From the IMG/VR virus record IMGVR_UViG_3300032087_000495, positions 1 to 52,126 of that record: a stretch of DNA of 52,126 nt; one strand, given 5' to 3'. The number at the start of each line of letters is the position of its first letter. The stretch's first letter is position 1. The DNA comes from a virus. The notes below the pieces were generated by a model. It was not told the DNA's origin. It made no database searches and saw nothing but the letters and a program-made list of their open reading frames with translations. Position numbers and translations under genes: made by a program. Positions 1 to 52,126 of this stretch are shown piece after piece.

Positions 1-420
1 TGGGCGTCGTATACCTACGACATTCAACAGATAGCTTCGGCCCTGCGCCACCGCTTTGGGCCCGAAGCGGTGGCAACCTATTATGGCGAAACCCCGCAGG
101 ATGAACGTCAAGAAACGGTCAACCGTTTTCAGGCCAAGGACAATCCGCTTCGTTTCTTTGTCGGTCAGCCGCGGACAGGTGGCTACGGGATCACGCTGAC
201 CGCGGCTAACACAATGATATACTACTCAAATAGCTACGACTTGGAAATACGGTTGCAGAGTGAGGACAGAGCGCACCGTATAGGACAGAACAACAAGGTG
301 ACATACATCGACTTGGTATCGCCGCGCACTATTGATGAAAAGATCCTGAAGACCTTACGCAACAAGATAAACCTTGCCGGTCAGGTGCTTGGAGAACAAG
401 CTAGAGAGTGGTTGGTTTAG
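1..420 (+). CDS. SNF2-family helicase, C-terminal part (5' end outside window)
   Basis: The reading frame is open from base 1, so this is the end of a longer gene. The 139 visible residues are a helicase C-terminal domain of SNF2/SWI2 type. They include a motif V-like GGYGITLTAAN and the motif VI signature QSEDRAHRIGQ, whose RIGQ ending is typical of SNF2 ATPases. The protein is expected to be an ATP-driven DNA translocase acting in replication, repair or transcription; the phage role is unknown. It is one of only two convincing plus-strand genes here. Its TAG stop (418-420) overlaps the TAA stop of the convergent minus-strand gene, and no terminator lies between them. Confidence 0.9.
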   Translation, partial: WASYTYDIQQIASALRHRFGPEAVATYYGETPQDERQETVNRFQAKDNPLRFFVGQPRTGGYGITLTAANTMIYYSNSYDLEIRLQSEDRAHRIGQNNKVTYIDLVSPRTIDEKILKTLRNKINLAGQVLGEQAREWLV

Positions 421-1094
421 CGGCGAGGGTAAGGGAATATACTGCCTATTCCTTGTTGAACAGCACCGCCTTTTGCAAATGCGAAATTGGCTTTTACGCC
501 AAGTCCAAGTCCTTTACTAGCTGGGTTAAACGGACTAAAACCCTGAAAACCAGTCGTTGTAGGACTAGAATATTGAGCTCCTAATATGCCTTGATTTAAA
601 CTAGCTTCTAAATTTTGTTGTGCTTGACTTTTTTGATTAGTAGGCGTTGAAAGAGACTTGGCTTTAGCCTGTGCATTCGCGTACATATCTGCCAGAGTTT
701 TAGCCGTAGGTGCGACAGTAGGTGTTGTGAGACTTACGGGAGTGCTTAAATTACTTGTTAGACCAAGCGCCTCATTCATAGACATGTTTTCCATAGACGT
801 GTCTAAGTTACCGCCCTTACTAGACGTGTCAGTTTTTCCCGTGCCGTATCCCGTGCCTAATCCAGCGGCGGCTGCCGCAGCAGCAGTATCTGCCGCAGCG
901 GAACGAGCGGCGCTGTCTTCACCACGATAACCGGTGTCAGGTGCAGGTGCAGGTGCAGGTGCAGGTGCAGGGTCTGCCTTAGCGCCGCCACCACCGCCGC
1001 CGCCGTCACCACCAAAGCAGCCGAACTTTATTTCAAACTCGTCTTTGCCTTCATAGATATCATGTAGGCCGTCATACCAACGCTTTTTATACAC
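417..1094 (-). CDS. Gly/Ala/Pro-rich putative virion protein, last gene of the late block
   Basis: A 225-residue protein of unknown function. It starts at GTG, overlapping the acyltransferase gene by 8 bases. The N-terminus (MYKKRWYDGLHD) is followed by a run of about eight glycines, a (PA) repeat near residues 43-53 and an Ala-rich stretch, so the first half is low complexity. The C-terminus has FAKGGAVQQGIGSIF, which echoes QQGIGSLMG at the end of the 1377-residue protein two genes upstream and QGVGSMM inside the 891-residue protein. I infer a virion or assembly protein from position and shared motif only. Confidence 0.6.
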   Translation of the reverse strand: MYKKRWYDGLHDIYEGKDEFEIKFGCFGGDGGGGGGGAKADPAPAPAPAPAPDTGYRGEDSAARSAAADTAAAAAAAGLGTGYGTGKTDTSSKGGNLDTSMENMSMNEALGLTSNLSTPVSLTTPTVAPTAKTLADMYANAQAKAKSLSTPTNQKSQAQQNLEASLNQGILGAQYSSPTTTGFQGFSPFNPASKGLGLGVKANFAFAKGGAVQQGIGSIFPYPRR

Positions 1095-1560
1095 AGCTAT
1101 GCCTCCGTCCTACGATATCTTCTTGTACGCCTGTAGCGTAACCTTTTTTCTTACCGTTTGCCTGCCGCAAGAACGTAGCTCCGTCATACGGGTACACTTC
1201 GATATACCGACTGGTCAACTCCTGCTGTACAAAACGTCCTATCTTCAGCGCGTTATTATACGGCGCAATGAAATCTATAACATAAAGTTTACCATCCGTG
1301 TGCGGCGTAAACCAGTCTTCGGGCTGCAACTTTCTTGTCCCATCTTCATATCCGTCTGCCGCTTCTTCTGTCAAAAAGGCATGTGTAAACAGGCCCGTGG
1401 GCCGCGGATAGATAGCTGTCTTGGATGTAATCTTGTTCTCATACACGACCGTCATCTTCTTTGCTTCGATAGCAGGGAGAACAAGTCGTTCAAGATCAGA
1501 CACATACCAGTCGCGGTGCATATCGGACTTGAGCATTAGTTGTAGTACGTCGTTGATCAT
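1087..1560 (-). CDS. HlyC-like toxin-activating lysine acyltransferase family protein
   Basis: A 157-residue protein resembling E. coli HlyC (RTX toxin acyltransferase family, which moves fatty acyl groups from acyl-ACP to lysines of protoxins). The alignment is clear by eye. MHRDWYVSDLERLVLPAI matches the HlyC block around LHRNWPVSLFAINVLPAI, so H15 corresponds to catalytic His23. PEDWFTPHTDGKLYVIDFIAP matches the block around AEDWTSGDRKWFIDWIAP, so D96 corresponds to Asp92. Length is near the family norm of about 170. It overlaps the upstream large virion gene by ATGA, so it is translated as part of the late block. No RTX protoxin is visible; a virion protein could be the substrate, which is inference. 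Confidence 0.75.
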   Translation of the reverse strand: MINDVLQLMLKSDMHRDWYVSDLERLVLPAIEAKKMTVVYENKITSKTAIYPRPTGLFTHAFLTEEAADGYEDGTRKLQPEDWFTPHTDGKLYVIDFIAPYNNALKIGRFVQQELTSRYIEVYPYDGATFLRQANGKKKGYATGVQEDIVGRRHSCV

Positions 1561-4500
1561 CCCATTAGGCTCCCGATACCTTGCTGACGGATTAGGCCAG
1601 AGGCTACATCGTTAGGGAACAGGGCAGCGTACTGTTGACGGTTCACCGGTCCGCTGGCCGCGGGCGGTGGAGGTGGAGGCGCTGCCGACGCAAGGGTGGT
1701 TGTGGGAGGTGGTGCCACCGGTTGCGCCGGAACTGGTTGTTGAAGAGAAGATTGTTGGTTTATTAGCTCATCTGCTCTCCGTTTTACATCTAGTGTTCTT
1801 TCTTCTAAAGAACGAGATATGTTCCGTCCTCGCAGAATCTCCTCTGGGGGTAAAGTAACTTCTTTTTGAAGTGCACTACGTTCTTCACCAGTGGCTGCAA
1901 CAAAACCTGCGTTAATTAAGGCTGATTTAAGTCTTCGGTTGGCTGCGCGTACTGAACGTGGGTTATTACTCAATCCTTTTTCTAAAACATCGGCATAAAA
2001 TTTAGGATCTAAAGCAGCCTTTTCTAAAATACCAAACACTAAAGTGTCTGGAGTATCTATTAGTAATCTTTGGAACTCATTTGCCGCAATCATAGGTTCT
2101 GCAAGTCCCTGACCCTGACCCGGAGCTATTTGAGTAGCGGCACGACCTATTCTTAATCCAGTCAACCTAGTGGCTAATTGAAAAGCTCTTTCGCTTTTAG
2201 GCATAATGTCACCGAGTGACACAGCTTCCCCTGTTTTAGTCAAAGCTCTTTGAGATTGAACACCCACGTTCATAATCTCAGTTAAACGAAGGGCAAACCC
2301 CTCATCTACAAGCCCCTCTTGTCTCATAAGATCTAAAGGACTTGGTTGTCCGGGAACCATAGGGGTGGTTAAAAATTGTTTATATTTTGCAAAATTAAAC
2401 ACCGTATCGCCGCTCTTATTAGGTGCGCTGGTGGCATACATACGAGCTTTCTGTAGAACCATGCTACGAAGTCCATCAGAAGCGCCGGGATGCGTGGCAT
2501 CCGCTCTCTTAGCATTACGAATTAAAGTTTTAAAACCTTTTACGTCACTAGCTTTTTGAGTGCCGGGATTTGCAATAACAGATCCAACTAAACCCATTGG
2601 GTCCGAATCTGCCCCAAGAGAGTTTTTGTAAGATATCTCATTAGCTAACCGTTGTTGATAGAAACCTTCTGGAGGCACATTGTTGCCTAAAGGAGATCCC
2701 TCCGGGGTAGCGGCGCGAGGGTCACCAGTTTCTCTTATCCTCCTAAGTAATAATTTTTCTGCTGACTCTACAGAAGCTAAATCACTAACTATGTCAGGAA
2801 AACGAGGTGCTCCATTTTCTAAAAACAAAACATTTCTGTAATCTTTTTTAAATTGGTTAAGTGCTTCAACAGATACTCTACCTGTTGTAGGGTCTACTAA
2901 GTTTTCAAAAGCGACCCGCATTAAAGTTTCTTGCGCTCCAGTCATGGTTCCTAAAGTGGCACTAAGTCCTAAATCTTTCACTTTTTCCGCACCTAATTCT
3001 TGCGCTAGAAAAGTCATAGATTTGTTCATCTGATCAAATTTTAAACTGGTTTCATCACCGCCACCAGAAAACAACGATTTATGGAGGAGCTCCGGTAATA
3101 TATGACGTGCGCCAGATGAATCCCTTTCTACAATTTTAGCTGGAAAAGCTCTTGTAAATACATCGTTTAACTTTCTTGAAAAGTTATACGCATCGCGTAT
3201 AGCAGTTTGATTTGCAGTTAAAGGTTCCGCATCACTAAAAGTAATTGTCCCGTCTTCTTGACGAACACCGCCCGACTTTACACCAATATCATCTACTAAA
3301 GCTCCTGCAAGCTTATTAAGAACACGAGCTTCGTTAAATTGACTATTACCAGTAAATTCACGAGCCTTATCCTGTAAACGGCTTTTAACAATCATAACGT
3401 CTTTTAAAGTTACCGGCTCAAAAGCAGCCCCTTCTACAATCTGTGGTGCAGCTTCTTTAACTTCCAAAGGACTTTCGATATCGTCCGCTCTTGCCCGAAG
3501 TAAATCAGCCTCCTCTCTCAACCGATCAGCCGTTTCTTTAAAGGAAACTCCCGCCACACGGTCTTGTTCAAATAAATCCATTTGGCTCTTAGCAAGCCTA
3601 TCGTTAGTCGCTGCAAACTTTCTCAAAATATCTGGGTTGTCGGCTGGGCCGCGAGGTTTCCGGATTTGATTCAATCTTATTCTTTTATTAAATGATTCCA
3701 GAGCTTCTTCAGATACTTGTCCGCTTAGTTCTTCAACACGACTTTCAGCAACCGGTTTAGCAGGTTCTACTCGTTGTTGAGCGTTACGTATCTCAATTTC
3801 GTTATTTATTATTTTTGCTTTGTTTCTTAAAGCGTTAAGCAACCTGTTCCGTTGTGGAGCTTTCATGTTTGAGGTAGATAAATCAATGTTTTCTGTTCTA
3901 GATATGGCGCTCTGAACAAGGTTTAATTGGCCTTCTAAGGTATTATCTTGAAGAGCCGGGTTTAATTCATTGTCAAAATAAGTTTTAACAGAGGGATCTT
4001 GAGCTTGAACATCGTTTATAGCGTCTTGGCTCTTTGTTATCTTCTTATTTAAAACATCTATTCTGGCCAAATCAATTTCAGCGGTTTCTGGATTTATGCC
4101 CCGTGAATTAAAAATAAATCTACGAGCCTCTGGAGGGAGATATTGTATAGACCCTTGAGCCTCTGCTTCTAATTCATCAAGAATTTGGGTAAATATGGGA
4201 ACGTCAATTTGTTCAGAACCATCTATTTTGTCATAGAATTGATTTTCCGCCTTACGAGTTTCCTGTATAACTCTTGCAGTCACCGTCTCAATAGTTTTTC
4301 CCGCTTCCATAGCCGCTCTGGTGTCTGTAACCGGATCTTTGGCTTCATCCACCATCATTCTGCCATCATCTGTTTTTTTGGTAGGCGCAACAGCTTTATT
4401 AATACGTTTTGCCTGATCTAATGCATCTGACAGGCGTTGAATAATTGTGCCTTCCATTAGACGCTCACGTAATCTAGATGCTTCAGCCAATAATCTAGGG

Positions 4501-5690
4501 TCTCCAGACGCATCCATTACTTCAACTAAATTTGTTAAGGCTTTATAATCCTGTGCCAGAGCTTTTCTCATCGTTGGACCAAAAGTTTTATCTTTAGCCA
4601 AAGCATTTTGTAATTCAGAGGTGATTTCGTCAAAAGCCACGTTAGCGGTTGGACGATTTGCGGGCATGGTTATACCCATCTCTTCTGCAAACTGCTTGAC
4701 GGCGTCTGGGCCACGCAGTCTATCTAAAACTGCCTGCGGGTTACCACCGTTTTCTATCATGTATTTAACTAAAGCGTCAGCTTGTCTTTGTTCCCGACCA
4801 CCTTTCGTGAGCATTTGACCAATGCTCTTTAAAGATGAGCCTATTTTTTCAATAGATCCCACGACAAAAGGAGAAGTGCTCCCCGCTCCGGCCTCTGCAA
4901 GAAAACGCAAGGTAACGTCTCCGGGATAATTAGCCTCTGCTATACCCCCTGCAACGGCAGCTTGACCAATCGCCGCGCCCTCTAATGTTAAAAACCTGCC
5001 GGGCTGTTCTAACGCGGTGCGTTGAATGGCTTGAATCGGTGTTTCTTTTACGCCCACCATTCTAGTCACGCGGTCAGCTAGACTCGCTGCGTTTGGCAAA
5101 AGCTTTTGTGTGAACATATATGTGCTAAGTGGTAAGGGCAGGGCAGAGCCAAACGTATACCCACCCTCAGAAAATGGTCTTGAAGAAGGAGCAAACTTAG
5201 GCTCTTCTCCTAAAACAGCGTCAGATACAGTGTCTCCAAACAAAAACCCTGAACCTGCGCCAATCGCAGTGGTTGCCATAATGGTTAGAGGAACCGTAGC
5301 GGCAGCAGCCGGAGGAAAAGCCGCGGCTACAAAAGGAGATGCGGCTTGACCTATTTGATAGCCCATCATGCCGCCCGCAGCGGTTGGTGTGCCTTCTAAA
5401 AACCCCCGCTGAACGCCTTCAACTGCTGCTTCCAAAGGTCCTTTTGGAGAGAACCCATACACTTGAGACAGAATTTGTTCTTCTGTAGCTCCTCCAGCAA
5501 GAGCTTTCTGCACATCTATACCACCCGGAAAATTATCTTGAGCATATTCCAGTAACCTTTTGTTACTAAATTGTGCAAAGCCCTCTGGGTTAGCTTCAAG
5601 GAAACCCTTCTGAAACTCTGTAATACGATCTGCACGAGATTGTGATACCTCGTAAGCGGGGGATGTCGGAGACGTTTCTACTTCAGCCAT
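1557..5690 (-). CDS. Very large putative internal virion / ejection protein (1377 aa)
   Basis: Not matched to a named family. The N-terminal 90 residues are charged and helical (ITEFQKGFLEANPEGFAQF). Residues about 105-165 hold an Ala/Gly/Pro-rich hydrophobic stretch that could enter a membrane. Most of the remainder is Lys/Glu/Gln/Arg-rich predicted helix, and the tail is Pro-rich and ends QQGIGSLMG. Size, composition and place after the tail genes fit the large ejection proteins of podoviruses (P22 gp16/gp20 or T7 gp15/gp16 analogues). I see no lytic transglycosylase motif. It overlaps the acyltransferase by ATGA and lies 2 bases after the 891-residue gene. Confidence 0.6.
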   Translation of the reverse strand: MAEVETSPTSPAYEVSQSRADRITEFQKGFLEANPEGFAQFSNKRLLEYAQDNFPGGIDVQKALAGGATEEQILSQVYGFSPKGPLEAAVEGVQRGFLEGTPTAAGGMMGYQIGQAASPFVAAAFPPAAAATVPLTIMATTAIGAGSGFLFGDTVSDAVLGEEPKFAPSSRPFSEGGYTFGSALPLPLSTYMFTQKLLPNAASLADRVTRMVGVKETPIQAIQRTALEQPGRFLTLEGAAIGQAAVAGGIAEANYPGDVTLRFLAEAGAGSTSPFVVGSIEKIGSSLKSIGQMLTKGGREQRQADALVKYMIENGGNPQAVLDRLRGPDAVKQFAEEMGITMPANRPTANVAFDEITSELQNALAKDKTFGPTMRKALAQDYKALTNLVEVMDASGDPRLLAEASRLRERLMEGTIIQRLSDALDQAKRINKAVAPTKKTDDGRMMVDEAKDPVTDTRAAMEAGKTIETVTARVIQETRKAENQFYDKIDGSEQIDVPIFTQILDELEAEAQGSIQYLPPEARRFIFNSRGINPETAEIDLARIDVLNKKITKSQDAINDVQAQDPSVKTYFDNELNPALQDNTLEGQLNLVQSAISRTENIDLSTSNMKAPQRNRLLNALRNKAKIINNEIEIRNAQQRVEPAKPVAESRVEELSGQVSEEALESFNKRIRLNQIRKPRGPADNPDILRKFAATNDRLAKSQMDLFEQDRVAGVSFKETADRLREEADLLRARADDIESPLEVKEAAPQIVEGAAFEPVTLKDVMIVKSRLQDKAREFTGNSQFNEARVLNKLAGALVDDIGVKSGGVRQEDGTITFSDAEPLTANQTAIRDAYNFSRKLNDVFTRAFPAKIVERDSSGARHILPELLHKSLFSGGGDETSLKFDQMNKSMTFLAQELGAEKVKDLGLSATLGTMTGAQETLMRVAFENLVDPTTGRVSVEALNQFKKDYRNVLFLENGAPRFPDIVSDLASVESAEKLLLRRIRETGDPRAATPEGSPLGNNVPPEGFYQQRLANEISYKNSLGADSDPMGLVGSVIANPGTQKASDVKGFKTLIRNAKRADATHPGASDGLRSMVLQKARMYATSAPNKSGDTVFNFAKYKQFLTTPMVPGQPSPLDLMRQEGLVDEGFALRLTEIMNVGVQSQRALTKTGEAVSLGDIMPKSERAFQLATRLTGLRIGRAATQIAPGQGQGLAEPMIAANEFQRLLIDTPDTLVFGILEKAALDPKFYADVLEKGLSNNPRSVRAANRRLKSALINAGFVAATGEERSALQKEVTLPPEEILRGRNISRSLEERTLDVKRRADELINQQSSLQQPVPAQPVAPPPTTTLASAAPPPPPPAASGPVNRQQYAALFPNDVASGLIRQQGIGSLMG

Positions 5691-5692
5691 AT

Positions 5693-8368
5693 CTATCCAC
5701 CAAATAAATCATCAGCCACCTCCGCATCCGATCTTGGAGGTTTTGGCTTTGGGTCTACAACAGTTTCTAATTTGTCCGCTAATTTAGCATATGTATCGCG
5801 GACAGCTTTTAAAGAAGCCAAAGCATTTCGTCTTTTTCCAACGTCTGCTCCCTTTGGACTTCCCTGTAATTCAAGCTCTATGGGATCTATTTTAGAATTT
5901 AAAAACGCCACCGTTGACTTTGCTTTGTTAAGAGCAGATTTTTCTCCTTTAGTGAAAGCAGCAGGCTCTGGTAATTTAGATTGAATTTCTTTCCGCAATT
6001 CCTTATCCGCTTTACCTTTAACCGCTTCTAAATAAATTAAAGTTGCGTTTTGATTAATACTATCAATAATTGCTCTTGATTCTGCCGCGGCAGGAGCAGC
6101 TTGAGCCGTTCCTAAACTAACAAATTCAACACCTCTGTTTAAAAATTCACCAAAAGCGGTAGGGGCTCCAAAAGCATCCGAAACATCAATTCCATCTAGT
6201 AGGTCTGAGTAAGTTGTTTTACTGATATCATCTCCTGTTGGAATAGCCCCCACATCTTGTTGAGTAATATCAGTTCCTAGTGCCGTGGTTGTATCAGCCG
6301 TAGCGGCAGGAGTTGTAGCGGTTGTAGCAGCGCCAGCAGACGTATCAGTTGCGTCTGCGCCAGCAGCGCCTGAACCTAACGGAGCGACACGGAAGCCTGC
6401 GGCATCACGAGCCTCACGAGCACGTACAACCCGGTCGGGTAGCTTTCTAGCCGGTTTAATAACCATTTTTCCAATAGTTTCATCAAAGACAGGACCCATG
6501 TCTGTGTAACGCAGCATGGAGGCTTCAAGGTCTGCTGTCTCTTGCTCACCAAGATCTCCAGTTTCGTAAAGTTTAAGTTTTTCAACATTTGTAAGTTGAC
6601 TAAGAAGCTTACCTTCAAGACCCTTACCAAACTTATCCAGTCCTGTGGCGGCCTCTTTTACCAATACCTCACGTTCTTTAAGTTTTAGTTTCTTATTCTC
6701 CAAAACTTGCTTGTTTGCTTCAATCGCCGCACGTTGCAGCATGTCCGCTTCTTTTAGATTTTGATCTTCCATAGCAATGGCTTGATCAATAGACTTCATC
6801 TGAACGTCAATATCTTTTAGCTCTCTACTAAGCTTTTGGTTGTTTTCTTGTATCTGAAGGGCCTGAACATGTGCTTTATCTTGTGCGGCTATGGTATTCA
6901 TGCCTCTCAAACCGATTTGCTCTAATGCTTGCTCACCTTTTAAAAGTTGAGTTGCAATGGCGTTTTGTTTTTCAAGCTGTTTACTAAGACGAATAGATTC
7001 TTTGTCCCCCGCCTGTCTTAATCTTTCTATGGTCTGTGCTGCTAACTGCTGATCGTCTTGTAAAGAAGCTTTCCAGTTGGCTTGATTCTGAGCCAGTTCC
7101 ATCTCTCCAACCTGCTTCAACATAATTTCTTGTATTCTGTAACCAGCCTCAAGCGCAGCTTTTCTTTCATCTGCCGCAGCTTTGGTTTTTGCGGCAAGTG
7201 CCGTTTCCGCAGATCCGAGGGCCGCGAGTTGTAACGCCTGCTTCTCTTTATCTAAACCAGTTTTAAACTCACCTAGTTTGGCAGCCCGTGCGCCAATAGT
7301 CTGAGGCAGTTGCGTGGTCCGCGCTGCCATAGCCAAGCGCTCTGCTGCGCTCATACCGGGGCGTTCATCCTCCATAGGTGCAGCAAAAGCAAGCGCGGTG
7401 TTGGCTATATCGAACAGCATTTGAGATTTAGTTAGGTCTTCTTGCTGTTGAATACGAGCAGAAGGGTCACCAATGATACCTTGACGCGCAGCCATCCGCT
7501 CTCGCGCAAGTTGACCCAGATCTCCGGGGACATTAGCAAAAGGATCGCCGCCCGCCTGCATCATTTTAACCGGCTGGTTGTCTCCGCGGCGGACCAGCCC
7601 GCCTTCCTTAAAATTTACGGGAGGCGGCCCTCCCATACCGGCTGGGGGCGTCGGTGGGGTCACTGTGGACATAATACCCTGCGCCATAGCGCCCTGTACA
7701 GGCTCTGCCATTTCCTGTTGCGCCAAGCCGCCAATGCCTTGGTCTACTGCGCCCATCACCATAGCGGGCTGCACCAGTGTCAGGACCGACTCAGGGGTCT
7801 GTCTGGCGTCTTCTTCGCCAACCACACCAGCAAGCTCCTCATAGCGCTCCTCAACTGTCGCTTCATCTCCACGTATAGTGTTCATAACCGTCTCAAAATC
7901 TTCGGCTTGGTCGAGGTTTGTAATTTCCTGCTCTGCTGTAGCCAAAGCGCCCTCAAGCACTTGCGGGTCTATGGCCTGTCCGCCTTCCATAGGGGGTGGA
8001 GCCGCAGGCATAGCAGGTGGGGCCGACATTTCTGGCGGCATCATTGAACCGACGCCCTGTGCCATAGCCGGATCACCGCCCATCGCCATGCCTACTGGTT
8101 GTTCCTGTTTTGATTGATTTAACAAAGCCAATAACTCTTCAACAGAAATACCTAGACGCTGTGCTTCTGCGGCCAACGGCGCTGCCTGATCGCCAAGATA
8201 ATCCTGTAAAGACCTACTTGCTACACCGCCTTGCTCATATTTCTTGGCAGCAACAGGGTCCATTTTCATCTGCACTTCTTCTGGCAGCTTTGAAAAGCCC
8301 TTATACTCGTTAGGCACGGCCTGACCACCGTTGGCAAACATCTGTCTGGCTAATACGCTTCTGTTCAT
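5693..8368 (-). CDS. Large coiled-coil putative virion protein with GG motifs (891 aa)
   Basis: Function unknown. The first ~300 residues are rich in Met, Pro, Gly and Gln and carry repeated short motifs: MFANGGQAVPNEYKGF, KYEQGGVASR, FKEGGLVRRGD, MMQAGGDPF, AQGVGSMM and DQGIGGL. Residues about 330-640 are Lys/Glu/Gln/Ala-rich with heptad-like spacing, so probably coiled coil. The C-terminal third has an Ala/Thr-rich linker and another helical segment. It shares short motifs with its neighbours and probably belongs to the ejected or internal protein set. It abuts the 278-residue gene at base 8368. Confidence 0.6.
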   Translation of the reverse strand: MNRSVLARQMFANGGQAVPNEYKGFSKLPEEVQMKMDPVAAKKYEQGGVASRSLQDYLGDQAAPLAAEAQRLGISVEELLALLNQSKQEQPVGMAMGGDPAMAQGVGSMMPPEMSAPPAMPAAPPPMEGGQAIDPQVLEGALATAEQEITNLDQAEDFETVMNTIRGDEATVEERYEELAGVVGEEDARQTPESVLTLVQPAMVMGAVDQGIGGLAQQEMAEPVQGAMAQGIMSTVTPPTPPAGMGGPPPVNFKEGGLVRRGDNQPVKMMQAGGDPFANVPGDLGQLARERMAARQGIIGDPSARIQQQEDLTKSQMLFDIANTALAFAAPMEDERPGMSAAERLAMAARTTQLPQTIGARAAKLGEFKTGLDKEKQALQLAALGSAETALAAKTKAAADERKAALEAGYRIQEIMLKQVGEMELAQNQANWKASLQDDQQLAAQTIERLRQAGDKESIRLSKQLEKQNAIATQLLKGEQALEQIGLRGMNTIAAQDKAHVQALQIQENNQKLSRELKDIDVQMKSIDQAIAMEDQNLKEADMLQRAAIEANKQVLENKKLKLKEREVLVKEAATGLDKFGKGLEGKLLSQLTNVEKLKLYETGDLGEQETADLEASMLRYTDMGPVFDETIGKMVIKPARKLPDRVVRAREARDAAGFRVAPLGSGAAGADATDTSAGAATTATTPAATADTTTALGTDITQQDVGAIPTGDDISKTTYSDLLDGIDVSDAFGAPTAFGEFLNRGVEFVSLGTAQAAPAAAESRAIIDSINQNATLIYLEAVKGKADKELRKEIQSKLPEPAAFTKGEKSALNKAKSTVAFLNSKIDPIELELQGSPKGADVGKRRNALASLKAVRDTYAKLADKLETVVDPKPKPPRSDAEVADDLFGG

Positions 8369-9204
8369 TAGAATAACCCCGCTGTTTTAGCGCCTGCTGC
8401 CGCTGATAATCCTGCAATACCCAAACCCAAATAAGTCTGAGCCGGTGATACATTAGGTGCAGTAGCCGAAGTGATAGTCTGCTGTGACGTTGGAGCACCT
8501 TTATAGATGTCTGACAAGAATCCATAACGCTGGTACGGCTCATACAACTGCGCCAGATCGCTCTGCCGCTGTGCTTCAATCTCTGCCTGCTGTTGCGCCT
8601 GCTGCTGTTTACCCAAATTAAACTGTGTTTCTATGTCTTGCAGTGTTTGCTGTTGTGACTGCTGTCCTAGTGCCGCTTGACGAAGGCCAAGCTGCCCTAG
8701 CGCTTCTGCTTGTGCCGCCTGCGCCTGTTGCGCCTGTAAAAAGTTCTGTGCCTGCGCCTGTGCTAAGGCTGCTGCACGGTTACGACCTATCTCTGCCTGC
8801 TGTATCGCGGCCCGTGATCCGCCAAATGCAGACGGACCTCCGGGTTGCCCCACCGCGCCGAGACCAGCCTGTGCGGCTTGTATGTTGTAAGACCTGTCAA
8901 TTTCAGCTTGAATAGCTGCTTGATACGGGTTCATAAACTGGGTGATACCAGACGGATCTAGCGTGGTCTTTGCTTCACCCAACGCGGTTCCTGCGTCGGT
9001 TAAATACTGTTCAAAACCACCAATACCGCCTGTAGCAGGGGATGCATCCGCGATAGCCTGTGTCTGTAAGCCAGACATTTGAGCGACTTGCTGAATTGGA
9101 ACGGTAATCGGCTGGTCAGCTAGCTTTTTAGCAGACTCAAGAAGCCCAATTTTATAGGCTTCTATTTCAGGGGCTTCTCTGACGATTTGGGTTTCTACTG
9201 CCAT
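8368..9204 (-). CDS. Gln/Ala-rich putative internal virion protein (278 aa)
   Basis: Unrecognised family. Residues about 105-215 are dominated by Ala and Gln in a helical pattern (QAQAQNFLQAQQAQAAQAEA). The C-terminal 30 residues are small and hydrophobic (TYLGLGIAGLSAAAGAKTAGLF). It sits between two other large virion candidates and shares single-base junctions with both (8368 and 9204). An internal virion or ejection protein is the likeliest role, inferred from composition and position; composition alone could mislead. Confidence 0.55.
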   Translation of the reverse strand: MAVETQIVREAPEIEAYKIGLLESAKKLADQPITVPIQQVAQMSGLQTQAIADASPATGGIGGFEQYLTDAGTALGEAKTTLDPSGITQFMNPYQAAIQAEIDRSYNIQAAQAGLGAVGQPGGPSAFGGSRAAIQQAEIGRNRAAALAQAQAQNFLQAQQAQAAQAEALGQLGLRQAALGQQSQQQTLQDIETQFNLGKQQQAQQQAEIEAQRQSDLAQLYEPYQRYGFLSDIYKGAPTSQQTITSATAPNVSPAQTYLGLGIAGLSAAAGAKTAGLF

Positions 9205-10901
9205 TATGCCATCGCCTTCCCTTTAGCCTCAAGGCCCCGCATCATGTCATACATGCGGTTGATGCCTTTGTTATTGTCCCCGTCACCCAAGCCTTTGACC
9301 GCGTTGGTTGTCATCACGAACTCACCGGGCATTAACATAGCTTTTACGCTGTCTTTGCCGGGTGTACCCTCATCTGGCATGATACCACCTACACGTCGTG
9401 GGAAGACCCCGCCTCCGTCTGCTGCGAACAAAGTTGGAACAGAATACTGACCTTGAGACAACATAGGCGTAGATCCTGCAACTCCATACTTAGCTTGGTT
9501 CGCTTTGTAAAGTTCATAACCTGTAGGACCAAGTTGTTCCAGCAACTCTTCATCACTTGGACCTTCATCGGGTGTGTCAAAGGCACCGCCAGCATACAAG
9601 CCTGCGCCAGCTAGTGCCGCAGTTGGTCCGTATGTGCGGAGTATACCGGGTGTGGCTTCAGCCACCGCTCTAGCAGCTTGTTGGGTAGCTAAACTTTCAG
9701 GAGCCCCTGCGGCAATAGCTTTATTATAAGCATCTATTTCTATTTGATTTAAAGCGCCTGCTTCTGGTTTTCCTGTTAAGAAGTCCATCGCCTTTCCGCC
9801 GTAGTCCATAGCGGTTTCGCCATAACCTTTTAGTGTGTCTATGGTATCGCCGAGGAAATTTGTGGTTTTTGGAGGCGTTTTTACAATTTGAGATAAATCA
9901 GCAGACGTAGTGGATCTACCAATTAAAGTTCCGTCAGGTCCAATGTACGAGTCTGTCGCCATATCATACGGTAAATTAGCAGCTTCGGCTGCTTGGAAAG
10001 CGTCTCCGGTTATCATTTTCTCTATTGTTTGATCAGATGACACTTGCATTGGCCCTACATCTTTTGCGACTTGCTCCTGTATCGGATTGACCGTCGATGT
10101 TGCGCCTCCAGTTACTGCTTCATAACCGGACTGACCAAACTGACCCGTAGCAAGCTGCCGACCGGCTGTTTGCAAGTTAGACAACTTAGCTGCATCCTGA
10201 ATGCCTTTCATAGCGCCCTGTCCAAAAGTCCCTGTCCCTGCTTTCGTGGCCTGCAATCCGCCACCAATAGCAGCAGTTGCGCCACCAATAGCGCCACCAA
10301 TCAAAGCGTTTTTAAAGGCGTCCTTTAGGTTACCGCCCTGTACAAGTGTGCCGATACCTGCTCCAAGAGCGCCTGAGTAGATTGCACCAAGGCCGGGGAA
10401 GGCTGCGTTCAAAGCAAACGGTATAATTACCGGAGCAGCTTTTTTAAGCACCTTAGTCACACCCTTGAGGGCTTTACTGACGCCTTTGGCTACTTTAGAG
10501 GCAGCTTTTTTGACCCCTTTGAACAGCTTTTTTACGAAGAACTCAGGCATACCCGTATCAGGATTGATAGAGTTTGCACTTGAGCCAACCACATATCGCT
10601 CTGGGTCCTCTACACCAAGATCACGCAGGTGACTAAATATAGAGTCCCGTAGCTTCGGGTTGTCGTCAATCAGGGCTTTCGGAACAACCAACTCACCGGT
10701 TTCAACGTGAGCAACTGTGTCGTCACCGTAACGACCATAAGATGCCATGCGCGTGGCAATCGGCTCAAACGTAGCAATACCGGTAGATCCAAACTCCTGC
10801 GCCGCTTCTTCGCGCTCCAGAGCTTCGATCTCGTGGTCTTCCATATAGAAATCGGCGATACCGCCTGCTGGAAACTCAAGAACCTCTGCTGCTTGTGCCA
10901 T
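9204..10901 (-). CDS. Putative ejection/tail-tip virion protein with PGEF motif (565 aa)
   Basis: Opens with FPAGGIADFYMEDHEIEALE and a VAHVETGELVVPKAL block (residues about 65-80). A strongly basic Lys/Val-rich amphipathic stretch (KGVKKAASKVAKGVSKALKG, near 130-155) follows. Next is a long glycine-zipper hydrophobic region (about 155-220), consistent with membrane interaction. Near the C-terminus is a KDSVKAMLMPGEFVMT block. DxVxAxLxPGEFV-type motifs recur at the ends of phage tail tape-measure or minor tail proteins, and the VETGELVVP block looks like a second copy. Membrane-active stretch plus PGEF motif suggest a DNA-ejection role; this is inference. Confidence 0.6.
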   Translation of the reverse strand: MAQAAEVLEFPAGGIADFYMEDHEIEALEREEAAQEFGSTGIATFEPIATRMASYGRYGDDTVAHVETGELVVPKALIDDNPKLRDSIFSHLRDLGVEDPERYVVGSSANSINPDTGMPEFFVKKLFKGVKKAASKVAKGVSKALKGVTKVLKKAAPVIIPFALNAAFPGLGAIYSGALGAGIGTLVQGGNLKDAFKNALIGGAIGGATAAIGGGLQATKAGTGTFGQGAMKGIQDAAKLSNLQTAGRQLATGQFGQSGYEAVTGGATSTVNPIQEQVAKDVGPMQVSSDQTIEKMITGDAFQAAEAANLPYDMATDSYIGPDGTLIGRSTTSADLSQIVKTPPKTTNFLGDTIDTLKGYGETAMDYGGKAMDFLTGKPEAGALNQIEIDAYNKAIAAGAPESLATQQAARAVAEATPGILRTYGPTAALAGAGLYAGGAFDTPDEGPSDEELLEQLGPTGYELYKANQAKYGVAGSTPMLSQGQYSVPTLFAADGGGVFPRRVGGIMPDEGTPGKDSVKAMLMPGEFVMTTNAVKGLGDGDNNKGINRMYDMMRGLEAKGKAMA

Positions 10902-10962
10902 TTTTTAATTCCCTGATATAAGGTTTCCCGCAGTCTACCTTGTTTTTCAAATTCCGTCTACA

Positions 10963-11250
10963 CTATGCAACGGCTATTGTTACAGTTCCGAGGGCCGTGG
11001 TCCCCGCTACACTTCCCGAATGCACTTCATTTTGCACTATGGTCTGTATAAAATTAGCCTCACCTATAAAAAAATCACCTACTTCTAATGTGTTAGCAGC
11101 GCCGCTACCGGGTATGCCCTGAAAGTTGATGTCCGCGGACCGCACTTCGTCGATCAACTGTTCCAAGGCCCGCGCTAACTGATTGACATATACCGGATCG
11201 TACTCTTGCGGTGCGGAGGGTATAATCGGACGTAAAACCTTTTTTGTCAT
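10963..11250 (-). CDS. Small conserved-looking structural protein (95 aa)
   Basis: Unknown function. The N-terminal half is helical (YDPVYVNQLARALEQLIDEV) and the C-terminal half is beta-like and small-residue rich. It overlaps the preceding gp10-like gene by 4 bases (ATGA), so it is translated with the tail accessory genes. About 60 bases separate it from the next gene with no evident feature. It could be a minor tail accessory protein. Confidence 0.6.
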   Translation of the reverse strand: MTKKVLRPIIPSAPQEYDPVYVNQLARALEQLIDEVRSADINFQGIPGSGAANTLEVGDFFIGEANFIQTIVQNEVHSGSVAGTTALGTVTIAVA

Positions 11251-13115
11251 CGCCTGCCATCTGCTCTCGCATCAATTCTAGGTGCGCCTAACCGCCAGTT
11301 TACACCAGTGCCGGTATTTTCTATACGAACAGACATCTGTCTGCCTCGCGCTCTCAAGTCAATTTTATCTGTATACTGCTCAACTGGTGATGTAGCTGTT
11401 CTAATGGCTGAATCAGACGGGGACTCTGTAAAATTGTCTCCGCCAAAATCACGACTTCTTACGGTAAACAATGCTGATGGGCTACCTGCGCTGGACCCAC
11501 TAAAACTAAGATCCGGCAGTATGCGATTGACTAGCATGAACTGCTGACCATCTCCTATGTCAAAATCGGAGGACTCAATAAATGCATTGATAGCGACAGC
11601 GCTGCCCGTGCTAAAATCATCTAAGCCATCTTCGTGGTTGTACAAATAGAAGTCTGCACCGGTAGCTTGTGGGAAACTACGTAGGCCAGAAGCCCGGTCA
11701 TTCCAAGCTGTGCGTACCAAGTTTCCAAAGTACCATATCTGTTGACCATAATTGTACACAACATAGCGGTCTACTTCAGAAGACCCGGAAGAACAATAGA
11801 ACCACCAGATCTCTGTCTGACTACCAATAGAACCAGCATGAAACTTAAAGGACTGCTGGTTATTCATATCGTTAAATACATAGTCACGAACAGTGCAAGG
11901 TATGACCTGAATGCGTCCATCATACGCATAAAAGTTTTCCTGACCCATCCAAAACACAATGTCGTTTACGGCGATAGCTGTATTTGGTCCGGCTATACGT
12001 ATGTTGTCACCAAGAAGTGATATGCCGAAGGTAAACGGTGCGCCGATAAACTGCATGGAATATAAGGACTGGTCGGTATACACCAGTATCTGACGGCTGG
12101 TCTGCACCGCTGTGATAATTTCGCTGCCTTTTGATAAACGTAGATCGCCTGCCGTGTTGGTGGCTGTCGGAGTCCAGTCTACAACGGACTCTTGGCTTGA
12201 AAACCTAATTAAAAGAGGGTCCTGAACACCGCTATCAATAGGGTTTGTGCCAAAAGCTATGCAATGCCTATCCACATCAGAAACTAACACTTTTCGTGTT
12301 TTTGTCGGAACATCACTAGCGCCTGTTAAAGTAGATAGTTCAACGGCTCTGGTGCTTACCCCGTTGGTGGCGTCCCAGTAGTAAAGAGTACTATCCGCAA
12401 TGTTAAAAATGATATCTTCACCAAAATTATCTACAGACCAAAGCCGAAGTGTTTGACCGGATAAGGAACCCGCGCCAGAACCCCAAGTAAATCTACCCCA
12501 TGTGCCAGCACCCCAACCCGCACCAAGCACTGTGGTGTTAAGTCCAGTGGTTATTTCAAAAGCAGCCGTTCCAGAAGAACCCCCACCTACGGTGCTGCCA
12601 GAACTGGCCGAACCACCTGTATCTATTGTAAAGGTGGTTGTGCTGGGGACAGATGTTATTTGATGATTTGCATTAAGTTGTGCTGCGGTAATGCCATCTG
12701 TAGCGGTAAGCGCAGCAAGCGTTACAAAGTCATTTGTAACTGCGCCATGTGCGCCTGTGGTGGTAACGGTAACCACACCACTTCCTGCGCCACCTGTGGT
12801 GGTAACAGGATTTGTACCAAGGCTAACACTAGATCTGATGGGTGTGATATCGTTGAAGGTGCCAGCGTTTTCTAGAAATACTTTTAGTTCAGTTCCTATG
12901 AACAAAAGATTTTGTGAGTCCAAGGTAACAAAATCGAATATTTTTCGGGGTGTGCCTGTTATCTGCGTGTTAGACACACGGGTCCAGCCGCCTATGCGTT
13001 CTGCATATCCGTTACGAAAACGTATCTTATCTCCGTTAAACCAACCGCCTTCATTAGAGTAATTTGTACCCTCTCTGTTGATTCCCGGTTTGAATTGCAG
13101 CTTGCTTAAAGGCAT
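11247..13115 (-). CDS. Putative packaged-DNA stabilisation / tail accessory protein (P22 gp10-like)
   Basis: A 622-residue protein starting LQFKPGINREGTNYSNEGGWF, then DKIRFRNGYAERIGGW. I associate this opening with P22 gp10-type head-completion proteins, beta-propellers that close the tail under the adaptor ring. The rest is beta-rich (many Thr, Ser, Gly, Val and regularly spaced Trp/Tyr), with a Thr/Gly-rich insertion near residues 100-190. It follows the adaptor and fibre genes in the late order. The match is to a remembered pattern, so a generic tail protein remains possible. Confidence 0.6.
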   Translation of the reverse strand: MPLSKLQFKPGINREGTNYSNEGGWFNGDKIRFRNGYAERIGGWTRVSNTQITGTPRKIFDFVTLDSQNLLFIGTELKVFLENAGTFNDITPIRSSVSLGTNPVTTTGGAGSGVVTVTTTGAHGAVTNDFVTLAALTATDGITAAQLNANHQITSVPSTTTFTIDTGGSASSGSTVGGGSSGTAAFEITTGLNTTVLGAGWGAGTWGRFTWGSGAGSLSGQTLRLWSVDNFGEDIIFNIADSTLYYWDATNGVSTRAVELSTLTGASDVPTKTRKVLVSDVDRHCIAFGTNPIDSGVQDPLLIRFSSQESVVDWTPTATNTAGDLRLSKGSEIITAVQTSRQILVYTDQSLYSMQFIGAPFTFGISLLGDNIRIAGPNTAIAVNDIVFWMGQENFYAYDGRIQVIPCTVRDYVFNDMNNQQSFKFHAGSIGSQTEIWWFYCSSGSSEVDRYVVYNYGQQIWYFGNLVRTAWNDRASGLRSFPQATGADFYLYNHEDGLDDFSTGSAVAINAFIESSDFDIGDGQQFMLVNRILPDLSFSGSSAGSPSALFTVRSRDFGGDNFTESPSDSAIRTATSPVEQYTDKIDLRARGRQMSVRIENTGTGVNWRLGAPRIDARADGRR

Positions 13116-13120
13116 ACATT

Positions 13121-13657
13121 CTACCCCGCAATCTCCGTAGCAATAATTGATGAAATGCCACGCTCATACCCAGTATTATTATTATTGGCATTTACCGTTT
13201 TATTTGTGTGCCAAGTTGCCGATTGAGACACATAAATACCGACTTTGTATGTTATTTGTGAAGTTGTAGAAGGCGTGTCAAAGTAAGAGTATGCTGTACC
13301 TTCTGGGGTACTATCGTTGTTATCACCAGCAATAGACCGCCAAGTTCCCATAGCAATACCACGCCCTGCTGTTCCATCGGCAGGTGCTTGCAATTTTGTA
13401 CTGTCACGCAGAAAATACCAATTACTGTTCCAAATAACAGCATCAGTTGACCATTCACCGTAAACAAATGCCTCAAGTCTAATGATGCTACTTGTTGAAC
13501 TTGGCGTGATGTTTACTGCCAGTTCGTCAATCGTGTAGTCACTACCTGCTGACATAGCATCTGAGGTTGTGCTAGTGTATTGAGTGTATTGAACTTGCAA
13601 TACCTCACCAGTGCGACCACCGCCGATAAGTGCCGCTAGTTCTGCTGCTTTACTCAT
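13121..13657 (-). CDS. Putative tail fibre / receptor-binding protein (178 aa)
   Basis: Begins SKAAELAALIGGGRTGEVLQ, a start seen on many aquatic-phage tail-fibre proteins. The rest is Ser/Thr/Asn/Tyr-rich beta structure, typical of receptor-binding tips. The gene closes the fibre array: its ATG overlaps the TGA of paralog 7 (ATGA), and the GGAGAC at the end of that paralog is its ribosome-binding site. Binding partner unknown. Confidence 0.6.
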   Translation of the reverse strand: MSKAAELAALIGGGRTGEVLQVQYTQYTSTTSDAMSAGSDYTIDELAVNITPSSTSSIIRLEAFVYGEWSTDAVIWNSNWYFLRDSTKLQAPADGTAGRGIAMGTWRSIAGDNNDSTPEGTAYSYFDTPSTTSQITYKVGIYVSQSATWHTNKTVNANNNNTGYERGISSIIATEIAG

Positions 13658-14037
13658 GCTAGGTCTCCGTGTGCCGCTGTCATAACGTAACCATTATCAG
13701 TAAGAGTGCCATCGCTACCTTGAACTCTAACGCCAGATGCAGATGCTGTTCTATTAGCAATTTCTAACCGTATTTCATCCTGTCCTGTACCATAAGTTTC
13801 TGCAAAATTAGCATTTGAAAATGCACTAATAAATGCATATGCGTAATAACCTGTTCCTTCATCTGTTGTTGTTGTTATATTGAAACTTTCTTTTATTTCA
13901 GTGTCAGACCCATCAAAAGTTGCACTACCATCCAAGTGCATCCATGCCTTCGCACTACCATTGGCAACATATGTCATAGCCACGCTGTTGTTCCCAGCGG
14001 CATCCTTTAGGGTGTTAACTCTAAGTTCGCTTGCCAT
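13654..14037 (-). CDS. Fibre-like paralog 7 (type iii)
   Basis: 127 residues. Last of seven related genes sharing a core S/GLAKAW...DSFNVSS..DNGTGDY...FTN.MS..NY and a C-terminal GDLA. The N-terminal segment NNSVAMTYVANGSAKAW is closest to paralog 3, defining type iii. The core reads KESFNITTTTDEGTGYYAYAF. The middle and C-terminal parts vary and the ending is AAHGDLA. Its start overlaps the stop of paralog 6 (TAATG). Small beta-rich proteins of this sort are plausible tail-fibre subunits or tips; not proven. Confidence 0.65.
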   Translation of the reverse strand: MASELRVNTLKDAAGNNSVAMTYVANGSAKAWMHLDGSATFDGSDTEIKESFNITTTTDEGTGYYAYAFISAFSNANFAETYGTGQDEIRLEIANRTASASGVRVQGSDGTLTDNGYVMTAAHGDLA

Positions 14038-14444
14038 TATGCTAAGTCTCCTGCCACCATTACGTTTCTATCTGCGGGGTCGGTCAGTGTTTTATTTTCA
14101 TAGTGCAGAGTACGACAACGAGTGGTTTCTTTGCTACCCTTATTAACAGCATACGCATTACTTCCTGTGTCAAAATCTTGCCACTGGTCAAAGTTAAATT
14201 GTGAATAGTTTGTATTACCCATATTATTGGTAAAAACAGCATAGCCTTGACCCGTTCCAGAATCCGTAAAAGAAGCCACATTTAGACTGTCACCTATTGA
14301 TGCACCATCACCACCTTCATCCAGCCACACTTTTATCAGCCCCTGCTGCAAATTAGTCGTGGTCGAGTTGCCTTCGCCAGTAACGCTAATGGAACCAGCG
14401 GTGGTTACACCTGTCAGGGTATCTACTTTAAGAATACTTGCCAT
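14037..14444 (-). CDS. Fibre-like paralog 6 (type ii)
   Basis: 135 residues from the ATG that overlaps the stop of paralog 5 (TAATG). A longer in-frame start exists at 14465, but the coupled ATG has the conserved GGAG about 10 bases upstream. The N-terminus ends TNLQQGLIKVW, the type ii signature shared with paralogs 2 and 4. The core reads GDSLNVASFTDSGTGQGYAVFTNNM. The variable segment contains several aromatics and ends VAGDLA. Probable tail-fibre module. Confidence 0.65.
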   Translation of the reverse strand: MASILKVDTLTGVTTAGSISVTGEGNSTTTNLQQGLIKVWLDEGGDGASIGDSLNVASFTDSGTGQGYAVFTNNMGNTNYSQFNFDQWQDFDTGSNAYAVNKGSKETTRCRTLHYENKTLTDPADRNVMVAGDLA

Positions 14445-14815
14445 TATGCGAGGTCTCCATCCCAAGTAGCGTATATGTCATTCATGTCTGTTATAGAACC
14501 GCTGTCGTGAGCAGACTTAAATCGTGTAGTGTTTACTGTTTTTACGGTTGCTCCAACAAAATCAGGAGAACTGTCGTTAAAATTACAAGAACTTACAGGA
14601 GCGTAATTTACATCTGCCATGCTATTGGTCAGGGTTATTGTATAATCACCAGTTCCATTGTCAGTTAATGTTGAAACATTGTTTGAGCCATCAATAGCTA
14701 CAGTTCCCGAACCATCAAACGCTGACCATGCTTTTGCAGCGTATTGCTTCGTCAACCCAACAGGACCAGTGCCAGCCTTGTCAGCAATAGTATCTACATT
14801 TAGTACACTGGTCAT
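14444..14815 (-). CDS. Fibre-like paralog 5 (type i)
   Basis: 123 residues. The start is placed at 14815, where ATGA overlaps the stop of the preceding anchor gene; an upstream start at 14827 is possible but uncoupled. The N-terminus GTGPVGLTKQYAAKAW is type i, as in paralog 1. The core is SGTVAIDGSNNVSTLTDNGT. The stretch after it is unlike the other paralogs and ends WDGDLA. The order anchor, type i, type ii, type iii repeats the order seen at 18.2-16.6 kb. Confidence 0.65.
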   Translation of the reverse strand: MTSVLNVDTIADKAGTGPVGLTKQYAAKAWSAFDGSGTVAIDGSNNVSTLTDNGTGDYTITLTNSMADVNYAPVSSCNFNDSSPDFVGATVKTVNTTRFKSAHDSGSITDMNDIYATWDGDLA

Positions 14816-15270
14816 ACGATACTCCAATAGCCATTAACGGTGACTGTGGCGTTCTGTGTAATCGGCCCTGCACTTACGCCATTCTCATCGCTGTCAATCG
14901 TAATATCTGCGCTGATGGTCTGCCCATTCAAGCGGATGATGCTGTTATTGCCCTTGAAGGGATAGCGTGTGTCACTCTCTGTCTTAGTGTAACTGCTAGA
15001 TATAGCAAAGGTGTCATATACAACCATCTCAACAATGTCGTTTAAGCTGGCGGCTGTGACTAATACAACACTTGTGCCTGTCGTGGCTGCATAGTCAGTT
15101 CCCGGCTTGAGAAGCACACCATTCTGATACACGTCCATATACAGGCTATCCGTGTATTTTAGTGTTTTCGCATCGCCATCACTGCCACTGAATGTCGTTT
15201 GACTAGCAGTAGCCTGATACACGAAGCGATTGCGAACACCAAACTCTGGGGATTTTCCTATGTATGGCAT
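14812..15270 (-). CDS. Fibre anchor-type protein B (152 aa)
   Basis: Begins MPYIGKSPEFGVRNRFVYQA and contains YMDVYQNGVLLKPGTDY, an arrangement I associate with the N-terminal, virion-attached part of tail fibres in aquatic phages. It ends in a short repetitive beta segment (SAGPITQNATVTVNGYWSIV). Anchor A at 17714-18166 has the same plan (attachment block, then a GPFTV.SGVTLTV beta end). It starts one base over the stop of paralog 4 (TAATG) and ends with ATGA into paralog 5. Confidence 0.65.
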   Translation of the reverse strand: MPYIGKSPEFGVRNRFVYQATASQTTFSGSDGDAKTLKYTDSLYMDVYQNGVLLKPGTDYAATTGTSVVLVTAASLNDIVEMVVYDTFAISSSYTKTESDTRYPFKGNNSIIRLNGQTISADITIDSDENGVSAGPITQNATVTVNGYWSIV

Positions 15271-15689
15271 TACGCTAAGTCTCCGTGAAATGAACCAGAA
15301 TGTTCGCCATCTGTCGCATTACCTTCCTGATTTTTTCCTTGTAAAGTATATGTTGACGTTGTAGGTGTCCCAGACTGTTGTATATGCATAGCCGTAGAAA
15401 TACTTGGGAGGGTATAGTGTGCGTTTGAAAATACATTTGTGATTGTAGGAGTAAAATTTCCTGCTGAATTATCTGCAACACTTGTGATGTTAAAACTGTC
15501 ATCAATTACAGGAGTAGATTGATTATAATTTAACCACGCCTTCGCCAAACCCTGTTGGACAGAAGTGGTTACAGCACCGCCCTCAGACGCAACAGTAATT
15601 TGTTCACTTGCATCTATGGTTAAAAAGGTAGCGTTAGCGGCATTAGTAACATTCTCTATACCGCCACTACCTACTTTGGTCAGTGCCAT
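15270..15689 (-). CDS. Fibre-like paralog 4 (type ii, extra copy)
   Basis: 139 residues. The opening MALTKVGSGGIENVTNAANA is a common start of phage tail-fibre proteins. It is followed by the type ii signature TSVQQGLAKAW, core DDSFNITSVADNSAGNFTP, and ending SFHGDLA. It breaks the otherwise regular i-ii-iii order, sitting between the two accessory genes and anchor B. Likely fibre subunit or tip. Confidence 0.65.
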   Translation of the reverse strand: MALTKVGSGGIENVTNAANATFLTIDASEQITVASEGGAVTTSVQQGLAKAWLNYNQSTPVIDDSFNITSVADNSAGNFTPTITNVFSNAHYTLPSISTAMHIQQSGTPTTSTYTLQGKNQEGNATDGEHSGSFHGDLA

Positions 15690-15700
15690 AACCTATCTCC

Positions 15701-16075
15701 TTATGCGTAAGGGCTGTCACCTAGCAAATCAGTGTCCCAAGCTGCCTTCAGTGCAGAAATGCTTGATGCACTTGTAATTGCAGATGCGGCTGGTGCATTA
15801 CGAAGATTAGTCTTCTTGGTTACTGATGCTGCTTTAGCATCTGCATCATCAGCTTCAAGAGCCTTCATGTACACGACATCCTCTGCCTCTAGCAGTGGTG
15901 CGCGAACTTCACGGATTTTGTCCTTGAAGATTTCTTTTGCTTTGGTCATATCTTCTGAAATGACACTGCCACTCAAAGTCCATGCGCCTCTGAAATGACG
16001 GTCTGATGGAACGGTAGCGGTTGAAGCATCAATCTGATTACCGTCCTTATCTACGATATATGTTGTTGGTGCCAT
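15701..16075 (-). CDS. Putative tail-fibre assembly / accessory protein (124 aa)
   Basis: The N-terminal part is a short beta segment (TYIVDKDGNQID, then PSDRHFRGAWTLSGSVI). It is followed by charged helices (MTKAKEIFKDKIREVRAPLLEAEDVVYMKALE) and a C-terminal ALKAAWDTDLL. This architecture is common in small phage proteins encoded beside tail fibres and sometimes annotated as fibre assembly helpers. It lies inside the fibre array next to another non-fibre gene, which supports a chaperone-like role. Family not certain. Confidence 0.55.
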   Translation of the reverse strand: MAPTTYIVDKDGNQIDASTATVPSDRHFRGAWTLSGSVISEDMTKAKEIFKDKIREVRAPLLEAEDVVYMKALEADDADAKAASVTKKTNLRNAPAASAITSASSISALKAAWDTDLLGDSPYA

Positions 16076-16085
16076 GAGGTTTCTC

Positions 16086-16565
16086 CTATGCGGCTACGGT
16101 TTCATCAGTGGCTAGTTCTTCACTAATCTTCCAAGCATTGCGCCACTCTCTTGTCGCTGGAAGCTGTTCCTTGCGGCATATTACCAGTTTTGGTTTATTT
16201 CCGCTATCCCACTCACGCCAAACGTGTTGTGGCACATCTTTCTGGATTAGATATTCAATTGCTTCTTCTTCGGTCATCGGACCAACAGGTTCAGTCTGGT
16301 GAAGCAGGTAGCCTCGTGTGTGCTTTTTAAAGTCGGGCTGTGCCTCATCTTTAGCTAGTTCCCAGTATACTTGCACTGGCGGCAGGATACCGCCCTGTAG
16401 CGCACAAGCCATCCAGTTAGGGTCAGGCACAAGTATCTTAGCGCACTCATCTACGCTATCTTCATAGACCACACGATAGTCTGACTGATGACCCTCTAGG
16501 TTTTCTTTTGCCCAGCATAGTCTGTCAAATAGGTGAGTGCCTTGAAATTCTGGTGTCTGGGTCAT
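16086..16565 (-). CDS. Accessory protein within the fibre array (159 aa)
   Basis: The start is set at MTQTPEFQGTHLFDR (base 16565), where the ATG overlaps the TAA of paralog 3 (TAATG) and the GGAGAC of that paralog is a well-placed ribosome-binding site; a longer frame begins at 16598. The protein is mixed alpha/beta and Trp-rich, with acidic and basic patches, unlike the Ser/Thr-rich fibre genes around it. I do not recognise the family. A cytoplasmic assembly or chaperone function is suggested by context only. Confidence 0.55.
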   Translation of the reverse strand: MTQTPEFQGTHLFDRLCWAKENLEGHQSDYRVVYEDSVDECAKILVPDPNWMACALQGGILPPVQVYWELAKDEAQPDFKKHTRGYLLHQTEPVGPMTEEEAIEYLIQKDVPQHVWREWDSGNKPKLVICRKEQLPATREWRNAWKISEELATDETVAA

Positions 16566-16954
16566 TAGGCTAAGTCTCCGTGAATTGTTACTGAACAACC
16601 CGAAGCATCCGAATTTGAATTGGAGTCATTTCTTGTCAAACCATCCATAGCAGACGCTGTTACTGTTCCGCTTCTTGTAAGAACTCTTCTTGCACCACCG
16701 CTAGTCGCAGACGTAGCTGTATAATTTACAGAAGAAAAACTGTTGGTAAAATTTATCCCAAAATCACCAGCCCCATCATCGTCCATTGAACTAACATTAA
16801 AAGATGTGTCAATGCCTGTTGTGCCGCCAGTGCCAGACAAGTCTGCCATATCCCACAGAGAATACACCTTCGCACTGCCCTCGACGACATAGTTCGTGGC
16901 GATTGACCCAGCGGTGCTGTGTTCCAGCGTATCTGCTACAATTTTACCAGCCAT
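16565..16954 (-). CDS. Fibre-like paralog 3 (type iii)
   Basis: 129 residues. N-terminus ADTLEHSTAGSIATNYVVEG then SAKVYSLWD, matching paralog 7 (type iii). The core is DTSFNVSSMDDDGAGDFGIN and the ending VTIHGDLA. It starts on TAATG with paralog 2. Third member of the first anchor-i-ii-iii block. Confidence 0.65.
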   Translation of the reverse strand: MAGKIVADTLEHSTAGSIATNYVVEGSAKVYSLWDMADLSGTGGTTGIDTSFNVSSMDDDGAGDFGINFTNSFSSVNYTATSATSGGARRVLTRSGTVTASAMDGLTRNDSNSNSDASGCSVTIHGDLA

Positions 16955-17334
16955 TATGCGAGGTCTCCGTGTGCTGACGAGTTATTTACCCTATCTGCCC
17001 TGTTAAATGCGGCATCTGTATAACTCACCCGATAGTTACTACTTGCCGCTGAATCATTATGTGTACTTCCTGTGTTGCTTTGTGCGATTGTAGCGTGAAC
17101 AACATAGTTTCCCCCTGTCGTATTATTAGTGAGATTATAAGTATAGTCTCCTGTACCATTATCTGTTCCAGATGATGTGTTAAGCGAATCAATAAGTGAA
17201 GCACTGTTGCTTGCTATATTCCACGCCTTTGCCAACCCCTGTTCCAAAGATTGCGTGGCACTAGCACCAACAGTCACGGTGACAGTCTTAGCAGTGGTCT
17301 TGCCAGTGAGTTTGTTTACTAATATCTCACTCAT
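16954..17334 (-). CDS. Fibre-like paralog 2 (type ii)
   Basis: 126 residues. N-terminus SEILVNKLTGKTTAKTVTVT, then the type ii signature QSLEQGLAKAW. The core DSLNTSSGTDNGTGDYTYNL is close to the family consensus. The variable Ser/Asn/Thr-rich C-terminal part ends SSAHGDLA. It is coupled to paralog 1 by ATGA and to paralog 3 by TAATG. Confidence 0.65.
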   Translation of the reverse strand: MSEILVNKLTGKTTAKTVTVTVGASATQSLEQGLAKAWNIASNSASLIDSLNTSSGTDNGTGDYTYNLTNNTTGGNYVVHATIAQSNTGSTHNDSAASSNYRVSYTDAAFNRADRVNNSSAHGDLA

Positions 17335-17717
17335 GCTAGGTCTCCGTGAATAACTTGTGACATCTGGTCACTATCTGTACCTGTTTGATTTCCATCAGAA
17401 GAAAAACTATCTATTCCGCAACTGCTTGTAATTGGTGGATAAAGGTCTTTGTTAGAGGTAGAAAACAAAGCATTAACACCACCATCATGCCTTGAATGAC
17501 CTGTGTTTGGGTATTGTGTTGATGACATATTATTAGTGAAAGCACTAGCATATTGACCTGTAGAGGAATCTACTAAAGAACTGACGTTGAACGAATTATC
17601 TATAGCAACAGTACCTGTACCATCAAAATGATTCCACGCTTTTGCCGCACTCTGCTTAGTCAGCGTAGCCGCACCACCGCCTGTACTCTGAATGGTATCT
17701 GCTTTTAATGTACTCAT
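17331..17717 (-). CDS. Fibre-like paralog 1 (type i)
   Basis: 128 residues. N-terminus STLKADTIQSTGGGAATLTK then SAAKAW. The core GTGTVAIDNSFNVSSLVDSS is the clearest copy of the family motif. Proteins with this opening are, as I remember, very common in uncultured aquatic phage genomes. The variable region contains several Ser/Asp and two Cys and ends VIHGDLA. Coupled by ATGA to anchor A upstream and paralog 2 downstream. Confidence 0.65.
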   Translation of the reverse strand: MSTLKADTIQSTGGGAATLTKQSAAKAWNHFDGTGTVAIDNSFNVSSLVDSSTGQYASAFTNNMSSTQYPNTGHSRHDGGVNALFSTSNKDLYPPITSSCGIDSFSSDGNQTGTDSDQMSQVIHGDLA

Positions 17718-18166
17718 AGCGTCACCAATGTCCCACCGCTTTCAACGGTTAATGTAACACCACTAGCCACAGTAAACGGACCAGTTACGTTGGCGTTCTC
17801 TGTGGCTAGGATAGTGGTGTCTACAGTCAGGCTTTGATTATTTGTGCGGAAGATACCGCCAGACTTAAAGTTGCCTCTATTTTCTGCGGCAGGTGAAATA
17901 GACCCAGAAGACACACCCATGTACATAACAAAGATGTTGTTGCCAGAATTACTTGATGGCGCGGCACTAAAAGTTAAAGTAGTGCCATCAGGTACGGTAT
18001 ACGAACCAGTAGGCTCTTGAACCACCCCATCTACGGAAACGACTATATCTTCTGCACGAACCGTCTGGTTGAGAGTAAATGTAGTGGTGCTTCCATCACC
18101 ACTAAACTCCTGCCTTGTAGGTCTGGCCTGAAAACTAGATACTACTGGATTACCAAGAAAAGGCAT
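17714..18166 (-). CDS. Fibre anchor-type protein A (150 aa)
   Basis: Starts MPFLGNPVVSSFQARPTRQE, followed by a beta block ending VVSVDGVVQEPTGSYTV. That is the repeated domain typical of the virion-proximal region of phage tail fibres. The C-terminal 40 residues form a short repetitive beta segment (GPFTVASGVTLTVESGG) comparable with anchor B. It heads the first anchor-i-ii-iii block and overlaps its neighbours at both ends. Confidence 0.65.
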   Translation of the reverse strand: MPFLGNPVVSSFQARPTRQEFSGDGSTTTFTLNQTVRAEDIVVSVDGVVQEPTGSYTVPDGTTLTFSAAPSSNSGNNIFVMYMGVSSGSISPAAENRGNFKSGGIFRTNNQSLTVDTTILATENANVTGPFTVASGVTLTVESGGTLVTL

Positions 18167-18495
18167 CAGGTGATCTCCATTATACTCGCTACAGTATCCA
18201 AGCTGTTTGCCGTGTCGCTTTGCACAATCAAGCTATGCCCTGTCTCCATGACAATCTTGTTGCCTGCCATATATTCAAAACTAGATGCCGAAGGAATCGG
18301 TATGTCTTTTGCCAGAAACACCATATCGCCAGCGTTTAGCTTTATGTCAGCGGTGATTTGAGAAGATGAGGTGTTCGCCAGAGTCAGACCAATAACAACG
18401 GTAGTGGTAGAACTTGGCACGGTGTAAACAGCCATGTCTGAGTTGGCACTGGCTGATCCACCGTTGAACACCTTATTTTTAAAGGTATTAGCCAT
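18166..18495 (-). CDS. Small beta-rich structural protein (109 aa)
   Basis: Reads MANTFKNKVFNGGSASANSD, then TTVVIGLTLANTSSSQITAD and DIPIPSASSFEYMAGNKIV. This pattern (beta-sandwich with alternating hydrophobics) occurs, as I recall, in small virion proteins of marine myoviruses and podoviruses. It may be a capsid, neck or fibre accessory protein. It shares a single-base junction with anchor A. Confidence 0.6.
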   Translation of the reverse strand: MANTFKNKVFNGGSASANSDMAVYTVPSSTTTVVIGLTLANTSSSQITADIKLNAGDMVFLAKDIPIPSASSFEYMAGNKIVMETGHSLIVQSDTANSLDTVASIMEIT

Positions 18496-18504
18496 GTTCT
18501 ACTC

Positions 18505-18957
18505 CTACGCTACATCATCTAGTAAAGCACATACTATGACTTCGGCTGTTGATGCAGATGAGATAGCGTGTATATCCGCTACAGTTGTGTTTGGCAGTCT
18601 GGCCACGAAAGCTTCACTTGGGCCAATCGTAATACCGTCAGTTGCACTAGAAGATGCGGTGCCTGCGTCCAAGACTATGTAAATGCTGCGGCTGTTGGTG
18701 TCGACGTTTTTTATGAACAAAAACTTTACTTTGTCACCTGTAGCAACGGCAGTAGGTGCCGTGTCATCGTCAACTGCGGTGTAATCTGTATAATTACCAG
18801 CGATTAAGTCTGTGCTTGAGTTAGAGACGCTAGTCTTTTTGTAATACCACTTATCGTTGGCGTCATCAGGAGTGACAGTCATACTTGCCGAAAAGGTCTT
18901 AGCAATCTCGTCTGGCAAAACTGTCGCCTGTATTGTTGCGGAAGCATCATTTGCCAT
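18505..18957 (-). CDS. Small structural protein (150 aa)
   Basis: A Ser/Thr/Ala/Asp-rich protein of beta character (ATIQATVLPDEIAKTFSASM; KVKFLFIKNVDTNSRSIYIV). The phrase KFLFIKN resembles KFFIIKN in the next protein upstream, so both may share a beta-sandwich module. No family name can be given. It is well spaced (9 bases on each side) within the tail gene run. Confidence 0.55.
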   Translation of the reverse strand: MANDASATIQATVLPDEIAKTFSASMTVTPDDANDKWYYKKTSVSNSSTDLIAGNYTDYTAVDDDTAPTAVATGDKVKFLFIKNVDTNSRSIYIVLDAGTASSSATDGITIGPSEAFVARLPNTTVADIHAISSASTAEVIVCALLDDVA

Positions 18958-18966
18958 TTTTAACTC

Positions 18967-19479
18967 CTATCCTAAAGCTATGGCTAAAGCAGTAGCTGTA
19001 CCAGCGACCTCTGCACTACTACCTACGTTAAAAGATGTAGCAAGTCCAGTGACTGCCGCCCCTGATCCTGCACCATCACAGAACACAATGTCAGATGTAC
19101 CGTTTGGTATAGACACTGTAGCTCCTGTTCCTTGTTTTATAGTAGCTGCTCGGCTACCAGACAAAGAATTTTTTATAATGAAAAACTTTGTTGCTGTATT
19201 TGGAGCGATTGTTACAACATTTGTGCCACCAAGATCAGAGCCGCTGTCTTTCAGATTAATTACAGAAAACATTCCGGTCTGAACATTACTAGATCCAGAG
19301 GTTGGAGAGCCTAATCTTATAGTTAGATCTGTTGTAAGATCTGAAGCGGTTAGATCTGTGGCACCAGTTATTCTATCAAATATATCAAAGTTAAAGTTGG
19401 TAACGTCACCCCAACTACCAGAAAGTTCACCTGTAGCTGGTTTTTCTATGCCAAGGTTTGTACTAAACGAGCTTGCCAT
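18967..19479 (-). CDS. Putative tail fibre protein (170 aa)
   Basis: Begins SSFSTNLGIEKPATGELSGS, then WGDVTNFNFDIFDR. This is a frequent N-terminus of aquatic-phage fibre proteins. The remainder is beta-rich with NVVTIAPNTATKFFIIKNSL and glycine-rich turns. It precedes the fibre array and is likely part of the same organelle. No catalytic residues are evident. Confidence 0.6.
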   Translation of the reverse strand: MASSFSTNLGIEKPATGELSGSWGDVTNFNFDIFDRITGATDLTASDLTTDLTIRLGSPTSGSSNVQTGMFSVINLKDSGSDLGGTNVVTIAPNTATKFFIIKNSLSGSRAATIKQGTGATVSIPNGTSDIVFCDGAGSGAAVTGLATSFNVGSSAEVAGTATALAIALG

Positions 19480-19488
19480 ATACTGCTC

Positions 19489-20055
19489 CTATGCTGCCTG
19501 ATCCGTCCAAGAGGGCGTCTGTGACGGCGCTACGTCGCCCCAATTTGTCGTAGCCCCTGTTACAACACCCCAATTTGGAGTTTGCGCTGCTACAATCTCT
19601 GTATAAATAAGGACTATACCAGTATTTCCTGTCGCTGTAACCCCTGTTGGAAAAACTCCTATTGATAGTGGGAAAGTAACCGTTCCGGTGCTTAGTGCAG
19701 CCGTTCCTTCTACCCCTGTAAGGGACAAAAGTGAAGCTCCACTAACGCCCTCCTCACCCAGACTTACGGTGGCTACAGCACCAACACCTATCACCCTTGC
19801 TCCGGCGTTGGTCTGTTCATCGCCAAGAGCAGAAGTTCCTGCTACACCTGTGATTGAAAAAAGGGCTGTACCTGTTAAGGCTGGGTTTCCTACGGCTCCG
19901 GTGGCTGCGACTCCCGTGGGTGCGTGCAGAGCAGATCCTACTGGTGTTACAGTGCCAGCGGAGGCTGTAGCCGACACACCCGTGACAGAGATGGGTATGG
20001 CTTGGTTCCAAGCACCTTCGCCCCAAGTGCCTCTACCCCATCCCGATATAGTCAC
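19489..20055 (-). CDS. Repeat protein of six ~22-residue TGV units
   Basis: The 188-residue protein has a WGRGTWGEGAW opening, then about six imperfect units of 22-23 residues. Each is built on TGVxxTxxxG followed by a small-residue turn (TGVSATASAG, TGVAATGAVG, TGVAGTSALG, GVGAVATVSLG, TGVEGTAALS, TGVTATGNTG). A Trp-containing tail (TPNWGVVTGATTNWGDV) ends it. This is a likely beta-solenoid or stacked beta fibre shaft. Unit-length repeats are prone to expansion or contraction, so copy number may vary between relatives. Confidence 0.6.
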   Translation of the reverse strand: MTISGWGRGTWGEGAWNQAIPISVTGVSATASAGTVTPVGSALHAPTGVAATGAVGNPALTGTALFSITGVAGTSALGDEQTNAGARVIGVGAVATVSLGEEGVSGASLLSLTGVEGTAALSTGTVTFPLSIGVFPTGVTATGNTGIVLIYTEIVAAQTPNWGVVTGATTNWGDVAPSQTPSWTDQAA

Positions 20056-20067
20056 CGTGTCACTCCG

Positions 20068-20520
20068 TTACGCTATACGAATAATAGCGTTGCTTGCATC
20101 GGCTGTTGGAAACTGAATGGTAAAGGTGCCGGAAGTTGAGGTTTTGTTAGATGTAAAATCCAACACAGCCACAGCTTTATTGCTGTTGGTGCTATTGTAT
20201 ATCAAAGCGCCCATTGCAGTGATCGTTGCTGTGGTAAAGCTAAGATCCGCAAAATCGGTAAACGCAGTGGTGCCGGAAGTAGTTGGCGCAACTTTTGTAA
20301 GTGTGCCACCACCTGTTGCATATGTGCCACTGGAAGCCACCTCTCCTGTTGTGGTAAATGCAGTGGTTGTCGCCCCCAAAGTAGCAGTAGTGCTAGACTT
20401 TCCGCCACTGCCTTCTGCGTATAAAGCCAGTTTAAAGGCGTTGCCGTTTGTTGCGAAATTGTGTGTGCCCAACATCAACTCTTGTTTGAATGCGGTACAC
20501 ATTGCTTGTGCTATTGCCAT
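20068..20520 (-). CDS. Putative virion/tail structural protein (150 aa)
   Basis: The start is taken as the second of two adjacent ATGs (20520), where TGATG couples it to the upstream gene and GGGAG is 6 bases away. The N-terminus AIAQAMCTAFKQELMLGTHN is helical; the rest is Thr/Ser/Gly-rich beta structure. I remember similar proteins at this place in other aquatic phages, annotated only as structural or hypothetical. Confidence 0.6.
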   Translation of the reverse strand: MAIAQAMCTAFKQELMLGTHNFATNGNAFKLALYAEGSGGKSSTTATLGATTTAFTTTGEVASSGTYATGGGTLTKVAPTTSGTTAFTDFADLSFTTATITAMGALIYNSTNSNKAVAVLDFTSNKTSTSGTFTIQFPTADASNAIIRIA

Positions 20521-20807
20521 CATAGTCTCCCTATAGCGTCAGCTAGTTGATGTTGACCCGCTTCACGGACCTTCGCACAAATTGTAGCACGTTCTTCTTT
20601 TCTAGCCAACTCTACATAATATTGCACTAAATTTCTAACACGATCCTTAAAAGCTTCTGCCTGCAATCTAATTGGTTCAGGGGCTTCATCGGATATATAT
20701 ATTATCTTATCGGCTGCCATATCAGCTATTTGGTCGTTAGATAAGCCACCGTTATCAGAGGATACTATCTTAACAGACCCTACGGATGCTACGTTAAGCT
20801 CAAACAT
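20520..20807 (-). CDS. Small protein with N-terminal beta and C-terminal helix (95 aa)
   Basis: The start is placed at MFELNVASVGSVKIV (20807). The ribosome-binding site GGGAGAC is 8 bases from this ATG but too close to the ATG at 20813. The protein has a short beta part, then SNDQIADMAADKIIYISDEA and a charged helix ending GQHQLADAIGRL. It overlaps the end of the Rossmann-like gene by 8 bases. Function unknown. Confidence 0.6.
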   Translation of the reverse strand: MFELNVASVGSVKIVSSDNGGLSNDQIADMAADKIIYISDEAPEPIRLQAEAFKDRVRNLVQYYVELARKEERATICAKVREAGQHQLADAIGRL

Positions 20808-21477
20808 GATCATGTCTCCCAAAAATAACCGGATTTGATTCTACCGGTTCTGGCGGTCTTATATCAGACTGCTTTGTTATTAATATGTTGCCCCCTTCGA
20901 TTGTTTGAACTAGAGGGTCATCTAACCTATGGTAGCCATAAAGTTTTTCATTATCTGGGACATTTGTGTCTAACAACCCGGAACGGTGAGCTATCTCCAG
21001 TTTTATGCCTTTTGACGCGGCAATAGCACACCAAAACTCTACACAAGCTCTTCCTGACTCAGCCATGTTTACGTTTTTATATGTAAAATCAATACCGTAC
21101 AGACAAATCTTTGTTGCTTTTTTCCAAATAGCATATGCTACCGCGTAGGCCACTGTATTGTTAAAGTAACAGTAACCTGTTGATTTTACAACTTTTTCAA
21201 GCGGGTAGAGTTTTATGGCTGGAAAATCACTATGTTCTTGGCACGAGTATATTGGGTTTTTATTTTTACGTAAAAACTCTCTAGCTATTCCGGTTTGAGA
21301 ACCAGCGTTTTCAGTATCTAAAAAACGAGAAACGGGGTCCATCATAAACGTCTTATCGACGTGTATAATACCTCCGATACAATTAATTCCCCAAACTTCA
21401 TCAAAAGTTTGCGAGGCAACTCTTGCGGCTATGTAGTCGGCATAACTGCCGCCCAAGCCAACGATGGCAACTTTCAT
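20800..21477 (-). CDS. Rossmann-like protein, possible DUF115/MptE- or sialyltransferase-like fold (225 aa)
   Basis: Starts MKVAIVGLGGSYADYIAARV, a glycine-rich nucleotide-binding-type loop. Later segments are KICLYGIDFTYKNVNMAESG, RACVEFWCAIAASKGIKLEI and HRSGLLDTNVP. This layout resembles the MptE-like/DUF115 and GT42-like fold as I remember it. Enzymes of that group act on pterin or nucleotide-sugar substrates, but a catalytic role here is unproven. It lies between adaptor and tail genes, an odd place for an enzyme. It overlaps the adaptor gene by 4 bases. Confidence 0.5.
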   Translation of the reverse strand: MKVAIVGLGGSYADYIAARVASQTFDEVWGINCIGGIIHVDKTFMMDPVSRFLDTENAGSQTGIAREFLRKNKNPIYSCQEHSDFPAIKLYPLEKVVKSTGYCYFNNTVAYAVAYAIWKKATKICLYGIDFTYKNVNMAESGRACVEFWCAIAASKGIKLEIAHRSGLLDTNVPDNEKLYGYHRLDDPLVQTIEGGNILITKQSDIRPPEPVESNPVIFGRHDHV

Positions 21478-22328
21478 GTACGGGCCCTTCTTGGTAGCCC
21501 CTGTCTGTTTGCATCATCGTTTTCTCTAGCTTCCCCAAGATCCTTCAATCTAACCAAAGACTCTACAAAGCGCTCACTGTACATTTTCATAACGTCAGCT
21601 TCACCCTTCATATAAGTATATGCTTCAATCAAACTGCCATATAGTAAAGCGTTAGGGGCATTAACACTTAAAAAGGTCGTAGTAGCGTCTGCCGAAGTAG
21701 AAACTACCGTTCCCGTAGCCCCACTGGTTGCCCCAGTGACTGTTTCTCCCACAGTTAAATCTGTGCTTGGTATAACAATGTTAAAAGTCGTAGCGCTAGC
21801 AATAGACGCTATTGTTGTATTTGCACCGCTGGTCCCACCCGTAATTGTTTCTCCCGCTACAAAAGTCCCGCTTACGCTGCTAACCGTTAGTAAAAACTGA
21901 CTTTGAGTTAAACTTGTTGGCCTATAATAGTAATGAAGCTCCGCTGTGTAATCAGCATCTGGAGTGGGAGCTAATAAAAAATTTTGATAATCGTACACAC
22001 CATAATATTTAGGAAGACCGGTGGTAGCTGAATTTGGATTATACTCCTGTAAGAAGTTAACATCTTTGATTAACAAAAAGGTTTTATTACTAGAGCTTTC
22101 TAAGGATAAACTGAACGAAGCCAAATAGTCATCGGGCACCGCTAAAAACTGGTTTCCGGAAGTTGTGGTTCCAGTCGCATTTTTACGAAAAAATTCCAAA
22201 TCAACGCTTTTAAATATACGTTCTTCGGCTGCTTTAATAAAATCAACAAGGTGAGAGACAAAAGTAGTCTCTTGGTTTTCTGTATAGTCTTTTATCGCAG
22301 ACTTTAATGTAGTGTATGTAAAGCTCAT
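21474..22328 (-). CDS. Putative head-tail adaptor / tail tubular protein with inserted repeats (284 aa)
   Basis: Begins MSFTYTTLKSAIKDYTENQE, then HLVDFIKAAEERIFKSVDLE, followed by AVPDDYLASFSL and LHYYYRPTSL. I associate this plan with phage adaptor or tail-completion proteins. Residues about 145-212 hold an insertion of two imperfect copies of a Gly/Thr-rich unit (GETITGGTSGANTTIAS and GETVTGATSGATGTVVS). The final helix (ALLYGSLIEAYTYMKGEADV) returns to the usual pattern. It sits beside the gp4-like gene, as expected for neck parts. Confidence 0.6.
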   Translation of the reverse strand: MSFTYTTLKSAIKDYTENQETTFVSHLVDFIKAAEERIFKSVDLEFFRKNATGTTTSGNQFLAVPDDYLASFSLSLESSSNKTFLLIKDVNFLQEYNPNSATTGLPKYYGVYDYQNFLLAPTPDADYTAELHYYYRPTSLTQSQFLLTVSSVSGTFVAGETITGGTSGANTTIASIASATTFNIVIPSTDLTVGETVTGATSGATGTVVSTSADATTTFLSVNAPNALLYGSLIEAYTYMKGEADVMKMYSERFVESLVRLKDLGEARENDDANRQGLPRRART

Positions 22329-22639
22329 GTTACGCTCACTGTCACAGTTCCCAATACAGCCTCTGCTTGTGGTACTCGTTTGTACTCTATATCTACAGTA
22401 CTAAATATAGGGAATTTTACTGTCGTGTTAAAAATATTATTAGTGTCAGGACGTGCTTCTTTTAAAGTTTGTGGGTCATATATTTTTCTGAATGGACCTA
22501 ATTGAGGATGTTTTCTTTCAAACTCATCTTTTCCAACTAACGCCCCATTCCATTCTTTACGCATGTCTTTATAACGATACTTCATCCCAGATCTATCTGA
22601 AATAGCGTAAGAATTTTTTCCTGTAGCGTATCTAGGCAT
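22325..22639 (-). CDS. Small basic structural-region protein (104 aa)
   Basis: Starts MPRYATGKNSYAISDRSGMK, then MRKEWNGALVGKDEFERKHP. It looks like a common phage protein found between adaptor genes, usually uncharacterised. It is basic in the first 60 residues and beta-like later. It overlaps its neighbours by 4 bases and 1 base. Possibly a connector accessory. Confidence 0.6.
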   Translation of the reverse strand: MPRYATGKNSYAISDRSGMKYRYKDMRKEWNGALVGKDEFERKHPQLGPFRKIYDPQTLKEARPDTNNIFNTTVKFPIFSTVDIEYKRVPQAEAVLGTVTVSVT

Positions 22640-23307
22640 TAGTTTGTCCTAAAGTATGCGTACTCTGGCGTTACCGTAAAGCTAGACCGGTCTCTATCCT
22701 CACCCATAGCTCTTTCAAACTCTTCCTCGTACATGGCTTTAAGCATTTGAGTTCGATTAGGAGCTCTTTTAATAGATAGGTAATAAGCCAGACCGGCAGC
22801 CAAACAGGGATAAAATCTAAAAGGTACATCTAATGTGTTTATGGCTGTGTCTGCATCATCTATGCGTGTCAAAGCGTTATAAACAACAACATCCGTGCTA
22901 TTTTCTGGGGTCGGCCATAAACGTAGACTTGGTGTTACTTGTCTATCCAAGAAAAACTGCGTGGGTCTACCAGTAGTAGCTTTGTTTGGGATGTTTAGAT
23001 CATCGTCACGACTGACCCTTGTTAAAGAAAAGTCGGTGCTACTGCGAGTCACTACAGCGCTTAGTATATCAATTACATCTGCTGATAAAGCATATGTTCT
23101 TGTCCCAGAGGTCAAAGCTTGTGTGCGCTGTGTAATTGTCCACTGATTAAGACCACGGTTAGCCCACTCTGCCAGCATTATATTCAAAGATCTTCTGGCA
23201 GTTACAAGGTCATACCCTGTTCTAACTTCTAAGCCGCAACGCTCAAAAGCCTCTTCCACATAATCTGATACGTCTAATTCAAAGTTTACGCTTCCAGAAA
23301 CAGCCAT
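22639..23307 (-). CDS. P22 gp4-like head-tail adaptor (222 aa)
   Basis: Features ELDVSDYVEEAFERCGLEVR, RRSLNIMLAEWANRGLNQWT, RTYALSADVIDILSAVV, RPTQFFLDRQVTPSLRLWPT and a C-terminal helix with YYLSIKRAPNRTQMLKAMYE. This combination is characteristic of P22 gp4-like tail accessory factors that form the ring beneath the portal. Length is somewhat above gp4 (166). Its position between capsid and tail genes fits. Good but not certain. Confidence 0.7.
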   Translation of the reverse strand: MAVSGSVNFELDVSDYVEEAFERCGLEVRTGYDLVTARRSLNIMLAEWANRGLNQWTITQRTQALTSGTRTYALSADVIDILSAVVTRSSTDFSLTRVSRDDDLNIPNKATTGRPTQFFLDRQVTPSLRLWPTPENSTDVVVYNALTRIDDADTAINTLDVPFRFYPCLAAGLAYYLSIKRAPNRTQMLKAMYEEEFERAMGEDRDRSSFTVTPEYAYFRTN

Positions 23308-23984
23308 TACTTATCTTTCGCATATAGATTGTCGAATATCTGATTTACGTCCATTGTATAGTCTAAATCTGATTTTGAATAGTGTATATGCTGAGACGGT
23401 AAGAAATCAGGCGCACCTTGTCCGGTCTCAAACCATGCAGGGTGTGTAACTCGGACACGATTATTAGGCAAAGCAACAATGTTACCCGTGTACGGACCAG
23501 CATCCAAAAGCTCTAAAACGTGACTCTGCTTATGCTGCGCCGGGTCATCAGCGATCTCACTCTCCGTATAGTCCACCGTAAAATAGTATTTGGCCGGATA
23601 AAACTCAGGCCCTATTTTGGCTATCCAAGGGCACGGATGAGCACGATCTAAACGATAAACTGCGTGTGTATGGGACATGCAGTCCCAAGGTTGCGCCAAA
23701 TGGACAGGCATAGGTTCTGGCCATTCTTCAAAAGGCGTGTCTCCGACAAGTGCAGTTATAGGCATTCTGGCCCACATCGCTCCCCCGTGCACATTCTGCT
23801 CCTCTGTGCCGTCGGTCTCACAGCCGGTGAATATCATCTGAAAACTTAAACACCGGCTGGGCATCGTAGTAACCGCAATCGCCATGGCGTGAAGAAACTC
23901 GCCATGATAATCAGAATGGTTACACGTATACTCTCTCCGCACCCAACACTTGAAGTGCGGAATATTACTTTGAAGGTAGGGCAA
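23307..23984 (-). CDS. Conserved-looking structural-region protein (225 aa)
   Basis: Reads MPYLQSNIPHFKCWVRREYT, HGEFLHAMAIAVTTMPSRCL, then VHGGAMWARMPITALVGD and repeated His/Trp/Pro-rich segments (HAVYRLDRAHPCPWIAKIGP). It is unusually rich in His, Trp and Cys for a virion protein, so it may bind metal or be an enzyme-like fold. I recall homologues only as hypothetical proteins. It adjoins the gp4-like gene with one shared base. Confidence 0.6.
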   Translation of the reverse strand: MPYLQSNIPHFKCWVRREYTCNHSDYHGEFLHAMAIAVTTMPSRCLSFQMIFTGCETDGTEEQNVHGGAMWARMPITALVGDTPFEEWPEPMPVHLAQPWDCMSHTHAVYRLDRAHPCPWIAKIGPEFYPAKYYFTVDYTESEIADDPAQHKQSHVLELLDAGPYTGNIVALPNNRVRVTHPAWFETGQGAPDFLPSQHIHYSKSDLDYTMDVNQIFDNLYAKDK

Positions 23985-23988
23985 GGTC

Positions 23989-24273
23989 TTATACCTTGCC
24001 GCCCTTGGCCATACCCTTCTTCTTCATCATGCCGCCGTTGGCCATCTTTTGAACCTTGCCACCTTTAGCGTAACCTTTTTTCTTCATCATGCCGCCGTTG
24101 GCCATCTTTTGGACTTTACCGCCTTTAGCATAGCCCTTCTTCTTCGCAGGTCCACCGGCAGCCATCTTTTGGACTTTACCGCCCTTGGCCATGCCTTTTT
24201 TCTTCATGGTAGGTGCTACGTTACCTACAAGGCTAGATGCATATTCATCCATTGTCATAAATTCTTTTGCCAT
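23989..24273 (-). CDS. Lys/Gly repeat protein (94 aa)
   Basis: After a 23-residue leader (AKEFMTMDEYASSLVGNVAP) the protein is made of 20-residue units, KKKGYAKGGKVQKMANGG plus two residues, three complete and one partial. The DNA shows matching 60-bp tandem repeats. It is extremely basic, so nucleic-acid or portal/DNA contact inside the head is possible. Recombination between units could change its length. Function unknown. Confidence 0.6.
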   Translation of the reverse strand: MAKEFMTMDEYASSLVGNVAPTMKKKGMAKGGKVQKMAAGGPAKKKGYAKGGKVQKMANGGMMKKKGYAKGGKVQKMANGGMMKKKGMAKGGKV

Positions 24274-24282
24274 TTTTCGCTC

Positions 24283-24660
24283 CTATGCTTGGCTTACAGA
24301 ACCCTTGGTTCTTTTCCTACGGTTAGCCATTACAGCACCACAACCTCGTGCTACTGCGGTCCCCGCAATTCTTTTACCTTTAAATGGTCGTTTGGGCTTT
24401 GTCACGGCCCCACCATTCTTTAAACCTGTTACCTTTGCAGCTTTTGTATTAGCGACTGTAGTCTTTCCTTTAGCGCCTGCTTTTTTCTTTTTACGCGCTG
24501 TCGTAGCGCGTTCACTTTTGGATAAACTATTAGCTTTAGATCTAGGCAAGCAACGATCAGGGTTTTTCTTATCTTTTGAAGTACCACATGGGCCTTTGAT
24601 AGAGCCATCAGATCCAATCCTTACCCAATCTTGTTTCAACCACTGTTTTAGCTGGCCCAT
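24283..24660 (-). CDS. Basic Cys-containing small protein (125 aa)
   Basis: Reads LKQWLKQDWVRIGSDGSIKG, PCGTSKDKKNPDRCLPRSKA, SLSKSERATTARKKKKAGAKG. The PCGTSK...RCLPRSKA block is a pattern I remember from small proteins of marine phages and some giant viruses (DUF-type families). The rest is a Lys/Arg-rich tail with ARGCGAVMANRRKRTKG. Cys pairs could bind zinc. A packaged DNA-associated protein is an inference from charge and position next to capsid genes. Confidence 0.6.
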   Translation of the reverse strand: MGQLKQWLKQDWVRIGSDGSIKGPCGTSKDKKNPDRCLPRSKANSLSKSERATTARKKKKAGAKGKTTVANTKAAKVTGLKNGGAVTKPKRPFKGKRIAGTAVARGCGAVMANRRKRTKGSVSQA

Positions 24661-24908
24661 TACTTACCCTTTCTTTTGCCACCTTTTGACTTTTTGGCGT
24701 AGTTTGGGTCTTTACAGTATTTTGAAGCGGCCAAGTTTGCATACGCTGACGGGTACGTGTCAAAGGTGCGTTTAGCCCAAGCCTTGCCTTCGGGGCAAAT
24801 CTTACCACCACTTTTCACCTTCCCTCCTTTTTTCATGCGAACAGCGCCATTTGTAGCGCGTTTCGGCACAGGACAGGCCGCGGCCCCTATTCTTACTGCA
24901 CTGGTCAT
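24660..24908 (-). CDS. Basic small protein with KICPEGKAWAKRTFDTYPSA block (82 aa)
   Basis: Contains AACPVPKRATNGAVRMKKGG, GGKICPEGKAWAKRTFDTYP and SAYANLAASKYCKDPNY, then a Lys-rich tail. The TYPSAYANxAASKYC pattern is one I associate with DUF5872-like small viral proteins; the number is from memory. Three Cys residues may be structural. It directly follows the stop of the 52-residue membrane protein gene and shares a junction base with the next gene. Confidence 0.6.
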   Translation of the reverse strand: MTSAVRIGAAACPVPKRATNGAVRMKKGGKVKSGGKICPEGKAWAKRTFDTYPSAYANLAASKYCKDPNYAKKSKGGKRKGK

Positions 24909-25067
24909 CTAAAACACTTTCTGCACGACTGCGGCTGCAACAATTAATCCGGCTATGCCCCAAAGCCTTTGATCCAACTTATCTAGTTGTTTCTGTATCT
25001 GAGCATACCGGCCATTGCACTCCTCTTCGTGCTTTTCCAAAAGTTTAAGTACGTCGTCGGCCTTCAT
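24909..25067 (-). CDS. Short single-span membrane protein with coiled coil (52 aa)
   Basis: Translation MKADDVLKLLEKHEEECNGR, then helical YAQIQKQLDKLDQRLWGIAG and a hydrophobic C-terminus LIVAAAVVQKVF. The ATG overlaps the upstream stop (TAATG), and its TAG is immediately followed by the next ATG, so it fills the gap between two basic-protein genes exactly. It looks like a helix with a C-terminal membrane anchor. Function unknown; too small for most gene finders. Confidence 0.6.
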   Translation of the reverse strand: MKADDVLKLLEKHEEECNGRYAQIQKQLDKLDQRLWGIAGLIVAAAVVQKVF

Positions 25068-25351
25068 TAGCACTTCCACCTTCTTCTAGCTTGCCGCAGA
25101 CGACTATTTGGATTCTTAGCCGCCTTCGGAAATTTCTTCATCTGCCCAGCAGATCTAGCGCAAAATGACTTGCGCCGCTTTGCATCCTTACTGCCCTTTT
25201 TCACCTTGCCGGTGACAGCCGTCTTCAACTTACTGCCGGGGTTTTCTCTGCGATAACGCTCCACACCGGCTTTTGTCATTCCCGCACCAGACTTTGTGGA
25301 ACGGAAATACTTTTTAGTTTTAGGCGGCTGCTTGTCCTTCTTCCTAGCCAT
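25067..25351 (-). CDS. Basic protein with RRKSFCAR motif (94 aa)
   Basis: Key segments are GAGMTKAGVERYRRENPGSK, then AKRRKSFCARSAGQMKKFPK and a C-terminal DPNSR-like NPNSRLRQARRRWKC. I recall this FCARxxGxM...NSRxxxxxRxWxC architecture from small proteins of marine T4-like phages and giant viruses (possibly DUF6321). Net charge is strongly positive with two Cys. Likely nucleic-acid associated; exact role unknown. It overlaps the decoration gene by 8 bases. Confidence 0.65.
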   Translation of the reverse strand: MARKKDKQPPKTKKYFRSTKSGAGMTKAGVERYRRENPGSKLKTAVTGKVKKGSKDAKRRKSFCARSAGQMKKFPKAAKNPNSRLRQARRRWKC

Positions 25352-25946
25352 GGAAGAAAGTCATCATATCAATGGTGGCTATGGTGTATTTAACGGACAT
25401 ACCGTTATCAAACAAAACCCCTTGGTCAGGTATTGTCCTATCTACGGTAGTATTATCCGTGCCAATAGTTCGCGACTTAAACAACGCAGTGCCAGATTCT
25501 GGTGTTCCGTTAAAGAAGTCCACGACACCCGCCGTGCCCCCAGAAACGATAGAAAAACCTTTCAGACGAATGCGATTGTTGCCTTGGATGGCCTCTGCAC
25601 AAAGATCTCCAGAGCCAACTTTAATATTGGCTGCATACTTGGCAGAACACTCTACCGCGGTAACAGTCAAAAACAGCTTCTCACCGGCTACCGCCTCTGC
25701 GCTACCCGTTGAGGTGATGGTTTCTGTTAGGGTATCCCCAAAGACATCTGTGCCAGTAATCGTGGTGGTTTTGCCGTTATCACCCGTGCCTGTCGTGGTC
25801 ACAATGATGTTTCTAGCACCCCCGCCAGCGAAGGTTGTATTGGCAAGTGTGGCTGAAGTATCTGGCCGCGCCGCAGTAACAATGCGGTCATCATCAGAAG
25901 CGTTCTCATCGCTTATGAATTTTGCAGTTACAACTGTGGTTGACAT
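25344..25946 (-). CDS. Putative capsid-associated structural protein (200 aa)
   Basis: Beta-rich, with NIIVTTTGTGDNGKTTTITG and DVFGDTLTETITSTGSAEAV near residues 45-85, then NNRIRLKGFSIVSGGTAGVV and DQGVLFDNGMSVKYTI at the end. I have this pattern as a phage decoration or tail-surface protein. It lies two genes after the capsid gene. Its ribosome-binding site AAAGGAG is inside a perfect 7-bp hairpin (25953-25969). Confidence 0.6.
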   Translation of the reverse strand: MSTTVVTAKFISDENASDDDRIVTAARPDTSATLANTTFAGGGARNIIVTTTGTGDNGKTTTITGTDVFGDTLTETITSTGSAEAVAGEKLFLTVTAVECSAKYAANIKVGSGDLCAEAIQGNNRIRLKGFSIVSGGTAGVVDFFNGTPESGTALFKSRTIGTDNTTVDRTIPDQGVLFDNGMSVKYTIATIDMMTFFHG

Positions 25947-25952
25947 TTAAAA

Positions 25953-25986
25953 CTCCTTTATGAAAGGAGGGGGCGTGAACCCCCTC
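25953..25986 (-). promoter_or_regulatory. Overlapping hairpins at a ribosome-binding site
   Basis: In the minus-strand RNA, GAGGGGG-TTCACG-CCCCCTC (25986-25967) is followed by CTCCTTT-CAT-AAAGGAG (25969-25953). The two stems share the bases CTC, so they cannot both form completely. The second stem hides the AAAGGAG ribosome-binding site of the 200-residue gene. The first stem may alternatively be a weak terminator of the upstream gene, since only three U follow it. Confidence 0.4.
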
Positions 25987-25991
25987 GTTCA

Positions 25992-26612
25992 TTAGAATAC
26001 AGAGTATTCTAGTTCAACCGTAAATCTGCCTGCTGTTGCGTCTGCGTTTAGCGTGGTTGTGGCCGCAGCATACAAATGAGTGCTTGCAATCGGAGCAGTA
26101 ACATTTGGTTCAAACACATGATAATTACCGGCTGAGTTATTGAAATTAATATCAATCTCAGTTATGGACAATGCCGCAGATAATGTTGGTGAAAAGGCTG
26201 CTACACCTGCTCCAACAATCTCTGTGCCAGACGAAACCGCTGCGTTAGTTGCGGTGCCACTCGTAGCACTCAACTGCAAAGATCCGGCCAAAGTTTGGCC
26301 AGCAGCGGTGGTGATACCAATCACAGCTTTGTGAATGAAAAACTTTGACGCTGTTACCAATGCATCTGGGTGATCTGTGTTAAGAGTTCCCAACTCAACA
26401 AGAACATCACCGTCGGCATACGCTGAACTGGTGTCTGTGCCTGCCAGCGATCCTACAAAAGTTTGGATTTTTCTTGTTCCTAAAGAAATCAACTGACCTG
26501 TTGAATTTACAGAAAAGCCTGTTTCTGTAATCGCACCAGTGCCGGAGCCCTCGTTAATTACTTTAAAACCTGCTTTTGAACGGACGGAGCCCGAAAAAGT
26601 AGTTGTAGCCAT
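25992..26612 (-). CDS. Putative capsid decoration / structural protein (206 aa)
   Basis: Begins MATTTFSGSVRSKAGFKVIN and continues as Ser/Thr/Ala/Gly-rich beta structure (KIQTFVGSLAGTDTSSAYAD; SKFFIHKAVIGITTAAGQTL). It is the first gene after the capsid gene and its terminator. That position and composition suit a head decoration protein or head fibre. No enzyme motifs are visible. Confidence 0.6.
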   Translation of the reverse strand: MATTTFSGSVRSKAGFKVINEGSGTGAITETGFSVNSTGQLISLGTRKIQTFVGSLAGTDTSSAYADGDVLVELGTLNTDHPDALVTASKFFIHKAVIGITTAAGQTLAGSLQLSATSGTATNAAVSSGTEIVGAGVAAFSPTLSAALSITEIDINFNNSAGNYHVFEPNVTAPIASTHLYAAATTTLNADATAGRFTVELEYSVF

Positions 26613-26677
26613 GAGTTTCTCCTGTCTTGGCTAGTGTCAGCCCCCTGTGGGCTGTCAGGATAAAATAACCATACAAC

Positions 26678-26707
26678 AAAAAAGGGCGACTGTGAAGCCG
26701 CCCTTTT
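26678..26707 (-). terminator. Rho-independent terminator after the capsid gene
   Basis: On the minus strand AAAAGGGCG (26707-26699) pairs with CGCCCTTTT (26688-26680) across a 10-base loop, followed by further T. It lies just after the major capsid stop, so it probably limits read-through and helps set high capsid expression relative to downstream genes. Confidence 0.75.
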
Positions 26708-26732
26708 AAAACCTCTACGGGAAAAGAGGTTG

Positions 26733-27644
26733 TTACGCTGCGCCCGGTGTACCAAACACACAACGCCAATCAGAAACACCGAAGCTGTAACGCTCACGGG
26801 CCTTAAACCGCATGTTGCCGGTGTCAAAGTCACCTTCCATTGCAGTTTTGATTGGAGAACGGTTGAAGTATTTGAAACCGTTTGGAGCATCGGTCTTGAT
26901 GAAGAACGCATCCGTATCTGTCAAGAAGTGGTTTACGACTGCACCTTCAGGCAGCATACCCATGTTCTTGATAGCGTTTGCGTCGTTATCAGCCGTTGCT
27001 GAACGCAAGTTTGAGTTAATCACACGCTCTGCAATGAACTGCAACTCTTTTGGAATGATAAGCTTCATTCCACGAACTGCAATCTTGAGACCACGCTCAT
27101 CAGTCAAACCGGCGATATCAATCAACATCTGCTCAAGTGAAGTTTCATTCAAGTCAGCAGCGGTTGACAGCAAGTTACGCTGGTTACCTGAGAGAGATGG
27201 GTGTGATGAAGAGCAAAGTGCTGCACCATCGCCGATTGCAGAAGCGCCTGTGCTGAACGCATTGTTCAGAATAGCCGCAGCTTTAATCTGCTTGGTCTGA
27301 GCCATTGAACGGGCCAGAGCCTTGGTGTAGCGAGATGCCAGACGGTCATACAGATTATCCTCAATGGCTTCCTCAGTAATTGAGAACGCCAAAGCGATTG
27401 TCTCGTGTGTGTACCGTGCTGTGAATGTCTCTTGAGCATCGTCAAAAGAGATGGCTGCGCCTTCTTCTTTAGTCGGTGCTGTTGAGAAACCCCCAAGCAT
27501 CACTTCTTCTTCAAAGGAACGATCTGAAGACTCTTCTGCAAAGATCTCAGCATGTTCGTTTTCATAACGATCATACTCAAGCCCAAAAAGTGCATTTAGA
27601 CCGGGTTCTAGCTCTTTAGCTAGTTGTGCTCTTGAAATAGCCAT
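26733..27644 (-). CDS. Major capsid protein, Mu gpT-like (HK97 fold)
   Basis: 303 residues, within the usual range. Distinctive blocks are LAKELEPGLNALFGLEYDRY, RYTHETIALAFSITEEAIED, NLYDRLASRYTKALARSMAQ, LCSSSHPSLSG, KLIIPKELQFIAERVINSNL and the C-terminal RFKARERYSFGVSDWR. These fit the Mu gpT-like capsid family. A scaffold protein and small structural genes lie immediately upstream and a terminator immediately downstream, as expected for the most highly expressed virion gene. I see no separate prohead protease of a standard family nearby. Confidence 0.88.
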   Translation of the reverse strand: MAISRAQLAKELEPGLNALFGLEYDRYENEHAEIFAEESSDRSFEEEVMLGGFSTAPTKEEGAAISFDDAQETFTARYTHETIALAFSITEEAIEDNLYDRLASRYTKALARSMAQTKQIKAAAILNNAFSTGASAIGDGAALCSSSHPSLSGNQRNLLSTAADLNETSLEQMLIDIAGLTDERGLKIAVRGMKLIIPKELQFIAERVINSNLRSATADNDANAIKNMGMLPEGAVVNHFLTDTDAFFIKTDAPNGFKYFNRSPIKTAMEGDFDTGNMRFKARERYSFGVSDWRCVFGTPGAA

Positions 27645-27655
27645 TTCCTAGCCTC

Positions 27656-28288
27656 CTATATGCCGGTGTTCGCTGCGGTGCCTACGGCAGCAGCAAAGCC
27701 TGAGTTGAAAGGTGCGTTCAAACGAACGATGTACTGATGACCAACGGCTGAATAGTCTGTGTTGCCTTCCTCTTCGTAGAGGCCGACAATACGAACATCC
27801 AAGCCTGCGGTTGTCGCAGCGGTGCTGATATCAAGCATGTCAGAAGACTTACCTGTATTTGTGCTACCGTTGTTAACACTCGCCATGTCACAGTTAGCAA
27901 AAACATCCGCCAAGGCAGTTGCCCGGTCGGTATTTGTGCCATCTGCCACTACAACATATAGCTGCATTGGATCATCATACACATAAGCTTTGACAGGATG
28001 GTTCGTGTTAACGCTTACAGCATTTGAACCCGGCCAATAATTAAGGTGGGTAGTCTTACCGGTTACGGAGTCAACGTACTCAACGCCACCTAAAACACCC
28101 AAAGGAGCTACAGCTTGATCAGAAATCGCAATAGTTCCAGAGGCCAATGGAATAACAATTCCACCATTATAGATAGCAGTAGTGTAGTTGTTGGCAATCT
28201 CATACATCGTCGTAGCGTTGTTATTAGGATTACCGCCCGTTTTACCAATAGGACGAAGGCCAAAACCACCAGTAAGTGTGTTTGCCAT
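27656..28288 (-). CDS. Capsid-associated structural protein upstream of MCP (210 aa)
   Basis: Begins MANTLTGGFGLRPIGKTGGN, then AAPLGVLGGVEYVDS-like and VKAYVYDDPMQLYVVVADGT segments, ending VGHQYIVRLNAPFNSGFAAA. I recall this family directly upstream of gpT-like capsid genes in aquatic phages. It is beta-rich and 11 bases from the capsid start. A head decoration protein is the likely role. Confidence 0.65.
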   Translation of the reverse strand: MANTLTGGFGLRPIGKTGGNPNNNATTMYEIANNYTTAIYNGGIVIPLASGTIAISDQAVAPLGVLGGVEYVDSVTGKTTHLNYWPGSNAVSVNTNHPVKAYVYDDPMQLYVVVADGTNTDRATALADVFANCDMASVNNGSTNTGKSSDMLDISTAATTAGLDVRIVGLYEEEGNTDYSAVGHQYIVRLNAPFNSGFAAAVGTAANTGI

Positions 28289-28319
28289 TAGAGACTCCTA
28301 TTTGACAAAGAGGTAGCCA

Positions 28320-28808
28320 TCATTTCTGAGGACCACCAAAAGTTACACGAGATTGACGATCTGGTTTATTGATCGTCATAGTCGAATGTGCATTCTCTCT
28401 CATCATATCAGAGTCCACCGCCTGCATCTGGTCAGCACTTCTTGAGTTGAAATATGCTGTCCTTTCCGCCACAGTTTCATCTGGAATACGAGCGAGAATC
28501 AAACCACCTACTCCAAACACACCTTCATATTTACCTGAGTCGATTACCGGGGCCTCAAAGTCAGGATACTCATCCCTACGGACAAGCTCATAACCCTCGC
28601 GCATCTTTGCGCTGATGTTTTTAGTATCGTCAAAACCACGGGTTTCAGCCCTGATCCAACGATGCTTATAACCATCCGGTGCAGGCGGTGCGTCCAACAT
28701 AGACGGGGGAGCCCACGGCTTACGCTGCGCCGTCTTCTCCCTAGTTTGGTTTGCGCGAGAAGTACGTTTAATTCCGCCTTCAAACATTTCTTTTTGTTCT
28801 TCTGACAT
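28320..28808 (-). CDS. Head-region protein (162 aa)
   Basis: The start is set at the ATG at 28808 (SEEQKEMFEGG), preceded by AAGGAG; an in-frame TTG at 28811 is less likely. The body contains KHRWIRAETRGFDDTKNISA, KMREGYELVRRDEYPDFEAP and GGLILARIPDETVAERTAYF. This arrangement recurs between scaffold and capsid genes of aquatic podoviruses as I remember it. It may be a head assembly factor. No catalytic motif is clear. Confidence 0.65.
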   Translation of the reverse strand: MSEEQKEMFEGGIKRTSRANQTREKTAQRKPWAPPSMLDAPPAPDGYKHRWIRAETRGFDDTKNISAKMREGYELVRRDEYPDFEAPVIDSGKYEGVFGVGGLILARIPDETVAERTAYFNSRSADQMQAVDSDMMRENAHSTMTINKPDRQSRVTFGGPQK

Positions 28809-28812
28809 CAAC

Positions 28813-29682
28813 TTACTCCTTCACGTATTTCGCGTATTCTTCAAGCGGCACACCCAATTTCTTCGCTATTGCGACTTGGCTAGGGGTGAGTCTAACCTTT
28901 TTCCCACTACTGCGCCCAGAAGATGACCGGGATACGGAAGCAACCGTCTGAGCGGGCCGTCTGCTTTCCCCGTTTTTAAGCTTATGCGGAAACTCGTTCT
29001 GCATACGCTTGTCTAACTCACTATAGTACTCATCGCTCTGCGGGTCAAACCCTTCATTTTCGACAAGTTTTTTGTGAACACCAAAAGCGGCATATGTCAT
29101 GGCCTCATCCGTGCCAAACCACTCGTTCCGTTGTGCCCAGCTTTCTGCTTTTGGGTCAGGACGACGTGGCTGTTGCTGCGGCATGGGCTGTTGAACTTGA
29201 GCCTGTGCTTGAGCCTGCGTTTGCTGTGCGTAACGCTGCTGTTGAGCCTTTGCCTGCTCGGCTCTGTCGTTCTCTATTGCAAGCCTAGTAATCTTACGCT
29301 GCGCTTCCACAACACCGTTTGTGTCACCTATTTCAATAGCACGAGCCAGTTCACCTTCGGCAGTGCCCATCTCGCTGGTAACACGATTGCTGTATTCGTT
29401 AACATAATTCGTATCCATCGCGTTCATGCGTTCTTTAAGCTGTGCGGCCTCTGCCTGAACACCTTGTGCGTACCGAAGAGCTTCTTCTTTCTGACGCTCT
29501 GCTTCACGCATTTTCTTTGTCAAACGATCAATACGTTTTTGAGTATTGGTCTCAGCTTTTTCAAACTGATCCTCTGTTGCAGCCTCTGCTTGCGGCTCTT
29601 CTTCTTTCGTGGCCTCAAGCTCAACTTCAGTATCTTGTTCATCTTCCAGATCTAACTCAATCTGTTGCTTTTCTTCTGCCAT
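28813..29682 (-). CDS. Putative capsid scaffolding protein (289 aa)
   Basis: An acidic N-terminus (ELDLEDEQDTEVELEATKEE) leads to a long charged coiled coil (residues about 45-160), then a Gln/Pro-rich hinge. After it come AESWAQRNEWFGTDEAMTYA and a basic C-terminus with KKVRLTPSQVAIAKKLGVP. Acidic helix plus short basic C-terminal capsid-binding domain is the usual scaffold design. Its place between the GroES gene and the capsid gene supports the call. Confidence 0.78.
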   Translation of the reverse strand: MAEEKQQIELDLEDEQDTEVELEATKEEEPQAEAATEDQFEKAETNTQKRIDRLTKKMREAERQKEEALRYAQGVQAEAAQLKERMNAMDTNYVNEYSNRVTSEMGTAEGELARAIEIGDTNGVVEAQRKITRLAIENDRAEQAKAQQQRYAQQTQAQAQAQVQQPMPQQQPRRPDPKAESWAQRNEWFGTDEAMTYAAFGVHKKLVENEGFDPQSDEYYSELDKRMQNEFPHKLKNGESRRPAQTVASVSRSSSGRSSGKKVRLTPSQVAIAKKLGVPLEEYAKYVKE

Positions 29683-29691
29683 TTATAGCTC

Positions 29692-30129
29692 CTAGAAATG
29701 AAGTATATCTTCGGGTTCTTTTATTTTTGCCAGTATCTCATCATCATTGAGAATACGAACTTCCCCACCGTCGATTTTAAAGCGTGATCCTGAGTAACGA
29801 GCGAACATCACCCAATCACCCTGTTCACACCAAGATCCTGTGGGAAACTTTTCTGCGTCCTTATAGGCCAAAGATCCTACCTTTAGGACGTAACCTACCT
29901 GTGTAGATACGGTTTGTTCTTGAACCACTGTATCTGGTAGATAAATGCCGCCGTCGGTTTTACCCTTACCCCTATACGGCAAGACCAAAATCCTCCACCC
30001 TGTCGGGTCTGGCATTCTTTCTAGGAGAGAACCCCCAATAGCTTCGGGGTCTAATACTCTATCGCTTGGCTCTTTGTAAGCTTCTGCGAGATTTGCCACA
30101 CCCTCTGATGCGGCTTCCAAGTCAACCAT
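29692..30129 (-). CDS. GroES-like co-chaperonin
   Basis: 145 residues. The Cpn10 core spans about residues 43-140: GWRILVLPYRGKGKTDGGIY, LPDTVVQEQTVSTQVGYVLK, GDWVMFARYSGSRFKIDGGE and VRILNDDEILAKI. The mobile loop that contacts GroEL is the KGKTDGGIYLP stretch. An extra N-terminal 40 residues is unusual against the ~97-residue bacterial form. Phage co-chaperonins such as T4 gp31 adapt host GroEL to fold the major capsid protein. The neighbouring scaffold and capsid genes fit that job. Confidence 0.85.
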   Translation of the reverse strand: MVDLEAASEGVANLAEAYKEPSDRVLDPEAIGGSLLERMPDPTGWRILVLPYRGKGKTDGGIYLPDTVVQEQTVSTQVGYVLKVGSLAYKDAEKFPTGSWCEQGDWVMFARYSGSRFKIDGGEVRILNDDEILAKIKEPEDILHF

Positions 30130-30319
30130 TGCTTTGCTCCTGTTTATCTAGCAGGCTCTTGAGTTCCTGTTCCACATGATCTAGGGCTTTTAAGTTGCCC
30201 ATGAGCTCACGATATTGCTCTAAACTATTCACGTTGTCATAAATCAACAAATCGTAAATAGCCTGCCGCCGCTCTTTTATTATGCGAAAAACGGCTTCCG
30301 CAAAGTAAACCTCATCCAC
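30122..30319 (-). CDS. Small helical protein (65 aa)
   Basis: Starts at GTG with GGAG 9 bases upstream. The sequence is fully helical and charged (YFAEAVFRIIKERRQAIYDL; MGNLKALDHVEQELKSLLDK). It overlaps the GroES gene by 8 bases and so may be co-translated with it. Function unknown. Confidence 0.6.
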   Translation of the reverse strand: MDEVYFAEAVFRIIKERRQAIYDLLIYDNVNSLEQYRELMGNLKALDHVEQELKSLLDKQEQSNG

Positions 30320-30361
30320 TCTGATAACTCCGCATTAAGTCTTATGTGTTCTTATAACACA

Positions 30362-30814
30362 TCAGTCTGTTTCTGCAAGAGCTCTCATTCTATCGACCAA
30401 ACGCCGTGCACGGTTTGGCACCTGAGTGTACCACTTAGAGTCAACCATTTCGTCTGCTGCGGCGCTCCAATCTCTAGCGTCCACACCAGCTTTCATGCCC
30501 TTGAACTTGCTGAGTCTGGGTCTGCCCATATTGAACATCATGTTTGCAATGATGTGCTGACATTCTTCCGGCAAATCATCAAAGTCAGGATACAAAACCT
30601 TGCACTCATCAAGAGTTACCGCTATGTCCAACGCGAACAAGTTTCTCACTCGCTCTTGTTCAACGATTGTGCCAACGGGCTTGCCATACTCTTCATCACT
30701 TTCAGTGATTAAATGGCCCACACCACACGTCGGCAGAGCTAAATGGTCCAAATAGATCTCGTATTTGCACCCTTCATCTTCAGCGATTTCTTCGCGTAAT
30801 TTGTCTTTGTTCAT
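30362..30814 (-). CDS. T4-type lysozyme endolysin (GH24)
   Basis: 150 residues. The N-terminal EDEGCKYEIYLDHLALPTCG, then VGHL, holds the GH24 catalytic arrangement E-8x-D-5x-T. E14, D23 and T29 correspond to T4 lysozyme E11, D20 and T26. The C-terminal part has the usual LPEECQHIIANMMFNMGRPR and WYTQVPNRARRLVDRM segments. It cleaves peptidoglycan at lysis. No signal peptide is seen, so it needs the adjacent holin for export. Confidence 0.88.
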   Translation of the reverse strand: MNKDKLREEIAEDEGCKYEIYLDHLALPTCGVGHLITESDEEYGKPVGTIVEQERVRNLFALDIAVTLDECKVLYPDFDDLPEECQHIIANMMFNMGRPRLSKFKGMKAGVDARDWSAAADEMVDSKWYTQVPNRARRLVDRMRALAETD

Positions 30815-30816
30815 GC

Positions 30817-31203
30817 TTATTTCTTTCCAAAAAACTTCGTGGCTGCGCGTGTTCCAAAACTGGCGCTCACGATAACTCCAAGCGTGTATTGATAGTATTG
30901 CGGCATGGCCTCAAGAGCCTGAAAACCGTTTGATACAATCTCTCTGCCCCAATCTCCGCAGAAGCTCAAAATGAGCGGAATCGAGAACAAAATTGTAAGC
31001 CATTCATCTTTCCAGCTATGTGCAGAGGCATCAGCCATCTTGAGATCCCAGTCGATCTCACCCGTGGCTTTCTTCTCCATTATGACCGCTTCAGCTTTAG
31101 CCTTCGCCACTTTTGCGCCTGCTACCGCTTTTTTCTCTTCAACCTTACCCTCTAGCCATGTGCCTGCCAGAGAGGAGATTGGACCAAGAAGTGCCTGTAT
31201 CAT
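30817..31203 (-). CDS. Putative holin (3TM-type family)
   Basis: 128 residues. A short amphipathic N-terminus and a Lys/Ala-rich helix (VEEKKAVAGAKVAKAKAEAV) precede KDEWLTILFSIPLILSFCGD and a second hydrophobic span YQYTLGVIVSASFGTRAATK. This matches the holin family I know as Holin of 3TMs, common beside GH24 endolysins. It starts 3 bases from the lysozyme gene end and overlaps the next gene by ATGA. Confidence 0.75.
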   Translation of the reverse strand: MIQALLGPISSLAGTWLEGKVEEKKAVAGAKVAKAKAEAVIMEKKATGEIDWDLKMADASAHSWKDEWLTILFSIPLILSFCGDWGREIVSNGFQALEAMPQYYQYTLGVIVSASFGTRAATKFFGKK

Positions 31204-31412
31204 TCGTCCTCCAAGATTTCTAAAATCTCGCCAGCCTGAAGCCTGACCTTTAATTGTTTACATGACCACTTTTTGTCAAAGTCCGTAGTGTGTCCCACGT
31301 TTCGTTTTATCTTACGTCGTATGTTTAGACACTCAGACAGGTTCTTATAAGGCGTATATTCAACCCGCTCCTCACCTATCATCAACAACAAAACAAAGGT
31401 CATCTCAATCAT
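31200..31412 (-). CDS. Small protein with hydrophobic N-terminus in lysis cluster (70 aa)
   Basis: MIEMTFVLLLMIGEERVEYT at the N-terminus looks like a short signal or anchor, followed by a charged domain with two Cys (ECLNIRRK and WSCKQLKV). A disulfide-bearing periplasmic protein is plausible. Overlaps with both neighbours (4 bases each) place it firmly in the lysis operon. A spanin-like or superinfection role is possible but not shown. Confidence 0.55.
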   Translation of the reverse strand: MIEMTFVLLLMIGEERVEYTPYKNLSECLNIRRKIKRNVGHTTDFDKKWSCKQLKVRLQAGEILEILEDE

Positions 31413-31798
31413 TTGTTGGTCAACTTTTCTATGTTGTCCTCAATCTTTGTCAACCGCCTGTCATAAAACTCCAAGACCAGTTTCTGTTGCTGGTCATGTG
31501 GGGCATTACCGCTTTCAATATTTTCTGCCAGTTTTTCTAACTCACTAGCCAAATGTTCGATCATCATAAACTGTTCTGAGTCGGCTGGCAAACTACCCAT
31601 CTCGCCTCGCGGCCATTTGATACGAAACTCCGTATTCATTCCCAAATCTGTTTCCATCAAAATTATTTTGTTTTCAATAGTGTTTAGCCGCTCAATAACT
31701 CCAAAATATGCCCATGTCCCCACCGTTGCCGCCACAAGCAGTGCAATCAAATTGCGTATAGGCATTGATAATTCAGTGTTTTCACTTAGTTTTGGCAT
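31409..31798 (-). CDS. Single-span membrane protein with coiled-coil ectodomain, spanin-like (129 aa)
   Basis: After ~15 residues a transmembrane helix follows (IRNLIALLVAATVGTWAYFG), then helical segments rich in Glu/Lys/Leu (ERLNTIENKIILMETDLG; ASELEKLAENIESGNA; YDRRLTKIEDNIEKL). An N-terminal anchor with a periplasmic coiled coil is the layout of an i-spanin. No lipoprotein partner (lipobox) was found, so the assignment is tentative. It shares its start base with the next gene. Confidence 0.55.
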   Translation of the reverse strand: MPKLSENTELSMPIRNLIALLVAATVGTWAYFGVIERLNTIENKIILMETDLGMNTEFRIKWPRGEMGSLPADSEQFMMIEHLASELEKLAENIESGNAPHDQQQKLVLEFYDRRLTKIEDNIEKLTNK

Positions 31799-32040
31799 TA
31801 TTTACACTTACCCTCTTCCGCACATTCCGCAGGAAAACAGTGCGCCATCAGGCGATAATAGTGGTTCTGGTAACTAACCTGCCACATATCCTCATCTATC
31901 AAATATTCACACTGAGCTTGCGTCATAGGCTGCTGTAAAGAAATCTGATTGCCTATATATTGCCAATCATTACCGTCAAAACCCCACATGCTAATAACCA
32001 TGATGAAAAAGGTTTCGACCGTATGATGAACTTCATTCAT
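31798..32040 (-). CDS. Small Cys-containing possibly exported protein (80 aa)
   Basis: The N-terminal VHHTVETFFIMVISMWGF is hydrophobic and may act as a signal or anchor. Four Cys occur later (QCEYLID, HCFPAECAEEGKC), consistent with disulfides in the periplasm. It overlaps the 56-residue upstream gene by 8 bases. Function unknown; part of the lysis-region membrane protein cluster. Confidence 0.5.
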   Translation of the reverse strand: MNEVHHTVETFFIMVISMWGFDGNDWQYIGNQISLQQPMTQAQCEYLIDEDMWQVSYQNHYYRLMAHCFPAECAEEGKCK

Positions 32041-32203
32041 CCGTGATAATCACCCACTGAACGGTGTTAGGGGTGCTCTCAGTTCTGAAATTACCAGCAA
32101 GCTCCCAGTTTATATCATCTTTTACAGCCTCTTGTTTCTCGCCGCCTGTAACATGACCGTGTATCATCGCTGCCAATATCGCAGCTATTATAATGTTTTC
32201 CAT
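32033..32203 (-). CDS. Mini-protein with hydrophobic N-terminus (56 aa)
   Basis: Translation begins MENIIIAAILAAMIHGHVTG, a short hydrophobic segment. It continues GEKQEAVKDDINWELAGNFR and ends QWVIITDE. It fills the space between the EF-hand protein and the next small gene, with an 8-base overlap. GTAGGT lies upstream as a weak ribosome-binding site. Likely a small membrane or exported protein; function unknown. Confidence 0.5.
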   Translation of the reverse strand: MENIIIAAILAAMIHGHVTGGEKQEAVKDDINWELAGNFRTESTPNTVQWVIITDE

Positions 32204-32215
32204 AGACCTACTCTG

Positions 32216-32536
32216 TTATTTCTTCGACATCCACGCCGTAGTGCCCATGTACGCGCCGACAATGCCAGCCCCACTCAAAAATATGAGGTCGGTGACTGCA
32301 CCTAGACCCTCAAGTTTTTCCGCAGAGCACCACGGTGATGCTAGAAACACAGCATAACATCCCATAAATATCAAGGTGTATCTAGCCATGCGTAACTGAG
32401 CCACGTTCTTACGAAGCTCTGTTTCCGTCTTTTTTATCTCTTTAATGTGACTCAACTCTTCGTCACTAACAATCCCGTCACCATCCTCATCATATTCAGC
32501 ATAAATGGACTCTTTTTGTAATTTTTTCTGACTCAT
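32216..32536 (-). CDS. EF-hand-containing two-span membrane protein (106 aa)
   Basis: Residues 16-27 (DEDGDGIVSDEE) match the canonical EF-hand loop exactly: D1, D3, D5, G6, I8-type, S9, E12. A charged helix (ELSHIKEIKKTETELRKNVA) follows. Two hydrophobic spans come next, ARYTLIFMGCYAVFLASPWC and VTDLIFLSGAGIVGAYMGTT. So the N-terminus could bind calcium next to the membrane. The gene lies in the lysis cluster, and a calcium-gated holin, antiholin or ion-sensing role is possible. All of this is inference beyond the motif itself. Confidence 0.65.
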   Translation of the reverse strand: MSQKKLQKESIYAEYDEDGDGIVSDEELSHIKEIKKTETELRKNVAQLRMARYTLIFMGCYAVFLASPWCSAEKLEGLGAVTDLIFLSGAGIVGAYMGTTAWMSKK

Positions 32537-33015
32537 AACAACACCTTAAACATTAGAACAACAAACAACAACGTCATCAGTATAACTGCCCCAGCCATGA
32601 CAACCTGATTCACGGTATCGTCAAATTTCTTTTGTTCCTGCAACTTCTTTCGTTTAGCTTCCGCCTCCGCTTCTTTCGCAGCTTGAATACGTCTGGCCCG
32701 CTCGTCAACTATGCTTTTCCACGTCCCGTGACCAAAACGAAGGTCCACCATAGTGGCGATTTCTCTCATCTGTTCTTGAGCTAATTTGGCATTTATGATC
32801 TCTGCCGCCACAGTTTTAACGCCAAACTGGTCGCCTAAACCCATGCCAGACTTTTTATTGCGTTCCTGCTGTACCTGCTTTTCACCCTCAAACAGGTTAT
32901 CCAAATATCCCGCTATATCGGACACGTCATTAGCGGTTCCGATAGCAGTTTTGATGCCATCGACCGCAGTTTTAAATAATGCAAATCCTGCTAACGCCGC
33001 ACTGATTGGTTCCAT
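32533..33015 (-). CDS. Membrane-anchored helical protein (160 aa)
   Basis: Ala/Gly-rich N-terminal helix (PISAALAGFALFKTAVDGIK), a middle domain, then a long charged helix (ERARRIQAAKEAEAEAKRKK). It ends in a C-terminal transmembrane segment, VVMAGAVILMTLLFVVLMFK. I recall homologues near lysis genes of aquatic phages as hypothetical. Possible roles include spanin-like linkage or assembly at the membrane. Confidence 0.55.
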   Translation of the reverse strand: MEPISAALAGFALFKTAVDGIKTAIGTANDVSDIAGYLDNLFEGEKQVQQERNKKSGMGLGDQFGVKTVAAEIINAKLAQEQMREIATMVDLRFGHGTWKSIVDERARRIQAAKEAEAEAKRKKLQEQKKFDDTVNQVVMAGAVILMTLLFVVLMFKVLL

Positions 33016-33027
33016 TTAGCCCCCAAG

Positions 33028-35457
33028 CTATTGTTTTTTAAGTAGTTCTCTCTCCATCGCAGACTGAATACGTGCTTGGGTCTGTTTTTCCTGACTGGCC
33101 AGTTTCTGCTGGAATTGTGATGCCCGCATCTGCTGGTTCTGTGCGTCAAGATTGAGCTTGGCCGCTTCGTTCTGAGCATCGGACTGTTCTGCCTGCGCTC
33201 TAATCTGTAGCTCCTGCTCCTTGAGTTGTACCAGCGGATCTGGACCCTGACCAGATACCTGCTGAGACATCTGCTTGACCATCTGCATACCCTCGGCAAC
33301 AAACTGCGCCGTCAGGCCCTCAATGGCCAGCATCTCTTCTTCGGTGGCAGCCGCACCGCCCGTAGCTTGTCTTTGCTGTATAAACTGCACCGCCGCACGT
33401 TCTCGCGCTGCAATCTTTACATGTTCCATGACGTGCTTTTGCAGAGCCATTGCAATAGCAGGCATCCCGCCTACCATCGGTGTAGACCCAAACACCAAGT
33501 GCGCCATGATATGCGCCTCATGCTCCTGACCTTCAAACGCCTGCAAAGGCACCATGTCCAAAGCGTCTATGTTCTCCTGCGCCGGGTCCTTCGGTTCCGG
33601 CTCCTCGTCAGGAATACGCTTCATTATCCTGTCAGTGTCTTTTACACCCAGAGCCTCATACATGTCCTTGTAGACCTCGTACATGTTATGAAGCTCTGGG
33701 GCCGCCCCCGCCAGTTGCAGCTTGGTTTGCGCTAATGCAATCCGCTGCGCCTGACTAAACATATTGGGATCAGATACCGGAATTACATCAATCCGGTCAT
33801 CAAAATCACTCGCCATCACCGCAGACTCTGCACCCTCTACAGTGTACGGATATTCTTGTGGCAGGCTCTCAGACATGACCCGTGCCAGCATCTTGAACTC
33901 AATCCGCATGGCGTAGTGCAGGCGCTTGTGCACCGCACTCATCACACGAGACCCCTGTTCCAGCATCGCGATAGTCGTACCCACCGCAGCCTGCTGGTTT
34001 CCGTCTCCAACCTTCAGATCCGTAATCGTCGCGAAGCGCTGACCCGCCTGAACCACAAACCCAAGCAGGTTAAACAGCGTTGCATCAGGCCCCTTAAATG
34101 GCAGCGGCATCAGGCTGTCACGAATAGCCCCTCCGGGAGCATCCACATCGCGAAACTCACCGGGCTGCAACGGGTCATCGTCGTCTCTGATCCGCAGTCC
34201 GCGGGCTTTGAAGCCCGCAGGGAGGTTGGACAACGTACCAGCGTCGATCAACTGTCGCAGTGCCGCTGTGGCGGTCCGTGACAGCCCGCCAATCGTGTGA
34301 ATTAGCCCTAATCCGTAAAAACCAAAGCCCGGAAGGAACTTATAATGCACAAAATACTGAATTTTACGCTTTTCTTCGTCATCTTCACGATAATTTCGAC
34401 GAATTGACAGTATCTGCCCGTTGTCCTGACTGATTGTGACAACATATGGTATCTTGATGCCGGTTAACTCACCGTCATCGTCCTCATCTTCGTATCCTTC
34501 AAGGTCTAAATCGACATGACACTCCAAAATAGTGCAATCATAGTCGATCTGAGTAGGTGTAACACCGTCAATGCGCTGTATTTCGTCCTCAACGGACCCC
34601 GACTCACCCTGCGCGGGCAAAACATCCATGTCCAGATAGAAACCAGATACCTGTTTCTTCCGCAAATCGTTCAACGACATGCGGATAACCTGCGTTATGT
34701 TGGGACAAGTCTCTAAATCTGACGTTTCATATGGGACAACTAGGTGTTCTGCCGGTACAAACTTACTTACCGCCCGCCCTTTTGTCTCATCATAGTAAAC
34801 TTTCTTGAACGTAGACCCCGCCAGAGGCAAAAAGAACAACATCTGGTCAAGTTCAGGCGTATATTCCTCCATCACGTTAGTGATGTAGTAGTTCATAAAC
34901 TGCTTTACGCGGATGGCCTGCTGTTCTTTTTCCCTTGTTTCTGATCCAAGTACAGCAGTTCGCACGGGACCGCTGGCTGGCAGCAACTCATTGAACGCCT
35001 GTGCCTGAAATTGCGTAGCCGCCTCGGCAAGCAACGGATGCGTGACTCCGGAGGCTCCCCGGAAGGGCTGGGCCCTCTCCTCGTAGGAGAAACCAAGAAG
35101 CTCCAAACCGTTGGCGTAAGCATCTTCCCACTCCTGTCGCCCTGATTTGTTGGCATCAAACTCAGCCATTAACTCACTGGCTATGCGAGACAACTCCCTG
35201 TCCGGCATCTCCTCGGCCAAGTTCATGTAGAAATCATCGCTCTTGCCGCGCTGGTCCTGCGGATCAAAGTCCACAGTCATGCCGCCATCCTCATCCGGCG
35301 TAATCTCAATGTCCATGTTCTCCGCCATGCCCTCAAAAGCAACGACGTTCTCCATGCTACCCGGTAGCTCAAGTTCTACTTCAGCCGCCAAGTCCTCCAT
35401 GTCCAACTGTGAGGGGACGTTTTTGTCAACCATCCCGGCTATCGGTTCACGAGCCAT
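33028..35457 (-). CDS. Portal protein (P22-like)
   Basis: 809 residues, long for a portal, as in P22 (725). The N-terminal 80 residues are acidic and Met-rich. The core begins about residue 85 with SELMAEFDANKSGRQEWEDA, and continues RAQPFRGASGVTHPLLAEAA, QFQAQAFNELLPASGPVRTA and FFLPLAGSTFKKVYYDE. From about residue 690 a Gln/Ala/Glu-rich helix (ELQIRAQAEQSDAQNEAAKL) forms the predicted barrel. It makes the dodecameric head vertex used for DNA packaging and ejection. Its position near terL is as expected. Confidence 0.9.
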   Translation of the reverse strand: MAREPIAGMVDKNVPSQLDMEDLAAEVELELPGSMENVVAFEGMAENMDIEITPDEDGGMTVDFDPQDQRGKSDDFYMNLAEEMPDRELSRIASELMAEFDANKSGRQEWEDAYANGLELLGFSYEERAQPFRGASGVTHPLLAEAATQFQAQAFNELLPASGPVRTAVLGSETREKEQQAIRVKQFMNYYITNVMEEYTPELDQMLFFLPLAGSTFKKVYYDETKGRAVSKFVPAEHLVVPYETSDLETCPNITQVIRMSLNDLRKKQVSGFYLDMDVLPAQGESGSVEDEIQRIDGVTPTQIDYDCTILECHVDLDLEGYEDEDDDGELTGIKIPYVVTISQDNGQILSIRRNYREDDEEKRKIQYFVHYKFLPGFGFYGLGLIHTIGGLSRTATAALRQLIDAGTLSNLPAGFKARGLRIRDDDDPLQPGEFRDVDAPGGAIRDSLMPLPFKGPDATLFNLLGFVVQAGQRFATITDLKVGDGNQQAAVGTTIAMLEQGSRVMSAVHKRLHYAMRIEFKMLARVMSESLPQEYPYTVEGAESAVMASDFDDRIDVIPVSDPNMFSQAQRIALAQTKLQLAGAAPELHNMYEVYKDMYEALGVKDTDRIMKRIPDEEPEPKDPAQENIDALDMVPLQAFEGQEHEAHIMAHLVFGSTPMVGGMPAIAMALQKHVMEHVKIAARERAAVQFIQQRQATGGAAATEEEMLAIEGLTAQFVAEGMQMVKQMSQQVSGQGPDPLVQLKEQELQIRAQAEQSDAQNEAAKLNLDAQNQQMRASQFQQKLASQEKQTQARIQSAMERELLKKQ

Positions 35458-35474
35458 GAGCTATCTCCTTTGGC

Positions 35475-36956
35475 CTAACTTACCATAGGCCGGTTCATAT
35501 TCCTAGCTGTTGACGCAAGGGATGCAATGCCCCGTGGGCCGCGGCCCGTGTTCCGCGCTACGTCAGCTAGTGTTATTACGCCGCCTTTGGCCTTAAAAGC
35601 ATCTGGATAAACATCCTTGTATTCATAATAACCATCTTCTAAAAGCTCTCTCACCAGATTAGCAGCATTTTCAACAGCTTCATACTCTGTCATACTAATG
35701 TCACCCTCTGGCGCTTCTTTTTGACGAGTTGTAACGGGATCTAACTTGGCTTCTTCTGGACGTTCAAATCGTCGCTGTACGACACGCGCTTCAGTCTCTC
35801 CGTAGACACCTTCATACGCGGGCAAGGCCACATTTTTAAGGAAGCTTTTATCTACGCCTCCCCCTAGCTCTTCGTCTAATAACTCCATGATGTATTGGCC
35901 GCTAGCTCCACCCGGTAATCCCTCTTTAGTTTGAACAAGGTGCTGAATTTCATGTAACAAAGAAGACTGTAATTCAGTAGAGGACTGAGATTCTTTTAAA
36001 CCTATGGTGGGAACGCGAAGGGGGCTTTCTGCCCTACCTGCAAAAAAAGCGCTAGGTCCTCCAAAGGGTAACTCACCTTCCTCTGGGATTAACTTCACTA
36101 TCGCAACATCCTTAAAATCAGGGTATTGCTCATAAAGTTCTGGAAAGTCTAAAATATCAGAAAGTTTTGCCGCAGACTTACGGTTATAATTTACTAAATC
36201 TCCATCTTTAGTAAACTGCACTGCTCTGAAATCGTCAGTAAGACCAATGGCCAAGCCACGGCCATATTCAACATTCATGAATTGAACAGGGCCGTCCTCT
36301 TTAAATTTAGAGTTAGCGGTAGGTATCTCAAAACGAAAAGCGTCAGAGTCCTGACCTAAAACAGCATCATCAAAGTATGCTCGGTGAAGATCGAAAATCT
36401 CTTGCCTAGATTTTCCGTCACTTTTTGAAGCACGTGCTTGACTAAACTTACTGGGTCCGTCTTTTGCCATACGGCCTGCCATGATGCCTAAAACAGGCCC
36501 ACTCCCGTCCTTGCTAGCCGTCCGCGCTATACTAAACGCAGTGCCCGCCCCCACTGTAGCCGGTACACCAAAAGGATCGAAACGCTCTACTTCTCCTGTT
36601 TCAGGATTAAATGTCTCACCACCAGACAGCGCGGTGCGAAGCTGACGGGCTGGGTATTCTTTTAACTCCTCCCCAACAGCCGTGGCTATACCGCTAGCCG
36701 TCTCTGTCGGCTCGTCTATAAACTGTTTGAAAAACTCAATACCACCAGACACTATCGGCGGAGTCCCGATACCAGTTATTTTGTACTCGCCGGGTATTTC
36801 GCGGTAAGCGGTGTATCCGCCCATGTCATCTATTTGAGAGGATTTTACTTCATACGGTCGTACAGTTTCATACTCAACCGGTATAAAAGGTGACGCTATC
36901 TGAGAAACCAGTGAAGAGGTTGGGTCTACCGGCAGTCCTGTTTTTTTCTCAGCCAA
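35475..36956 (-). CDS. Putative zinc metallopeptidase-domain virion protein (493 aa)
   Basis: Residues 335-339 form an HExxH motif (SSLLHEIQHL), and YGETEARVVQRR follows at about 385-396, giving a candidate third ligand (E387 or E389). Upstream are DILDFPELYEQYPDFKDVAI and GGPSAFFAGR. This matches a peptidase domain I know from large polyvalent phage proteins (LPD-type). The first 200 residues are of unknown fold. The C-terminus reads FKAKGGVITLADVARNTGRG. It sits between terL and portal, where prohead proteases often lie, so it may process head proteins or be co-injected. Confidence 0.6.
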   Translation of the reverse strand: MAEKKTGLPVDPTSSLVSQIASPFIPVEYETVRPYEVKSSQIDDMGGYTAYREIPGEYKITGIGTPPIVSGGIEFFKQFIDEPTETASGIATAVGEELKEYPARQLRTALSGGETFNPETGEVERFDPFGVPATVGAGTAFSIARTASKDGSGPVLGIMAGRMAKDGPSKFSQARASKSDGKSRQEIFDLHRAYFDDAVLGQDSDAFRFEIPTANSKFKEDGPVQFMNVEYGRGLAIGLTDDFRAVQFTKDGDLVNYNRKSAAKLSDILDFPELYEQYPDFKDVAIVKLIPEEGELPFGGPSAFFAGRAESPLRVPTIGLKESQSSTELQSSLLHEIQHLVQTKEGLPGGASGQYIMELLDEELGGGVDKSFLKNVALPAYEGVYGETEARVVQRRFERPEEAKLDPVTTRQKEAPEGDISMTEYEAVENAANLVRELLEDGYYEYKDVYPDAFKAKGGVITLADVARNTGRGPRGIASLASTARNMNRPMVS

Positions 36957-37644
36957 TGTCCCGCCCCAAGATGCGAGACATTTGTGCTAAAACCTTGGGG
37001 TCTAGGTTGTCCATGACCTGATTGGCAGACGCCTGCATACCTGCCTGCCGCATCAACTTAGTGCCTACGGCGTCATCTCTGTCGTTTAGCTTAACCTGTG
37101 TGCCCATCTGAAATCCTCGGATGCCACTAAAATCCTGTTTTTCGATGGGTCGCTGTGGAAAGTAAGGGTCCGCAAAACCACCTTCTTCTTGTGGCTTAAA
37201 AAATTCACCTATACCTAAAGGATCTGCTCGACCGGCAAACTCAGGTTTTTGAGGCGCAACTTGTTGTTGAACACCATCAATGACAATCGTTGCGTTTGGA
37301 TCTATTGGCTGCATACCTAACAAACTGCCAAAACCACGATATTCTGTAGTTTCGCCCTCTTTGTAAGAAGGCCGGTTACGTTGAATGAAATCAACAAAAT
37401 CGTCCATGTCTTCTTGAGGGATGGCTACGCCGCCCTCTTCAAAACCCAGATATTCAAAAAAGCTCTCGCCCTCTTCCTCTCCGGGACCGGAAAAGTATTG
37501 ACGAGCACCGGGACCAAGACTCTTGTAATAACCGCCGCTAGCAGAAGCTTTCGGGGCCCCTGTCATGTAATCAAACGCGTCTGATATTTTGTCGCCTACA
37601 TAGTCAACAGCGGCGGCCCCCAAGTCTACGATACTATCTGACAT
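36949..37644 (-). CDS. Unrecognised acidic protein between terL and peptidase (231 aa)
   Basis: No family recognised. It begins SDSIVDLGAAAVDYVGDKIS and contains FEEGGVAIPQEDMDDFVDFI, a short GG motif like those in other late proteins. It ends helical (VLAQMSRILGRDIG). It overlaps terL by TGATG and the peptidase gene by 8 bases. Perhaps a packaging or virion accessory protein. Confidence 0.55.
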   Translation of the reverse strand: MSDSIVDLGAAAVDYVGDKISDAFDYMTGAPKASASGGYYKSLGPGARQYFSGPGEEEGESFFEYLGFEEGGVAIPQEDMDDFVDFIQRNRPSYKEGETTEYRGFGSLLGMQPIDPNATIVIDGVQQQVAPQKPEFAGRADPLGIGEFFKPQEEGGFADPYFPQRPIEKQDFSGIRGFQMGTQVKLNDRDDAVGTKLMRQAGMQASANQVMDNLDPKVLAQMSRILGRDIG

Positions 37645-39089
37645 CAGTAATAAGCCCTAACCCTTATCTCGTTGTCCTCATCGCCCCAGTCGTCTGACGG
37701 CAGTTGTACAAAATTACCCTGACGATATCTCATCAAAGCCTGTGTCATACTATCTACCAAGTCATCGTATTCACCATTGGGAAACGCGGCTACCTCTTCA
37801 ATCAACTCGTCTGCAAACGCTTCATCCGGTGCCCAGACCATACCCGCCTCAAAAAGCGGGGATACAGAATGAACTCGCGTAACCTTATCATTACCTTTGC
37901 TCGGCGTAAAGTTAACAACAGGTATTCCTGCGTTTCTTAATTCATGCGTCAACGGTAAACCAGATGCCTTCGCTTCCACGATGACGGTGTCGGGGTCCCA
38001 GTACTTATACTGATCCAACGCTACCTCTTTCAGTTCCGGAAAATCCCAACGCCCCTTCTGGCTATCAAGAAGTATCAACGCCGGGGGTCCCCCAGCCTCT
38101 TCCGGGTGAAACACACCCCACGTTGTAATCGCAGAAAAGTCTGAAGTTTCTCTTTTACTAAACGCCGTATCGTAACTCTGTATAACAAACTCCAAGTTAG
38201 GCACGTTCTTCTTGTCCCAACGCTGCCACCACTCTCTCCTGATAATCGCGTTCTCTTCACCCGTCGGGTTTTGCTGATACTGCGCGTTCCATTTGCTGGG
38301 CGGGATAGATGCGCGGACCGCGGTGAGATCCTCCATAGACCAGAACTCTGGCCAACACGGCGTGTCGTCATCAAAAATGGCAGGAAGTTCTACAACTTCC
38401 CACTGGTCCGCCAAAGGATCTTTAGCCATCGCACGAAGCAGTTGACCCGTCATGTCCTTTTCGGACCACCGGGTCTGAACCAAAACTATTGACCCACCCG
38501 GCTGGAGTCTCTGTCGGGGGCCCCCTGTGTACCAATCCCACGCATCGTCAAAACCATTCGCCGACATCGCCGTTTGTTCAGAATGCGGGTCATCAATGAT
38601 TACGAGATCACCGCCGCGTCCCGCCAAGTTCGATCCGACGCCAACGGCATAGTACATACCACCAGAGGCGGTGTCCCATCTTCCCGATGCTTTACTATCA
38701 GCAGCCAAACGAACTTCTGGAAATATTTCTTTGTAATCGTCACTATCAATTAAGTTCTTCGTCTTTCGTCCAAAATTGACCGCAAGCTCCGTGGTATGCG
38801 TTGCTTGAATGATCTTCATTTTTGGATTCTTACCCATCATCCATGCAGGAAACAAGAACGAAGCGAACTCGGACTTCGTATGACGCGGGGCCATATTGAT
38901 GATCAAACGCTTTAACTCACCGCTGGCTACACGCTCCAGCTTATCGGCAATAATTTTATGGTGACGACCAGCGATAAACTCTGGCCACATATTTTTTACA
39001 AAGATCAAAAAGTCATCACGACAAGCTTCATTACGTTCAATCTGAGCTAGTCGAAGACGAAGTTTCGCCTCCTGATCTGAAACATCCAT
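37644..39089 (-). CDS. Terminase large subunit
   Basis: 481 residues. Walker A-like NMAPRHTKSE (about 65-74), Walker B LVIIDDPHS (162-170, D166/D167), coupling motif VQTRWSEKD (204-212). The nuclease acidic residues are D307 (QSYDTAFSK), E372 (VIVEAKASG) and a D442/D443/D447 cluster (YDDLVDSMTQAL). It powers DNA packaging through the portal and cuts concatemers. terS lies about 4 kb upstream, with unrelated genes between. Confidence 0.93.
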   Translation of the reverse strand: MDVSDQEAKLRLRLAQIERNEACRDDFLIFVKNMWPEFIAGRHHKIIADKLERVASGELKRLIINMAPRHTKSEFASFLFPAWMMGKNPKMKIIQATHTTELAVNFGRKTKNLIDSDDYKEIFPEVRLAADSKASGRWDTASGGMYYAVGVGSNLAGRGGDLVIIDDPHSEQTAMSANGFDDAWDWYTGGPRQRLQPGGSIVLVQTRWSEKDMTGQLLRAMAKDPLADQWEVVELPAIFDDDTPCWPEFWSMEDLTAVRASIPPSKWNAQYQQNPTGEENAIIRREWWQRWDKKNVPNLEFVIQSYDTAFSKRETSDFSAITTWGVFHPEEAGGPPALILLDSQKGRWDFPELKEVALDQYKYWDPDTVIVEAKASGLPLTHELRNAGIPVVNFTPSKGNDKVTRVHSVSPLFEAGMVWAPDEAFADELIEEVAAFPNGEYDDLVDSMTQALMRYRQGNFVQLPSDDWGDEDNEIRVRAYY

Positions 39090-39193
39090 AGGGGGCCCCT
39101 AACTGCACAAAAGATACGCATAAATATGCACAATAATTAGGCAGTTAACAACTCATATCATTTTTCACATAAATATTTGCGAGAAACATGGCC
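39090..39193 (-). promoter_or_regulatory. terL upstream region, candidate weak late promoter
   Basis: This A/T-rich stretch separates terL from the GC-rich block. The only promoter-like arrangement I see is TTGTTA - 17 bases - CATATT, a poor sigma70 match. The terL ATG is preceded by the palindrome GGGGCCCC rather than a clear ribosome-binding site. Phage-specific late regulation is possible but not shown. Confidence 0.25.
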
Positions 39194-39480
39194 CTAGCTA
39201 GCGCTAGCCAGCGCGTGGGCGGCGGCGCGAAAATCGCGGAAAAATGGCGGATTTCTGCGGATTTTGACCCGATAGCCGGGGGACCCTAGCCACGGGCAGC
39301 GGGCCGCGAAACACGGGCTTTTTTTCCAGCAGCGGGCCAGCCGGGCCGGTTGCCGGTGGCCACGGCCAGCGGTCCAGATGCGGCGATTGCGGGCCGGTTG
39401 CCGGTTGCCGGTGGCCACGGCCAACTGGCCACGGGTGGCGGGCCGGTATGTTTGAGGCAATGGGCGCGGGGCATGGCCCG
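39194..39480. repeat. GC-rich non-coding block with direct repeats
   Basis: Roughly 290 bases upstream of terL are strikingly G+C rich compared with their surroundings. A 12-bp palindrome GCTAGCGCTAGC (39197-39208) opens it. A repeat built on GGGCCGGTTGCCGG then TGGCCACGGCCA occurs at 39343-39368 and again at 39391-39423, where seven bases (TTGCCGG) are duplicated. Further TGGCCA and GGCCAG words are scattered. Reading frames exist here but look like shadows of composition. It could be a packaging, recombination or replication site, or imported DNA. Confidence 0.55.
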
Positions 39481-39526
39481 CCGTGATTAACTGGTTTAAT
39501 GGCGCAACGCTGGCCAGTGACGGGGC

Positions 39527-39561
39527 AAAAGAAAACCCCCGCTAGTGAGTACCAGCGGGGG
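39527..39561 (-). terminator. Rho-independent terminator
   Basis: On the minus strand CCCCCGCT (39561-39554) and AGCGGGGG (39543-39536) form an 8-bp stem with a 10-base loop, followed by TTTTCTTTT. It closes the transcript of the small zinc-ribbon gene and isolates it from terL. Confidence 0.8.
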
Positions 39562-39583
39562 CGTTGTGGACGTTGTGGGGCGT

Positions 39584-39769
39584 TTAATCGTCGATTGCGT
39601 CGATAGTCACCGCAAAAGACGGCTCTCCGAATTTTTCATCCAGCCGGATGACCATGCCAGCCGGTGTCGGCGTGGTTTCCGGATTGCCGCAGCGCGGGCA
39701 ATCGTCGTGAATGATATCGGCATAGCGAATGCCACACGGCTGGCAATCATACCAAACGGGGGCCGCCAT
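39584..39769 (-). CDS. Small zinc-ribbon protein (61 aa)
   Basis: Two CxxC pairs (CQPC at about 9-12 and CPRC at about 24-27) form a compact zinc ribbon, followed by a Pro/Thr linker and an acidic beta segment. It shares one base with the preceding gene and is followed by a strong terminator. Function unknown. Confidence 0.6.
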   Translation of the reverse strand: MAAPVWYDCQPCGIRYADIIHDDCPRCGNPETTPTPAGMVIRLDEKFGEPSFAVTIDAIDD

Positions 39770-40143
39770 TATTCAAGCTCCAATTTCACGTTGGCATCGG
39801 CCAGTATTTCCCGCACAGCGGCTTTCAAATCGTCGGCGCGGCTTTCGTCGTCTAGCCCCTCCGGCAACCGTTCGTCGATCATTTCCCCGATAGCGTCCTG
39901 ATGATCCCAGATTTCAATTTCGTAATCATCCAACGCCCGCTCAATTTCTCTTTCGGCTATGCTTTCGGCCAAGGCTTCGACCTTGTCACCGATTAAACCC
40001 ATGACCGCGTCGCCCAGTTGGTCTAGCTGTTCGGCTTTTAATGCGTCGCGCCGGTTGGCATGTTCTAGCTGTTGTTGAAGCCGTTCTATTTCGGCGTCTT
40101 TCGGGTCTACGATTGCGTCGTTGTCGAAGTTTAAATTTTCCAT
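39769..40143 (-). CDS. Acidic helical protein in the GC-rich module (124 aa)
   Basis: The start is placed at MENLNFDNDAIVDPKDAEIE (40143), preceded by ACGGGAA; an open frame extends upstream to 40305 but crosses a promoter. The protein is a Glu/Asp/Leu/Ala-rich coiled coil (LQQQLEHANRRDALKAEQLD; IAEREIERALDDYEIEIWD). Net charge is strongly negative. Function unknown. Confidence 0.6.
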   Translation of the reverse strand: MENLNFDNDAIVDPKDAEIERLQQQLEHANRRDALKAEQLDQLGDAVMGLIGDKVEALAESIAEREIERALDDYEIEIWDHQDAIGEMIDERLPEGLDDESRADDLKAAVREILADANVKLELE

Positions 40144-40198
40144 AATTTTAGTTTCCCGTAATTCGGGGGCCGCCACCGTGGCAACCCCAACGCCGCCC

Positions 40199-40226
40199 AT
40201 TATATGCGATTTGTCCCATATGTAAA
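40199..40226 (-). promoter_or_regulatory. Sigma70-type promoter for the 40143 gene
   Basis: Minus strand TTTACA (40226-40221), 16-base spacer ending ATCGCA, TATAAT (40204-40199). The spacer holds ATATGGGACAAATCGCAT, also found upstream of the gene starting at 42284. The ATCGCATA word recurs in other intergenic regions. Confidence 0.65.
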
Positions 40227-40234
40227 GCCCCCAC

Positions 40235-40260
40235 AAAAAAGCCCCGCCAAACGGCGGGGC
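40235..40260 (-). terminator. Rho-independent terminator of the DUF932-like gene
   Basis: On the minus strand GCCCCGCC-GTTT-GGCGGGGC (40260-40241) is followed by TTTTTT (40240-40235). It lies 25 bases after the DUF932-like stop codon and just upstream of the next promoter. Confidence 0.85.
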
Positions 40261-40285
40261 CAGTGTGGAATATATGCGGGGCCGG

Positions 40286-41449
40286 TTATGCGGCCACGGC
40301 GGCAACCCGTTGCCAATCGGCGGGTTTCATATTCAAAACTTGCCCGCCCCGTAATTGCCACGCGTCAACATCGTCGGCGTCGGCTTTATTGGCCACGGCT
40401 GTCACCGCATTGACCAACGTGGCGCGGCTTATCGGCTGGCCCTGCTCATATCCAGATTGGCCGATTGTATCCAAAAGCCCGTCTAAAACGCTGGACGTTT
40501 CTTTTTTGGTTAATTGCATTACGCGGCCCAAGTTTTGCACAACTTCGGTTTTCTCGACGGCCACGCCGTCGATAACGTCGGCGGCGGCTTGTTTCATTTG
40601 CTCAATAACTTGGTCAAATGCATCACGGCTGGAATAGACGCCGACAAGGTCCCTAATTTTAAGCTCTAGAGCTTTATTGTCGGCATCTTTTGCGGCGTCG
40701 GATAGCAAGCCCCAATCATCGGTATCACGGGCCGACGTGATATGGCTGGACCGCGTTTTATTTTGGGTTTGCATACCGTTTAAACAAGCCAGTGTCCAAG
40801 CGATTTGATAAACCGAAACCGAACCCGCGCCAACTTCCGAATTTTGCAAGCCGATACCGTTCGCCATATGGTCCCCGACGTTTGCACCCGTGCCAGTTTG
40901 AACCAACGATTTAAGCCGCAAATAAAGCCGTTTGTCGGTCACGTCGGCATTTACCACCTGAAAGGCGGCGGGGTTGTCCATCAATTGCGGCAACGCCGAT
41001 TGCAATAAATTGATATTGTCGAACGTCTTAAACTTGTCGGAAACAAAAGCCCGCAATAAGCCGTCGGATACCGCCGCGCCCATATAATCGCCCGCGGCCA
41101 TTTCGGCGGCGTGCGTTCTTAACATCCGGACGGCGGGCTTTTTTTGCCAGATTGCATTTATGAGCGCGTCAAATTCCGGCGAATATTCGGCTTGCAACCG
41201 GCGGGCCGTTCTAGCGTCAATATCGGCATGGCTGGCAATTTGACCGAATGCAACGTCATTTATATCAAAAATTTTGGTAGGTTCGCCGCCGCGCTGTTCT
41301 ATCACAACTTGGGGCCGCCCATTGTCCGACGTGATTTTTTGCAAATCATGCGTCGGTGCCAGATAATCGGCAGCGCGGGCATGTTGATCCTGAACCTTTA
41401 AAAGCAGGTTTTGAAGCGAATTTTTGTTGTTTTCGATTGTATGAGTCAT
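40286..41449 (-). CDS. DUF932-like protein (387 aa)
   Basis: The start is placed at THTIENNKNSLQNLLLK (41449), with TTACGGGAA upstream; the frame extends to 41512 without a better site. Family-like blocks are LRAFVSDKFKTFDNINLLQS, VVNADVTDKRLYLRLKSL, GDHMANGIGLQNSEVGAGSV and SVYQIAWTLACLNGMQ. DUF932 proteins occur on plasmids and phages; their activity is not established. It has its own terminator and distinctly GC-rich codons, so it looks like an acquired single-gene unit. Confidence 0.75.
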   Translation of the reverse strand: MTHTIENNKNSLQNLLLKVQDQHARAADYLAPTHDLQKITSDNGRPQVVIEQRGGEPTKIFDINDVAFGQIASHADIDARTARRLQAEYSPEFDALINAIWQKKPAVRMLRTHAAEMAAGDYMGAAVSDGLLRAFVSDKFKTFDNINLLQSALPQLMDNPAAFQVVNADVTDKRLYLRLKSLVQTGTGANVGDHMANGIGLQNSEVGAGSVSVYQIAWTLACLNGMQTQNKTRSSHITSARDTDDWGLLSDAAKDADNKALELKIRDLVGVYSSRDAFDQVIEQMKQAAADVIDGVAVEKTEVVQNLGRVMQLTKKETSSVLDGLLDTIGQSGYEQGQPISRATLVNAVTAVANKADADDVDAWQLRGGQVLNMKPADWQRVAAVAA

Positions 41450-41555
41450 GTTTTCATTTCCCGTAAAAGTTAAAAAACCGGCGGGCATCATTGCGCCGCC
41501 GGTCATTTTCATATCAGATTATGCGATATTATGCAACTAGAATTTTTTAAAATTT

Positions 41556-42284
41556 CTATTCTGCCCCAATGTCCCCCGCGACATGGTGCCGGATAATGGC
41601 CCGTGGCGATAATGTTTTGACAAAAGCCCGCAACCGGTCCCCGTCGGATTGGTTTTGATTTTGGCCAGCCGTGGCCGTCCAATGCAACGCAACATTGCCG
41701 CCCGCCGCATAACACCCGCCGCGTTCGCCGTTTTCGATTTTTTTCTTTTTGACGCCGTGGCCAGTAAATCCAACGATAAAATCACGGGCCAGTCTAGCGC
41801 ATAGGGGGCCGTCTTTACCGCCGCAATTAACACACCCGACATTATCCAGATATTCGGCGGGGCATCTAATGACGCGAACGGGTGCCGGTATATCGTCACG
41901 GGTGATGACCGCAAACTTGCCATTTTTCCAAAATGATTTTTTAACGACTGTAACAACCGGCGCGATTTTATTAGCACATATTGCCACGGCTTCGGCCAAA
42001 GTATCGGCGGAATAATTTATTGTCGTTTTATTCGGGGCCAGTTTTTGCGCCCAGTATAACGGGTGAAAATGTGAATAAGTGAAGCTTTCCCCGCGTCGCG
42101 GCTTGGCATCTAGCACGGCGTCCAAATATTCAAAATCTATTTGACCGGCACCGCACCCGCGCCCGCTATCATTTAGTTTGCAGTCGGCGGGGCAGGTTCC
42201 AAACTTTTCACCATTACCGGCGCGATATGTGACGGCCAAGCCCGCCGTTTTATTGGCAGTTGAATTTTTAACAGTTTTAAGCAT
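41556..42284 (-). CDS. Cys-rich phage/plasmid protein, GP88-reminiscent (242 aa)
   Basis: The start is placed at MLKTVKNSTANKTAGLAVTY (42284), behind CTACGGGAAATAG. Cys motifs include FGTCPADCKLND, GRGCGAGQIDF, VRCPAEYLDNVGCVNCGGKD, GPLCARLARDFIVGF and GGCYAAGGNVALHW. The TCPxxC...GGCYA layout and closing HHVAGDIG resemble GP88-type proteins of actinophages. It may bind zinc or an iron-sulfur centre. A nucleic-acid role is a guess. Promoter and leader are shared in sequence with the 40143 gene. Confidence 0.6.
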   Translation of the reverse strand: MLKTVKNSTANKTAGLAVTYRAGNGEKFGTCPADCKLNDSGRGCGAGQIDFEYLDAVLDAKPRRGESFTYSHFHPLYWAQKLAPNKTTINYSADTLAEAVAICANKIAPVVTVVKKSFWKNGKFAVITRDDIPAPVRVIRCPAEYLDNVGCVNCGGKDGPLCARLARDFIVGFTGHGVKKKKIENGERGGCYAAGGNVALHWTATAGQNQNQSDGDRLRAFVKTLSPRAIIRHHVAGDIGAE

Positions 42285-42318
42285 TTTTCTATTTCCCGTA
42301 GTTGAATGCGATTTGTCC

Positions 42319-42347
42319 CATATATAGAATAAACAAAGCCCCGTCAA
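42319..42347 (-). promoter_or_regulatory. Candidate promoter overlapping a terminator
   Basis: Minus strand TTGACG (42347-42342, inside the right arm of the terminator stem), 17-base spacer, TATATG (42324-42319). It would drive the gene starting at 42284. Downstream, the 18-mer ATATGGGACAAATCGCAT precedes the ACGGGAA ribosome-binding site. Confidence 0.4.
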
Positions 42348-42363
42348 GATATATTGACGGGGC
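42331..42363 (-). terminator. Rho-independent terminator
   Basis: Minus strand GCCCCGTCAA-TATATC-TTGACGGGGC (42363-42338), then TTTGTTT. The 10-bp stem is perfect. It ends the two-minigene transcript at 42382-42650. Confidence 0.8.
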
Positions 42364-42381
42364 CTAGTATTTTTTAAAATT

Positions 42382-42480
42382 TTATCGACGGCGGCGGCTT
42401 ATATGTCGCGTCCGCTTTTGCGTATGTTTTTCCCAGTCCGGCCCGTATAATAACCGGCCAATAATAGAAAATATAAACAT
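42382..42480 (-). CDS. Possible 32-residue membrane/basic peptide
   Basis: MFIFSIIGRLLYGPDWEKHT, then QKRTRHISRRRR. Its ATG overlaps the stop of the 56-residue gene (TAATG). A hydrophobic N-terminus and polybasic C-terminus are reminiscent of small membrane peptides. Coupling and a following terminator support it, but at this length chance cannot be excluded. Confidence 0.4.
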   Translation of the reverse strand: MFIFSIIGRLLYGPDWEKHTQKRTRHISRRRR

Positions 42481-42650
42481 TAGTTCGCAATCTCCCTTTC
42501 TTCTAAATAAAAATTCAAATCCTGCAACACCCGAAAAACGTGATTGTCTGGTTCACCCTCGTCATAAAAATGTTGCTGTTCACTGCACCAGTTATAATCA
42601 ATCAACTGGCGCAATCCCTTTAACATCCGCTGTTCTGCTGTTTCAGTCAT
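42480..42650 (-). CDS. Small early-type protein (56 aa)
   Basis: MTETAEQRMLKGLRQLIDYN, WCSEQQHFYDEGEPDNHVFR, VLQDLNFYLEEREIAN. Mostly helical and acidic. The leader TTACTACGGGAGTTATGAACG gives two ATGs; the first stops after four codons, so the second is used. The leader matches the shared TACTACGGGAG early-gene leader. Function unknown. Confidence 0.55.
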   Translation of the reverse strand: MTETAEQRMLKGLRQLIDYNWCSEQQHFYDEGEPDNHVFRVLQDLNFYLEEREIAN

Positions 42651-42695
42651 CGTTCATAACTCCCGTAGTAATTAACGATGCCTTTACATATAGGA

Positions 42696-43124
42696 TTATG
42701 TGGGACAAATCAAGTCGAAAAGCACATCCCAGTTAAATTTGCCTTTTTGATGGTGTATTGGCTCGACGGATTGTAAGCCGTCCATTTTCAAATCAACCGC
42801 CGCGCTAGCCGGATACAAAAACATTTCCGGTTCATCTGTCGGTTTGTTCTGTTTCTTAATCAGTATCCATGACGGACTATGTTGATGACGAGACAACCAC
42901 GCCACTTGTGACGGCTGTAACGTGACCCCGTTGCTTGTCAGAAATTTAAGCTCCACAAAATGAAACACACCAAACTCGTCACATATAAGTAAGTCTGGTA
43001 TTCCGGCTCCCACATAATTCTCAATCCGCGTCAGTAGTAACTTCCGCTTCGACCTCTGTGCCGCTTCCTTTATTTGTTTGTAGAAGCCGCTTTCTCGCTT
43101 TGTTGCGATTACTGGGGTTTTCAT
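42696..43124 (-). CDS. VRR-NUC / PD-(D/E)xK nuclease (142 aa)
   Basis: ESGFYKQIKEAAQRSKRKLL leads into TRIENYVGAGIPDLLICDEF, then VFHFVELKFLTSNGVTLQPS and QVAWL. The nuclease core is G-I-P-D44, E58-L-K60 and Q73 (counted from the ATG at 43124; an in-frame ATG at 43157 is an alternative). VRR-NUC enzymes process DNA junctions and repair intermediates. The gene overlaps the end of terS by about 100 bases in another frame, an unusually long overlap, so it may be translationally coupled to packaging. Confidence 0.75.
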   Translation of the reverse strand: MKTPVIATKRESGFYKQIKEAAQRSKRKLLLTRIENYVGAGIPDLLICDEFGVFHFVELKFLTSNGVTLQPSQVAWLSRHQHSPSWILIKKQNKPTDEPEMFLYPASAAVDLKMDGLQSVEPIHHQKGKFNWDVLFDLICPT

Positions 43125-43650
43125 CTTCCGGCGTGACGTTGATTGTGACTGGGGCATAACTTTGCTTGAGTTCCTCTAACGCTTTCAAAACATCCTCTTT
43201 GCTCATACTGTCGATAGAGCCATGACGGATTTCTGATTTGTTGACGTATATGTCCCCCTGCGCTTGTCCCCGTCTGTATTCAGCTTGCACGGCGGCACTA
43301 TATGCCCCGTTCTGCAAAGCCAAATCTCGTATGTTCTGCAAATCCCTGACGTGACGGTGAAACGTGATGCCATATTTTTCATCAAGCTCTCGCCGATAAG
43401 ATTGTATGGCCGCCACGACATGGGGCGATATATGCGGGTTGGTCAGTTCATAAGCCCTGCTATGTGCAGACGTTACAGCGTATCCAGCATTGATAGCCGC
43501 CTCGCGTAACGTAATCTGCCCGTCTTTACTCACCAGTTCTTTTACAAAAAGTTCCTGCTTACGAGTTAAGGGCTGATCCACGCCAGCCGGTGGTCTGCCT
43601 CGCCGTTCTCTAGGTTTTCCTGTTATCTTACCCGCCGCTACTCTTGCCAT
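43021..43650 (-). CDS. Terminase small subunit (209 aa)
   Basis: An N-terminal basic stretch with RGRPPAGVDQ (AT-hook-like) precedes LTRKQELFVKELVSKDGQIT, LREAAINAGYAVTSAHSRAY and ELTNPHISPHVVAAIQSYRR. That is a DNA-binding helix-turn-helix followed by an oligomerisation helix, as in Terminase_2-type small subunits. It should recognise the packaging start site and load TerL. Directly upstream is a cluster of GTAACGC repeats that are candidate binding sites. It is unusual in lying ~4 kb from terL. Confidence 0.8.
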   Translation of the reverse strand: MARVAAGKITGKPRERRGRPPAGVDQPLTRKQELFVKELVSKDGQITLREAAINAGYAVTSAHSRAYELTNPHISPHVVAAIQSYRRELDEKYGITFHRHVRDLQNIRDLALQNGAYSAAVQAEYRRGQAQGDIYVNKSEIRHGSIDSMSKEDVLKALEELKQSYAPVTINVTPEDENPSNRNKARKRLLQTNKGSGTEVEAEVTTDAD

Positions 43651-43685
43651 AATACCACCGTTAAAAAGGTCACGTTCAGATATTA

Positions 43686-43933
43686 GTAACGCAGAACACT
43701 ATATAGGGCAAAAAATATTTTTTATAAAAACCAAAATTTCAGCCAATAAGGCCGTTTTCCTGTTTAAAAAGTGTAACGACCTTGTTTTAATAGCGTTACA
43801 CTACTGCGTTACAAAAAAGTATTATGTTTTTCATAGCTTTAACACACAGTGTAACGCTGTAACGCTTGTAACGCTTACTTTTACTAAAAAATATTTTTTT
43901 TATTTTTGAGCCTATATAGAGTTACGCGTAACT
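43686..43933. repeat. GTAACGC iteron cluster and 14-bp palindrome upstream of terS
   Basis: Copies of GTAACGC occur at 43686, 43851, 43859 and 43868 on the plus strand, as GCGTTAC at 43793 and 43806, with a GTAACGA variant at 43773. Three are tandem at 8-9 bp spacing. AGTTACGCGTAACT (43920-43933) is a perfect palindrome. Between them are A/T-rich stretches (43711-43740, 43880-43907). This whole ~300-base gap has no credible gene. Iterons with A/T-rich DNA suggest a replication origin, a pac/cos recognition site for TerS, or an operator array. Confidence 0.65.
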
Positions 43934-43959
43934 AAAAAGCGCGACCCGTGGGCCGCGCT
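43934..43959 (-). terminator. Rho-independent terminator of the 44353 gene
   Basis: On the minus strand an AGCGCGGCCC-type arm pairs with GGGTCGCGCT (one G-U pair) and is followed by TTTTTA. It sits 7 bases after the stop of the 128-residue gene and directly next to the AGTTACGCGTAACT palindrome. Confidence 0.75.
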
Positions 43960-43966
43960 CTCTAAA

Positions 43967-44353
43967 TCATTGTTCTTGTTGATGTTTCACCCATTGCTGG
44001 TGTGATCTATCGAAGTAACGCAACCACTCTTCGACAAACTCAAGGTGTGTACACCTCTCATCTTTTGACGGTTTGATGCTATTTTTGCCGACTTCAAAGA
44101 AGCCGACCGGCACCATTTTGTCTGCGCTTTCTGAAGCGTAGGACAAGCCGCCCATGTCTGTTACGTGGCTGGTTTCGTCAGGGCCGTACCAGACGGAGAC
44201 GAAATGCGGGTACGAGCTACCGTTGTAGTTCGCCGCTTTGCGGGCCGCGGTCAGCGGGTCAAGGGCCTTGGCCCACGAGCCGTAGTGTCCGGCGGTTGAA
44301 GCGATATAGGTGAAGCCGTTGGGCAACACCCAGTCTTTTGCACAATCAGTCAT
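43967..44353 (-). CDS. Early-region protein of unknown function (128 aa)
   Basis: TDCAKDWVLPNGFTYIASTA, GHYGSWAKALDPLTAARKAA, VSVWYGPDETSHVTDMGGLS, then a helical charged end (FVEEWLRYFDRSHQQWVKHQ). Mixed alpha/beta, Trp-rich, not recognised. It has the leader AACTACTACGGGAGG, the longest match to the shared early leader. Up to three promoters and its own terminator make it a self-contained and tightly regulated unit. Confidence 0.6.
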   Translation of the reverse strand: MTDCAKDWVLPNGFTYIASTAGHYGSWAKALDPLTAARKAANYNGSSYPHFVSVWYGPDETSHVTDMGGLSYASESADKMVPVGFFEVGKNSIKPSKDERCTHLEFVEEWLRYFDRSHQQWVKHQQEQ

Positions 44354-44415
44354 ACTGACCTCCCGTAGTAGTTAACGATTTCAAACAGCGCACAATCATT
44401 TCTGATTGTTCTTAT

Positions 44416-44444
44416 ACTATAGCATACTATCCCATACTTGTCAA
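44416..44444 (-). promoter_or_regulatory. Strong sigma70-type promoter
   Basis: Minus strand TTGACA (44444-44439), 17-base spacer, TATAGT (44421-44416). It drives the 128-residue gene, with the start site expected about 55 bases before the ATG. Confidence 0.75.
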
Positions 44445-44462
44445 GCATAAATTTTTAAAAGT

Positions 44463-44490
44463 TTTATAGGTATGCGATTATATGCGTCAA
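44463..44490 (-). promoter_or_regulatory. Second upstream promoter, minus strand
   Basis: TTGACG (44490-44485), 16-base spacer containing ATCGCATA, TATAAA (44468-44463). It is in tandem with the promoter at 44416-44444. The ATCGCATA word is the same as in other phage promoters here. Confidence 0.55.
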
Positions 44491-44529
44491 AAAATTGACA
44501 CTCCAGCTAGAGCGTTCACGTTTTGTACT

Positions 44530-44574
44530 GCGACACTTTGTCGCATTGACTTTTATGCGATATTATGATATACT
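44530..44574 (+). promoter_or_regulatory. Plus-strand promoter with flanking inverted repeat
   Basis: TTGACT (44546-44551), 17-base spacer containing TATGCGAT, TATACT (44569-44574). Just upstream is the inverted repeat GCGACA-CTT-TGTCGC (about 44530-44544). It drives the only isolated plus-strand gene, divergent from the promoters of the 128-residue gene. Confidence 0.75.
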
Positions 44575-44590
44575 CTTATACAAGACTAGA

Positions 44591-44619
44591 GCTATATCTA
44601 GGTGACAACATGTTGTCAA
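44591..44619. promoter_or_regulatory. 16-bp palindromic operator with overlapping minus-strand promoter
   Basis: TGACAACATGTTGTCA (44603-44618) is a perfect palindrome. On the minus strand it overlaps TTGACA (44619-44614) with TATAGC 17 bases downstream (44596-44591). On the plus strand it lies about 20 bases into the transcript from the promoter at 44546. A one-mismatch copy overlaps another promoter at 46473-46488, so this looks like a repressor site. Confidence 0.6.
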
Positions 44620-44736
44620 TTTATTGACAAACTTTTTTTATGCCCGTCACGTCAACATCGAATAATGGCGTGGTATAATAGGAACAAGCTTAGAGCTTCG
44701 CTGTTTGACAAGTTAATAGCTACGGAGACTTTTATC

Positions 44737-45321
44737 ATGCTAGTGATAAAACCAATAAGTAATGTCGAGGCCAATCGTGCGATTAAAGAATGGCATCGAC
44801 ACAATGACCCTCTGCCTGATTTGCATATAGCTTTTTGCTATGCGCTGTATGAACACCATGTAGCGTTGAAGCATCGGGAGTTACTAGGGGTGGCGATAGT
44901 GGGCAACCCATGTGGCCGCACAAACAGAAAAGACATACTGGAAGTGCGGCGGGTTTGTTTCAAGCCAGACGAAAAGTTTCATAAATTACGGCGGCACTAT
45001 ATTAACGACAGGTGTAAGGAAGATATATCCTTACGACAAATGCCCGTCCTTGTTTATGATATTGAAGATCAGGTGCATGGTCTGTTTCAAGGCACCATTG
45101 TCAAGTCGTACAAGATACCTAGTTTCTTTCTGCAAGTTGCAGAGATGTATACCCAGCAGTTCTCGCTGAAAAAAGATAGACCGGTTTCTATTCTGTGGAC
45201 GTACATACAGGATACGGAAGATGGCCGGTATATCGAAGAGGCTGGCTGGCATTACGACCATTACGTCAAGAGCCGTGGTGCGTGGCACCCTGCCAAGCGT
45301 CGGTTCGCCAAATACCTATAA
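44737..45321 (+). CDS. XF1762-like GNAT acetyltransferase-fold protein (194 aa)
   Basis: The start is placed at MLVIKPISNVEANRAIKEWH (44737), with GGAG 9 bases upstream; the frame is open further up to 44602 but crosses the operator and 5' leader. The opening EANRAIKEWHRHNDPLPD, LLGVAIVGNPCGRTNRKDIL, EVRRVCF and closing YIQDTEDGRYIEEAGWHYDH resemble the XF1762 family. An inserted region of about 55 residues separates the halves. GNAT proteins transfer acyl groups; phage relatives include Mom-type base modifiers, an untested possibility. It stands alone with its own promoter and terminator. Confidence 0.6.
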   Translation: MLVIKPISNVEANRAIKEWHRHNDPLPDLHIAFCYALYEHHVALKHRELLGVAIVGNPCGRTNRKDILEVRRVCFKPDEKFHKLRRHYINDRCKEDISLRQMPVLVYDIEDQVHGLFQGTIVKSYKIPSFFLQVAEMYTQQFSLKKDRPVSILWTYIQDTEDGRYIEEAGWHYDHYVKSRGAWHPAKRRFAKYL

Positions 45322-45324
45322 ACG

Positions 45325-45356
45325 AAAACCCCCAGCCGCAAAGCTGGGGGTTTTTT
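45325..45356. terminator. Bidirectional terminator between convergent genes
   Basis: CCCCCAGC-CGCAAA-GCTGGGGG (45329-45350) followed by TTTTTT on the plus strand; AAAA precedes it, giving a shorter T tract for the minus strand. It ends the plus-strand GNAT gene and the minus-strand membrane protein gene, whose stop codons flank it. Confidence 0.88.
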
Positions 45357-45598
45357 CAATGCGTCGTTTCCGCGTTTTCGTTTTCATACTCGACCGCGGC
45401 GCGAGCTCCGCTGGCCATGCACGACGTAATCATGCCAATGGCCGTCGTAGAGTCCGGCGAGGATATTATCAGCCGGAAGATAATCGCGGTCAGTGCGCCG
45501 CCCATGACGGCCCCTGCGCCGTGACCATCTTTGGCCATTTCATCCAGAAGGTCCTCGACCCGCTGACCGGCTTCATCAAAGCTATCGGTGCTATCCAC
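45356..45598 (-). CDS. Small putative membrane protein (80 aa)
   Basis: The start is taken as GTG at 45598, with AAAGGA upstream and an 8-base overlap with the preceding gene. An ATG frame from 45664 would run entirely through that gene. The sequence has an acidic N-terminus (DSTDSFDEAGQRVEDLLDEM), then a small-residue hydrophobic span GAGAVMGGALTAIIFRLIIS. Function unknown. Confidence 0.5.
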   Translation of the reverse strand: MDSTDSFDEAGQRVEDLLDEMAKDGHGAGAVMGGALTAIIFRLIISSPDSTTAIGMITSCMASGARAAVEYENENAETTH

Positions 45599-45776
45599 GT
45601 TGTATCCTTTCCCAAGCGGCTCTTGTTTTCCACGCCCGCTTATAAGCCTCACGGGTATGTTCACCTTTAGATACTGTAAGTGAAGCGTGTAAATCTACCA
45701 CCCGTTCTATTTCGTTGAGGGCCGTCGGCCAGTCCATGTCTCTCGACAATTTTAAAATTTCTTCTTTCTTGTCCAT
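45591..45776 (-). CDS. Small helical early protein (61 aa)
   Basis: The start at MDKKEEILKLSRDMDWPTAL (45776) has GGGAG 7 bases upstream, within CACCACGGGAGATGCTAC, a variant of the shared early leader. It is helical and basic toward the end (YKRAWKTRAAWERIQRG). Its first 110 bases overlap the zinc-ribbon gene at 45667-45891 in another frame. Function unknown. Confidence 0.55.
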   Translation of the reverse strand: MDKKEEILKLSRDMDWPTALNEIERVVDLHASLTVSKGEHTREAYKRAWKTRAAWERIQRG

Positions 45777-45891
45777 GTAGCATCTCCCGTGGTGCCCATA
45801 CGTTAAACCAGCAATCAGAACACAAGAACCGGCCACCATCTTTTGCGGCAGCCGGTTCGTTACAGTTATTACAGCGTGTTACACTCAGCAT
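45667..45891 (-). CDS. Small zinc-ribbon protein with long 3' overlap (74 aa)
   Basis: MLSVTRCNNCNEPAAAKDGG, RFLCSDCWFNVWAPREMLHG: two CxxC pairs in the first 30 residues form a zinc ribbon. AAGGA lies just upstream of the ATG. The second half is basic and low in hydrophobics, and it overlaps the next gene for 110 bases. Either both are real or the ribbon gene was extended by loss of an earlier stop. Confidence 0.5.
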   Translation of the reverse strand: MLSVTRCNNCNEPAAAKDGGRFLCSDCWFNVWAPREMLHGQERRNFKIVERHGLADGPQRNRTGGRFTRFTYSI

Positions 45892-46144
45892 TTTCCTTCA
45901 CTTTTTCGATTGCATATTTGAAAAAATCATCCTCGCGTAAATCGTCCAGTTCTGCGTTTTTACAATTTATTTGAACAACGGTGCCGTTCATACAAGCATC
46001 CATCACCTCACTGGACAACACGCATTTAGCTAGAGACCCAAAGTAAACTTCGCAACGGTTAGCCATACAGTTGATTAGAAAGCATAAATCTTCGTTGCTT
46101 AGATCATTAGCAAAATCCAATAATTCTTGTTTTCTATCAGTCAT
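45869..46144 (-). CDS. Cys-rich early protein (91 aa)
   Basis: The start at MTDRKQELLDFANDLSNEDL (46144) overlaps the preceding 37-residue gene by 8 bases; an upstream in-frame ATG at 46243 lies inside that gene. Features are CFLINCMANRCEVYFGSLAK, CVLSSEVMDACMNG and INCKNAELDDLRED, with seven Cys and no clear ribbon spacing. Function unknown. Confidence 0.5.
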   Translation of the reverse strand: MTDRKQELLDFANDLSNEDLCFLINCMANRCEVYFGSLAKCVLSSEVMDACMNGTVVQINCKNAELDDLREDDFFKYAIEKVKENAECNTL

Positions 46145-46250
46145 CCGTATCAATCCTCTCTGCTTCCCCATACAGGATACACTCAGGGCAAGCGGTTTCA
46201 AAGAACTCACACTCTTCGCAACCCTCGACGGGTAAGTATTCAACCGTCAT
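46137..46250 (-). CDS. 37-residue CxxC mini-protein
   Basis: MTVEYLPVEGCEECEFFETA, CPECILYGEAERIDTDD. Two CxxC pairs 7 residues apart suggest a minimal zinc knuckle. It is coupled by ATGA to the DpnD-like gene and by 8 bases to the next gene, which argues for a real gene despite its size. Confidence 0.5.
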   Translation of the reverse strand: MTVEYLPVEGCEECEFFETACPECILYGEAERIDTDD

Positions 46251-46426
46251 CGTTCACCAATCTCCTCAATTCTGTATGTGTCCTGCTCAAATACCTCTGG
46301 CGTCCCATCATATTCAAGATGAAACATCTCATGCGCCAATTCATTAGCATGTTCTTCAGAGTCAGCTACGACCTCAATCCTTTTTGATATAGAGGCCACA
46401 ATTTCAACTTCATATATTTTTGGCAT
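46247..46426 (-). CDS. Small DpnD/PcfM-like protein (59 aa)
   Basis: MPKIYEVEIVASISKRIEVV, ADSEEHANELAHEMFHLEYD, ending YRIEEIGER. The beta-beta-helix plan with VEVxADSEEEAxELA resembles DpnD/PcfM-like small proteins; their role is unknown. It is first in a run of overlapping early minigenes and has the leader GTACTACGGGAG about 11 bases before its ATG. Confidence 0.55.
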   Translation of the reverse strand: MPKIYEVEIVASISKRIEVVADSEEHANELAHEMFHLEYDGTPEVFEQDTYRIEEIGER

Positions 46427-46460
46427 TGTTTCAATCTCCCGTAGTACATAAGATAACTCC

Positions 46461-46489
46461 TATATACTACGGTGACAACATATTGTCAA
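46461..46489 (-). promoter_or_regulatory. Sigma70 promoter with overlapping palindromic operator
   Basis: Minus strand TTGACA (46489-46484), 17-base spacer, TATATA (46466-46461). TGACAACATATTGTCA (46473-46488, plus strand) overlaps the -35 box and spacer and differs by one base from the perfect palindrome at 44603-44618. Repressor binding here would block the minigene operon. Confidence 0.7.
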
Positions 46490-46992
46490 GCCCCAACTGC
46501 TTCGTCTTTATCATCGCGAAGAATACGGACTATTTCTTCAACCGGCGTCAAGTCGAGCCCGATATGTTCAGCCGAACCACGGAAGCGGTTGAGCCACGCG
46601 GCCAGTGACACGCCAGCCTGACGACGTAGTTCTTCTTGCGAGGCTTCGTCGTCAGGGTCAAACGGTTCGTAGCCGCCGCCTTCTTTACGCTTGGCTACCG
46701 GCGATATGTATGCCGGATATTCAGCGACCTTGATTGACACGACATCACTTTGCTGGACTTCTTCCTGCTTAACCACGATCCGTAGTCCGCTGGCCATGCG
46801 CCGTGCCATGTCGATACGCCAGTTACGCGCCGCCGTGCTATCATCCACGCCATAAAATGCGTCATACATTTCATGTTCCGGCTGGGTTGCCAGCCAGTCC
46901 ACAAACTCATCGGCCTTGAATATATTATAACCGGTAGCTTGCAGATAATCGTCGATTATCCGCTGCTTGGTTTTTCTTGCAAAGTTACTCAT
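46486..46992 (-). CDS. Early-region protein of unknown function (168 aa)
   Basis: NFARKTKQRIIDDYLQATGY, NIFKADEFVDWLATQPEHEM, ARNWRIDMARRMASGLRIVV and a C-terminal helix LAAWLNRFRGSAEHIGLDLT. Helix-rich at the ends with a beta middle; not recognised. AAGGAGG sits 6 bases before the ATG, a very good site. It lies just after the 5-nt-periodic region, and its stop codon overlaps the next promoter. Confidence 0.6.
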   Translation of the reverse strand: MSNFARKTKQRIIDDYLQATGYNIFKADEFVDWLATQPEHEMYDAFYGVDDSTAARNWRIDMARRMASGLRIVVKQEEVQQSDVVSIKVAEYPAYISPVAKRKEGGGYEPFDPDDEASQEELRRQAGVSLAAWLNRFRGSAEHIGLDLTPVEEIVRILRDDKDEAVGA

Positions 46993-47012
46993 TTACTCCT
47001 CCTTTTAAAATT

Positions 47013-47600
47013 AACCGCCATGCCCGACCTCTACTCACCATGCCTCTTCATTCCACAACCGCCTAACCAAATCTGACCGCGCCCTACCAAACCTTGCCTA
47101 GCCGCACCTCACCGTGACAAACCCCTCCTAAACCGCCATGCCAAGACAAGCCATGTCTAAAGTAACCTTTCCACGCCATGACCGCCCAACCTTGCCAGAT
47201 CAAACCGTCCTTATCGCAACTTTCCACACCTCAACCGCCTTACCTAACCTCATGTAATCCTACCAGACCTGACCATGCCGAAACCGCCTTGCCCAACCGA
47301 ACCTTACGAGACCCAGCCGAAACGCACCATGACCGCCGCGCCCAGCCCAACCTCACCCAGCCTAGCCGTACCGTGACGGACCGAACCCCGCCTTGCCTAT
47401 CCAGCCTTAACCGCCGTGCCACAACAAACCTCACCTCACCGGAACCAACCAAAACTCATGTGACCAGAACCGCCGTAACTTGCCCAGCCGGACCGGACCT
47501 TACCGCAACACACCGGACGCCATCAAACCACAACCGCCTCGACTCTCCATAACTCAACATGGCCCACCCGAAGACACCATAACCGTCTTTCCGCAACCCG
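47013..47600. repeat. ~600-bp non-coding element with 5-nt GG periodicity
   Basis: The plus strand is C-rich; the minus strand reads as runs of GGYNN pentamers (for example GGTAA GGTTC GGTTG GGCAA). A reset unit, AACCGCC on the plus strand (GGCGGTT on minus), recurs at 47013, 47057, 47131, 47233, 47282, 47409, 47468 and 47532, with close variants at 47180, 47203, 47331 and 47581. Distances of 44, 74, 49, 49, 49, 59, 64 and 49 all equal 9+5n. Two longer gaps are one base short. Frames that are open here have no protein-like pattern. No terminator follows on the minus strand. Confidence 0.75.
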
Positions 47601-47601
47601 C

Positions 47602-47622
47602 GGCGGGGGAAGAACCCCCGCC
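47602..47622. other. Perfect hairpin at the edge of the periodic element
   Basis: GGCGGGGG-AAGAA-CCCCCGCC forms an 8-bp G+C stem just past the stop of the 253-residue gene. No T tract follows on either strand, so it is unlikely to be an ordinary terminator. It may protect the 3' end or bound the periodic region. Confidence 0.5.
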
Positions 47623-47630
47623 TATATTGG

Positions 47631-48392
47631 TTAAGCAGCCCTCCGCAACCGCTCTTCTTGTAAGAACTGCATTAGTTCTGCTGTTTCCTGATCCGCGCAC
47701 TCTGGATTGTCACGCGCTAACTCCTGAACCTCGCGGCCCTCTTGCATAAGCTCGTCCCAAATATCTTGGTATTCGCCCATATCTTCAGAACCGGCTATAG
47801 AGAATGTACCGAAAGACCCACGGCCTTTCTCCTGACGGAAATCGCCAAGGCCGATTAGTTGTCCGGCATTCTGTACGAGAGAAGAGATAGAACGTGCGCT
47901 GAAATTAGGTGTAGCAAACCTGATTTCTACTTCGGCGCACCAGTTAGGAAGATAGGCACGAGTACGCATATCCGGTGTGCGGTTCATGTCCGCGGACCGT
48001 ACTACGTCAATTTTAAGGTACGGCTTGCCCCAGATATTTATATTTGCCTGTGGCAAGAAGATAAGCCGGTTAACGCTGGTCTTATTTACACCAGCCGTTT
48101 CAAGTGCAGCCGTAGCCATTGCACCCTTTACGCCAGCCGCTGGGAAACACAAAAGCGTGTCACCTTTTGGTTGGGTGTGCATGGAGTCGGCAAACTCCTG
48201 TTCCGGATTATGTTTGATTTCTTTCTTTTCAGCCGCAGTCTTGCGGCCTGCGCCAACGAGAAGGTCTCGTTTAGCTTTTGCCGACATACTGTTGAAGTAC
48301 ATCGGGGTCTGTCCAATCAAGCGGATTTTGATTTGGCCCTGCTTGATGACTGGGATGCTAATTGCATCATTAGTCTTTTTTGTAGCTGCCAT
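47631..48392 (-). CDS. Highly promoted early protein of unknown function (253 aa)
   Basis: SIPVIKQGQIKIRLIGQTPM, YFNSMSAKAKRDLLVGAGRK, LLCFPAAGVKGAMATAALET, KPYLKIDVVRSADMNRTPDM, WCAEVEIRFATPNFSARSIS, GLGDFRQEKGRGSFGTFSIA. I recall relatives in many phages near replication genes, named only as hypothetical. The closing G-x-G-D-F-R-x-E-K-G-x-G-x-F-G pattern looks like a Gly-rich loop of RRM/RAMP-type nucleic-acid-binding proteins (weak inference). It has a near-consensus promoter and AAAGGAG. Confidence 0.6.
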   Translation of the reverse strand: MAATKKTNDAISIPVIKQGQIKIRLIGQTPMYFNSMSAKAKRDLLVGAGRKTAAEKKEIKHNPEQEFADSMHTQPKGDTLLCFPAAGVKGAMATAALETAGVNKTSVNRLIFLPQANINIWGKPYLKIDVVRSADMNRTPDMRTRAYLPNWCAEVEIRFATPNFSARSISSLVQNAGQLIGLGDFRQEKGRGSFGTFSIAGSEDMGEYQDIWDELMQEGREVQELARDNPECADQETAELMQFLQEERLRRAA

Positions 48393-48428
48393 TTTTTTTC
48401 TCCTTTGCTAATGACATAAGAATTATCC

Positions 48429-48457
48429 TATATAGTCTTACTACTACATATTGTCAA
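48429..48457 (-). promoter_or_regulatory. Near-consensus sigma70 promoter for the 253-residue gene
   Basis: TTGACA (48457-48452), 17-base spacer, TATATA (48434-48429). It lies just after the terminator of the candidate small RNA. The half-site CATATTGTCAAG of the palindromic operator is present around the -35 box. Confidence 0.8.
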
Positions 48458-48461
48458 GCAG

Positions 48462-48533
48462 AAAAAAATACCCCCAGAGTCGTGCGAACTCTGGGGGCTA
48501 CTACGGGAACTTGTAAAGCTTGGGGGCTTTACA
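48462..48533 (-). ncRNA. Candidate ~70-nt small RNA, two hairpins with anti-leader linker
   Basis: From the promoter at 48540-48568 the RNA would start near 48533. It folds as a 10-bp stem CTTGTAAAGC/GCTTTACAAG (48535-48510). Then comes exactly 12 unpaired bases TTCCCGTAGTAG (48509-48498). A terminator stem CCCCCAGAGT/ACTCTGGGGG (48497-48471) and U-rich tail (to 48462) close it. The linker is the reverse complement of CTACTACGGGAA, the ribosome-binding leader of several early genes. No open reading frame of note is inside. The start site is predicted, so the 5' stem may be partly trimmed. Confidence 0.55.
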
Positions 48534-48539
48534 AGCTCA

Positions 48540-48568
48540 TATATATGCGATTGTTTGGGAAAAGTCAA
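48540..48568 (-). promoter_or_regulatory. Sigma70-type promoter of the candidate small RNA
   Basis: TTGACT (48568-48563), 17-base spacer ending ATCGCA, TATATA (48545-48540). It overlaps the stop codon of the NrdR-like gene. The ATCGCA-(-10) arrangement is the same as in the promoter at 40199-40226. Confidence 0.65.
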
Positions 48569-48870
48569 GAGAAATCGTCACCATGAATTAATTCTTCTAA
48601 CTCTTCGTCAGACATGTTTTCAAAATCCATGTCCTCAAAGCGTTTTTTCTTCTTCACTGGGTAACGCTTTACGGTCACCTTATCTAATTTCTTGATAGGA
48701 TCACCCATGATGTCGTCCAGTTTGACTACCTTAGTTTCTAAAGTTTCTAAAGTTTCTATGGTAGAATACTTATGACCGCACGTTAAACACCGCCGGTGAC
48801 GACGTGTTGTATCTCCAAGTCGCCTACTGTTATAGACCTTACTCTTTCCCTGACACTTGGGGCATATCAT
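48565..48870 (-). CDS. NrdR-like zinc-ribbon protein lacking the ATP-cone (101 aa)
   Basis: The start is placed at MICPKCQGKSKVYNSRRLGD (48870), GGGAG 8 bases upstream; the longer frame overlaps the upstream gene. The zinc ribbon has CPKC and CLTC with RRHRRCLTCGHKYSTIE between and after, very like the N-terminal DNA-binding half of NrdR. The ATP-cone domain that senses nucleotides is absent. It is replaced by a Lys-rich linker and an acidic helix (DMDFENMSDEELEELIHGDD). It may be a transcription regulator or RNA polymerase-binding protein. Confidence 0.65.
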   Translation of the reverse strand: MICPKCQGKSKVYNSRRLGDTTRRHRRCLTCGHKYSTIETLETLETKVVKLDDIMGDPIKKLDKVTVKRYPVKKKKRFEDMDFENMSDEELEELIHGDDFS

Positions 48871-49036
48871 TTCTTTCTCCCTGACAGCAATCTGATATGA
48901 CCATCTTGCATACTGAACATTGATAATGCCCGTGAACATCGACGGGCGGGAAGTGAACTATAGATGTATGGCAGCGAGGGCATAGCCCATCTTCTATTAA
49001 ACGCCCCATACTGCCATCACCCTGACTTATTGTCAT
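48839..49036 (-). CDS. Small zinc-ribbon protein (65 aa)
   Basis: CPRCHTSIVHFPPVDVHGHY, QCSVCKMVISDCCQGERND: two CxxC pairs, a classic ribbon. It is joined by ATGA to the AT-hook gene upstream and overlaps the NrdR-like gene downstream by 32 bases. An internal ATG (MGRLIEDG) is an alternative start. Function unknown, possibly nucleic-acid binding. Confidence 0.6.
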   Translation of the reverse strand: MTISQGDGSMGRLIEDGLCPRCHTSIVHFPPVDVHGHYQCSVCKMVISDCCQGERNDMPQVSGKE

Positions 49037-49257
49037 TTCTTTGGCGGACGACCGCGCTTTTTCTTTACCGGCGCGGCGATCTTTGCTTTTGGTGGACGGC
49101 CCCGTTTCTTTTTCACGGGAGCTTTACCGCCTACCCATGCTTCGTTGACCGTGGGCGTTGATTTGTCGTCAGCCCGCAGACGCCCCTTGTCATCTCTGGC
49201 CCGTTCAGGCCCACAGAAAAACATAGGGAAGAACAGTCGTAAGAATTTATTTAGCAT
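49033..49257 (-). CDS. AT-hook protein with two KKKRGRPPK motifs (74 aa)
   Basis: A hydrophobic N-terminus (NKFLRLFFPMFFCGP) is followed by an acidic linker and two tandem AT-hooks (APVKKKRGRPPKAKI and APVKKKRGRPPKK). The core RGRP binds the minor groove of A/T-rich DNA. It may tether phage or host DNA to the membrane or act as a small architectural protein. AGGAGAGG gives a strong ribosome-binding site. Such hooks are uncommon in bacterial viruses. Confidence 0.7.
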   Translation of the reverse strand: MLNKFLRLFFPMFFCGPERARDDKGRLRADDKSTPTVNEAWVGGKAPVKKKRGRPPKAKIAAPVKKKRGRPPKK

Positions 49258-49310
49258 ATACCTCTCCTTAGTAACTAAGACTTATCGCATACCATAGTTA
49301 AAAAAAATGG

Positions 49311-49451
49311 TCAACCGATTGTTTTGCGATAGACGTTCCACATGACGCGAAGCTGACCAGATATTGTCCGGCCCTCTAATTTCGCTAATTTCTTAATCTC
49401 TTCGTACACTTCGATGGGTACGAGAACAGATTTCCACTTGGTGATGTCCAT
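49311..49451 (-). CDS. Ribbon-helix-helix (Arc/CopG-like) regulator (46 aa)
   Basis: MDITKWKSVLVPIEVYEEIK, KLAKLEGRTISGQLRVMWNV, YRKTIG. A short strand (KSVLVP) then two helices is the RHH fold, which binds palindromic operators as dimers of dimers. AAGGAG precedes the ATG by 8 bases. It is a good candidate to bind the TGACAAYATGTTGTCA operators at 44.6 and 46.5 kb. Confidence 0.7.
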   Translation of the reverse strand: MDITKWKSVLVPIEVYEEIKKLAKLEGRTISGQLRVMWNVYRKTIG

Positions 49452-49503
49452 ATATAGCTCCTTATGTGTAGGAATATATAAGAGAAGTTGTTATTTTACA
49501 AGT

Positions 49504-49529
49504 AAAAAAGGCCCCGCCGAAGCGGGACC
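49504..49529 (-). terminator. Rho-independent terminator after polA
   Basis: Minus strand GGTCCCGC-TTCG-GCGGGGCC (49529-49510) with a UUCG-type loop and one G-U pair, then TTTTTT. It lies about 30 bases after the polymerase stop and separates it from the RHH gene. Confidence 0.85.
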
Positions 49530-49560
49530 AGTCTTCTAAGGGAGGATTTACATGAAACAA

Positions 49561-51453
49561 TTACTCTGCTTCACCCCAACTAGGACCGATCTCAATGTCA
49601 CATAAGTTGGGTATCTCTAACGGTACAGCATTTTCCATAATTTCTGCAACCTCTTTCGCTTCTTCACGATTTTTCACAGACATGGCGATCTCATCATGTA
49701 TTTGCACAAGCGGTATGCGTCCTGTCTTGTAGATGTTCACCATTGCTTTCTTAGTCATGTCCGCGGCAGACGCTTGGATCAGCCTGTTGAGTGCTTTGTA
49801 AGTGTACGCCCGCTTCAATCTGGTGGTCTCACCGTACTCGCGGATGGCCTCTTGGTATGGTAGAGCCTTGTTCATGGCAAAGGTGTCGGGCTCCCACAGA
49901 TCAAACCGGCACTTACGCCCCAGTATCGACCGGACGGAACCACTGCCGTCCTTTTTGTTCAGGTGATTTTGTACGCCGTTCATCAGTCCTTTCACAAACG
50001 GGACGCGGTCATGGTACTGCTTAACCAGACCCTTGGCCTCTTCAACATCAATATCTAGCTGGTCAGATAGCTTATTGACGCCCATGCCATACATCATGCC
50101 AAGGTTAATCGTCTTCGCCTGTTTGCGCGGGATCTCCGCCATTTCTGCGACCATCGTATGAAAATCCATATTACTATCATGTCTATAAGCATTAACGAAC
50201 TCCTCTGCGCCGTTAAGTAACGCGCCTCTTGTCTTGCCAAAAACGTATGCGTAATGAACCAAGATCCGTGGTTCCTGTTGCGAGAAATCTATAGCCGCCC
50301 ACTGGTCACCCTCTTCCGGCAGGAACAGACTGCGTATCATCGGCCCCATCTCAGGGTCACGCGCCGGTATCTGTTGTAGGTTTGGGTTTGACATGGATAT
50401 GCGTCCCGATACCGTGCCGCCATCGTCAGAACGGATCTGGTTGATGTGGCTATGTATGCGGCCATCAGAGCGGCAATGCTTCATTATGGTGTTGATGAAC
50501 GTGCCGCTGGTCTTGTTCAGGTTGCGGGCTTGCACGATCAGCCGTGCCAACTCGTGGTCATGGTCCGTGAGAAACGATTTGGTAAATGACGGGGCGTTCT
50601 TTTCTGTCTTTGGATACGGTATGCCCAGCGCGTCAAATGCTTTGGCTATAGACGCGGCGGCCCACAACTCCACGTCCCTACCGGCCACTCGCTTGATTTG
50701 AGCAAGCACATCCTTTTCTTTGCTTAGAAGCGTGTTCCGCGTTTTCTCGACTCTGTCCTGATCTACCCGCACCCCTCGCCATGTCATGTCGATCAGACAG
50801 GGCAACAGGTCAAGCTCTAGATTTGCGATTGGCCAGAGCTCTTCCTTGGTAAGCTGGGTGGACAGATAGTTCCAAAGATCCAGTGTAATTTCTGCGTCGT
50901 TCTGAGCGTATGGCCCCACATACATGGCTGGCATCTTCCACATCTCAGCCTTGGGGTCCAAGCCAAACTCGCGGGCTGCTTCTTGCAGAGTCTTTTCAGT
51001 CTTTATTTTACCCAGCAGATCGTAGGAGAGTGAGTTGAGGCTGTAGCTGAACCGGTTTTCATCCAGCAGTGCGGCCACCAACATGGTGTCGATTATGCGC
51101 CCGTTAATGGTAAAACCCATGCGGCGTATCCAGCCCGCGTCATACTGGGCGTTGTGCATAATCTTGTCGGCGGGACACTCAAACACTTTCTTCAGCCACT
51201 TGTTGACTATGCGCTCATCCAGATTGCCGCCACCTAGATGCCGAATGGGTATGTATCCAGCCCAGTCGGCAACAGCTACAGCGTAGCCCACTACCTCGCC
51301 GTCACCGGTAGGCCATCCGGGCCCGTTGGACTTGAGGTTTGGGTCCTTTGTCTCAACGTCGATGGCTATTTGTTTAGCATCGAATATGTCGGGTAGCTCT
51401 GCCGGTGGAACCCATTCACTCTTGGGTCCGAACATTGTCATCTGTAGTGCCAT
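49561..51453 (-). CDS. DNA polymerase I family (family A) with 3'-5' exonuclease
   Basis: 630 residues, like T7-type replicative enzymes without a 5' nuclease. Exo I D32-x-E34 (IDVETKD), exo II N101/D105 (HNAQYDAG), exo III Y182/D186 (YAQNDAE), so proofreading is probably intact. Motif A is D389 with E394 (IDFSQQEPRI). Motif B is K447-TIN-L451-GMM-Y455. Motif C is H586-D587-E588 (VQIHDEIA). The residue at the E. coli 762 position is Leu, not Phe or Tyr. It acts in phage genome replication and starts 1 base after the gene upstream. Confidence 0.95.
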   Translation of the reverse strand: MALQMTMFGPKSEWVPPAELPDIFDAKQIAIDVETKDPNLKSNGPGWPTGDGEVVGYAVAVADWAGYIPIRHLGGGNLDERIVNKWLKKVFECPADKIMHNAQYDAGWIRRMGFTINGRIIDTMLVAALLDENRFSYSLNSLSYDLLGKIKTEKTLQEAAREFGLDPKAEMWKMPAMYVGPYAQNDAEITLDLWNYLSTQLTKEELWPIANLELDLLPCLIDMTWRGVRVDQDRVEKTRNTLLSKEKDVLAQIKRVAGRDVELWAAASIAKAFDALGIPYPKTEKNAPSFTKSFLTDHDHELARLIVQARNLNKTSGTFINTIMKHCRSDGRIHSHINQIRSDDGGTVSGRISMSNPNLQQIPARDPEMGPMIRSLFLPEEGDQWAAIDFSQQEPRILVHYAYVFGKTRGALLNGAEEFVNAYRHDSNMDFHTMVAEMAEIPRKQAKTINLGMMYGMGVNKLSDQLDIDVEEAKGLVKQYHDRVPFVKGLMNGVQNHLNKKDGSGSVRSILGRKCRFDLWEPDTFAMNKALPYQEAIREYGETTRLKRAYTYKALNRLIQASAADMTKKAMVNIYKTGRIPLVQIHDEIAMSVKNREEAKEVAEIMENAVPLEIPNLCDIEIGPSWGEAE

Positions 51454-51454
51454 A

Positions 51455-51592
51455 TCATTTCCAGTAAATGGTTACGATCTCGTCGCCCTGTTGAAGAACC
51501 TTCCAGCCCTGATTGAGGTAATGGTCCAGTTGTTCAACGCGGATGAACCGAATGAGCTTATCTGATCTTTTAATCACTCGTTTCTTCGCCAC
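51455..51592 (-). CDS. Small basic protein before polA (45 aa)
   Basis: Starts at GTG: MAKKRVIKRSDKLIRFIRVE, QLDHYLNQGWKVLQQGDEIV, TIYWK. The basic N-terminus and a GWKVL-type beta end suggest a small regulatory or nucleic-acid-binding domain. It overlaps the DUF6378-like gene by 23 bases and ends 1 base before the polymerase ATG. Tight packing supports reality. Confidence 0.5.
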   Translation of the reverse strand: MAKKRVIKRSDKLIRFIRVEQLDHYLNQGWKVLQQGDEIVTIYWK

Positions 51593-51833
51593 CTAACGCT
51601 CCATACCCACAAATGTCTATCCAACTGTCCTCATGGTCTGGTGTTACTACCAGACGGGCCAGCTTAACAGCAACCATACATTGGTAAACCTGTTGAATAG
51701 TAACAGGTTTATCTAGCAGAACAGACCACATCTGTGCAATACGAGCGTGGTTTTCATGTGCGTCACCATATTCTTTCGCCCGTGGTCCGTTGACTAGGCT
51801 CTCTGCCTTATTGAGTATCTCTTTGCGGTTCAT
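51570..51833 (-). CDS. DUF6378-like protein (87 aa)
   Basis: NRKEILNKAESLVNGPRAKE, YGDAHENHARIAQMWSVLLD, MVAVKLARLVVTPDHEDSWI, DICGYGALGG. The pattern LVNGxRxxxYGDxxENxxRIAxxWS...KxARL...PDHEDSWxDIxGYxALGG is that of DUF6378, frequent in phages and possibly related in fold to MazG-type all-helical nucleotide hydrolases. Activity unproven. It is located among the replication genes. Confidence 0.8.
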   Translation of the reverse strand: MNRKEILNKAESLVNGPRAKEYGDAHENHARIAQMWSVLLDKPVTIQQVYQCMVAVKLARLVVTPDHEDSWIDICGYGALGGEETSD

Positions 51834-52008
51834 TATCTAAATTCCTATAAAAGTAAGGCTCTACCACGCACCCTCGATAATCTTTCTGAAGTGGACGACC
51901 CATACAATTTTCACAGATATCTCCCTGTTCTAAAGAAGATAGCTTATTGTAATAAGTCTTCCATTCATGGCCACACACATCGCAAAGGTAATGAGCTTCA
52001 TATTTCAT
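51808..52008 (-). CDS. Small zinc-ribbon protein (66 aa)
   Basis: MKYEAHYLCDVCGHEWKTYY, LEQGDICENCMGRPLQKDYR. CxxCGHEW plus CxxC is a rubredoxin-like zinc ribbon as in transcription factor and ribosomal-type knuckles. Coupled by ATGA to the helicase upstream. Function unknown. Confidence 0.65.
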   Translation of the reverse strand: MKYEAHYLCDVCGHEWKTYYNKLSSLEQGDICENCMGRPLQKDYRGCVVEPYFYRNLDNEPQRDTQ

Positions 52009-52126
52009 ATCTGATAGCTCCTAGTGGCATCGTCAGGTTCAACTAAGTATAGGTTCTGCTTGGTCCGCGTGATGCCGACGTAGAACACACGGTGCAGATC
52101 GTCAGGCGCAAGTTCCGCGGCCTTTG
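52005..52126 (-). CDS. UvrD/Rep-like SF1 helicase, C-terminal end (5' part outside window)
   Basis: The visible 39 residues include LAPDDLHRVFYVGITRTKQN, then LYLVEPDD. VGITRxK is motif VI of superfamily 1A helicases such as UvrD, PcrA and Rep. The gene continues beyond the right edge. It overlaps the zinc-ribbon gene by ATGA and lies with polA, so a replication or repair role is likely. Confidence 0.85.
   Translation of the reverse strand, partial: KAAELAPDDLHRVFYVGITRTKQNLYLVEPDDATRSYQI

What the first reader, a model, noticed from the sequence alone, without database searches (positions are those of the whole stretch)
47013..47630. 600-bp non-coding element with GG every 5 nt, phased by a GGCGGTT unit
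The minus strand is a chain of GGYNN pentamers broken by GGCGGTTNN. Eight of the measured gaps between units equal 9+5n (44, 49, 59, 64, 74) although the NN positions vary freely. So spacing is conserved, not sequence, and this is unlike coding DNA (period 3) or ordinary satellites. Five bases is about half a helical turn. The strand that would be non-template for the strong upstream promoter is the G-rich one, which favours R-loops. An R-loop-primed origin, a protein-filament loading site, or a packaging/recombination site are all possible. I have an impression of similar low-complexity stretches in other phages but cannot verify it.
Basis: partly seen in the sequence, partly recalled or inferred. 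Interest (0 to 1): 0.85.

Follow-up and report, generated by a model that had tools for sequence, protein, structure and literature searches.

The report
Phage guide-RNA array, VIPR system
The strange 5-base rhythm is an array of guide RNAs next to a CRISPR-like (Cas7-fold) gene in a phage; decoded by a code published in 2026, two of the guides read as a prophage/satellite integrase gene and an arginine tRNA gene, so the phage very probably carries an RNA-guided weapon against rival mobile elements.

Summary
On the minus strand, 47013-47589 is a chain of GGYNN pentamers broken by a 4-nt unit (GGCG, in GGCGGTT). GG at lag 5 occurs 47 times against 20.4 in dinucleotide shuffles (0 of 1000 reach it); elsewhere in the window the maximum is 9. 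It is not an R-loop origin or packaging site. The gene just upstream (47631-48392) is a Cas7-fold RAMP, related by profile to SUSP1 Vipr. The element is its array of noncontiguous guide RNAs: a VIPR system (preprint PMC13142463, April 2026). In 80 related contigs, 302 of 353 distinct cassettes have length 9+5n. Between cassettes NN is free and GGY fixed; within a shared cassette NN is kept while GGY positions 2-3 drift. Read with the published NNx rule, one window cassette spells the antisense of the integrase active site FHDLRHEAI, another the 5' end of tRNA-Arg genes; relatives spell Prim-Pol and helicase motifs. The VIPR phage records tested lack integrase and Prim-Pol, so the targets are other elements. 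New here, as far as the preprint's main text shows: this clade, its tail-less shared cassettes, and guides aimed at codon positions 1-2 of protein motifs.

The parts
47631..48392 (-). vipr gene: 253-aa Cas7-fold RAMP protein (P0001), followed directly by the array
   Evidence: PDB profile top hit is 36pp, 'SUSP1 Vipr protein', E 0.0098; hhalign against SUSP1 Vipr E 9e-7 over the C-terminal GxGDxR region; AlphaFold2 model pLDDT 79, pTM 0.75; listed Foldseek PDB matches are Csm3/Cas7-family RAMP or Cas7-like effector complexes
47602..47622 (-). GC-rich hairpin (8 bp stem, 5-nt loop) between vipr and array; role unknown (processing, insulation or partial terminator)
   Evidence: fold -27.1 kcal/mol, z -2.4; hairpins of different sequence at the same place in nearly all relatives
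47013..47589 (-). array of GGY/NN guide cassettes, nine regular or nearly regular cassettes plus one split by an internal slip, bounded at both ends by the G[GA]CGGTT motif
   Evidence: same layout in relatives
47539..47583 (-). cassette 1, NN: AT GT CG GG AT GA AT GA GA; target not identified
   Evidence: shared with L005, L007, L009, L015, L037
47475..47534 (-). cassette 2, 12 units, NN: GT TT GG CC GT GC AA CC CC TG AA AC; target not identified
47416..47470 (-). cassette 3, 11 units; target not identified
47338..47411 (-). cassette 4, 15 units with one internal 4-nt unit; target not identified
   Evidence: related cassettes in L021 and L058
47289..47333 (-). cassette 5, NN: AT GC TC TG CT AA TC TG AA = antisense of F-H-D-L-R-H-E-A-I, tyrosine-recombinase active site, skipped base at codon position 3
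   Evidence: the window's own version matches exactly at 18 sites of the 120-contig set
47240..47284 (-). cassette 6, NN: TC AT CA CT AG TA GA TA AA = antisense of the 5' part of tRNA-Arg genes plus about 2 nt upstream; family shared by 21 of 80 related contigs
   Evidence: the window's own version has 1 site with 1 mismatch and 31 with 2, other family members match exactly
47187..47235 (-). cassette 7/8, one guide interrupted by a 4-nt unit GGAC near 47206-47210: GAxGTxAAxGCxAA(xx)CxTTxCTxAAxTG; target not found
47138..47182 (-). cassette 9, NN: AT GT AA TA TA AT TT TT AT; target not identified
47064..47133 (-). cassette 10, 14 units; no exact target in viral contigs for its first nine units
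47020..47059 (-). cassette 11, 8 units; target not identified
46486..46992 (-). 168-aa protein directly after the array; candidate Vipr-accessory (vap) gene or merely a conserved neighbour
   Evidence: homolog on the same strand, median 575 nt after the vipr end, in 62 of 62 testable relatives, absent from 37 Gordonia-type loci; only a weak match to PHROG 15946, unknown function

Best explanation
The element is the guide array of a VIPR system. Inferred: the minus strand is transcribed with or after vipr into GGY/NN RNA, and Vipr subunits bind along it, one per pentamer, fixing GGY and presenting NN. Shown in silico: NN pairs joined with one skipped base (NNxNNx...) spell real target genes. 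Inferred: each stretch between GGCG phase breaks works as one guide; the complex binds matching dsDNA without a PAM and represses or blocks it, as shown experimentally for SUSP1 VIPR in the preprint. Identified targets in this clade are the tyrosine-integrase active site and tRNA-Arg 5' ends (both in the window) and Prim-Pol and D5/SF3-helicase motifs (relatives), so the most likely job is suppressing satellites and prophages that share the host.
For: Adjacent RAMP: 36pp is the top PDB profile hit, hhalign to SUSP1 Vipr, AlphaFold2 fold with listed Foldseek matches all RAMP/Cas7 complexes, VIA Z up to 9.3 over 138 residues, rmsd 3.2. Array. The gene-array pairing recurs in nearly all related contigs with enough downstream sequence, in 36 of 37 contigs with a Vipr only about 30% identical, in Gordonia phages UmaThurman and Ecliptus, and in SUSP1 as positive control. 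Coding logic: in shared cassettes, changes at pentamer positions 1 to 5 are 3, 15, 18, 7, 11%, while positions 4-5 are near random between cassettes. IWRRIRL(V/I)P guides matched two D5-type proteins in contigs chosen only by the Prim-Pol pattern. Background: two other guide patterns of similar stringency gave 0 hits; 0 hits in 148 bacterial genomes of the L431 phylum. No PF00589 or PF09250 in the window or in the VIPR phage records tested.
Against: No RNA or binding data for this clade. Nine of the eleven window cassette segments have no identified target, two patterns gave no viral hit, and one hit in Ekhidna lutea is probably chance. No structured 3' tail like that of SUSP1 vrRNAs is visible between cassettes; array RNA stretches fold no better than shuffles. 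The window's tRNA guide has at least one mismatch to every viral site seen. tRNA-Arg is also a host gene, so that guide may act on the host. The scans were run only with the 1-nt skip; other skips were not scanned collection-wide.
Confidence: 0.93

Rival explanations
1. VIPR guide array, but serving mainly to reprogram the host cell (repress host tRNA-Arg and host genes) rather than to fight other mobile elements.
For: One of the most widely shared guides matches tRNA-Arg, a gene hosts also have. Most window guides have no identified target in viral contigs.
Against: The other decoded guides hit integrase, Prim-Pol and D5/SF3-helicase genes, hallmarks of prophages and satellites. Within the tRNA family the last units vary (GG TG AT, GG TA AA, GA TA AA), as if following particular tRNA alleles.
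Confidence: 0.15
2. R-loop-primed replication origin or packaging/recombination site made of a spaced GG pattern.
For: G-rich RNA-like strand; located in the replication module near DNA polymerase A.
Against: NN positions carry conserved cassette-specific information that decodes to specific genes; cassette number and order turn over quickly; always beside a RAMP gene; no cumulative GC-skew switch at the element.
Confidence: 0.02
3. A translated low-complexity repeat protein gene.
For: Open frames of 124 and 89 aa overlap the element on the plus strand; in phage UmaThurman the comparable array overlaps an annotated hypothetical gene, gp40.
Against: A 5-nt period with 4-nt slips cannot keep one reading frame; cassettes of 9+5n length change frame freely between relatives.
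Confidence: 0.01
4. A multivalent RNA sponge or decoy for an RNA-binding protein with 5-nt registers (TRAP-like or CsrA-like).
For: Period 5 as in TRAP targets (own knowledge); array RNA not more structured than shuffles.
Against: A decoy needs no gene-specific NN information; the NN letters spell protein motifs at codon positions 1-2 and a tRNA gene.
Confidence: 0.01

Closest known systems
VIPR systems (Viral Interference Programmable Repeat), type II of phage SUSP1 / P. fulva prophage; PMC13142463, bioRxiv 2026.04.26.720920
   Same: Single RAMP gene of phage; adjacent non-coding GGY/NN pentamer RNA; NN read with a 1-nt skip that falls on codon wobble positions; targets on either strand and in competing mobile elements.
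   Different: Vipr is 253 aa with a helical C-terminal extension and only distantly alike; many guides are packed head to tail without a structured tail, separated only by a 4-nt GGCG unit; a different conserved neighbour (46486-46992); identified targets are integrase, Prim-Pol, D5 helicase and tRNA-Arg.
VIPR types with 'staggered arrays with overlapping vrRNAs' (same preprint, fig. S18)
   Same: A continuous array of several guides is possibly the same architecture.
   Different: Could not be compared: the supplement was not readable here.
Vipr homologs of Gordonia phages UmaThurman gp39 and Ecliptus gp19 and 37 viral contigs
   Same: Homologous Vipr (hhalign E 9e-17) with GGYNN arrays, nearly always on the same strand.
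   Different: About 30% identical; different array boundaries; lack the 46486-46992 gene.
Class 1 CRISPR-Cas backbone proteins Csm3 / Cas7
   Same: Fold; protein presumed to line a guide RNA.
   Different: No other cas genes seen, no palindromic repeats or contiguous spacers; 5-nt rather than 6-nt register.

Membership tests
VIPR system | phage-encoded RAMP-fold Vipr protein lacking the extra domains of Cas RAMPs | tested here: met
VIPR system | adjacent non-coding tandem YNNGG (GGY/NN) repeats with hypervariable NN | tested here: met
   unit counts 6-16 per cassette, mode 9, against 9-16 in the preprint
VIPR system | NN read with a 1-nt skip specifies DNA targets, skip on codon wobble positions | tested here: met
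   in silico; other skips were not scanned collection-wide
VIPR system | vrRNA expressed and bound by Vipr | not testable with these tools
   no RNA data
VIPR system | vipr-accessory (vap) gene next to vipr | tested here: inconclusive
   a 168-aa gene follows the array in 62 of 62 relatives, but its family is unknown
VIPR type II (SUSP1-like) | each guide followed by an invariable structured 3' tail | tested here: not met
   cassettes abut with only GGCG between; array RNA stretches fold no better than shuffles
VIPR type with staggered overlapping arrays | overlapping guides in one continuous array | tested here: inconclusive
   continuous array seen; RNA ends unknown and the supplement could not be read
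CRISPR-Cas | repeat-spacer array with contiguous spacers and cas genes | tested here: not met
   no such array; no Cas family among the ten neighbouring proteins scanned in Pfam and PHROGs, nor for three proteins in PADLOC

The most novel reading that the evidence does not exclude
This clade uses VIPR as a broad-range anti-satellite/anti-prophage weapon: because the skipped base falls on the codon wobble position, a single guide of 9-12 dinucleotides encodes a conserved protein motif (FHDLRHEAI, D[VI]RGDGGY, IWRRIRLVPF) and so targets whole gene families rather than individual rivals. Guides circulate as swappable cassettes among phages, in a tail-less array whose guide ends are set by a one-base phase break (GGCG).
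Probability: 0.6. Interest if true: 0.85.

Novelty: new member of a known kind. Interest (0 to 1): 0.7.

Why it matters
VIPR was described only in 2026 from a few experimentally studied systems. This window and its relatives (138 contigs related to the window's Vipr and 37 of the Gordonia type in one viral collection) give an independent test of the noncontiguous code: it was applied to sequences found without it and returned single, sensible gene families. The decoded targets suggest guides that hit a protein motif across its synonymous versions, which would be a new targeting strategy. The shared cassettes with known targets make it possible to study how guides are acquired and exchanged without a Cas1-like adaptation gene in view. 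As a practical point, annotation pipelines call hypothetical genes over such arrays (UmaThurman gp40).

Tried and rejected
Single-sequence AlphaFold2 gave a useless model (pLDDT 36); a deeper alignment fixed it. DNA similarity found nothing in known phages. A bacterial genome scan found no close Vipr relative. Decoding all guides against the relatives' own contigs gave no clear skip-1 signal over shuffled guides. Patterns for cassettes 7/8 and 10 gave no viral hit; cassette 7/8 gave one isolated hit in Ekhidna lutea, taken as chance; an idea that it reads a tRNA-Ser was by eye only and is not claimed. Cross-checks of the three decoded families in contig sets chosen by another family gave no skip-1 site at 2 or fewer mismatches, so they set the background but do not test the skip rule. 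The elevated skip-1 counts for coding-like guides were treated as composition or coding periodicity. No Rfam family, so no sign of hammerheads between cassettes. No PADLOC family. 36pp did not appear among the fold matches (the fold library ends in April 2026), so Vipr itself was compared by sequence only.

Full report
Observation. The minus strand of 47013-47589 is a chain of GGYNN pentamers. GG dinucleotides at lag 5 number 47 against 20.4 (sd 4.1) in dinucleotide-preserving shuffles, with none of 1000 shuffles reaching the value; lags 10, 15 and 20 are likewise high, lags 3, 4, 6 and 7 are not; 592-nt windows clear of the element reach at most 9 (first test). GGCGGTT-like boundaries cut the chain into segments of 9+5n, with a few internal 1-nt slips. 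The boundary is one 4-nt unit, GGCG, followed by GTYNN, so each boundary moves the phase by one base.

Neighbourhood. The element lies between two minus-strand genes. Directly upstream (in transcription) is a 253-aa protein, 47631-48392; directly downstream a 168-aa protein, 46486-46992. Further upstream are a zinc-ribbon protein and a DNA polymerase A. A GC-rich hairpin separates the 253-aa gene from the array, and hairpins of different sequence sit at the same place in nearly all relatives. No sigma-70-like promoter was found just upstream, and no Rfam family matches at its threshold.

The 253-aa protein is a Vipr-type RAMP. A profile search of PDB sequences gives '36pp, SUSP1 Vipr protein' as top hit, weakly (E 0.0098); hhalign against the SUSP1 gene aligns the C-terminal G-rich region (E 9e-7); Gordonia phage UmaThurman gp39 aligns over most of the length (E 9e-17). 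An AlphaFold2 model from 47 relatives (pLDDT 79, pTM 0.75) matches solved Csm3/Cas7-family RAMPs and Cas7-like effector complexes in every Foldseek row listed (best E 2.6e-6, 71 matches at E 0.001 or better); VIA-align gives Z up to 9.3 (138 residues, rmsd 3.2). TM-scores are modest (0.3-0.45 by query length), as expected for a remote homolog.

Relatives. 138 stretches of viral contigs encode close relatives of the protein (80 kept). Those with enough downstream sequence carry an array after the gene. Among 353 distinct cassettes, 302 have length 4 mod 5. A second clade, about 30% identical, was fetched with Gordonia phage UmaThurman gp39; 36 of its 37 contigs have GGY arrays near the gene, nearly always on the same strand. 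The arrays of phages UmaThurman, Ecliptus and SUSP1 were found by the same kind of scan. The 168-aa gene follows the array in 62 of 62 testable relatives of the window clade and in none of the second clade.

NN is information. Between unrelated cassettes, pentamer positions 1-3 are G, G/T, Y and positions 4-5 near random. Among cassette pairs at least 75% identical, changes fall at 3, 15, 18, 7 and 11% of positions 1 to 5: the free letters are kept and the fixed letters drift (mostly G/T and C/T). Cassettes recur in different arrays and orders, even between phages whose Vipr proteins are 73% identical. This is what a guide repertoire under selection looks like, and it is not expected of an origin, a packaging site or a spacer.

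Known system. The preprint PMC13142463 describes VIPR: Vipr RAMP protein, vrRNAs of 9-16 YNNGG repeats, target recognition by NN with one skipped base, phage-against-phage targets, seven types, including 'staggered arrays with overlapping vrRNAs'. I recognised the system after suspecting a RAMP from the protein sequence; the code was then taken from the preprint and applied to sequences found without it.

Decoding. The site covers the antisense of the tRNA 5' part and about two bases upstream. The window's own version has at best one mismatch in 18. The pattern has no match in 148 genomes of the L431 phylum. The window's exact guide matches 18 of these sites perfectly. (d) Guides of L007, L009 and L036-L039 read IWRRIRL(V/I)P(F); they matched D5-type primase-helicases in two contigs selected only by the Prim-Pol pattern. 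Two other guide patterns of similar stringency gave no hit at all, so hits are not automatic.

Who is targeted. The window has no tyrosine integrase, no Prim-Pol and no tRNA, and the VIPR phage records tested lack PF00589 (10 records) and PF09250 (9 records besides the window), though several are fragments. Integrase, Prim-Pol and D5 helicase are typical of prophages and satellites (own knowledge). The best reading is that this phage, which appears to be non-integrating, carries guides against integrating rivals. The tRNA-Arg guide is less clear: it could strike phage-borne tRNAs, integration sites, or the host.

Shown and inferred. Shown by computation: periodic array, RAMP neighbour, cassette turnover, NN conservation, decoding to single gene families. 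Inferred: transcription, RNA-protein assembly, DNA binding, repression, one guide per GGCG-bounded cassette, and the benefit to the phage. The skip rule was not tested against other skips at collection scale here; that evidence comes from the preprint.

Novelty. It is a member of a known, very recent kind. What the main text of the preprint does not mention (no 'integrase', 'tRNA' or 'primase') is this set of targets; its supplement could not be read, so they may be listed there. The tail-less packed array may equal the 'staggered' type.

Noticed in passing
L391 (Gordonia phage UmaThurman NC_031249.1), locus 3587-3860: A perfect GGYNN array overlaps annotated hypothetical gene gp40 directly after the Vipr homolog gp39; the annotated gene is probably spurious.
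   Followed up: partly
window 46486-46992: 168-aa protein of unknown family fixed downstream of the array in 62 of 62 relatives and not found in the phage collection; candidate accessory protein.
   Followed up: partly
window near 47206-47210 and relatives L005, L019, L029, L032, L037, L058: One guide carries an internal GGAC 4-nt unit in most phages, whereas L019 has a regular pentamer there; a one-base slip inside a guide that is still conserved.
   Followed up: partly
window cassette 6 (47240-47284) and family: Unit 7 has CAT instead of GGY in most members of the tRNA-Arg guide family; conserved departures from GGY (CTT, CGT, GGA) occur in other families too and are unexplained.
   Followed up: no
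L042, L044, L046-L048 guides GT GC CC GT GC CC GT GG: Guides of repeating V-A-P / G-A-T codons that match collagen-like repeat genes in viral contigs.
   Followed up: no
window 44602-45321 (+): Mom-like DNA modification protein (PHROG 1384), on the plus strand, opposite to its neighbours.
   Followed up: no
window 24013-24206: 60-bp tandem repeat overlapping minus-strand open frames.
   Followed up: no
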